From Bacteriovoracaceae bacterium (lineage in GTDB: Bacteria; Bdellovibrionota; Bacteriovoracia; Bacteriovoracales; Bacteriovoracaceae): DNA of 35,154 bases. Of the stretch, positions 1 through 35,154 are shown one piece after another. A model generated the notes under the pieces. It was not told the origin of the DNA, did not search any database, and worked only from the letters and a program-made list of their open reading frames with translations. Numbering within the stretch: the first letter of the stretch is position 1; every line of letters begins with the position of its first letter. The stretch lies in assembly GCA_023151145.1 (NCBI GenBank), contig JAKLJM010000001.1, positions 1 to 35,154 on the forward strand, given 5' to 3'. The translations under genes were made by a program, and so were the position numbers.

Positions 1-145
1 CTCTGGCGATATAAGCATTCCCCATGGCAAGGCCTCGCCCACTCGTTGCGAGCTCAGGGAAAATAGCATCTTCAAATTCAATGGCGTGAACTTGTTGAAG
101 GAGAGCTAAGAATGTGAAAAAGATCAAAATCTTTATTCGTTTCAT
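1..145 (-). CDS. Secreted, outer-membrane-like protein, 5' end only
   Basis: This is the first 48 codons of a minus-strand gene that runs off the left edge; it is absent from the ORF track because it is partial. The ATG at 145 opens a clear signal peptide (MKRIKILIFFTFLALLQQVHA) followed by mature sequence that includes the string ATSGRGLAMGNAYIA. That string resembles the N-terminus of beta-barrel proteins of the PorV / FadL-like / UPF0164 kind, which usually read 'gaRa.gmGgAyvA'. The signal peptide is seen directly; the barrel assignment is inference from one motif. It lies downstream of the 196-1629 gene on the same strand, separated by about 50 bases that contain a hairpin. Confidence 0.6.
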   Translation of the reverse strand, partial: MKRIKILIFFTFLALLQQVHAIEFEDAIFPELATSGRGLAMGNAYIAR

Positions 146-163
146 GTTTTTATTCTAAAGTAA

Positions 164-187
164 CCTAGACGATTTATCATCTCTAGG
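164..187. terminator. Hairpin between two minus-strand genes
   Basis: CCTAGA (164-169) and TCTAGG (182-187) are perfectly complementary, and an inner GAT/ATC pair extends the stem after one bulged C, leaving a five-base loop. It sits in the 50-base gap below the stop of the 196-1629 gene. There is no long U tract on either strand, so it could equally be a regulatory or mRNA-protecting hairpin. Confidence 0.35.
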
Positions 188-195
188 CATATTTA

Positions 196-1629
196 TCACA
201 AACTAGGATGAGTAATTCGAGATTTTTCTATATTAATATGAGTCAAAATTTCTCTATTAAGTTGAATTTCTAAATAAAACGCTAGCATGTCTTGATTATG
301 TAAATTTTTTGTTTTTATTTTTATAGCAAGATTTGGTTCTATGTTTTTTATTTTAGTTAACATACTTTTTAGACTGAATACTTTTTTCCCGATTGTAATG
401 GGGGCACTTAATTCTTCTTCGCTTAATGATAATCCTGAAATAACACATCTAATTTGAAATACTTTTCTATTTTCTAAAATCTTAAATTCGATGGGATAAA
501 TCCTATCGTCTTTTAGTGTTACTGCATAAATCATTTTAAAAAAGTTATTTAGAGTTTTTTCAAGTGATTCTAAATTATGCAAATCAATATTCCAGTTTCC
601 AACATCAGAATAATCAATTTTATATTTTCGATTGTGGCTTTGATACTTAACCAAAGCACTATCGATTAAGTCTAGAAAATTTTTCTCTGAATTGATGTCG
701 ACTTGATTAGTTCGGGCATTAGGAATTTTATTAATCAGAAATAGTATTTCACCATTTTTATTTTTACTGGTTGTGTTTACAATAAATCTAGTTTCTGAAT
801 CTCCTCTTCTTAGCTTGAAAACTTTGTCACTAGTTATACTAAAGTCTGATTCGAATTCATTATCAAATAAAAAGTTTTCACCTTTTTTCTTCATTAATAA
901 ACCAGCAAAACATACATTTTGTTTTAATATTTGATTTTTATTATTTACCACACAAAATGCAACCCCAGGCATTTCGCTAAAATGATTTAATGAAAAACCG
1001 TACCCTGACTTACTAGCTTTATTAGCTTGATTGAATTTACTTTTGTATTTATTTTTAGTTCTCACATAAGCTGAAAAAATTAGATAAAGAGATAATGAAA
1101 CTAAAATCAAAATGAATCTCTTGTCGGTCAACGACATAGCATTGTAATAAGTACGAAGAGACATCCAGTTTAAAAATGAACTTTCTTCTGTATCCAATAT
1201 GGATACTGGTATGATGGCATTTTCTTTATCAAACATTTTTTTTAGATTATCTAATTTTAGAATATAATTTTTCCCATCAGGTAATTTTATTTCTAACAAA
1301 TTTCTGTTTGCCGAATATTGACTTTGCACACTACTACTAAGAGCCGTTAGAAGCTCTACTGTTTGAGAGAAGTGTTCTTTTTTTAAAAAATTTTTAGTCC
1401 TAACTTGTTCTTGTATACTTCTAATGAAATATGCTTGAGGATATTTTTTTTTCTCTAGCTCAATTCTTAAAAGGGTTAATGAATTTAAAATATCATTCTT
1501 GGTGTTTTTAATTTCATTAAGATATTTTACTGAGAATAAGGTCCTATTGTTAGCCTCAGTATTTGCAGCATGACTAAATAGACTTGCAGTTAATGTTATA
1601 AATAAAAATAAAATTATCCCTACTTTCAA
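196..1629 (-). CDS. Membrane PAS protein with degenerate kinase-like ATPase domain
   Basis: I do not recognise a named gene. A signal peptide (about residues 1-21) leads to a periplasmic segment of roughly 140 residues. One strong transmembrane helix (about 168-186, FILILVSLSLYLIFSAYV) follows, then a cytoplasmic half. Residues about 215-305 read like a PAS domain (EMPGVAFCVVNNKNQILKQN). Residues about 315-460 follow the strand-helix order of a HATPase_c domain, but the N-box Asn region reads LNNFFKMIYAV and the DxGxG motif is replaced by SGLSL. No DHp histidine is evident. This looks like a sensor kinase that lost phosphotransfer and ATP binding. The start is TTG at 1629, supported by AAGG about nine bases upstream. 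No partner gene is adjacent. Confidence 0.6.
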   Translation of the reverse strand: MKVGIILFLFITLTASLFSHAANTEANNRTLFSVKYLNEIKNTKNDILNSLTLLRIELEKKKYPQAYFIRSIQEQVRTKNFLKKEHFSQTVELLTALSSSVQSQYSANRNLLEIKLPDGKNYILKLDNLKKMFDKENAIIPVSILDTEESSFLNWMSLRTYYNAMSLTDKRFILILVSLSLYLIFSAYVRTKNKYKSKFNQANKASKSGYGFSLNHFSEMPGVAFCVVNNKNQILKQNVCFAGLLMKKKGENFLFDNEFESDFSITSDKVFKLRRGDSETRFIVNTTSKNKNGEILFLINKIPNARTNQVDINSEKNFLDLIDSALVKYQSHNRKYKIDYSDVGNWNIDLHNLESLEKTLNNFFKMIYAVTLKDDRIYPIEFKILENRKVFQIRCVISGLSLSEEELSAPITIGKKVFSLKSMLTKIKNIEPNLAIKIKTKNLHNQDMLAFYLEIQLNREILTHINIEKSRITHPSL

Positions 1630-1744
1630 TATGAACCAACCTTAAAAAAAGTACTCTAATTGAGCACTACATTAAGTTTAGCCTTTTGCTGTGATGTGAT
1701 GAAAGCTGTGGAAAATATATCCACCGAGAGAAGACATCAGGTAC

Positions 1745-1765
1745 AAAGAGTACTTAGGACTCTTT
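1745..1765 (-). terminator. Weak hairpin downstream of the cysteine-repeat gene
   Basis: AAAGAGT and ACTCTTT form a perfect 7-bp stem with a 7-base loop, in the 159-base gap between the 1789-2229 gene and the TTG-start gene below it. No real U tract follows on the minus strand, so terminator function is uncertain. I see no other structure in this gap. Confidence 0.3.
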
Positions 1766-1788
1766 ATACCCGAGTAAAATGATTCCTT

Positions 1789-2229
1789 TTAAGGACGAGC
1801 TAAGTTCAGGATAATATTAAATGCTTGATTAGCACCATTAACATCCCCCATTCTTAAACGATCAAGGCCGATCATCGCATTTGTTCTAATGGCCTGAAGA
1901 CGTCGGCTGTCTCCTTGATTAAGTGGACGACCAAGCTCAACTAAACACTGTTGTTTTTCATCGTCAGAGAACAAACCTTTGCAAGCTTGCAGCTCTCCAT
2001 TGGTATATTCTTTATTCGCTATTTTGGTTAAACATTGTAATTTTTCTTCATCTTGAAAAAATGAATTACATACATCTAATGCTGTTGATTGAAATTCTTT
2101 TCCAGAAGCAAGCTTATAGCATCTCACTTTTACATCTTGAAAAAAGAATTGATTACAAAACTGATCGATCGTTGCTGCATGAGTTGAAAAAGTAAGTACT
2201 GCAGCCAAGGAAATAAATAAAGCTTTCAT
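1789..2229 (-). CDS. Small secreted protein with three exact 29-residue Cys-X11-Cys repeats
   Basis: I do not recognise the family. A signal peptide (MKALFISLAAVLTFSTHA) is followed by about 128 mature residues. Cysteines fall at 25/37, 54/66 and 83/95: each pair is 12 apart and each repeat starts exactly 29 residues after the last. The repeat core is roughly C-N-x-F-F-x-D-x-x-K-x-x-C-L. The C-terminal 40 residues lack cysteine and look helical. Six regularly paired cysteines in a periplasmic protein suggest one disulfide per repeat, possibly a helix-hairpin binding module; that is inference. The ATG at 2229 has a good GGAGGA site six bases upstream. A terminator lies between it and the gene above, so it is probably transcribed separately. 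Confidence 0.75.
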   Translation of the reverse strand: MKALFISLAAVLTFSTHAATIDQFCNQFFFQDVKVRCYKLASGKEFQSTALDVCNSFFQDEEKLQCLTKIANKEYTNGELQACKGLFSDDEKQQCLVELGRPLNQGDSRRLQAIRTNAMIGLDRLRMGDVNGANQAFNIILNLARP

Positions 2230-2248
2230 TAAGATTCCTCCATAAAAT

Positions 2249-2276
2249 AATAAAGCCCCATTGCTGGGGCTTTATT
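2249..2276 (-). terminator. Intrinsic terminator of the leucine dehydrogenase gene
   Basis: AATAAAGCCCCA and TGGGGCTTTATT form a perfect 12-bp stem around a TTGC loop. On the minus strand the stem is followed by ATTTTAT. It begins three bases past the stop codon of the 2279-3388 gene. Confidence 0.85.
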
Positions 2277-2278
2277 TC

Positions 2279-3388
2279 TTAGTGTTTTGATTTTCTTCCT
2301 GGGAACTTATGAGTTACATCTCCTAAGTATTTCCCTTTAATTTGTCTAATCGACTCAATTCTTTTTTCGGCCATTAAGTCTGTTGCGCGGTAAACTGGTA
2401 AGTTATTTTCGTCAGCAAACTTAAAGATTTTAAGTGTTGAATCATAAATTTTATCAACCATTCTTACGGCTTTTTCTTCTGACCAACCTTCAAATTCAAT
2501 TGAAACGTTCATCAACCCACCAGCATTTACAAGATAGTCTGGAGCATAAAGAATGCCTTTTTCTTTTAACATATCACCGTGACGGTTTTCTGCTAATTGG
2601 TTGTTAGCAGCACCACAAACGATTTTTACTTTTAAACGATCGATTGTTTTATCGTTTACAGTCGCCCCTAATGCACAAGGTGCATAGATATCGGCTTTAA
2701 CATCGTAAATGTCTTCTGTGCTTACGAATTCAGCTGTTGGAACTGCTGTTTTAAATCTTTGAATATTAGTTTCATTGATATCTGTAAAATAAATTTTAGC
2801 TCCAGCATCATTTAATAAACGACCTAAGTGAACACCAACTGATCCTGCCCCTTGAAGTGCTACAACTTTTCCACGAAGAGATTTGTCGCCAAATACTTTA
2901 TTGGCAGAAGCTTCCATTCCACGGAAAACACCACGAGCAGTCCATGGAGAAGGGTTACCTGATCCACCATGAATTTCCGCTACACCTGTTACGTTATTTG
3001 TTTCAGTGAAGATATATTCCATGTCTTCAACGTTAGTGTTAACATCTTCAGCTGTAATATAACGACCATTAAGTGAGTTTACATATCTTCCGAACGCTCT
3101 GAATAATGCTTCAGATTTATCTTTTGTCGGATCACCGATAATAACAGCTTTACCACCACCAAGATTTAATCCTGAGATGGCTGCCTTGTAAGTCATCCCA
3201 CGAGAAAGTCTTAATACGTCTTCTACTGCTTCTTCAGTTGTTTTGTATGGCCACATTCTTGTTCCACCTAAAGCAGGTCCCAAGATTGTGTTGTGAATCG
3301 CTACAACTGCTTTTAAGTTGCATGATGGATCAGAGAAAAATACTACTTCTTCATGCCCCATCGAATAAATTTTTTCAAAAGTTAACAT
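2279..3388 (-). CDS. bcd: Leucine (branched-chain amino acid) dehydrogenase
   Basis: A Glu/Leu/Phe/Val dehydrogenase family enzyme: NAD-dependent oxidative deamination of leucine, valine or isoleucine to the 2-oxo acid in the cytoplasm. The 369 residues match the usual LeuDH length (about 364). MTYKAA places a substrate-binding lysine at 68 and LGGGKAVIIGDP the catalytic lysine at 80, the same positions as in Bacillus leucine dehydrogenases. The N-terminal LGPALGGTRMW motif is also typical, and ALQGAGSVG marks the NAD Rossmann fold near residue 180. Phenylalanine or valine dehydrogenase cannot be excluded from sequence alone. The ATG at 3388 has GAGGA six bases upstream. The gene has its own terminator and is divergent from the ferredoxin gene. 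For an amino-acid-fed organism this is a plausible catabolic enzyme (inference). Confidence 0.9.
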   Translation of the reverse strand: MLTFEKIYSMGHEEVVFFSDPSCNLKAVVAIHNTILGPALGGTRMWPYKTTEEAVEDVLRLSRGMTYKAAISGLNLGGGKAVIIGDPTKDKSEALFRAFGRYVNSLNGRYITAEDVNTNVEDMEYIFTETNNVTGVAEIHGGSGNPSPWTARGVFRGMEASANKVFGDKSLRGKVVALQGAGSVGVHLGRLLNDAGAKIYFTDINETNIQRFKTAVPTAEFVSTEDIYDVKADIYAPCALGATVNDKTIDRLKVKIVCGAANNQLAENRHGDMLKEKGILYAPDYLVNAGGLMNVSIEFEGWSEEKAVRMVDKIYDSTLKIFKFADENNLPVYRATDLMAEKRIESIRQIKGKYLGDVTHKFPGRKSKH

Positions 3389-3410
3389 TTAATTCCTCAC
3401 TGTTTTAAAG

Positions 3411-3438
3411 TTGGAGTTTTAGAAACGCCGTGTATAAT
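3411..3438 (+). promoter_or_regulatory. Sigma-70-type promoter for the ferredoxin gene
   Basis: TTGGAG (3411-3416), a 16-base spacer and a perfect TATAAT (3433-3438). Transcription would start near 3445, about 45 bases before the ferredoxin ATG. Confidence 0.6.
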
Positions 3439-3489
3439 TTAAGTGTCCAAAAATTTTAGACATCTTAATGAAACGAGGATAATCCTGAT

Positions 3490-3732
3490 ATGCCCACCGT
3501 GTTACAATGTTTTGAAGAAAATACCATAAAACTTCCTCACGGCTGCTTGGCCGGCTCATGTGGTTCTTGTCGAATTGAAATTTTAGAAGGGTTTGAGAAC
3601 TTATCCGAACCAAGTTTTATTGAAAACGACACCATTCAATCCTTAAAATCTCAATATGGAAACGAACGACAAATTAGACTTAGTTGTCGCGCTAAGATTT
3701 TAGGACCTATTACTTTTAAATTACTCAAATAA
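3490..3732 (+). CDS. Minimal plant-type [2Fe-2S] ferredoxin
   Basis: An 80-residue electron carrier. The cluster ligands are visible as C19-x4-C24-x2-C27 (CLAGSCGSC) and C66 (RLSCRA), the plant/adrenodoxin-type pattern. It is shorter than the usual 95-110 residues because the N-terminal strand before the cluster loop is trimmed to 18 residues. The start is constrained: an in-frame TGA lies at 3469-3471, so no longer upstream version exists, and GAGGA lies about ten bases before the ATG. It has its own promoter and no reductase or oxygenase next door; its partner is unknown. A thioredoxin-reductase-like flavoprotein lies 1.3 kb away, but no link is shown. Confidence 0.88.
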   Translation: MPTVLQCFEENTIKLPHGCLAGSCGSCRIEILEGFENLSEPSFIENDTIQSLKSQYGNERQIRLSCRAKILGPITFKLLK

Positions 3733-3734
3733 AA

Positions 3735-3756
3735 AAGGGACCCACCTGGGTCCCTT
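3735..3756 (-). terminator. Shared terminator between convergent ferredoxin and HPF-like genes
   Basis: AAGGGACCCA / TGGGTCCCTT forms a nearly uninterrupted hairpin with an ACCT loop. On the minus strand it is followed by TTTTTTATTT, a strong terminator for the 3787-4059 gene. On the plus strand it starts three bases after the ferredoxin stop but lacks a good U tract, so termination is probably weaker in that direction. Confidence 0.85.
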
Positions 3757-3786
3757 CGAGTCGAATGAGAAGTTAACAATTCCTAC

Positions 3787-4059
3787 CTATACCATTTTCA
3801 TATGATAAGAAGCTCGGCATGATCGAGCCTTGTGCAATTGCGATTTAATGGCTTTTAATGCTTTATTAAAACTCTTATAAAAAAAGAGATCTTCTTTTTT
3901 AGCAAAATAAGTCCTGTTTCTCGTTTTTAATTTGATTTGAGTTTTAAAATGCCCTGCTTCTTCAGTGACATCCACTTCGATAGCTGAATTTTTTGGAGCA
4001 AATTTTTCTAACTCCAACACCGCATCTTCAACTAAGTTTTGATTTGTAAGACGTTTCAT
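3787..4059 (-). CDS. Short HPF/RaiA-like ribosome hibernation protein
   Basis: A 90-residue protein resembling the S30EA / hibernation-promoting-factor family. It has a helix (NLVEDAVLELEKFAP), strands (AIEVDVTEE, HFKTQIKLKTR), then the family-like ending with A-K-K-E-D-L before a basic helix (ALKAIKSQLHKAR), comparable to 'aedlyaAID.a.dkLerQLrK'. The first beta strand of the family appears to be missing. The ORF track starts at 4128, but I place the start at ATG 4059. That ATG has a perfect AAGGAGGT seven bases upstream, and the 4128 ATG overlaps a TATAAT box, so it lies upstream of the likely transcription start. Such proteins bind the 30S decoding region and idle ribosomes (family knowledge); activity of this short form is unproven. 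Confidence 0.65.
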   Translation of the reverse strand: MKRLTNQNLVEDAVLELEKFAPKNSAIEVDVTEEAGHFKTQIKLKTRNRTYFAKKEDLFFYKSFNKALKAIKSQLHKARSCRASYHMKMV

Positions 4060-4126
4060 ACGATAGACCTCCTTGTATGAAAGAGAGAGATTTAGAGCCA
4101 ATCCCCTCACTACTAAGATAGTATCC

Positions 4127-4155
4127 ATTATACTCTTAGCAAGGGTGAATGTCTT
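4127..4155 (-). promoter_or_regulatory. Sigma-70-type promoter for the HPF-like gene
   Basis: On the minus strand AAGACA (4150-4155), a 17-base spacer and a perfect TATAAT (4127-4132). The start would be near 4120, giving a leader of about 60 bases that ends in AAGGAGGT before the ATG at 4059. It decides the start codon of that gene. Confidence 0.75.
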
Positions 4156-4230
4156 AAAAACGGCATATTTTTTATCTTAAAAATTCTCACAAAATATATG
4201 AGTTTTTCAGAAGTAAAATACGTCAAAATC

Positions 4231-4265
4231 GATTTACTAAAGTACATAGTAAACGATAGTAAATC
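4231..4265. repeat. Operator-like cluster of TAGTAAA half-sites
   Basis: GATTTACTA (4231-4239) is a perfect inverted copy of TAGTAAATC (4257-4265), and a further TAGTAAA lies at 4247-4253. Three half-sites, one inverted and two direct, sit about 75 bases upstream of the small ORF at 4333 and the GST gene. A second imprecise direct repeat follows (TTATTTTCTTATA / TTATTTTCTCATA, 20 bases apart from 4285). A repressor or activator site is plausible; nothing else identifies it. Confidence 0.5.
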
Positions 4266-4332
4266 AGTATTCCTTCTTGCTGCTTTATTTTCTTATAGAT
4301 AGACTTATTTTCTCATATACAAAGGAACGGCT

Positions 4333-4449
4333 ATGAAAAAAATATTCATTTCACTCATGGTCAATTTGTCACCAATCACTTTTGCCAATAACATTACTAA
4401 TCAGGAATTTCATTACTTCTTACTAAGGAAAAAAAATGTCACCAATTAA
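4333..4449 (+). CDS. 38-residue ORF with signal peptide, overlapping the GST start
   Basis: Too short for the ORF track. ATG at 4333 follows AGGA by seven bases and encodes MKKIFISLMVNLSPITFA, a plausible signal peptide, then 20 residues (NNITNQEFHYFLLRKKNVTN). Its TAA lies inside the GST gene, so the two overlap by 14 bases in different frames. It could be a secreted micropeptide, a leader that couples translation to GST, or the remains of a longer secreted protein gene. I do not recognise it. Confidence 0.45.
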   Translation: MKKIFISLMVNLSPITFANNITNQEFHYFLLRKKNVTN

Positions 4450-5047
4450 AATTTATTCTATGGCCTTACAAGACCGCTCAGATCGTGTGAGATGGCTTTT
4501 AGAAGAATTACACGTTCCCTATGAAAATATTTTCTTGAAAAAGAAAAATGGCGAAATGAATTCACCGGAATATCGAAAGCTAAATCCTATGGGCCGAGTA
4601 CCAACCATTAATGATGGTGGAACTGTCATTCATGAATCTGCAGCGATTTGTCTTTATCTCGCTGATAAATATCGCCAAGTAAAATTAGCACCAGAGATCA
4701 ATGATCCACTTCGTGCGGAATATCTTCAATGGATGGTTTTTTCAACTGCAACTCTTGAATGTGTTGTCGCTAAAATGTTTTATCTCGACGGAAAAACTGA
4801 AGCTGAAAAAAACTTTGAATTAAATTACATCAAAGAACAGTGCGAGATTTTAAAATTGGCGATTGAGCCAGTCTTAAGTAAGCAAGACTATTTTTTAAAG
4901 TCTGGTTTCTCGGCCATTGATATTATGATGGCTGCAGTTCTTCCTGGTGCAGAAGAATTTTTGGCGCCAGCAGGTAGTGGTACTGCTCGATTCTTAGAGC
5001 GAATGCGGGCTCGCCCACTGGCAAAAAAAGTTGAAGTCTTCGCTTAA
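4436..5047 (+). CDS. Glutathione S-transferase family protein
   Basis: A cytoplasmic GST-fold enzyme (203 residues, normal length) expected to conjugate glutathione to electrophiles or to reduce peroxides. The N-terminal thioredoxin-like half shows the cis-proline region GRVPTINDGG and the glutathione-binding ES pair in VIHESAAICLYLADKY. The C-terminal half is helical, with the N-capping-box-like SAIDIMMAAVLPGAEE. An AGGA site lies seven bases before the ATG. The gene follows, and overlaps, the tiny signal-peptide ORF. Its TAA directly abuts the stop codon of the convergent flavoprotein gene with no spacer. The GST subclass cannot be stated from sequence alone. Confidence 0.9.
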   Translation: MSPIKIYSMALQDRSDRVRWLLEELHVPYENIFLKKKNGEMNSPEYRKLNPMGRVPTINDGGTVIHESAAICLYLADKYRQVKLAPEINDPLRAEYLQWMVFSTATLECVVAKMFYLDGKTEAEKNFELNYIKEQCEILKLAIEPVLSKQDYFLKSGFSAIDIMMAAVLPGAEEFLAPAGSGTARFLERMRARPLAKKVEVFA

Positions 5048-6037
5048 TTATTGTCCGAGAAGCTTTAATCTTTTTTCTCGTCTTAAAAGCACATTGATAT
5101 CATCGCAAGAATCCACAGCGTGATCCCACGCTGTGTAGATTTGTTTTTTTGCATTAGCACGAAGATCTCCCGCTACGTATAGACCTGCAATGCTCGTTTT
5201 ACCTTTATTATCAGTAACGACAAATCCACGAGAATCTAACTCCGCCCCGAGAGATTTTGCCAGCTCGTTATACACGATCATTCCAAGAGAAATAAAAATG
5301 TATTCTACTTCAATATAATTTTCTGTTTCTAATTTAAGATGGGTGAGTGAATTTAATTTAGCATTTCCTTCAATTCCAGTGATCGCTTCTTCAATAACTT
5401 GAATTCCATATAACTTTTGAAGCTTTGTTGTCTCTTCATCAAACTGGGCATTCTTACCGTTAGTAAAGACAACCATGCACTGAGTGTCGTATCTCTCACG
5501 CAACATGATGGCGACCCACATAGCAGAGCTATCGTGACCAATGACTCCTACTTTTTTATGAAGCACATGATGACCATCACAACGTAAACAGTAATCGGCC
5601 AATTGTACATTGGCATAAGGAAGAATCGGTTGAATGGAGTTATTAATTAATGGTTGAACATCCATCACCCCAGTACATAAGACGACATATTGGGATAAAT
5701 AGACTTGACCATCTGTTGCCGTAATTTCAAAAACACCCTCGGAGTTTTTTGAAATTTTTTCGACCCCTTGGTTTTTTTTCCAGTGCAATTTTTCTTTAAA
5801 ATCACTTTGATTTAACCATTCGAGTGACAATTTATTTGGTTCTTCAATTCCTTTTTTAAAATCTAAATGGGCCGGCATATTTTCAACTTTTGATACCCAA
5901 AAAGCGCGAGATTTTTTTTTGTGTTTTGCCGTTCCGGGGAAAAAGAGTGTTTCATCGTTGTTTAAAACCGCACGAATGACGGCCATTGTTCCCGCAGCTC
6001 CACCGCCGATTACACAAACCGGATATATCTTTTCCAT
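5048..6037 (-). CDS. Thioredoxin-reductase-like FAD flavoprotein with CLRC centre
   Basis: A low-Mr thioredoxin reductase superfamily protein, 329 residues. The FAD motif is at the N-terminus (CVIGGGAAG), the redox pair is C150-L-R-C153 followed by DG as in TrxB (CATCDG), and the FAD-closing segment is GLYVAGDLR. The second nucleotide-binding site is altered: VIGHDSSAMWVA replaces the usual GGGDSA, and I see no HRRxxxR NADPH motif. It may therefore use NADH, ferredoxin or another donor, as some ferredoxin- or F420-type relatives do (inference). It starts 15 bases after the CNNM gene, with AGGTGA before the ATG, so the two form an operon. Confidence 0.8.
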   Translation of the reverse strand: MEKIYPVCVIGGGAAGTMAVIRAVLNNDETLFFPGTAKHKKKSRAFWVSKVENMPAHLDFKKGIEEPNKLSLEWLNQSDFKEKLHWKKNQGVEKISKNSEGVFEITATDGQVYLSQYVVLCTGVMDVQPLINNSIQPILPYANVQLADYCLRCDGHHVLHKKVGVIGHDSSAMWVAIMLRERYDTQCMVVFTNGKNAQFDEETTKLQKLYGIQVIEEAITGIEGNAKLNSLTHLKLETENYIEVEYIFISLGMIVYNELAKSLGAELDSRGFVVTDNKGKTSIAGLYVAGDLRANAKKQIYTAWDHAVDSCDDINVLLRREKRLKLLGQ

Positions 6038-6052
6038 ACACTCACCTATAAA

Positions 6053-7414
6053 TTATTTTTCAGCTCGTTCGTTTTCATGCAAATTCTGAGTCGCTTCAAT
6101 ATCTGATTGTTCTACTAGTTCAGCATGTTGTTTTTTAGAAATAAAATGTTTTTCACCGTCGACATCTTTAATACGAACTTCTTTAATAACATATTCATCA
6201 ACAGCAATTAAATCAAATGATAAACCTTCCCAAACAATGATCTGTCCTTGCTCTGGAAAAGTGTTCCCTAACATATCTAAGATGAAGCCTGCTAGAGTTG
6301 AATAGTTGTCATTTAAAGGGATTTTAATATCATAATCTTGATAAAGTTCACGAAGTGAAATATCTCCATCCACCACGATTCCATCGACTAAATTTGCTGC
6401 ATCTAAATGTTGTTCAATTTCATCGACATCATCGTGTTCATCATGAATTTCACCAAAGATTTCCTCAATGATATCTTCTAACGTGACGATCCCAACAACT
6501 GTACCATTTTCATCTTTAACTAAGGCCAAATGGACTTTTTTGCGGTTCATGTGGTCAAAGACCGATTGAATTTTCATATGTTCGTAAACAAAGAAAGGAG
6601 CTTTTAAAAGTTTTTCGATTTTTAAATCGTTCTTATCTGCTTCATTTAAAAATGCCAGATCTTTAACGTGTAAAAATCCAATGATATTTTCTAATTCACC
6701 ACTACAAACTGGGTATCGGCTATTTTCAGTTTCTTTGATATGTTCGAGAATTTCTTCAAACTTCCATGAGCTTTGTAGATAATTGACTCTGGTTCTTGGA
6801 ATCATGATGTCTTTAACTTTAATGGTGGGAAATTCTAGAATTGAAGAAAGTAAATCAATCTGTTTAGAATCGATGGTCTTTTCTTTTTCAGCTTTATTAA
6901 TCATGAACTCGATATCGTCTCGAGTGACCATTCTTCCTGTATATTCAGCCGAGTCACCTAAAATTGTATTGATAAACCAAACCAATGTTTTAATAACTGG
7001 GTAACAAACATAAAATAAAACTTGTAATGAACGAATAACAACGACAGAAAACTCTTCGGCATAAGTGCGCCCTAAAGTTTTAGGCAAAAGTTCCCCGAAC
7101 ACAATAACTATCATCGTAGTGATACCGAGCGCGATCCCAACAATAGGGGAACCGGTATAATCAGCAGTAATGGCCGTGGTTAAAGCACCTGATAAGATGT
7201 TGGCGATATTATTTCCAACAAGAATTGTTGCAAGAAGCTCTGAAGGTCGAAGGATCATGAAGGCCATGGCCTTCCCCTTTGCTCCCCCCTCTTCAATTAA
7301 TTGGCGAGCACGATCTGCTCCAATCGACAAAAGAGCTGCTTCGGCCGCCGAGAAAAATGCCGCTGCAAAAAAACAAAATAGTAAAGCGAGAATCTGAAAG
7401 CTTAGTGATTCCAT
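6053..7414 (-). CDS. CNNM/CorC-family membrane protein (DUF21 + CBS pair)
   Basis: A 453-residue hemolysin-C/CorC-like protein, a family tied to Mg2+/Co2+ transport. An N-terminal DUF21 domain (about residues 1-190) has four hydrophobic segments and the family motif GELLPKTLGR. Two CBS domains follow (about 200-330, with VKDIMIPRTRV and VVGIVTLEDIIEEIFGE), then a CorC_HlyC transporter-associated domain (about 350-435). The order and length are standard. The acidic stretch after the second CBS domain (EIHDEHDDVDE) is also usual. The Shine-Dalgarno is weak. The first gene of a two-gene operon with the flavoprotein, preceded by a candidate promoter. Confidence 0.9.
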   Translation of the reverse strand: MESLSFQILALLFCFFAAAFFSAAEAALLSIGADRARQLIEEGGAKGKAMAFMILRPSELLATILVGNNIANILSGALTTAITADYTGSPIVGIALGITTMIVIVFGELLPKTLGRTYAEEFSVVVIRSLQVLFYVCYPVIKTLVWFINTILGDSAEYTGRMVTRDDIEFMINKAEKEKTIDSKQIDLLSSILEFPTIKVKDIMIPRTRVNYLQSSWKFEEILEHIKETENSRYPVCSGELENIIGFLHVKDLAFLNEADKNDLKIEKLLKAPFFVYEHMKIQSVFDHMNRKKVHLALVKDENGTVVGIVTLEDIIEEIFGEIHDEHDDVDEIEQHLDAANLVDGIVVDGDISLRELYQDYDIKIPLNDNYSTLAGFILDMLGNTFPEQGQIIVWEGLSFDLIAVDEYVIKEVRIKDVDGEKHFISKKQHAELVEQSDIEATQNLHENERAEK

Positions 7415-7518
7415 AGTATTAAATTAATTTTCCAAATTTTGAAAGGTGATTAAAGGAGTAATCCTGGGGAGGCTCTATACAATTGTCCCTTGTTTAGTTA
7501 ACCGAAGTACAGATCATC

Positions 7519-7548
7519 ATTATATAGGAAATTGGCCTAAAAGTCTAA
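7519..7548 (-). promoter_or_regulatory. Candidate promoter for the CNNM operon
   Basis: On the minus strand a perfect TATAAT (7519-7524), an 18-base spacer and a poor -35, TTAGAC (7543-7548). It lies in the 170-base gap and would give a leader of about 100 bases. The rest of the gap shows no gene. Confidence 0.45.
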
Positions 7549-7584
7549 CGTCTACGTCATTTCAATAAGTTACTTTAGGTTCTC

Positions 7585-8037
7585 TTAATGATCTAGTGGC
7601 TTCCCACCGAAATCATGATCAGAATAGACGATACGGTCATTCATTTCATGATTAAAACCGTGAATCTCTTTAATATTGGTAACTTTTCTAAAGATTGTTT
7701 GGCACTTATAGCAAACAGCAATTAAACCCAATTTTTTAAAGAGAATGAGGTCGAATAAATAAAGCACAATAAAACTTATTCCATAAGTCCAAATCGATAA
7801 AATAGCCGCAATCACAAAAAGCATCACGCCAAGTTTACGATTAAAATCTTTTTGACTGTAAAAATCTTTTCTTCCACAGCACGGACAATCTTTTAAAATG
7901 CCTTGTAAATGTTCATCATTAAACTGAACATCCATTTGATGCTGGCATACTGAACACTCTACTTTCGTCGCATCTTTGGTTGGAACAACATCAATTGCTG
8001 AGCCACAATTTTTACAAGTCAAAGTTACTGTCATCAT
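7585..8037 (-). CDS. Membrane protein with zinc ribbons, one split by a TM hairpin
   Basis: No named family recognised. A complete N-terminal zinc ribbon has C8-x2-C11 and C28-x2-C31. A second pair of knuckles, C51-x2-C54 (CPCCG) and C109-x2-C112 (CYKC), is separated by a hydrophobic hairpin (about residues 68-101, two membrane passes or one re-entrant pass). If the second four cysteines bind one metal, the membrane hairpin is inserted inside a zinc finger. The histidine-rich tail (HGFNHEMNDR, SDHDFGG) is cytoplasmic by prediction. The ATG at 8037 overlaps the upstream stop as ATGA, so it is translationally coupled to the 8034-8825 gene. A second ATG directly follows. Confidence 0.7.
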   Translation of the reverse strand: MMTVTLTCKNCGSAIDVVPTKDATKVECSVCQHQMDVQFNDEHLQGILKDCPCCGRKDFYSQKDFNRKLGVMLFVIAAILSIWTYGISFIVLYLFDLILFKKLGLIAVCYKCQTIFRKVTNIKEIHGFNHEMNDRIVYSDHDFGGKPLDH

Positions 8038-8825
8038 AAATAAAGTCCGTAATTAAAAAAGAGAAAACTAGAAATCAGTTCACCAATAAAAACAAAAAAC
8101 GTCATGGCATATAAAACACCAGTAGAACTTTGAATTGAGCGCATATTTACTAGACGCCAATTAAAATAACTCATTCCTGCAATCACTAAATAACCAAATG
8201 AGACACGCATTGTGAGCATAACCCAATTAAAAACATAACCAGAACCAAGAGTGGTTCCTTCTGCAAAAAAATCGTAATTTTTATAAAGAGCATATGATGA
8301 CCAAACAATCTTAGCAGCTAAAATTACCCATGTGATAAGCGCTGCTTTCACTAAGGGTTTTTCACTTAGTTTAGGAACTACTAAATACCAATGACCAAGT
8401 GTCATGGCGTAAGTAATAACCCCACACAAAAATGCCGAGCTTAAAAGAAATAAAAATGGCACTAATTGTAAGTGAGCAAAGTCTAAATAGATCAATGAAC
8501 CTAGTACTACATTTATGCCTAAATAAGTCCCCCACATAAAAAGAGATTTTTGATCTTTATGAAAAAGTGTCGTGAGTAAAAAGAGAATGGCACTTATCGC
8601 TGCCAAATAAACATTCGGTGATTGCAACGAATGTCCGTGACCGACAAAGGCAATAATAAGATGGATGACTAAGGCACCGATAGAAAGATTTGAAATAAGT
8701 TTCATAAACCCATTTCCCGTTAACTTTGAACTCGCCAGAATAGAAAAAAGATTAAAGCATAAAGCTAATGATATAAGAAAAAACTGTGCAATGGTTTTAA
8801 CATCTCCGGTAGTGCCGTGATCCAT
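8034..8825 (-). CDS. Polytopic membrane protein, 7-8 TM, function unknown
   Basis: A 263-residue protein that is almost entirely hydrophobic, with seven or eight predicted helices. Conserved-looking features are the N-terminal MDHG, a histidine cluster in helix 2-3 (VGHGHS), and LGHWYLVVPKLSEKPL in the middle. Similar 'GHWYLV.P.L' membrane proteins occur unannotated in other bacteria, as far as I recall. Several membrane histidines could bind haem or metal, but there is no diagnostic pair. GAGGT lies just before the ATG. It sits between a Nudix hydrolase (8 bases away) and the zinc-ribbon membrane protein (4-base overlap), so the three are co-expressed and the two membrane proteins may form a complex (inference). 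Confidence 0.75.
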   Translation of the reverse strand: MDHGTTGDVKTIAQFFLISLALCFNLFSILASSKLTGNGFMKLISNLSIGALVIHLIIAFVGHGHSLQSPNVYLAAISAILFLLTTLFHKDQKSLFMWGTYLGINVVLGSLIYLDFAHLQLVPFLFLLSSAFLCGVITYAMTLGHWYLVVPKLSEKPLVKAALITWVILAAKIVWSSYALYKNYDFFAEGTTLGSGYVFNWVMLTMRVSFGYLVIAGMSYFNWRLVNMRSIQSSTGVLYAMTFFVFIGELISSFLFFNYGLYL

Positions 8826-8833
8826 TTATTACC

Positions 8834-9286
8834 TCAAAATCTAAATGTCCCTTTATCAATTTCGGCTTTCATATATACGGCCATTTCATCAATAAAAACA
8901 TGATTTATTTCGGGGATAATACCTTTGAGTGGTGCTGACTTTGACACATAATTCAATTTAAACCATCCAGTTTCAGCTAAATGTGGAGAATCTAATTGGG
9001 CGTAGTGAACGTATAAACAAATATTTTTCGTTTCCGAGCTATAGATTTGCATTTTGAATAACTTAATAACGGTTTCAGTTGGAATTTCTAACCCGACTTC
9101 TTCATGGACTTCGCGAATGACTGCCACCAAGGGGGTCTCACCTGTTTCAATTTTTCCACCAGGAAATTCCATTTTCCCAAATAAGGGACCTTCTTCCATT
9201 CGTTTCTGTGTCCAAATTTCAAAGCCTTCTTCATTGATTTTGCGTAAAAAAACCATGATCGAAACTAAGATATTTTTCTTTTCCAT
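8834..9286 (-). CDS. Nudix hydrolase (MutT-like)
   Basis: A 150-residue Nudix pyrophosphohydrolase. The full Nudix box GX5EX7REUXEEXGU is present (GGKIETGETPLVAVIREVHEEVGL region), preceded by FGKMEFPGG, as in 8-oxo-dGTP diphosphatases of the MutT type. The substrate is likely an oxidised nucleotide but is not fixed by sequence. AAGGAC precedes the ATG at 9286. First gene of a three-gene minus-strand operon with two membrane proteins, and divergent from dus across 72 bases. Confidence 0.9.
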   Translation of the reverse strand: MEKKNILVSIMVFLRKINEEGFEIWTQKRMEEGPLFGKMEFPGGKIETGETPLVAVIREVHEEVGLEIPTETVIKLFKMQIYSSETKNICLYVHYAQLDSPHLAETGWFKLNYVSKSAPLKGIIPEINHVFIDEMAVYMKAEIDKGTFRF

Positions 9287-9311
9287 ATTAAAAGTCCTTG
9301 ATAGAAAAGCA

Positions 9312-9340
9312 ATTATGATGCTACGAAGCTCTAAGGTAAA
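9312..9340 (-). promoter_or_regulatory. Candidate promoter for the Nudix operon
   Basis: Minus-strand TTTACC (9335-9340), 17-base spacer, CATAAT (9312-9317). The start would lie near 9305, leaving a leader of about 20 bases with AAGGAC. It overlaps the short ORF that precedes dus on the other strand. Confidence 0.45.
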
Positions 9341-9362
9341 GACTCAAAAAGTTAAAAAATGA
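9315..9362 (+). other. 15-residue basic leader ORF ending on the dus start codon
   Basis: ATG at 9315 opens MMLRSSKVKTQKVKK; its TGA (9360-9362) overlaps the dus ATG as ATGA. The dus gene has no Shine-Dalgarno close to its ATG and an in-frame TAA two codons upstream, so the start is fixed and coupling by this leader is a real possibility. The leader itself also has only a weak ribosome site. Confidence 0.3.
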
Positions 9363-10351
9363 AAACATTCTCTCGTTATAAAAAAGGTTCACTTTTATTT
9401 GCTCCCTTAGAAGGAGTAACGGACGAGCCATATCGCAAAGCCATTCAAGAAATTTTTCCGGAGTGGGATTATTATTCATGTGATTTCTATCGAATTCCTA
9501 CCGTTGGAAAAATAAGTCCCAAAATGTTTATTGAACACTTTGGGGAAAAACAATTTCATGATCCAAAAGTCATGGATAAAACGGCCTTTCAAATCCTAAC
9601 TAGTGCCAGAGCTCAAAACCAAAGAGCGGCAGAAATTCTTGCTGAATTACATATACCCCACTTAGATTTAAATTTGGGCTGTCCTTCACACACCGTAAAC
9701 TCTAATGGTGGAGGAGCATATTTATTATCTAATCACCGTGAAATGATTCAAGTTGTTTCAACTTTTAGAAAAAATTTTCCACGCGCTTTCACGGTTAAGA
9801 TAAGGGTTGGCTATCGCGACGATGCTAGCTTTGAAGAAACGCTAAAAATTCTTGAAGGTGAAGGTGTAGAAGCCATTACTATCCACGGACGAACTCGTGA
9901 TCAGCTTTACAAGGGGCGCGCAAACTGGGAATACATAAAACGAGCCAATGAAATCGTAAAAATTCCAATTATTGGAAATGGTGATGTTTGGACTGCTGAA
10001 GATATTGAACAAATTTTTTCAGAGACCGATTGTTATGCCATCATGTTTGGTCGTCCCGCGATGAAGACACCTTGGTTGGCAAAAATTTACAAAGATTACC
10101 TAAAAGACGGCACCAGTATCGATGAAACTTTTCTTCTTTATGAAAGAAAGGGATATCTTCAATTATATTTTGAAACATTAGAGAAAGAATTTCGCACTAT
10201 TGGATTTCACGATGATTTATTACTAAAGAAATTCAAATCATTTTCACTCAACCTCTTTGAAGACTATCAAGAGGGTGAGACCGTACGCTCTAAGTTTCTC
10301 CGCTCAATGAGTTTTGAGGAATTTAAAAACCATCTTTGGAATTTAAAATAG
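9359..10351 (+). CDS. dus: tRNA-dihydrouridine synthase (Dus)
   Basis: FMN-dependent reduction of uridine to dihydrouridine in the tRNA D-loop, using NADPH. A TIM-barrel enzyme of 330 residues, normal length. Visible motifs: LFAPLEGVTDEPYR at the first strand; the LNLGCPS motif with catalytic Cys108; FTVKIRVGYRD; the phosphate/FMN-binding ITIHGRTRDQLYKG; IIGNGDVW; and IMFGRP. The C-terminal helical tRNA-binding domain follows. Which Dus subfamily (A, B or C) it belongs to is not decided here. Its 3' end overlaps the convergent small membrane protein gene by 29 bases. Confidence 0.93.
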   Translation: MKTFSRYKKGSLLFAPLEGVTDEPYRKAIQEIFPEWDYYSCDFYRIPTVGKISPKMFIEHFGEKQFHDPKVMDKTAFQILTSARAQNQRAAEILAELHIPHLDLNLGCPSHTVNSNGGGAYLLSNHREMIQVVSTFRKNFPRAFTVKIRVGYRDDASFEETLKILEGEGVEAITIHGRTRDQLYKGRANWEYIKRANEIVKIPIIGNGDVWTAEDIEQIFSETDCYAIMFGRPAMKTPWLAKIYKDYLKDGTSIDETFLLYERKGYLQLYFETLEKEFRTIGFHDDLLLKKFKSFSLNLFEDYQEGETVRSKFLRSMSFEEFKNHLWNLK

Positions 10352-10763
10352 CGATTTTAGTGCTTGCATAGTTGATGAATTCAAAAAGAATTGAACCTAA
10401 AACCACTACGAATAACTCTCCTCTCCCTCCAAAAAAAATCAGAATTGCACAAAAGAAAAATGGAGAAAGTGCTCTTAAAATTGGTGCTTTAATATTCACA
10501 ATTTTTTGTGGAAATTTGTGTTGAATCGAGACAAAAGCAATTTGTAGATAATGATTCATTTTAAAAACGAGTGAAATAAATGAAAATTTTCTATTCGACT
10601 TTAACATCATTTCACGTGCTCCAGGAGTGAGCAAAGTAAAATGCCAAACATAAGCCATGATGAAAAAAATTTGATTTTCAAAAAGAAGTTCAAAAAGTTG
10701 AAATGAAATGAGAGTGAGAATGAGGATGGAAAAATGTAAGGAATAATAAAGCCATCTTTTCAT
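10323..10763 (-). CDS. Small integral membrane protein, unknown
   Basis: A 146-residue protein, not recognised. Hydrophobic helices are evident at about residues 8-28, 30-45 and 95-130, joined by a basic cytoplasmic loop (REMMLKSNRKFS). It begins three bases after the stop of the SDR gene and is the likely last gene of the ftsY-zapA-fau-rny-SDR operon. Its 3' end runs 29 bases into the end of dus on the opposite strand. The Shine-Dalgarno is weak, which fits translational coupling to the SDR gene. Confidence 0.65.
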   Translation of the reverse strand: MKRWLYYSLHFSILILTLISFQLFELLFENQIFFIMAYVWHFTLLTPGAREMMLKSNRKFSFISLVFKMNHYLQIAFVSIQHKFPQKIVNIKAPILRALSPFFFCAILIFFGGRGELFVVVLGSILFEFINYASTKIAILNSKDGF

Positions 10764-10766
10764 CTC

Positions 10767-11474
10767 TTACATCTCTAATTTGGGAGCTCTCGCTTTTACG
10801 TTTTTAACTACTAATCTGGGGAATTCGATATTTTCAGGTGAATTAATCACCATCATAATCACTTGATTAACATCTTCAATGGAAAGCATCTCATCACGAG
10901 GGACTTCTAATTCCACCTGATCCCAAAGCGTAGAATTCACTGGATCAATGATGAGACTTGAAAAACGATAATTCAAATGTCCCCATTCTTCTCGTAGAGA
11001 TTCAAATAAATGCAACATTCCGCTCTGTGAAGCTCCGTAAGTTCCTAAATTGGACAAACTTCCCACGCTGGCAGGATTAGTAATCACAACCAAGTGACTA
11101 ATATCTTCAATAAGATAATTAAAGACGTGTTTAAAAAGGTGAAATGATCCAATAACATTGGTTTCAAGCAAATCTTTACATTCCCGACTTGAAGTATCTA
11201 ATACGGAAGACATTTGAAAAAGACCAGCAAGATGAACGACGAGTTGTAACTCTGCAGTTTTTTCTGAAACGATTTGAAAAAGTTCTTCTACCGCTTCTTC
11301 ATCTCTTAAATCACATAGAATATCGGTATAGGCTTCATGATCAATCATTAAGCCATTTAAACTAACACCAAAAACAAACCAACCGTCATTTAAAAGATTT
11401 TGAATAAGCTCTTGACCGATGCCAGAAGTGGCACCGGTGATAAGAGCATATTTTTCAACTAAATGTGTATTCAT
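10767..11474 (-). CDS. SDR-family protein lacking the catalytic lysine
   Basis: Short-chain dehydrogenase/reductase fold, about 235 residues. The cofactor motif TGATSGIG (residues 13-20) is intact, NAG is replaced by LAG (HLAG), N106 (ETNVIG) is present, and the active-site Tyr146 is present. The YxxxK lysine is Gln150 (TYGASQSG). The catalytic-serine loop is also about three residues shorter than usual. It may be catalytically altered or a NAD(P)-binding regulatory protein. The track starts at TTG 11477; I prefer the following ATG at 11474. It directly follows rny, with the rny stop at 11478-11480, so it is in the same operon. Confidence 0.82.
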   Translation of the reverse strand: MNTHLVEKYALITGATSGIGQELIQNLLNDGWFVFGVSLNGLMIDHEAYTDILCDLRDEEAVEELFQIVSEKTAELQLVVHLAGLFQMSSVLDTSSRECKDLLETNVIGSFHLFKHVFNYLIEDISHLVVITNPASVGSLSNLGTYGASQSGMLHLFESLREEWGHLNYRFSSLIIDPVNSTLWDQVELEVPRDEMLSIEDVNQVIMMVINSPENIEFPRLVVKNVKARAPKLEM

Positions 11475-11477
11475 CAA

Positions 11478-13037
11478 TTACTTTGCAATACCAATTGCTT
11501 TTGTTTCACGAACAACTGTTACTTTAATTGTTCCAGGGTATGACATTTCTTCTTCGATCTTCTTCGCGATATCGCGAGAAAGCATAACTGTTTGTTCATC
11601 ATCAACTTGGTTGTTTTCAACAAACACACGCACTTCTCTACCACCAGAGATGGCATAAGATTTAGAAACACCTTCAAATGAATTAACGATTTGTTCTATA
11701 TCAGTTAAGCGCGATACGTAAGATTCCATCATGGCTTTTCTGGCCCCTGGACGAGCACCTGATAAAGCATCAGAAGCTGCAACTAAGTGAGCAAGAACTG
11801 ACTCTGGTTTTTCATCATCATGGTGAGCGCGGATCGCATGAACGATATCTGGTGATTCACCATATTTTTTCGCGTAGTCTGCACCAATAACTGCGTGTGA
11901 CCCTTCTGCAGAGGCATCGATAACTTTACCGATATCGTGTAGTAGAGCGGCACGGCGAGCTTGCTTCACGTTCATTCCTAATTCAGCGGCCATCGCCCCA
12001 CAAATGAAAGCAGCTTCAATCGCATGCTGATATTGGTTTTGAGTATAAGAAGTTCTCCAGTTCAGAGCTCCGATAAGTTTTAGGATTTCTGGGTGGATAC
12101 CATGAACACCAATTTCTAATTGAGCTTTTTCACCAAGATCTCTTAATTGTTTTTCTAATTCAGTTTTTGATTTGTCATGGAATTCTTCAATTTTTGCTGG
12201 ATGGATACGTCCATCAGCAATTAATTTTTGAATAACCATACGAGCGATTTCTTTTCTTACAACGTTAAAAGATGAGATAACGACAACTTCTGGAGTATCA
12301 TCGATAATTAAATCCACACCACAAATTTGCTCGAATGCACGGATGTTACGACCTTCACGACCAATTAAACGACCTTTAACGTCATCACTTGGTAACTCTA
12401 CCGTACCAATTGTCTTTTCACCTACGTATTCACCAGCAAATCTTTGAATAGCGATTCCTACGATACGTTTTGCTTTTGCTTCTGCTTCTTCGCGAGTCTC
12501 TTCTTCAATTCTTCTTAATTCTTTAGCAAAATCTACGCGAGCAGCTTCTTCCATGGCTTTTAGAAGTTCGTTTTTCGCTTCTTCTTTGGTCATTTGTGCT
12601 ACTTGGCCTAATCGATCATTGAATTCGTTTTGTTTATTTTTAAGTTTAACGATCTCATCTTCGTGTAATTTTTTAGAAACTTCGAATTCAATTTCTTTTT
12701 CTTTAAGAACTTTTACTTCTTTTTCATGGTCTTCAATTTTTCTATCTAACGTTGCTTCTTTTTTTGCAACTTCGCGTTCTTGATTTTTTATTTCGTTTTG
12801 TTTCTTTTCTACTTCACGATCAAATTTATCTTTTTCTTCTTTCGCGATTTCTTTTGCTTCTTTTCTAGCCTTGTACTTAATATCGTTAGCGTCGGCCTTA
12901 GCTTTTTCGATAATGTCTGAAGCTTTTCCTTCTTTGTCTTTTAGATCTTTTTGTACTTGAGCGTTTTTAATAAAGTAACCAACAGCTACTCCGATAATTA
13001 AAAACAACACGGATGCAAGAATAACAATTAAATTCAT
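11478..13037 (-). CDS. rny: Ribonuclease Y
   Basis: A membrane-anchored endoribonuclease that starts mRNA decay; 519 residues, the family length. An N-terminal helix (VILASVLFLIIGVAVGYFI) anchors it, followed by a long charged coiled coil (about 30-205), a KH domain (about 208-275, with KGRLIGREGRNIRAFE), and an HD phosphohydrolase domain (LLHDIGKVIDA, then AIRAHHDDE). ATG at 13037 follows AAAGGTG. It lies between fau (27 bases upstream) and the SDR gene (adjacent). The zapA-fau-rny order recurs in several deltaproteobacterial-type genomes, which supports the identification. Confidence 0.97.
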   Translation of the reverse strand: MNLIVILASVLFLIIGVAVGYFIKNAQVQKDLKDKEGKASDIIEKAKADANDIKYKARKEAKEIAKEEKDKFDREVEKKQNEIKNQEREVAKKEATLDRKIEDHEKEVKVLKEKEIEFEVSKKLHEDEIVKLKNKQNEFNDRLGQVAQMTKEEAKNELLKAMEEAARVDFAKELRRIEEETREEAEAKAKRIVGIAIQRFAGEYVGEKTIGTVELPSDDVKGRLIGREGRNIRAFEQICGVDLIIDDTPEVVVISSFNVVRKEIARMVIQKLIADGRIHPAKIEEFHDKSKTELEKQLRDLGEKAQLEIGVHGIHPEILKLIGALNWRTSYTQNQYQHAIEAAFICGAMAAELGMNVKQARRAALLHDIGKVIDASAEGSHAVIGADYAKKYGESPDIVHAIRAHHDDEKPESVLAHLVAASDALSGARPGARKAMMESYVSRLTDIEQIVNSFEGVSKSYAISGGREVRVFVENNQVDDEQTVMLSRDIAKKIEEEMSYPGTIKVTVVRETKAIGIAK

Positions 13038-13064
13038 GTGAACACCTTTTCAATATTTTGAAAC

Positions 13065-13682
13065 TTACTTATTAATTCTTCTAACTAACTGATCCGTAAC
13101 CACTACATCGAGATTGATGTCGTGTTCGTCTCTAGGAATAAAAGAACAAATCTGGGTTTCAAATGTTAGACCTATTTTTAAGCTAGATTTTCCGAAAAGA
13201 TAGCGGTCGTAATATCCTTTCCCTCTTCCTAACCTAATCCCCTCTGCGGTAAATCCTAACCCTGGAATGATGAGGCAGTCGGGGATACACTCATCTTGAT
13301 CAGAGACAGGCACTAGCATCTTTTTTTGAAAAACTTCAATTTCTTTAAGTTCCTCAATCGCGCATGATGCAGTCTTATAAAATTTCATGCCTGATTTTTC
13401 GTCCGCACTAAAATATGGAAAACAAACAATCATCCCTTTTTTAATTTCTTGGTTGATCCAATTGACCAATTCCGGCGATAAGTTCCATTGTACTTCATCG
13501 CTCATTGGGGCATAGAGACCAAGAGTGCGAACCGGATGATTGTGAGACCTTAAGAAATCTGTGAGTTGGTGAGCAGCTTTCTGACTTCGATCACGAATCT
13601 CATCGGCGCTGAGATTGGCCAAGGAGCGTTTGAGCTCTTTGCGCAAATCTTTTTTATCCGGTAGAGAACCACTATGATTCAA
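13065..13682 (-). CDS. fau: 5-formyltetrahydrofolate cyclo-ligase
   Basis: Converts 5-formyl-THF to 5,10-methenyl-THF using ATP (YgfA/MTHFS family); cytoplasmic, folate recycling. The family signature near the C-terminus is clear: GLGFTAEGIRLGRGKGYYDRYL. The N-terminal DKKDLRKELKRSLANLS matches the usual 'lRk.lr..r..ls' start. 205 residues, normal length. The start is TTG at 13682, supported by AGAGGTGA just upstream. The gap to zapA is 53 bases, too short for the 6S RNA that often sits here in proteobacteria. Confidence 0.92.
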   Translation of the reverse strand: MNHSGSLPDKKDLRKELKRSLANLSADEIRDRSQKAAHQLTDFLRSHNHPVRTLGLYAPMSDEVQWNLSPELVNWINQEIKKGMIVCFPYFSADEKSGMKFYKTASCAIEELKEIEVFQKKMLVPVSDQDECIPDCLIIPGLGFTAEGIRLGRGKGYYDRYLFGKSSLKIGLTFETQICSFIPRDEHDINLDVVVTDQLVRRINK

Positions 13683-13735
13683 AGTTCACCTCTTCCCATT
13701 AGAGATCTAAAGTAAACACAGTGAAGGTGAACAGT

Positions 13736-14044
13736 TTAATTTGAAGTAGGAATAACTTCTTCGATGAGTTGTAGAGCATCAGTTGCTGTTTGTTTTAAAT
13801 AAGCAACATGATCTTGATATTGTTTTTCTAAAGCAATTTTTTCTTGGGCAATTTTAAGTGCAGCGAGTATCACTGCTTGATTCAGATTAATGTTCTGATT
13901 TTTATTTAGGATCGCCTGGGCTTCAGATTGAACGAAATCTACAACTTCTCGAGGTGTTACACCTGGTAACATTTCATCACGCTTAAGTCTTAATCTAAGA
14001 CCTAATACCTCAAAATTTTCTTGTTCATCTCTCACATTTTCCAT
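13736..14044 (-). CDS. zapA: ZapA-like cell division protein
   Basis: A 102-residue ZapA/YgfE-type protein that crosslinks FtsZ filaments at midcell. An N-terminal small domain (FEVLGLRLRLKRDEMLPG, then a helix with REVVDFVQSEAQ) leads into a long helix (LNQAVILAALKIAQEKIALEKQY) that dimerises in the family. The length is typical. Sequence similarity in this family is weak; position between ftsY and fau-rny strengthens the call. The ATG at 14044 has only a poor Shine-Dalgarno. Confidence 0.82.
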   Translation of the reverse strand: MENVRDEQENFEVLGLRLRLKRDEMLPGVTPREVVDFVQSEAQAILNKNQNINLNQAVILAALKIAQEKIALEKQYQDHVAYLKQTATDALQLIEEVIPTSN

Positions 14045-14080
14045 TGTTAATAGATTAAACTAAAAGGGCAAGACGAACAA

Positions 14081-15178
14081 CTAAAAATCTAGAAGTGCCT
14101 TTAGGTAATCCTCTAGGACAAAGTGGTCCAAATCCTCTGCACTCTCGCCAACTCCAATATAAACAATAGGAACTTGAAGTGACTTAACGATTCCCACTGC
14201 AGAACCAGCCTTTGAAGACCCGTCGCATTTAGTGAAAATTAAGCCCGATAAGGTTAATGTTTTATGAAATTCATCAGCTTGACGTAAAGCATTTTGCCCA
14301 GTGATGGCGTCAATCACCAATAAAGTTTCATGAGGGGCCGTTGGATCGAGCTTCGTCAGAACAGACTTGGTTTTTTTAAGTTCATCCATCAGGTTTTCTT
14401 TCGTATGTAAGCGCCCCGCAGTATCCAGAATGCAATAGTCGGCTTTTTCATTTAGTGCGTGCTGTAAAGCATCATAAGCAACGCCAGTCGGGTTGGCCCC
14501 TTCCTTCGCGCGAATCATCGTTGCGCCTGCTCGGTCACACCACACTTGCAATTGATCAACGGCCGCTGCTCTGAAAGTATCACAAGCACCGACGACAACA
14601 TTGGCGCCATCCTGACGAAGTTTCGTAGCTAGTTTTCCAATTGTAGTCGTTTTTCCAGCGCCATTTACTCCAACGATCATGATGACTTTCGTTCCAACAT
14701 GAGTGGCTTTATTAAATTTCAACAACTCGGGTCGAACAGTATTTTGCACCGATAACATTTTAGAATTTAAAAATTGATAGAGAAATTCTTTAAATTTCTC
14801 CTCTGAGATTTCACCTTTTTTTACTTCTGCTTCTAATTCTGCAATAAGTTCTTGAGTCATCTGAGGGCCAAGATCTGCACTGTAGAGAAGTTCTTCTACT
14901 TGTTCAATTGTCTCAGCGTTAATACCTGCACGAAAAAGTCCTGCGACCTTTCCCCATATTTCATTTCTTGAGCGAGAAAGCCCTTTTTTCAAGCGCTCGG
15001 CAAATGTAAGTGTTGGAACTTTGCTCTCAACAATTTCAACTTTGTTTTCTGTAACTTCTTCAGGCGCATTTAATTTTTCTTGCTGTTCACTTTCAGGTGT
15101 TTTTCTTAGAAACCACAAAAGCACTGTTACAGTAAGTAACGAGACAACAATACTCAAAATCATGATATTTTCGCCCAC
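14081..15178 (-). CDS. ftsY: Signal recognition particle receptor FtsY
   Basis: The SRP receptor GTPase that delivers ribosomes making membrane proteins to the translocon. An N-terminal membrane helix (about residues 5-25) is followed by an acidic linker, the N domain (FAERLKKGLSRSRNEIWGK) and the G domain: G1 GVNGAGKTTT, DTFRAAAVDQL, G3 DTAGRLHT, G4 TKCDGSSKAG. The linker is short and the helix is a true anchor, as in deltaproteobacterial FtsY. The start is GTG at 15178; a GAGGAG site six bases upstream supports it, and an ATG lies five codons later. First gene of the probable six-gene operon. Confidence 0.96.
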   Translation of the reverse strand: MGENIMILSIVVSLLTVTVLLWFLRKTPESEQQEKLNAPEEVTENKVEIVESKVPTLTFAERLKKGLSRSRNEIWGKVAGLFRAGINAETIEQVEELLYSADLGPQMTQELIAELEAEVKKGEISEEKFKEFLYQFLNSKMLSVQNTVRPELLKFNKATHVGTKVIMIVGVNGAGKTTTIGKLATKLRQDGANVVVGACDTFRAAAVDQLQVWCDRAGATMIRAKEGANPTGVAYDALQHALNEKADYCILDTAGRLHTKENLMDELKKTKSVLTKLDPTAPHETLLVIDAITGQNALRQADEFHKTLTLSGLIFTKCDGSSKAGSAVGIVKSLQVPIVYIGVGESAEDLDHFVLEDYLKALLDF

Positions 15179-15224
15179 AAAAGACTCCTCAAAAGTTCAC
15201 CGTTTTCTATTTGAAATCCTAGAC

Positions 15225-15253
15225 TTTATAAGCTAAACAATGCCGAATATCCA
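15225..15253 (-). promoter_or_regulatory. Candidate promoter of the ftsY operon
   Basis: Minus-strand TGGATA (15248-15253), 17-base spacer, TATAAA (15225-15230). The start would be near 15218, giving a leader of about 40 bases that carries the GAGGAG site. Confidence 0.5.
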
Positions 15254-15286
15254 CAAGAGAATATTAATTTTTACCAGCGAAATCGT

Positions 15287-16273
15287 ATGGATCATCACAC
15301 AGATCGTTATCAAACACTTAATGCTCAATTTAATCTCTTAAAGGCCATTAGGTTGTTTTTCGAAAGTCGAGATTTTCTAGATGTTCTTACGCCTCCCGTT
15401 GTGGAAAATCCAGGCATGGAAACGCATATCCATCCTTTTTCTGTGCATCATACTTTTCAAGCTTCTCCCTCTGGGAAATACCTGCATACTTCTCCGGAAT
15501 TTGCGATGAAGGAACTCATGAGTATTGGCTTTGAAAATATCTTTTCTTTGAATTATTGTTTTCGCGACGAACCCGCTGCCACTCACCACCGCTTTCAATT
15601 TATCATGCTTGAATGGTATAGAAAAAATGCTCACTACACTGCCATCATGAAAGATATGGAAGAACTTTTTCCTTTTTGTTTAGACTTTCTTCAAAGTAAA
15701 AACATTGCCGTCGTCGATAGCTTTAAGAATTGTCGATTTGAAAAAGCAACCGTACAAGAATTGTTTTTAGAATATTTGAATTTTGATCTTTTAGATTATT
15801 TAAACCCTGATGATTTAAAAGATTATATTGCGAAAAATCACAAAGATGTACCGCTACCTGTATTAGGTGAGAAGTTAAGTTTTGATGATTATTTCTTCTT
15901 ACTTTTTTTAAATAAAATTGAACCGAAATTAAAAAATATTCCTTATCTTTTAGTCTACGAATTCCCCCACCAATTGGCTGCTCTTTCGACTCTAAAGCCC
16001 ACGGACTCTCGCGTGGCCGAAAGATTTGAAGTTTATTGTCATGGAATTGAACTTTGTAATTCCTTTAATGAACTCACTCATTTGCCAACTCAGAAAAAAA
16101 GATTTTCTGAACAAGCTTCAGAGAAAAAGCAACTCTATGGTTATGAATTACCTGAGCCGATTGAATTTTATCAATCGATGCAACGAGGTTTGCCGACCAG
16201 TGCTGGAATCGCACTAGGTATTGAACGATTTCAGAAAATTTTAACTGGATCGACTAATCCATTTTGGAAATAA
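15287..16273 (+). CDS. epmA: EF-P beta-lysine ligase EpmA (truncated LysRS paralogue)
   Basis: A class II aminoacyl-tRNA synthetase catalytic core without the anticodon domain: 328 residues against 325 in E. coli EpmA. It ligates (R)-beta-lysine (or lysine) to EF-P. Motifs: the N-terminal helix and TPPVVENPGMETH; HTSPEFAMKELM; class II motif 2 in NYCFRDEPAATHHRFQFIMLEWYR, very close to the EpmA/GenX consensus; and motif 3 GIALGIERF. No epmB (lysine 2,3-aminomutase) or efp gene is in the window. The ATG at 15287 lacks an obvious Shine-Dalgarno. The gene ends three bases from the convergent secreted-protein gene. Confidence 0.93.
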   Translation: MDHHTDRYQTLNAQFNLLKAIRLFFESRDFLDVLTPPVVENPGMETHIHPFSVHHTFQASPSGKYLHTSPEFAMKELMSIGFENIFSLNYCFRDEPAATHHRFQFIMLEWYRKNAHYTAIMKDMEELFPFCLDFLQSKNIAVVDSFKNCRFEKATVQELFLEYLNFDLLDYLNPDDLKDYIAKNHKDVPLPVLGEKLSFDDYFFLLFLNKIEPKLKNIPYLLVYEFPHQLAALSTLKPTDSRVAERFEVYCHGIELCNSFNELTHLPTQKKRFSEQASEKKQLYGYELPEPIEFYQSMQRGLPTSAGIALGIERFQKILTGSTNPFWK

Positions 16274-16276
16274 TTT

Positions 16277-17122
16277 TTACATCAACGAATTAAATGACGT
16301 ATGAAGTTTCACTAATACTTCTGATTTTAGATGTTGAACTGGATATTTCTGTGCCCATTTTTTATGCACTGATTTTTTAGAATTTTTTCTAAACTGATTA
16401 GAAAAATTAGCTCCATGTCTATTGGCTAAATCTGCAGATAAAATCGCATACCAATTTTCTAAGGCTTCACGATCTTCACCAAAAGAGTCGATGACTTCGA
16501 GGGCTCTTTCCGCCACTAATCTTTTAATGCTATAAAAATTAATTCCTTTAAGTTTTTCTTTTTGAATCGTTTTTCCTAAATATGTTCCATAAACGTGAAC
16601 GGCTAAATCCGCTACCTTACTATTAATCGGCATGTCGTAATTTTCCATCTTGGCATACACTTCATCGAGAACCATCGAACGATAAATACCCTCTCGTGCT
16701 CCCCCCTGAAGCAAGATTCCCATATAACGATTCATTTCTTCATCTGTTGGGTCTTGGCGACGAACTGATTTATAAACATCCCGAATAAACGATTTGTAAA
16801 ATTTTTCTTCTTCACCACTGGCCAAAGTCACTTTGTCTGCTTTTTTATTATAGACCTCTGTTGAAGTTTGAGCGTCCTTGACCTCTGGGATTACTGGAAG
16901 AATAATCGCATCTTCTAATTTTTCACTTGCGGTATTACCTAAAATTTTTAATTCCATTTCAGAACCAAGATATTGACGAATATAAGGTCTTAAACTTTCT
17001 AAAAAAGAAGATGATTCAGGAGCTTGGTTGTCGTTAGCTGAAATTGTGTGCAATGAGATTGCTAAAAGAAAAATAATCGTCATTCTCAAGTAAAACATCC
17101 CCGTTGATTTTGAATGTTTCAA
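16277..17122 (-). CDS. Secreted protein with DUF4214-like helical region
   Basis: Not a named gene. An N-terminal signal peptide (hydrophobic MTIIFLLAISLHTISA) is followed by about 250 residues. Residues about 108-160 (FIRDVYKSVRRQDPTDEEM..., then LLQGGAREGIYRSMVLDEVY) resemble the helical DUF4214-type repeat 'R.PD..gl.yW...l..G.sr..v...f..S.E'. The rest is helical with many basic residues. The start is uncertain: the track uses TTG 17122 (MKHSKSTG...), without a clear ribosome site; ATG 17098 or 17083 would still leave a signal peptide. Convergent with epmA and downstream of the response-regulator pair on the same strand. Confidence 0.6.
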   Translation of the reverse strand: MKHSKSTGMFYLRMTIIFLLAISLHTISANDNQAPESSSFLESLRPYIRQYLGSEMELKILGNTASEKLEDAIILPVIPEVKDAQTSTEVYNKKADKVTLASGEEEKFYKSFIRDVYKSVRRQDPTDEEMNRYMGILLQGGAREGIYRSMVLDEVYAKMENYDMPINSKVADLAVHVYGTYLGKTIQKEKLKGINFYSIKRLVAERALEVIDSFGEDREALENWYAILSADLANRHGANFSNQFRKNSKKSVHKKWAQKYPVQHLKSEVLVKLHTSFNSLM

Positions 17123-17161
17123 TTTTAAACGCGGTTTGAATTTTCATACAGAGGGAAAATA

Positions 17162-17332
17162 TCACTCATTTTGCTTTAAGAGATCTTTGATTTTCTGAAG
17201 TTTTTCAATAGATAAATCTATTACCTTACTAACGGAATCAGGATTTTTCTCCCAATCTTCTTTAATCATCGTTAGAGCTAGGCTTAATGTACTTAAGTGG
17301 GAATTTAGGTCATGGGATTCTTTGTCTTTCAC
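17162..17332 (-). CDS. 56-residue stand-alone histidine-kinase DHp-like protein
   Basis: Below the ORF-track cut-off. It starts with GTG at 17332, overlapping the response regulator stop as GTGA, and ends at TGA 17162-17164. The sequence begins KDKESHDLNSHLSTLSLALT and ends in a second amphipathic helix (SVSKVIDLSIEKLQKIKDLL). This is the two-helix layout of a HisKA dimerisation domain, with His7-Asp8 in the H-box position (typical SHDLRSPL). There is no ATP-binding domain. It may be a phosphotransfer partner or a decoy for the coupled NtrC-like regulator. The other possibility is a truncated kinase gene, but no HATPase remnant is visible downstream in the 40 bases before the next gene. Confidence 0.62.
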   Translation of the reverse strand: MKDKESHDLNSHLSTLSLALTMIKEDWEKNPDSVSKVIDLSIEKLQKIKDLLKQNE

Positions 17333-18627
17333 ATGTCACCCTTTATTCGATAAAAAACACTTGGAGAAATCTTCAGTTCTTCAATTGTTTTCCTGATTTT
17401 TCCTAAGTTTTTATCCAAATACTTCTCTAAAATCTCTTTTTCTTTTTTTTCAATAAATTTCACTAATCCATAAGCTTCAATATACGCATCATCATCTATT
17501 TCTTTTTCAAGTCCCTGACCTGGAGCGAGTAAATTCAGTGTTTCTCGTACGCATTGAGCATCGATAAGTCGAGATTCTAATAAAAATAATTTATCCAATA
17601 TCTGGCTTAGCTCTCTAATGTTTCCTGGCCATGAATAGCTTTTTAATATCTCGAGGGCTTCCTCTTCAACAATAATATTTCTTCTATTCTTAACAATATA
17701 TTCTTCGATGAATTTAGGAATTTCTCGCACTCTTTCTCTAAGTGGTTTCAAGTGAATTCTAAAACCGGAAATTCTATGGAAAAAATCGTCTCGCATTTGA
17801 CCATTTTTTACTTTTTCTTCTAATGATTCACATGTCGCTGAAACTAGTTTAAACGAAACGTGCTTAGGTTTTTCAGAACCAACAGGATAAAAACATTGCT
17901 CTTCAATCGCTTTTAAAAGTTTCTTTTGCATACTAAGTGACATGGTTCCAATTTCATCTAAAAATAAGATCCCACCGTCAGCGACCTCTAATAAACCTAA
18001 CTTATCTTTAGTTGCTCCTGTAAACGATCCTTTAAGATGGCCAAACAATTCTGACTCTAAAAGTGATTCAGAAAACTCACTACAATTGACATGCACAAAG
18101 GGACGCTCAATTTGTTCAAATTGTACTTGTTTCCATAGCTGGAAGAACTCATGCACGGATTTGGTTTTACCCACTCCGGTTTCACCTGTTATCAATAAAG
18201 GTTGTGGCGAAATAACTGCCTGATGCATTTGCTGAAGCAATTCTTCTTCATTATTAAAAACTTTTGATGACTTTAATTCTTGAGCAATGAGAATTTGATT
18301 AAAAATCTTTTCAGACAATGGTTTTTGTAAAAACTCAATGGCGCCAATTTTAAACGCTTCATGAATAATTGTTTTATCATTACGAGCAGAGAGAATAACT
18401 GATTTAATATCTTTTCTTTTGAGGATTTTTAAAATATCTAAACCTTCTAAAGCATACTCTAAATCTAAATCCACAAGACCTAGAAAAATTTTTTTATCAT
18501 TTATTATTTTTTCGACTTCACTAATTTTTTTTGCACGAACAACTTCATACTTTTTAGGTATTAATCGCGACACTAGCATAAATGTTAAGTCATCATCTTC
18601 GATTAAAAGGATAGTCTTATTACTCAT
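17329..18627 (-). CDS. NtrC-type sigma-54 response regulator
   Basis: 432 residues with three domains. The receiver (1-115) has acidic D11-D12, phospho-acceptor D53 (GLVDLD), S80 in place of Thr, and K102 (LQKP). The AAA+ sigma-54-interacting domain (about 140-360) has Walker A GETGVGKT (148-155), a GSFTGA loop (200-205, Ala to Ser against GAFTGA) and Walker B GGILFLDEI. The C-terminal Fis-like helix-turn-helix (about 400-430) reads LGKIRKTIEELKISPSVFYR. It should activate RpoN-dependent promoters when phosphorylated; its regulon is unknown. No full histidine kinase is adjacent; instead the 56-residue DHp-like ORF overlaps its stop. A terminator-like hairpin sits just upstream of its start. 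Divergent from the large lipoprotein gene. Confidence 0.92.
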   Translation of the reverse strand: MSNKTILLIEDDDLTFMLVSRLIPKKYEVVRAKKISEVEKIINDKKIFLGLVDLDLEYALEGLDILKILKRKDIKSVILSARNDKTIIHEAFKIGAIEFLQKPLSEKIFNQILIAQELKSSKVFNNEEELLQQMHQAVISPQPLLITGETGVGKTKSVHEFFQLWKQVQFEQIERPFVHVNCSEFSESLLESELFGHLKGSFTGATKDKLGLLEVADGGILFLDEIGTMSLSMQKKLLKAIEEQCFYPVGSEKPKHVSFKLVSATCESLEEKVKNGQMRDDFFHRISGFRIHLKPLRERVREIPKFIEEYIVKNRRNIIVEEEALEILKSYSWPGNIRELSQILDKLFLLESRLIDAQCVRETLNLLAPGQGLEKEIDDDAYIEAYGLVKFIEKKEKEILEKYLDKNLGKIRKTIEELKISPSVFYRIKGDM

Positions 18628-18643
18628 AATTTATCTCTAAAAA

Positions 18644-18663
18644 ATAGGTTTTCCTAAACCTAT
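18644..18663 (-). terminator. Terminator-like hairpin in the 5' leader of the response regulator
   Basis: ATAGGTTT / AAACCTAT, a perfect 8-bp stem with a four-base loop, followed on the minus strand by TTTTT, only about 17 bases before the regulator ATG. There is no minus-strand gene upstream, so it could be an attenuator, or a block to transcription entering from the lipoprotein side. Confidence 0.6.
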
Positions 18664-18706
18664 CAAAGCCTTAGATTCGGTACAAGGGACCCTTTAAAAA
18701 ACCTAT
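18644..18706. repeat. Three copies of ATAGGTTT in the divergent promoter region
   Basis: ATAGGTTT at 18644-18651, its inverted copy AAACCTAT at 18656-18663, and a second AAACCTAT at 18699-18706, which touches a TATAAT (18704-18709, plus). The 213-base gap separates the regulator and the lipoprotein gene. The copies may be binding sites for a regulator, perhaps the NtrC-like protein itself (inference). No convincing -35 or sigma-54 box was found for either gene. Confidence 0.4.
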
Positions 18707-18840
18707 AATTAATACTCGACTGCCACTAATAATGAGCAATCGTAATAGTTGATTATTTTAGACAAATTTACTAAGTACCTGAATACCCATAGCTGATAAG
18801 GATTTCTAAATTTTTGCTCAAATTTCACGATAATAGAGAT

Positions 18841-21800
18841 ATGAAGACGATAAAACTTAATACTTTTAGGCATTCTCTTTTCCTCTTAACCTTTTTGGTG
18901 GCTTCGGCATGTATGCCGGATAGTTTGACTAAACTCAAACAAGACCCTCCAAAAAAGGATCCACCTCCAGTGATAAAACCTGGTGTTGTCGTTGGTGACG
19001 ATGGATCTGAAGTTTTAGTGGAAGAGATTATTCCAACGACTAAATTCTATTATGGATCAGAGGGCAGTACCTATGAAGGTATTTATGTCATCAATGAAGA
19101 ATTTCCAACTTTAAATCCATTCATTGATGGAACATTAAGTGATGAGACTTTAGGAAAAACATTATTCGTAAGATGTGAAGTTATAACTTCTAATGATGGT
19201 TTAAATCGTTTCCCATCAGGAATTACTTTTATAGATGGTGACTCTAAGTATTCTACTAAGAGTTGTGGAATAAATATTAAACCTACCAATACTGCAAGCT
19301 ATAACAATGTTGCAGGAAAAGCCTATGAGCCAGTTACTTATACTGTTCGTATGACTTTTAGAAATGCTGCTAGCCAACTAGTGACATTAGATAATCAAGT
19401 TAAGATGGCCGTTCTTAGACGTCCAACAGCTCTCACTGTATCACAAACTGAAAAATTAGTTTTGGACCTTACTGGGATTAACGACTTTGCTCGTTTTGAT
19501 TTGAATCCAAAAATTGCTTCTAATAAAAATGCCGTCGCAACAATCCGTTTTAAAGATGCTTCGAATAAAAAATTAATTGTTTCAAGAGATAACAACACTC
19601 AAGTGAGCATTAATGACAATATCGATAATGCGAATATTTTTTATAACACTGAAGCGACTATTTCTAATATTTTAAATGTTGTAGTCGTTAATGAAAAACT
19701 AGAAACGACTTATGCTTCTTATCCAGCGTCATGTCCAACAGCACCAGGACCTACATCTAAGTTGTATATTAAAAACCCAACTCCAGATGTCCTAGCTTCA
19801 AACATGATTACTTATTCAATTAGTCCAGACTTACCGGCGACAGCAAAACTTTGTAACTATTCTGATACTCTAACCATAGACACTGATGCTGTAACACCAG
19901 GGAATCAATATGATCCTTGTTATTGCCGTCAACCAGGTGAAGTTGTTGGTTACTTTGATGCTGTTACAAACCAGACGGACTATGTGGTAAGAGCCTTTAA
20001 TCCAATTGCAACTGAACCAAATTTTACTGAATCTACTTTTAGATTAGTTGTTTCTGAATCCCCAGAAGGATTCAACGTAGCTCAAAGACAATTACTAAGA
20101 GTAACAAATAGAGTAGATTTCGAAATGGGTGAAGCCATTTCAGAACAAGTTGTACCTCCTCTAAGTGCTGAAACTGCAGCTAAGGGTCGAGTGCTTGAAG
20201 CTTTTTCTTACGACGCTGATGCTGACGGTAATGATGAAGAATATCTCGATGTAGAATTATTAAGAGGTCGTTTTAGAAAAGACTCAAGTATCGATAATGC
20301 TCGTTTTTTCTACGCCCAAAATACTATCGTGCTTGATAACCCTTTTGATTACAACGTAGCTCTTAAAGTTAATGATGCAGCTAACTTCTCGACCAATCAA
20401 TATATAACTGGTTTTTTACACAACTCAAGTCGACTACGTGGAACTTGGACTCAAGGAGGAGGATTTTCTCCAAATGAAGCCTGTACAAGTGCCGGAACTG
20501 ATATTGGTAAATATTGGGAAGTAAAAGCAGATGGAACATATGCTGGTGTTGCAGTAAAAGTAAAAGATCGCCTTGTATGTAATGGTGAAACCATTATTAG
20601 AGAACCATTCAACTCATTTACAAAAGGTGTCTTGAAGTTTGTGAATGAAACTACTGATAAAGTTTATATTGCTTCGTCGTATGAAAACTATAGTGACTAC
20701 CGCCACCCAAATGTGACGACTCCTTTCGAGCAGTATCAAACAATCTATGAAGGTTTAGGATTAGGTTCCTGGAACCCTTCGATGAGTTATTATTTAGGGG
20801 CTTGGGATGCAACGACATTACCAACAGCTGCGACATGTACTGCTAGTAAAATTAGAAATTATTATGTCGTGAGTGTTCCTGGAAACGGATACTCGATTGG
20901 TGATCGAATTATGTGTACCACAATTGGTGGAGCATGGACGAAAAAAACTATGTCTGATATTACCGACTCTCCTGACGCTCAGGTAAGCTGTTCGCCTTCT
21001 GATAAGTTTTATAAAGTTTCAAAAGCTGTTTCAAGTGGTGGAACAATTGCGACAACAGGTCAACTTGCGGCCCTACCATCTTGTGACGAAACAATCCATG
21101 GACAACATAGAAGAATTACAACTGGTATGACTACAACCCTTAACGGCGAAACAAAAACTTTTGCGGTTAATGATTTAGTTATGTGTACATTTGAAAATTA
21201 CTGGAAACATATTCCAGCAACTCACCCTCTGCATTCGTTTGTTGTTACTCAATCAAGTAACACATTAGCTGTTGGTGATATTGCGTATTGTGACTCTACT
21301 GATTTACAGTGGAAAAAAATTGCCAGTGCGTCTTCTCCTTATCAACATACGTACTCAACCGAAGTTCATTCAAAATCTCAAGTTATTAAGATGGCTTCTG
21401 CTTATAATACATACTATGGACGTGATTTAACTTCAACAGCGGCTTCTGCTTATATTGTTCATACAAGTAAAACCGATGGTTCAATTAGTGACACGAGTTA
21501 TTTAAGAGTAAAAGATGTAAAAGGCTTTTTCACCGTTACCGGTGATGCCATTGCTCATAATGAATATCGCAACCAAAACGATGCTTCATATGCAGCGGCG
21601 GGTGTTGTTTACCCAACAGATTTCTTAAGCTCTGTGACGGCCATTGATCGCGTTTTTGATGACAACACATTCTACTTAGAGCGCGGAGAATTTACTATTC
21701 TTTATCCGACAACCATTCGCGGTGGAGAAGTTATTTATTCCATCTCACCGGCTCTTCCTCAAGGTCTAACGTTTAACGTGAATACCGGAGAAATTTCTGG

Positions 21801-23358
21801 TACACCAACTATTGCTTCAGCTATTCGCGAGTATACTGTTACTATCCAAAATGCGATTAGTTCTATTACTTATAAGTTTAAGTTAGAAGTTGTAGATTAT
21901 TTTAAAGTGACTGAAGTAAATCCGAATATTTTTACCGCTTATATGCATAAGACTGGTCAAAATCAACATTTCAGAGAATGTAAAATCAACGCTCGTGATA
22001 TCAACTCTCCGAACTCTACAGTAGGTGGTGTTAAAGACATCACTCCACTTGATGTTACTTGTAATCTTGAAATAGGTGAAAATGACTTAACTCTTTATGG
22101 ATTAAAATTTGCCCATTCAGTTGGTGGTGGTGTTTGTAACTTTGTCAGTTACCAACCAATGGCTTACTGGTCATACCGTCCATTTAATACCTCAAATGCT
22201 ACGACAAACGTTCTTAATAGAATTACAGTCAAAATGGCCGGTGAATGTAATCCAGGTGCCTATACGGTTCCAGGAACAAATATCGATGCTGGTACTTTAA
22301 TTGGTACTGAAGCACTTCCTTCAAATGAAATTTGTCATGCCGATTACTCCGACATCACTGGTGGATACAATTGTGATGAGGGTGAATATGATGAAATTAC
22401 AGTTGAATACTTAGATGCTGATGGTTCAGTCACAAACGAAGCCTGTACGACAATCGTTAATAACGTAAAAAGAAAATGTGGCGGTCAAAATGCAAGCTGT
22501 ATGCGTGGACCAATCCGTGACTTACTTGACGATACGGCCATTGCTGATAAGTCTACTGGTAAATTCTTTACCGCTTCAAATGGTATCGACAACAAAGGTG
22601 AACCATACGAAGTAAAAGCGTTAACCAGAGATATTACGAATGCTAACTTTATCCTCGATAACTCATGTACGGTGAACAACTATATTTACCAAAATGGTCG
22701 TTGGGGGAAAACATTTGACCCAAGTACAACTGGAGCACTACCTCGTAACTACGGTCGTGCGGCAGCAAACGCAGCTCCAAGAATTTTAAGTTTTCCAGGT
22801 GCTTCAGTTGGAGTTGCTCCATCCACAGTTGTTAACGCTGAAGCAACATGTGACTCAGTGGCAGAAATTGGAACTGTCATTTCAGTGGATACAGGGTTAG
22901 TTGGTACAAACGATGATGATATTTATCTTTGTGTGACTGATACTACGAATCTTCCAACAGGTGCATTGGGCTTTAAATATATCAATGCTGGAAAACGCTG
23001 GGATGTTGTTAACTATATTGGTCCAAATTCTGGATTCTGGTCATGGAACAATAGTGGCTTCAACCAATCTAACCCTTATTATGTTTTCCAATGTGAAGAC
23101 TCAGCACGAGAAATTAAAGCAAGAATCCGTGTGGCCGTAAGAGATTGGGACTTAGAAATCACTCCAAGAGATATTGGTGGTGGCGTCTATCCGTTAAGAT
23201 TAATAGATAGAGTTAATCCTCCAAATAATGTTATGGATAACCCAAATACTGGTGAGTTTGGAACAAATTTAAATAACTATTACGACTTAGATGATATTAT
23301 CAGTGCACCATCTGCAGCATGTGGCCGTAATGATCCTGTTCCACTACTTAACGATTAA
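18841..23358 (+). CDS. Very large lipoprotein with Ig-like and repeated Cys-framed modules
   Basis: No known gene. I start at ATG 18841 rather than the track's TTG 18814, because this puts a lipoprotein signal (MKTIKLNTFRHSLFLLTFL, lipobox VASAC, Cys24) at the N-terminus; 1505 residues. A proline/lysine linker (QDPPKKDPPPVIKP) follows, then beta-rich sequence. Residues about 540-830 hold several modules of the form 'C...Y.V...G....vGD...C....W.K' (NYYVVSVPGNGYSIGDRIMC; SFVVTQSSNTLAVGDIAYC), and a further one lies near 1335-1390. Residues about 945-1022 form a putative Ig domain of the He_PIG type (LPQGLTFNVNTGEISGTPT). Many cysteines suggest disulfides and surface exposure. It could be an adhesin or a prey-contact structure, but that is guesswork. 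Its stop abuts that of rimO. Confidence 0.8.
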   Translation: MKTIKLNTFRHSLFLLTFLVASACMPDSLTKLKQDPPKKDPPPVIKPGVVVGDDGSEVLVEEIIPTTKFYYGSEGSTYEGIYVINEEFPTLNPFIDGTLSDETLGKTLFVRCEVITSNDGLNRFPSGITFIDGDSKYSTKSCGINIKPTNTASYNNVAGKAYEPVTYTVRMTFRNAASQLVTLDNQVKMAVLRRPTALTVSQTEKLVLDLTGINDFARFDLNPKIASNKNAVATIRFKDASNKKLIVSRDNNTQVSINDNIDNANIFYNTEATISNILNVVVVNEKLETTYASYPASCPTAPGPTSKLYIKNPTPDVLASNMITYSISPDLPATAKLCNYSDTLTIDTDAVTPGNQYDPCYCRQPGEVVGYFDAVTNQTDYVVRAFNPIATEPNFTESTFRLVVSESPEGFNVAQRQLLRVTNRVDFEMGEAISEQVVPPLSAETAAKGRVLEAFSYDADADGNDEEYLDVELLRGRFRKDSSIDNARFFYAQNTIVLDNPFDYNVALKVNDAANFSTNQYITGFLHNSSRLRGTWTQGGGFSPNEACTSAGTDIGKYWEVKADGTYAGVAVKVKDRLVCNGETIIREPFNSFTKGVLKFVNETTDKVYIASSYENYSDYRHPNVTTPFEQYQTIYEGLGLGSWNPSMSYYLGAWDATTLPTAATCTASKIRNYYVVSVPGNGYSIGDRIMCTTIGGAWTKKTMSDITDSPDAQVSCSPSDKFYKVSKAVSSGGTIATTGQLAALPSCDETIHGQHRRITTGMTTTLNGETKTFAVNDLVMCTFENYWKHIPATHPLHSFVVTQSSNTLAVGDIAYCDSTDLQWKKIASASSPYQHTYSTEVHSKSQVIKMASAYNTYYGRDLTSTAASAYIVHTSKTDGSISDTSYLRVKDVKGFFTVTGDAIAHNEYRNQNDASYAAAGVVYPTDFLSSVTAIDRVFDDNTFYLERGEFTILYPTTIRGGEVIYSISPALPQGLTFNVNTGEISGTPTIASAIREYTVTIQNAISSITYKFKLEVVDYFKVTEVNPNIFTAYMHKTGQNQHFRECKINARDINSPNSTVGGVKDITPLDVTCNLEIGENDLTLYGLKFAHSVGGGVCNFVSYQPMAYWSYRPFNTSNATTNVLNRITVKMAGECNPGAYTVPGTNIDAGTLIGTEALPSNEICHADYSDITGGYNCDEGEYDEITVEYLDADGSVTNEACTTIVNNVKRKCGGQNASCMRGPIRDLLDDTAIADKSTGKFFTASNGIDNKGEPYEVKALTRDITNANFILDNSCTVNNYIYQNGRWGKTFDPSTTGALPRNYGRAAANAAPRILSFPGASVGVAPSTVVNAEATCDSVAEIGTVISVDTGLVGTNDDDIYLCVTDTTNLPTGALGFKYINAGKRWDVVNYIGPNSGFWSWNNSGFNQSNPYYVFQCEDSAREIKARIRVAVRDWDLEITPRDIGGGVYPLRLIDRVNPPNNVMDNPNTGEFGTNLNNYYDLDDIISAPSAACGRNDPVPLLND

Positions 23359-24741
23359 TTAGACTAATTTTCCAACTAAATCATAATCAAGTACTTCGGT
23401 GATCTCGACTTCTACGAGATCACCGATTTTCACATCGCGATCTGATAAGTCATTAATAATAACTTTTCCATCGATATCTGGAGCTTGGCCTTCATGACGA
23501 CCTTGAATAAGAAGTTCAGTTTCTTCATGTTCGCCTTCAATGAGGACTTTAATTTTTTTACCCAGAAATTCAGAATTCAATTCACGAACGATTTCTTTTT
23601 GTGTTTCAAAAAGAATATCAAATCTTTCATCAATGACATCTTGAGGAACTTTTGGTTGTAACTTAAAAGCTGGAGTTCCTTCTTCATCTGAATAACGGAA
23701 AATTCCCAGGTGGTTAAATTTAGCTTTTTTGATTCCTTCTAATAACAACTCGAAATCTTCTTCAGTCTCGCCAGGAAAACCAACGATAATAGAAGTTCTT
23801 AGTACAATTCCTGGAATTCTTTCACGAAGCTTTGAAATTCTTTCGTGAATTTTTTCACCAGTAATTTTTCTATTCATTCTCTTTAAGACTGCGTCTGAAA
23901 AATGCTGAACTGGCATATCAAGATATTTACAAACCTTATCCGATGTTGCCATTTTTTCAATAACTTCATCAGTAAGTTCATCTGGGTAGAAATAAAATAA
24001 TCTTACCCAATCTACACCTGATACCGTCTCTAGACCTGTTAACAATTGAAATAAATTATTATTCTCATCAAGATCGACTCCGTAATCAGATAAATCTTGA
24101 GAAATGAGGTTGAGCTCTCGTACCCCTGTAGAAGCTAAATTCTCAGCTTCTTTTACTAAAGACTCAACCGTGCGCGAACGTAGTTTTCCTCTAAGTTTTG
24201 GAATAATACAAAATGTACAATTACGATTACATCCCTCAGAAATTTTTAACCATGCTGTATAAAATGGAGATGTATTTAAACGTGGATCGTATTCTGTATG
24301 TATGAATTTTGGAATTTCGACAAATGATTTTTTCTCAAGTGTTCTATCTTCAAAAGCTTTTAAAAGCATTGTGATTTTATTGTATTCTCCAGTTCCGATA
24401 ATTAAATCAACTTCTGGAAGCTCTTCTTCTAATTGTTGGCTATATCGCTGGGCCATACAACCTGAAACAACAAGGGCCTTACAATTACCAACATCGGGAT
24501 TTTTAAAATCAGCTAGATCTAAAATTGTTTCAACTGACTCTCTTTTAGATGCATCGATAAATGAACAAGTATTAACAACAATGACCTCGGCTTCATTCGC
24601 TTCAGGTGTGACAACAAAACCGTCTAATCCCATATATCCAAGCATAACTTGTGAGTCGACAAGGTTTTTTGAACACCCTAATGAAGTAAAGAAAACCGTC
24701 TTTGCATTAAAAAACTTATTTGAATCTGTTTGCATATTCAT
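23359..24741 (-). CDS. rimO: Ribosomal protein S12 methylthiotransferase RimO
   Basis: A radical-SAM enzyme that adds a methylthio group to the S12 aspartate (Asp89 in E. coli). The UPF0004 N-terminal domain binds one [4Fe-4S] cluster through C23 (SLGCSKNLVDS), C59 (NTCSFI) and C95 (SGCMAQRY). The radical-SAM cluster is C171-x3-C175-x2-C178 (EGCNRNCTFC), and a TRAM domain closes the protein (about 395-460). The SLGCSKNLVDSQVM and PKLRGKLRSR signatures fit RimO better than MiaB. 460 residues, normal length. The ATG at 24741 has no good ribosome site but overlaps the stop of a six-codon ORF that has one. Convergent with the large lipoprotein gene, with no spacer. Confidence 0.95.
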   Translation of the reverse strand: MNMQTDSNKFFNAKTVFFTSLGCSKNLVDSQVMLGYMGLDGFVVTPEANEAEVIVVNTCSFIDASKRESVETILDLADFKNPDVGNCKALVVSGCMAQRYSQQLEEELPEVDLIIGTGEYNKITMLLKAFEDRTLEKKSFVEIPKFIHTEYDPRLNTSPFYTAWLKISEGCNRNCTFCIIPKLRGKLRSRTVESLVKEAENLASTGVRELNLISQDLSDYGVDLDENNNLFQLLTGLETVSGVDWVRLFYFYPDELTDEVIEKMATSDKVCKYLDMPVQHFSDAVLKRMNRKITGEKIHERISKLRERIPGIVLRTSIIVGFPGETEEDFELLLEGIKKAKFNHLGIFRYSDEEGTPAFKLQPKVPQDVIDERFDILFETQKEIVRELNSEFLGKKIKVLIEGEHEETELLIQGRHEGQAPDIDGKVIINDLSDRDVKIGDLVEVEITEVLDYDLVGKLV

Positions 24742-24758
24742 GTCCCAATGAGAATCAT
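24738..24758 (-). other. Six-residue leader ORF (MILIGT) overlapping the rimO start
   Basis: ATG at 24758, ten bases after AGGGAG (24769-24774), encodes MILIGT. Its TGA overlaps the rimO ATG as ATGA. rimO has no Shine-Dalgarno of its own and no alternative upstream start before an in-frame TAA, so termination-reinitiation is a plausible way to start it. Confidence 0.4.
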
Positions 24759-24915
24759 TTTAATTTAGCTCCCTTTAATATGCTAAATCTTTAAAATTAG
24801 CAAAACATTGCAGCAAAATATGAAGAAATTACTCATTCCCCCTGTGTACAGCTTAATTTTTTTATGTTTTAAGAACCTTTCTAGCGTTTTTATTGGAAAT
24901 TTTAAGGGGTTATAA

Positions 24916-27018
24916 ATGTCTGTTCTTGTTCAGATTTTTGCCATATTAGTTCTTTTTTCGAGTTGTGCCCACAAGCCCATTCAATATTTAAAAGCTCCGC
25001 AATTAAGTCTTAGTGCTGCCAATTTTCAGGAGCTACCTTTAGAGACTGCTATCATTGTCAAATCCTATATGGATGCAAAAGAAGCAATGGAAAAAGGCGA
25101 TACGAACAAAGCTTGTTTACTTTTTACTGATCTTTCCAAGCTAGAAAAGCTGTCGGTTAACTTTTTGGCCCTCATACATCGCTTAGAAACCTGTGCTTTT
25201 ACGCCAAATGAACTCGAGGACATTTGGGATGATGTAAGTGATGATCAACTCATTCCTCAGTGGGCGAAAGAAAAATATCTACAAATTTCTTTAACATTAG
25301 CAGAAAAACATAATTTGAGTGAGTACGTTCATCAATTTCTCTTTCAATTAGTCGCCTTCAAAGCGATCCCGGCAGAGAAAGAAGCCTACCTCCTAAAAGC
25401 TATTGATGTGGCGAAGTTAGATTCTGATGACGATGCTGTTGATCTGTATACTGACAAATTAAAAACTGTCTCTCCTCGCTTTAACGAAGACATTACTGAC
25501 CAAAACATCTTTTTAGTGGCAAAGGATTTTGAAAAAGTACGTCAATTCACAAGAGCTCGTGAACTTTATTTAGAAATAATAAATGGTCAATATCCGCTAG
25601 ATTTAAAAGTAAAAACTTATAATGCTTATCGCACAAGTTTTAAAGTTGAACGCGATTTAAAAACGTTTAATCTTAAAACGGCCGAAATGGTATCGTTTCT
25701 TAAATCAGAACTAGATCTAGATCCAGCCAATACAGATAAACAGAACTATTACATTGAAGCAAAAATAAATTTGGCGCGTGCACACTGGACTGCTCATGAA
25801 AATGAAATCGCCAAAAGTTTGATAACTGAAGCTTTTAATGAAGCCATTGGTTCTGCTAACTTAAAGGCTCAAGCGAAATGGGTTTATGGCTCAATTCTTC
25901 TTGAAGAAAAAGACCTAGAGCAAAGTATTCAATTTTTCTTAGATGCCCTCAAAGAAAAACCCACAGACAATGCCTTAATTGAAAATCTTCAATGGAGTAC
26001 TGTTTGGTTATCTTATCTATCTAAAAAAGATACTGAAGCTCAAAAATACGCCACTCTCTATATAAAGTTATCCGGTAATCCAAATTTTGTTCAACGTCTA
26101 CAATACTGGTTAGCAAAATCACTTCAACGTACCAAGAAACAAAATGAAGCTAATGATTTATTTACTACTGTATTAAACAATGATCCATTTAGTTATTATG
26201 GCCTCTTAGCAAGTGCTGAACTTAAATTAAAACTAAAACCTCTTGCAACAACGACTCCGGTCCCTGCGACATCGAATGATGATATTTTAGATTGGTTAAT
26301 TGTACTCAAAGAATTTGAATACGCTCGTAATTATCAAAAGACTATCGATGCTCGTTATAAAACTATTGATGAAAGAAAATTTGCGATGTCTCTTTATTCT
26401 CTCACATCTTGGTATGAAGGAGCTATGAGACAAATTTTTAATTTTCCAGCAAAACTTAGACCAGAACTAACAGAACAGTATCACCACCTCATTTATCCTA
26501 CGGCATTTAATCATGAAGTTTCAAAATACAGCGCTCTAAGAGATCTCCCTCCTTCGTTGGTCTTTGGAATTATTCGTCAGGAATCAGCCTTTAATCCGAA
26601 TGTACGCTCATGGGCCGATGCCTTTGGTCTTATGCAAATGATTCCAGAAGCGGCGATTAAGCTTTCAGAAAAATATAGCATCCCTTATCAAAGCTATAAT
26701 GACCTTTATGTTCCAGATACCAACGTCGCCTTTGGAACAGCCCTGGTCTCTGAACTCGCCGATAAATATCAACGTCGATTTATTCCCATGGTAGCTTCGT
26801 ATAATGCCAGCGAGGATGCTGTTCAAACATGGCTACGAGATCGTTATAATGGGAATTACCTAGAGTTTATTGAACTTGTTCCTTATGAAGAAACGAGAAA
26901 TTATCTAAAATTGGTTTTCAGAAATATGATGGTCTATGAAAGAGCACTTAAAAAAACTGATCTCAAGGTAGATCTACAATTTTTTGATCATGCCCTTCCT
27001 ATTACTCAGAAACCTTAG
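24916..27018 (+). CDS. slt: Lipoprotein soluble-lytic-transglycosylase-like protein
   Basis: Cleaves the MurNAc-GlcNAc bond of peptidoglycan to a 1,6-anhydro product. 700 residues. A lipoprotein signal with Cys17 (LVLFSSCAH) replaces the plain signal peptide of E. coli Slt70. A long helical, TPR-like superhelix (about 30-500) follows, then the SLT domain (about 530-660): the catalytic Glu556 in IIRQESAFNPN, GLMQMIP, FGTALVSEL, and ASYNASEDAV in the position of the usual AYNAG. The domain order is that of Slt70. AAGGGG precedes the ATG by seven bases. Its 3' end overlaps lolA by 17 bases. A role in wall growth or in prey-wall digestion cannot be separated from sequence. Confidence 0.92.
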   Translation: MSVLVQIFAILVLFSSCAHKPIQYLKAPQLSLSAANFQELPLETAIIVKSYMDAKEAMEKGDTNKACLLFTDLSKLEKLSVNFLALIHRLETCAFTPNELEDIWDDVSDDQLIPQWAKEKYLQISLTLAEKHNLSEYVHQFLFQLVAFKAIPAEKEAYLLKAIDVAKLDSDDDAVDLYTDKLKTVSPRFNEDITDQNIFLVAKDFEKVRQFTRARELYLEIINGQYPLDLKVKTYNAYRTSFKVERDLKTFNLKTAEMVSFLKSELDLDPANTDKQNYYIEAKINLARAHWTAHENEIAKSLITEAFNEAIGSANLKAQAKWVYGSILLEEKDLEQSIQFFLDALKEKPTDNALIENLQWSTVWLSYLSKKDTEAQKYATLYIKLSGNPNFVQRLQYWLAKSLQRTKKQNEANDLFTTVLNNDPFSYYGLLASAELKLKLKPLATTTPVPATSNDDILDWLIVLKEFEYARNYQKTIDARYKTIDERKFAMSLYSLTSWYEGAMRQIFNFPAKLRPELTEQYHHLIYPTAFNHEVSKYSALRDLPPSLVFGIIRQESAFNPNVRSWADAFGLMQMIPEAAIKLSEKYSIPYQSYNDLYVPDTNVAFGTALVSELADKYQRRFIPMVASYNASEDAVQTWLRDRYNGNYLEFIELVPYEETRNYLKLVFRNMMVYERALKKTDLKVDLQFFDHALPITQKP

Positions 27019-27616
27019 TATTTGGTGGAATAATAAAATCAAAAGTCTTTAAATCTGTTGTGGCACTTTGAATTGATTGAATCTCAAAGTTGCCACTTTC
27101 AGCTTCTAAATAATTTAATTTCATCTTTTTTAGTTTCATCAGATTAAAACTATTATCCGAAAACTCAAGTTCTGCTGACTTCATCTTCATTTGTTGAGAA
27201 AATTTTGCAGAAAATAATAGTTCTATTTTCGTGCCATTTTTCACCGTTCTAAAGTGATCGTTGTCCGCAAATCCACTTTGTAAAATATCAAAAAAATTGG
27301 CCAATAAATTCAGGTTATCTCCCCCTTGATTCACCACCACTTCCCCAGGCTCACCTTCAATAAAAGGAGCGCGGTAATACCAACTTTTTTTCCCGTTACT
27401 GACAAAGACAATTTGGTCAGGTTTAGATACTTCTATTCGAATTTTTTTAGGGAATGCATAAACTAAAAAACCATCAGAAGACTTTACATTATTGCTAATT
27501 TTACTTTTATATTTCTGCTGAAATTGAATTTTAAATTGTTTAGGAATTTCTGCCGCTTGAAGCGTGAAAGAAACTAGTAATGTAATCGCGAAAAGAATTT
27601 TTTTCATTTTTGACAT
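27002..27616 (-). CDS. lolA: LolA-like outer-membrane lipoprotein carrier
   Basis: A periplasmic chaperone that carries lipoproteins from LolCDE to the outer membrane. The signal peptide (MKKILFAITLLVSFTLQA, preceded by MSK) is cleaved before AEIPKQFK. The LolA beta half-barrel pattern is visible: SKISNNVKSSDGFLVYAFPKKIRIE, then the family-typical 'P..ivfvsNGkk.WyY' (DQIVFVSNGKKSWYYRAP), and a LLANFFDILQSG helix. 204 residues, normal length. The ATG at 27616 lies 18 bases beyond the smc terminator and overlaps its U-tract leader, so lolA needs readthrough or a promoter inside smc. The large number of lipoproteins in the window fits a need for LolA. Confidence 0.85.
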   Translation of the reverse strand: MSKMKKILFAITLLVSFTLQAAEIPKQFKIQFQQKYKSKISNNVKSSDGFLVYAFPKKIRIEVSKPDQIVFVSNGKKSWYYRAPFIEGEPGEVVVNQGGDNLNLLANFFDILQSGFADNDHFRTVKNGTKIELLFSAKFSQQMKMKSAELEFSDNSFNLMKLKKMKLNYLEAESGNFEIQSIQSATTDLKTFDFIIPPNTKVSE

Positions 27617-27633
27617 CCATGCCTTGTGAAAAA

Positions 27634-27655
27634 AAAGGGGGCCGAAGCCCCCTTT
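27634..27655 (-). terminator. Strong intrinsic terminator after smc
   Basis: On the minus strand AAAGGGGGC-TTCG-GCCCCCTTT, a 9-bp stem with a UUCG tetraloop followed by an uninterrupted T run (8 Ts counting the stem). It starts five bases past the smc stop codon. Confidence 0.93.
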
Positions 27656-27660
27656 GAAAA

Positions 27661-30600
27661 TTAATGTAATTGAACTGATACAGCTTTTGAAACACCTGGC
27701 TCTTGCATCGTAACACCGTAAAGTGTGTCGTTTAGCTCCATGGTCTTCTTATTGTGAGTAATTAAGATAAACTGAGAATCTTCCGACATCTCTCTTAATA
27801 ATTCATTAAAACGACCAACGTTCGCATCATCTAATGGAGCATCAACCTCATCTAGAAGACAGAACGGTGCTGGTTTAACAAGGAAGATAGAGAAAATTAA
27901 ACTTACGGCCGTCATGGCTTTTTCACCACCTGACATTAAGTTAATATTCTGCATTTTCTTTCCTGGAGGTTGAGCAACAATCTCAATTCCACATTCAGCA
28001 TCATTTAAATCACCAACCAGTTTCAATTCAGCAGATCCACCACCAAAGATGATTGGGAATACTTTCGAGAATCTGGTATTAACTTCATCATAAGCTGCTT
28101 GGAAGCGAATCTTTGATTTTTCATCAATATGTTGAATAGCTTTTTGTAGATCTTCGAGTGATAGACGAAGCTCTTCTTCTTGTACTTTTAAGAAGTCGGC
28201 ACGATGTTTTTGTCTATCGTAATCTTCAATTGCTTGCCAGTTAATATCTCCAAGACGACTAAATTCGAGACGATAATTTTTTAACTTAGCATCGCACTCT
28301 TTTAAGTCTTGACCATATCGACGAACAAATTCGTAACTTTGTTTATCAATTTCCTGTGGACCATTTTCAGTTTCCATCCAGTACATTGAGTTAACGTCTT
28401 TTAAGTCTTGGTAGTTTTCTGGTGAAAACTCTAAGAATTTACCGAGAACTTGTCTTAAATCGATTTGATATTTTTCAAAAATATTTCTAACAACTTGTTC
28501 TTCTTCGATAAGATACTGTGAATTTTTCACTTCAGCTTCAGTAATCTCTCTTTGATTCTTATTAATTTTAGATGTTAATTCCTTCACTTCGTCTTCACGT
28601 TCTTTCATAGAATGAAGTAATTGTCCGAGACTATCTTTTAAGAGATTTAAAACATCTTCTTTATCTGAAAGTTCTTGAGCGACATCGTGATTTGAAGTTT
28701 CAAGATTTGAATGTTCTTCAATAATTTGATCAATTTCGGTGTTGTATTGATCAACAAGTTGAGTCGTATTCTCTAATCTCAAATTCATCTTTTCTAGTTG
28801 AGCTTCAATGTCTTCGATTTGATTAGTTAAACCTTTAACAGTTGCTTCGTAAGATTTCGCTTCAACTTGTTTTGTTAACAAGAACTCTTTTTCTTCATCA
28901 TATTGAGATTTTTGAATTTCAACTTGATCTTTAAGTTCTTCGAAACGCTCTAACGAATCAGCTAAATTATTTTGTAGTTCAACTTTTTTCTTATTTAGTT
29001 TTTCATCATTTTCAATCAACTCTAAGCGAGATTTTGAAATTTCATTTTTTCTGTTCTTTAAAATATCTAAACGAGCAAACCCTGTCTCAAAGCTTGAAAG
29101 CTTTGCATCTAGGGCCGATTTTTTTGAAGCATGATTAGCTTTTGCATCTCCTGCTTTATTTCTCAAATCATCGTGTGCAATACGTTTAGCGTCTAGTTCA
29201 TCTTTTAGTAATTGAAACTGCTCTTCTTTATTAGCAAATACTGTTTGAAGCTCTGCTAACTTATGAGTCAATTCATCAATTTGATTATTCCTGGCAACGA
29301 TTCCGCCTAATGAGTCATTGGCCGTATTAACGTCTACGATTGAAACGAGTTTGGCACCGCCAATATTCTGTACTTTAACAGTACCATTTTTAGCTGCGAC
29401 AGCTTTAAAACGAATATCAGTAGAAAGAGCTTCGGCTGCTTCAATTGTTAATTCATTGGCGATGAAATAGCCTTCAAAAAATGGTGCAAAATAAGACTTA
29501 TCAGTATCCTTTAGATCTAGTACATCATTTAAAGCAATGAGTTCAGTACCTAGAGAAATATTTAATCGCTCAATTGTTTCTTGGCTAATTTTATCAAATT
29601 GAGAAATTTTTAAAAACTCTAAAGATTTCTCGTTAGATTTTAACCAAGCAAATACATCTTTATCATCACCCTTTGTGGCAACGATCGTTTCAGTGAATTC
29701 CTTCAATAACATTTGAACAGCTTTGGTGTTTTCTTCAGAACACTGTAGCAACGTTCCTAATAAGCCAAAACTATCGCTATTATCTTTTAAAAACTCTGCA
29801 ACACCCTCTTGTTTTCCTGCAAGAGACTTGTTGATTTCCACAAGAGAATTTAAACGTGAGTCGGTTTGAATTAAACTCTTAGATAAATCCTTTAGCTCAT
29901 TTTCATTATTTCTCACTACTGTTGAAAGCTCATCAATTTTCATTTTTAAATCAGCTTCTTCTGTTTTTAATTCACTCGCCAATTTATCCGCAGCGTGCAC
30001 AGCTTCGCGCTCATCGTTGATCTGAGTCGATACACCTGAATACTGGGCTTCAAGAGCTTCAATTTCTTTTGTTAAATCAGAAAGAGTCGCTGCATATTCT
30101 TCTAATCGAGAAGTATTTCTATAAAAGTCTTGATCGATTTTGTTTAAAGCTTCTTTATCTGCATCGATTTGGTCTTTTAAGTCATTGAAGCTTTGATTTT
30201 TTAGTTCTAATTCTTCTTTTAAAACTTCAACCTTTTCTTCTAAAGCTGAAAAATCATGTTCTTCCTGACCTTTTTTAATCCAATCATCTAATTGGTCTTT
30301 AAGCTCAGAAAGTTTTAAGTTTCTATTTTCTAATTCAAACTCGATTTCCGCTTTTTCTTTTTCACGTGTTTCAATTAATTTTTCTTTTTCAACACGATTC
30401 TTTTTTAATGAATTTAAACGTTCTTCACTCGCTGCAAGAACTCGTGAGATGTCGTTATATTCTTTTTGAAGCTCCTCAATTTTTGAAGTCTCTTCATCTT
30501 TTCTAAAACGTTCTTCTTCAAGATCAATTTCAAGAGTGTTTTTACGCAAGCTCCATTGTTCAATTTCTTGAGCTTTAAAAATCAAAGTAGAGTTTGATTC

Positions 30601-31344
30601 TTTGAAGTTCTTCAATAACTCAAATTCTTTGTGTGAGTTTACAATGAGATCGTATCTTTTTACTTTTTCTTTTAATTCTTTAGCGCGTTCAGCTTTTTCC
30701 GCTTGGCGCTCGAGAGCTTTTAAGTTTTTTTCAATTTCTTGTTGTAGATCTTTTAAGCGCGCTAAGTTTTGTTCAGTGGCTTCAATCTTTTTAAGAGATT
30801 CTTTTTTTCTTACTTTAAATTTTGTGATCCCTGCCACTTCTTCAATCATCACTCGACGTTCATCTGGTTTTTGATTTACTAAACGATGAATTTCACCTTG
30901 GGCGATAATAGAATAAGACTTTGCCCCAGCACCTGTATCCATGAAAACTTCTTGAATATCTCTTAAGCGGCACGGGATATCGTTTATGCGATATTCTGTT
31001 TCGCCATTGCGATAAAGTTTTCTGGTTAATTGAATTTCAGTCGGTGACGAAACTTGCTGACCAATATGAATATGTTTTCCACCATCGTTTTCTAAAACGA
31101 GTGAAACCTCGGCAAAGGCACCTGGAGAATACTTAGCTGAACCTGAGAAAATTACATCTTTCATCGAGGCACCACGCAAGTGCTTCGCAGACTGCTCTCC
31201 CATAACCCAAAACAATGCATCTACTACGTTTGATTTACCACAACCATTTGGACCTACAATCCCCGTGATTCCTTCATCAAAATGAATGGTCGTTCTGTCT
31301 TTAAAAGATTTAAATCCATGAAGAATGAGTCGTTTTAACTTCAC
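27661..31344 (-). CDS. smc: Chromosome partition protein Smc
   Basis: The SMC ATPase that compacts and segregates chromosomes with ScpA and ScpB. 1227 residues, close to the family length. Walker A GPNGCGKS at 31-38 in the N-terminal head (with VDALFWVMGEQSAKHLRG), Q-loop region, two long coiled coils (about 170-500 and 690-1040), and a hinge between them (about 500-680, with LLGTLLQC and GTELIALNDVL). The C-terminal head carries the ABC signature LMSGGEKAM and Walker B FCLLDEVDAPLDD. The start is GTG at 31344, supported by AGAGGAC seven bases upstream. A UUCG terminator closes the gene. scpA/scpB are not in the window. Upstream lie two direct TTAAGACAAT repeats. Confidence 0.97.
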   Translation of the reverse strand: MKLKRLILHGFKSFKDRTTIHFDEGITGIVGPNGCGKSNVVDALFWVMGEQSAKHLRGASMKDVIFSGSAKYSPGAFAEVSLVLENDGGKHIHIGQQVSSPTEIQLTRKLYRNGETEYRINDIPCRLRDIQEVFMDTGAGAKSYSIIAQGEIHRLVNQKPDERRVMIEEVAGITKFKVRKKESLKKIEATEQNLARLKDLQQEIEKNLKALERQAEKAERAKELKEKVKRYDLIVNSHKEFELLKNFKESNSTLIFKAQEIEQWSLRKNTLEIDLEEERFRKDEETSKIEELQKEYNDISRVLAASEERLNSLKKNRVEKEKLIETREKEKAEIEFELENRNLKLSELKDQLDDWIKKGQEEHDFSALEEKVEVLKEELELKNQSFNDLKDQIDADKEALNKIDQDFYRNTSRLEEYAATLSDLTKEIEALEAQYSGVSTQINDEREAVHAADKLASELKTEEADLKMKIDELSTVVRNNENELKDLSKSLIQTDSRLNSLVEINKSLAGKQEGVAEFLKDNSDSFGLLGTLLQCSEENTKAVQMLLKEFTETIVATKGDDKDVFAWLKSNEKSLEFLKISQFDKISQETIERLNISLGTELIALNDVLDLKDTDKSYFAPFFEGYFIANELTIEAAEALSTDIRFKAVAAKNGTVKVQNIGGAKLVSIVDVNTANDSLGGIVARNNQIDELTHKLAELQTVFANKEEQFQLLKDELDAKRIAHDDLRNKAGDAKANHASKKSALDAKLSSFETGFARLDILKNRKNEISKSRLELIENDEKLNKKKVELQNNLADSLERFEELKDQVEIQKSQYDEEKEFLLTKQVEAKSYEATVKGLTNQIEDIEAQLEKMNLRLENTTQLVDQYNTEIDQIIEEHSNLETSNHDVAQELSDKEDVLNLLKDSLGQLLHSMKEREDEVKELTSKINKNQREITEAEVKNSQYLIEEEQVVRNIFEKYQIDLRQVLGKFLEFSPENYQDLKDVNSMYWMETENGPQEIDKQSYEFVRRYGQDLKECDAKLKNYRLEFSRLGDINWQAIEDYDRQKHRADFLKVQEEELRLSLEDLQKAIQHIDEKSKIRFQAAYDEVNTRFSKVFPIIFGGGSAELKLVGDLNDAECGIEIVAQPPGKKMQNINLMSGGEKAMTAVSLIFSIFLVKPAPFCLLDEVDAPLDDANVGRFNELLREMSEDSQFILITHNKKTMELNDTLYGVTMQEPGVSKAVSVQLH

Positions 31345-31437
31345 GCGTATGTCCTCTCAAATAAATTCAATTGCCATTTTCCCGCCGATCCTCATTGGGA
31401 AAACTCGTGTGTGTATAAGCTCATAAATGTTTCATAG

Positions 31438-31479
31438 TTAAGACAATTAGTACAATAAAAAGTAGCTTTTTAAGACAAT
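31438..31479. repeat. Two direct TTAAGACAAT repeats, 32 bases apart, upstream of smc
   Basis: Identical 10-mers at 31438-31447 and 31470-31479, spaced almost exactly three helical turns. Read on the minus strand each contains TTGTCT, a possible -35; the distal copy has TGTACT 18 bases downstream. They lie in the 187-base gap between the lipase gene and smc, about 100 bases from the smc start. Otherwise the gap contains only a short A/T hairpin near 31457-31473. Confidence 0.4.
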
Positions 31480-31531
31480 GTAAGAACTGAAATATGTCTT
31501 TGATTTCGGAGGGTTGTGAATTAAGTTAGGG

Positions 31532-32896
31532 TCATTTTAAAAGGGTCAAATCCAGATGAGTCGTGCGCCCTTTTTTTACAGGTATTTGCACTCTCTTTTC
31601 TCTATAGCCAGGTAGGGTTATGCGCATTTCAACCAAGCCTTCTTGAGAGTCGACTTGTTTAATAAATCCAGTATGATAGAGACGATATTCACCATTGGAA
31701 TCCCAACGGCGCACACGTTTATACAACTCTCCCGGCTTTCCAATTTTCGTAGTGGCCAAGAGTGGTTTTAATTTAATTTTTAATTTCTTTTGTTCATTCT
31801 CACTTAGTAACTTTCCCTTAAAGCGCAGGCGCAAATCAAAAGCAAAAGAAGTGAAGTCTGTTCTTGGCTCTTTACTTTTTCGCAGCCCAAATAAAGTTTC
31901 GACGACGGGAACGAGTGCTGGATGTGGACAATAGGTGTACTTGTAACCAAGGCACTTTTGTGGAAAATAAGCAATGCCATGGACCTTTACGCTTTCTTTG
32001 ATGATGGCCGTGTGAAATGCACTCACTGGATAAAAATTATCTTCTCTGGTAAAAGCTGTTTCAAAAAAATCTTCTGGATAAATCATTGCTTTATTTTTAT
32101 GGTCAGCATTTTCAACGTAATAGGAAAAATCTAATTGTGTCGAAGGAAGAGGGACCGCTGTATCGTCTTCAAATTGATTTTTCCCAGTGACAAATGGTCG
32201 CAACCATTTCAGAGCTTCTGGCATACCAGCCACATGAACAAAATGAATTTGTTCTTGGAGCTTTGCCATAAGGACTTGGGCATAAGGCTCTAGCAAAAGA
32301 GCTCTAAGTTCATCAACGGCGGGACTTGTTACTTGTAAATCATCTAATTGTGTATTTCCAAAAAAGTTCAAAATATCTAGTCCCAACATTCTTGCTAATG
32401 CTTTTACTTTTGAGCCAGCAATAGCAATTTTTGATCCCCAAAACGGAGTTCCAAGTGTGACCATCGAAAAATAATTATTTAAATATTCAGGATGATAACG
32501 AACGTCTTGCATGGCTGATCGTAGAAGCATTCTAGTAGCAATTAAGCCACCTTGCGAGTGAACCACAAATGAAATTTTATCTTCATTTCTAATCCCTCCA
32601 TTTGCACGTATTTTCTCATCAACAAAGCTTGATAAAAGCAGCGCAATTTTATTAACATCGATTTGATTATCACCAGTATTATATTTAAATTTTTCAACGA
32701 CTAATGTTTCATTAATATTTAAATAACTTTTTTGATCTTCTAAAATTTCTTTTAAGCTTCCAAAGTTTTCAGGTTTACCGGCTATACCATGAACTAAAAA
32801 TATAAAATGTTTGTGCTCACGAGCTGCAAAGCTAGTCTCAAACGTAACAACAAAAATGAATAAGATGAAATAAAGATATTTCAACTTATTTTCCAA
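31532..32896 (-). CDS. Secreted lipase-like alpha/beta hydrolase
   Basis: A 454-residue secreted alpha/beta hydrolase, similar in layout to PGAP1/LCAT/GPI-deacylase-like lipases. Signal peptide at the N-terminus (ILFIFVVTFETSFA), then FIFLVHGIAG (oxyanion region), the nucleophile elbow VVHSQGG with Ser114, and TLGTPFWGSK, typical of this lipase group. An aspartate-bearing EDDTAVPLPS is the likely acid. The last 60 residues look like a small beta-sandwich (VEMRITLPGYREKRVQIPV). The track start is TTG 32896, which overlaps the L,D-transpeptidase stop by 11 bases. TTG 32884, right after that stop, gives a shorter signal peptide (MKYLYFILFIF) and is equally possible. Acts outside the inner membrane; substrate unknown. 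Confidence 0.78.
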   Translation of the reverse strand: MENKLKYLYFILFIFVVTFETSFAAREHKHFIFLVHGIAGKPENFGSLKEILEDQKSYLNINETLVVEKFKYNTGDNQIDVNKIALLLSSFVDEKIRANGGIRNEDKISFVVHSQGGLIATRMLLRSAMQDVRYHPEYLNNYFSMVTLGTPFWGSKIAIAGSKVKALARMLGLDILNFFGNTQLDDLQVTSPAVDELRALLLEPYAQVLMAKLQEQIHFVHVAGMPEALKWLRPFVTGKNQFEDDTAVPLPSTQLDFSYYVENADHKNKAMIYPEDFFETAFTREDNFYPVSAFHTAIIKESVKVHGIAYFPQKCLGYKYTYCPHPALVPVVETLFGLRKSKEPRTDFTSFAFDLRLRFKGKLLSENEQKKLKIKLKPLLATTKIGKPGELYKRVRRWDSNGEYRLYHTGFIKQVDSQEGLVEMRITLPGYREKRVQIPVKKGRTTHLDLTLLK

Positions 32897-33611
32897 GTCC
32901 TGCTAAAATTAATACGCCATCTTTCACTCGATCAATATAAGATTTAGAAAGCTTAGGATCTACCGCTAAGCATCCCCAACTTCTTCCCACTTTTTTTCCA
33001 TTGTCCTCTACATAGTCTGCGGGATGAATCACTATCGCTCTCTCGCGAACTTTTGAGTTACTCGTAGATAAACCATCTAATCTCAAAGAATAGCCAAACT
33101 TTCCATAGTAGGACTCAGCTGTTAAATAAAATCCTAGTGATGATTGTTTAGAATCAACTGTGTTTGAAAAATCTGTCGCATATCCATCATTATTTCTGTC
33201 TGAATTTTTTCCATGGGTCACTAACATTGGAAAAACTTCTCCGCTACGCATATCGATAACGAACTGACGTTTTTTTGAACTATGCGCTTTAAAATCCACC
33301 ACAATCAAAGTGTCTTTATTGGGGATTTTATCAAAATTTGTTTCGTAGTATTGAAGAGCTTCTTGTTTTAAATTTAGCGGTATCAAATTTTTTGGATCAA
33401 CATAGTCATATTTAGATAAATCTAATGACTGTAAGGAGTAATCATTAATTTGATGAGTTGATGTAAGTTCAATCGCAGCCTCACTTGGAGTCAACGCATT
33501 TGGATCAAAATCGTGATAACTTTTTTCTGTCAGTTCGTTGGCAAAGACTGTTATTGATAATAAGGCTAAAGGAAGAATGGCCCATGATTTTAATGAAATA
33601 ATTTTTTGCAT
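32886..33611 (-). CDS. Secreted L,D-transpeptidase-like protein (YkuD_2 type)
   Basis: The murein L,D-transpeptidase catalytic-domain family (YkuD_2), acting on peptidoglycan stem peptides or attached proteins in the periplasm. Signal peptide (AILPLALLSITVFA) then about 215 residues. The catalytic core shows VIDMRSGEVF, THGKNSD with H133, SSLGFYLTAE, and the active-site block H196 (IVIHPADYV) to S211-W-G-C214 (GRSWGCLAVDP), the family S-x-G-C motif. 241 residues, normal length. ATG at 33611 follows AGGA by eight bases; a hairpin lies just upstream. It overlaps the lipase gene, so the two are probably made together. In predatory Bdellovibrio, L,D-transpeptidases remodel the prey wall; a similar role here is inference. 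Confidence 0.85.
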   Translation of the reverse strand: MQKIISLKSWAILPLALLSITVFANELTEKSYHDFDPNALTPSEAAIELTSTHQINDYSLQSLDLSKYDYVDPKNLIPLNLKQEALQYYETNFDKIPNKDTLIVVDFKAHSSKKRQFVIDMRSGEVFPMLVTHGKNSDRNNDGYATDFSNTVDSKQSSLGFYLTAESYYGKFGYSLRLDGLSTSNSKVRERAIVIHPADYVEDNGKKVGRSWGCLAVDPKLSKSYIDRVKDGVLILAGLGK

Positions 33612-33629
33612 TTTTTACATCCTGATAAG

Positions 33630-33651
33630 TCCGATTAGTAAACTGATCGGA
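33630..33651. terminator. Hairpin between the kinase and L,D-transpeptidase genes
   Basis: TCCGATTAGT / ACTGATCGGA pair over about ten positions with one G-T wobble and a four-base TAAA loop. It ends close to the ribosome site of the L,D-transpeptidase gene. No U tract is present on the minus strand, so it may be a leader structure rather than a terminator. Confidence 0.4.
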
Positions 33652-33667
33652 TTCTTAACAGAATGGT

Positions 33668-35154
33668 TTACTGATTTTGCTCTCTATAGAGCATAATCAC
33701 TCTTAAAAGTTCATTTGAAGTGTCATGTAGGGTCTTTAGATTAATTTTTTCAACTACATGTATACCAATAAGCGCAGCATTTGCTTGCACAATAATTTCA
33801 TTTGATATCTGATGAAAACGGTTGTGTATTTTGCTTAATTCAACCAAGTGTTCATTGTTAAAATCTCTTGTATCTTCTAGTAACCACCGACCAAGCATAC
33901 ATTGGCTGGAAGCATCGTCTGATGCTTTCAGCGTTCCATCAGGGGAATTGCTATAGGCGATGATTTTTTCCTTAAATTTTAAATGAATCATAACTACATC
34001 ATCGAAATCCAATCTTGTGTTTAACTTAATCACAAAAGTCGTATTCTTAGTATTTTGCTCGAGATATAATTTTCCTCGGTGCGCTTGAATGATACCGAAT
34101 GAAATACTAAGCCCCATCCCGGTTCCTTCACCTTGTTTCTTTGTGGTGAAGAAGGGATCCATCATATTCTTAGCAATGTCAGCATCAATACCCATTCCAC
34201 TATCAATGATTTTAATTTTCACTACTCCATCTGTTTTGATAGCATCAAGCTTAACCCATTTATGGTCGTTATCTTTAATAGCATCAATTGCATTGGAAAT
34301 AAGATTGACTACGACTTGAACAATTTGAACTTCATTAACAATGATAATTATTTTTTCAAACTGTTTACGATCATAGAGAACAGATATTTCATTATGTTTT
34401 ATTTTTGCACCAAGAAGATCTAAACTTTCATCTATGATTTTTGATAAATGAACATTGGCCCTTTCTTCTCTATTACTATCACGTGAAAATAATTTTATTC
34501 CACGAATGATCTTGTCGATGCGAGCAGCGTTGTTAAGAATTTTTAAAAGTTTATCATTCAACTTTGTTCGATCTAAAGTTTCGTCATGATTTAAATCCGT
34601 TAACAATCTTTGAGTTGTACCGGTAATGGCAAATAAGGGATTATTAATTTCATGAGCAATTCCAGAAGTTAACTCTCCAATAGATGCTAACTTTGCACTT
34701 TGTAAGGACATCTCTCTGCGTTCTGCGAGCTCTCGTTGTTTTTTTAAAAAAGCTACATACGCAACAAAGCCCAAAATAATACTTAAAAGAATAATTGATG
34801 ATTCAATGATGATATTTTTAAACCACCACTGTAATATTTCATCTTTTGAGAATGAAACAAAAACGAACATATCAGAGAGGTTCATTTTTTCTACAGTATA
34901 AAGTTTTTTAATATTATCTAGTGGTGAAACCAGTTCACTGGTTAAGCGGGTTTCATTTGAAGCAATGAAATTTAAAAACTTATTGGTCAACAGGACTTGT
35001 TTGCCAATTAATTTTTCATCATACGGGTGAACAAAATACACTTTGTCACGTCCTCCCATGAGGACAACCTTTCCACTTTTTTCTAAAATTAATTCATGGA
35101 ATTTTTCTTTTAATTTCTCTAACTCTAGGGTGGCAATAAGTACGCCATTGAACT
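33668..35154 (-). CDS. Sensor histidine kinase with C-terminal CZB zinc domain (partial)
   Basis: The frame stays open from the track's M (35059) to the right edge, reading ...FNGVLIATLELEKLKEKFHE before it, so the true start is outside the window. Seen parts, in track numbering: the end of a Cache-like periplasmic sensor (VYFVHPYDEKLIGK), a transmembrane helix (about 83-104), HisKA with H136 (SGIAHEINNPL), and HATPase_c with N-box NLISNAIDAIK and the G-box strings DSGMGI and GTGMGLSIS. After the catalytic core comes a roughly 107-residue CZB-like domain: H359 (HLKFK), C387 (CMLGRWL), and H412/H416 (HNRFH). CZB domains bind zinc with three His and one Cys and sense zinc or hypochlorous acid in chemoreceptors and DgcZ. 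No response regulator is adjacent. Confidence 0.88.
   Translation of the reverse strand, partial: FNGVLIATLELEKLKEKFHELILEKSGKVVLMGGRDKVYFVHPYDEKLIGKQVLLTNKFLNFIASNETRLTSELVSPLDNIKKLYTVEKMNLSDMFVFVSFSKDEILQWWFKNIIIESSIILLSIILGFVAYVAFLKKQRELAERREMSLQSAKLASIGELTSGIAHEINNPLFAITGTTQRLLTDLNHDETLDRTKLNDKLLKILNNAARIDKIIRGIKLFSRDSNREERANVHLSKIIDESLDLLGAKIKHNEISVLYDRKQFEKIIIIVNEVQIVQVVVNLISNAIDAIKDNDHKWVKLDAIKTDGVVKIKIIDSGMGIDADIAKNMMDPFFTTKKQGEGTGMGLSISFGIIQAHRGKLYLEQNTKNTTFVIKLNTRLDFDDVVMIHLKFKEKIIAYSNSPDGTLKASDDASSQCMLGRWLLEDTRDFNNEHLVELSKIHNRFHQISNEIIVQANAALIGIHVVEKINLKTLHDTSNELLRVIMLYREQNQ

Follow-up and report, generated by a model that had tools for sequence, protein, structure and literature searches.

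The minus-strand reading frame at the end of the window (the entire 35,154-nucleotide stretch that we analysed) encodes a histidine kinase whose N-terminus is cut off by the contig end. It comprises half of a dCache domain, a transmembrane helix, HisKA and HATPase_c domains, and a chemoreceptor zinc-binding (CZB) domain. The combination of a kinase with a C-terminal CZB domain is real and rare, and it suggests that cytoplasmic zinc or oxidants may tune this kinase from its tail end.

A histidine kinase that ends in a CZB domain

The window is the whole of contig C463 of its draft genome (493 contigs totalling 2.96 Mb; completeness 84%, contamination 4%) and the frame runs off the end of it, so the N-terminus of the kinase is missing. 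From the stop codon at 33668-33670, the reading is open up to the contig end at 35152. The 463-residue protein of the initial annotation starts at an internal ATG of this 494-residue frame. The missing dCache portion had no match elsewhere in the assembly, and the contig-end sequence is shared with no other contig. The features of the frame are:

33668..35152, minus strand: histidine kinase frame, 494 codons visible, 5' end lost at the contig end
34829..35152, minus strand: C-terminal half of a periplasmic dCache domain (about residues 1-108, partial PF02743 match)
34745..34813, minus strand: predicted transmembrane helix (about residues 114-136), read from the sequence, with a charged stretch after it
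34478..34678, minus strand: HisKA dimerisation/phosphoacceptor domain (residues 159-225; PF00512, 33.4 bits, above the cut-off)
34019..34333, minus strand: HATPase_c catalytic domain (residues 274-378; PF02518, 74.5 bits, above the cut-off)
33791..33985, minus strand: CZB domain (residues 390-454; PF13682)
33983..33985, minus strand: predicted zinc ligand H390 (from the CZB alignment, in the register of 3t9o, as for the next three)
33899..33901, minus strand: predicted zinc ligand C418, in CMLGRWL
33824..33826, minus strand: predicted zinc ligand H443
33812..33814, minus strand: predicted zinc ligand H447
33671..33790, minus strand: C-terminal tail (residues 455-494), which can be aligned to the ends of other CZB proteins from the phylum

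The proposed order of Cache, transmembrane helix, HisKA, HATPase_c and CZB holds, with curated Pfam matches for HisKA, HATPase_c and CZB in this one frame, and the frame is uninterrupted from HisKA to the end of the tail. The phosphoacceptor H167 of HisKA sits in GIAHEINNP, the nucleotide-binding motifs of HATPase_c are present in the kinase alignment, and the protein qualifies as a HisKA-type kinase. The HATPase_c and CZB matches are separated by 11 residues. One hydrophobic stretch lies between dCache and HisKA, and Pfam found no HAMP domain. A separate periplasmic Cache input had also been proposed, and this holds in part: the C-terminal half of a dCache domain is visible, but the rest is off the contig and the match of this half to PF02743 is below the cut-off (20.4 bits versus 45). 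Full-length dCache kinases (L051-L055) align to the whole visible front of the kinase, and the nearest full-length relatives match dCache_1 above the cut-off (47.7 and 49.7 bits).

Searching the C-terminus with PF13682 found the CZB domain that the initial annotation had proposed (31.4 bits versus a curated cut-off of 29.4; E = 2.5e-7; 64 of 64 profile positions). In a genome-wide search with the same model it scored 35.2 bits. Against a profile of 76 non-kinase CZB domains from the phylum, which was built without any kinase CZB, the tail scored 48 bits; the best decoys reached 7.7 bits (1272 reversed reading frames) and 7.5 bits (6000 shuffled tails). A profile of an alignment of six CZB domains matches the structure of the CZB domain of E. 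coli DgcZ (3t9o; E = 4.5e-5), with the ligands in register.

The H...CxLGxW...HxxxH pattern behind HATPase_c was recognised correctly: all four zinc-ligand positions of a CZB domain (three histidines and one cysteine) are filled, by H390, C418, H443 and H447 (H359, C387, H412 and H416 in the numbering of the initial annotation). All six aligned domains have these ligands and the C-x-L-G-x-W motif without variation. CMLGRWL has bulky residues at positions 3, 6, and 7 and glycine at position 4, which matches the published description (PMC8262984). The CZB domain of the window kinase is on a long branch of a CZB-domain tree that has too few columns. An AF2 model from the single kinase sequence had a mean pLDDT of 31 and was of no use for pairing or geometry.

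Kinases with CZB domains within and beyond the phylum

PF13682 matched proteins in 64 of 369 genomes from the window's phylum, and was above the cut-off in 59 of them. Chemoreceptors and short CZB-only proteins predominated among the frames that we examined, together with a small number of CheW-like proteins that carry CZB. The phylum has many free-standing CZB proteins, roughly 115-135 residues long. A survey for HisKA-HATPase-CZB architectures, as the initial annotation had suggested, yielded five further kinases with C-terminal CZB among some 370 of the phylum's genomes, two of them with all ligands. These two, L078 (from genome G153; CZB at 47.2 bits) and L109 (G360; 35.2 bits), are PAS-HisKA-HATPase_c-CZB proteins from other families of the phylum than the window kinase. 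Because the same C-terminal fusion occurs in two other genomes with every ligand intact, an assembly accident is unlikely. Among 13 other sampled genomes of the genus, none has the same architecture or a zinc-intact CZB on a kinase.

The other three kinases were reached with A1, a profile of the HATPase_c tail plus CZB that was run over 358 genomes of the phylum. They have the CZB tail without the full ligand set: L050 (2551-4338; G002), L174 (4996-6711; G039) and L176 (3603-5363; G011). L050 keeps the first histidine and has lost the cysteine and both later histidines; L174 likewise keeps the first histidine and has lost the cysteine and the HxxxH pair; L176 keeps the cysteine and has lost all three histidines. 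Against the non-kinase CZB profile these tails scored 33, 22, and 17 bits, respectively, above every decoy, and when the three were pooled into a profile and compared with CZB, the probability was 96.5%. The expected conservation of the ligands in orthologues is borne out in part: the four ligands are present in only three of the six kinases with C-terminal CZB (the window kinase, L078 and L109), and the nearest dCache kinases of the genus stop at HATPase_c and so offer no tail for comparison.

We also note some other CZB proteins. A kinase from G122 (L091:3033-6098) has the reverse order, with an N-terminal CZB (CZB-PAS-GAF-HisKA-HATPase_c). Three proteins of about 300-330 residues (L105:1863-2855, L110:1347-2243 and L111:1831-2823) each have two tandem CZB matches, and a pattern check gave no chemoreceptor or kinase signature for them. 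The second CZB match in the window's own genome (L001:1375-2829, on G000:C272) belongs to a chemoreceptor-like protein that carries CZB at its C-terminus.

Outside the phylum, A1 had no match spanning both domains in 399, 331, 149, and 190 genomes around four centres in other phyla (1069 in total), at a threshold of E = 1e-20 that may miss divergent cases and in samples with no known carrier genome; the same search did find cases within the window's own phylum. The CZB tail retrieved no relative from genome contigs. A DNA pattern (G2 box plus Cxx G xWI) matched 16 stretches across 84,980 species, and in frame none of these was a fusion. This says little, because all three known intact cases would escape the pattern (by GVG in L078, WL in the window kinase, and an overlong gap in L109). 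In viral contigs, matches were confined to the kinase part of the query, and plasmids gave three CZB matches, none in a gene annotated as a kinase.

A census of 10,140 CZB proteins sorted them into seven architecture classes with no histidine kinase among them: soluble or membrane chemoreceptor, DGC, DGC-EAL, EAL-CZB, CheW-CZB, and CZB only (PMC8262984). The window kinase fits none of these, as Pfam finds no such partner domain in it. In a full-text literature search of partial coverage, no title or visible abstract described a fusion of CZB to a histidine kinase. As far as we can see, the architecture is rare and undescribed; a prior listing, for instance among the InterPro or Pfam architectures, is possible.

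A proposed role for the tail, and alternatives

We consider it probable that this is a membrane kinase with two inputs, an external one through dCache and a zinc- or oxidant-responsive one through a C-terminal CZB clamp. The periplasmic dCache domain would read an external ligand and signal through the transmembrane helix, as expected of its relatives. The CZB tail would be a cytoplasmic module that responds to zinc or oxidants. Two CZB domains may pair across the kinase dimer and hold both ATP-binding domains in a fixed position; given the short link of 11 residues to HATPase_c, such pairs would limit how far the mobile ATPase domains can move. If zinc were lost or C418 oxidised, these domains would be released and the autokinase or phosphatase activity would change. 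For a regulatory domain in this position, behind the ATPase domain, CheA offers a precedent.

That zinc or oxidation acts on the window kinase is plausible by analogy with TlpD and DgcZ. The 3His/1Cys site of CZB binds zinc very tightly, and the first helix region makes up most of the CZB homodimer interface; in DgcZ the CZB homodimer is symmetric. In DgcZ and TlpD, the zinc-bound domain is ordered and the zinc-free domain is loosened, and oxidation of the cysteine by HOCl releases the zinc; DgcZ is inhibited by zinc (PMC8262984, PMC6715182). We infer the zinc occupancy, the CZB pairing and the partner protein, and the zinc effect on the kinase could be in either direction.

For the partner, a REC-HD regulator is a reasonable guess. 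L109 is preceded by a REC-HD regulator whose stop overlaps the possible start of the kinase (ATGA), and which itself comes after a PAS kinase. Two of the dCache relatives, L051 and L055, adjoin similar regulators of 351 and 356 residues, and that of L055 matched REC-HD. The guess for the window kinase is drawn from these neighbours. No response regulator is adjacent to the window kinase on its visible side, and the upstream side is off the contig. The genes downstream are:

32886..33611, minus strand: L,D-transpeptidase (YkuD_2), the next downstream gene, 56 bases past the kinase stop
31532..32896, minus strand: DUF676-type esterase gene, overlapping the end of the transpeptidase gene

A crude scan found no terminator-like site in the stretch that it covered. 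In G013, a CZB frame that is cut by the contig start is followed by a gene similar to L,D-transpeptidases (L016:2-968); this resembles the order in the window and may be due to chance. Elsewhere in the window, at 18814-23358, is a frame of 1514 residues whose sole Pfam match is a putative Ig domain (He_PIG).

The tail might instead serve chiefly for dimerisation or docking, with zinc, where it is bound, being structural, and with dCache (or PAS in the relatives) as the sole signal. The main argument for this comes from L050, L174, and L176, which retain a full-length CZB-derived tail but lack the ligand set, and which group in a single clade of the kinase-core tree (support 97/88) that spans two families of the phylum. 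Because half of the kinases with C-terminal CZB lost ligands, the tail may be retained for purposes besides zinc. However, the window kinase, L078, and L109 keep exactly the four ligands amid divergence: the CZB domains of L078 and L109 are just 20% and 15% identical to the window's, and all four ligands are nonetheless kept. We regard a tail that serves chiefly for dimerisation or docking as rather unlikely. The ligand-less branch could also have a clamp that dispenses with zinc. In a wider form of our preferred reading, these proteins would make up a kinase class, so far found only in this phylum, in which a C-terminal zinc/redox switch clamps the ATPase domains and works alongside an ordinary N-terminal sensor, and one branch of which lost the zinc site but kept the clamp. 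We put this broader idea forward tentatively, as a possibility short of an expectation.

Another explanation is that a free-standing CZB gene was recently joined to a dCache kinase in one lineage and is a neutral passenger. Free-standing CZB proteins are common, as described above, and the nearest relatives of the window kinase (L051-L055, from the same genus, with 35-38% identity across the visible dCache half, transmembrane helix, HisKA, and HATPase_c) stop 39-51 residues past the G2 box and have no CZB, while the window kinase runs on for about 150 residues past that box. But the four ligands and the motif are preserved despite the long branch, and the same fusion is found in two other families. 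The kinase-core tree does not resolve the three ligand-intact kinases, and a constraint that groups them, as a single origin would, was not rejected (AU test, p = 0.87). A recent passenger seems improbable. A single old fusion with losses and several fusions would both fit the kinase-core tree. Least probable, in our view, is that the tail links the kinase to chemosensory machinery and is not a sensor for its own kinase. CZB is mostly a chemoreceptor domain (PMC8262984), and the ligand-less L174 has genes for an MCP, CheR-REC, CheB-REC, and a REC-Trans_reg_C regulator upstream (L174:2-4992, in G039). However, the window frames that we searched contain no recognisable chemotaxis gene, and L109 adjoins a REC-HD regulator.

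Comparison to known systems

In most sensor kinases the drive comes from the N-terminal side, via the DHp helices; a zinc/redox module attached to the mobile ATPase domain would add a second and separate route of control over the kinase. If our preferred reading of a two-input kinase is true, the reach of CZB signalling would go beyond chemotaxis and c-di-GMP and take in two-component phosphotransfer. Kinases with an intact tail, a ligand-less tail and no tail form a natural set, which makes the clamp idea directly testable.

Close counterparts include the PAS-HisKA-HATPase_c-CZB kinases L078 and L109, which also have a four-ligand CZB behind HATPase_c, but with PAS in place of dCache and with the domain matches further apart (linkers of 17 and 29 residues). 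TlpD-like soluble chemoreceptors, such as TlpD of Helicobacter pylori, share the C-terminal CZB with the same 3His/1Cys site. Their output is an MCP coiled coil that acts on CheA in trans, whereas the window kinase has its CZB fused to its own ATPase domain. In DgcZ (YdeH), whose CZB structure is the one that our profile matched, CZB is likewise fused to the catalytic domain of a dimeric enzyme, but it stands at the N-terminus, and the catalytic partner is a GGDEF domain. CheA has a regulatory domain, P5, that is C-terminal to its ATPase domain; P5 is CheW-like and does not bind zinc, and the phosphorylation target of CheA is a separate Hpt domain, not a DHp histidine, which sets it apart from the window kinase.
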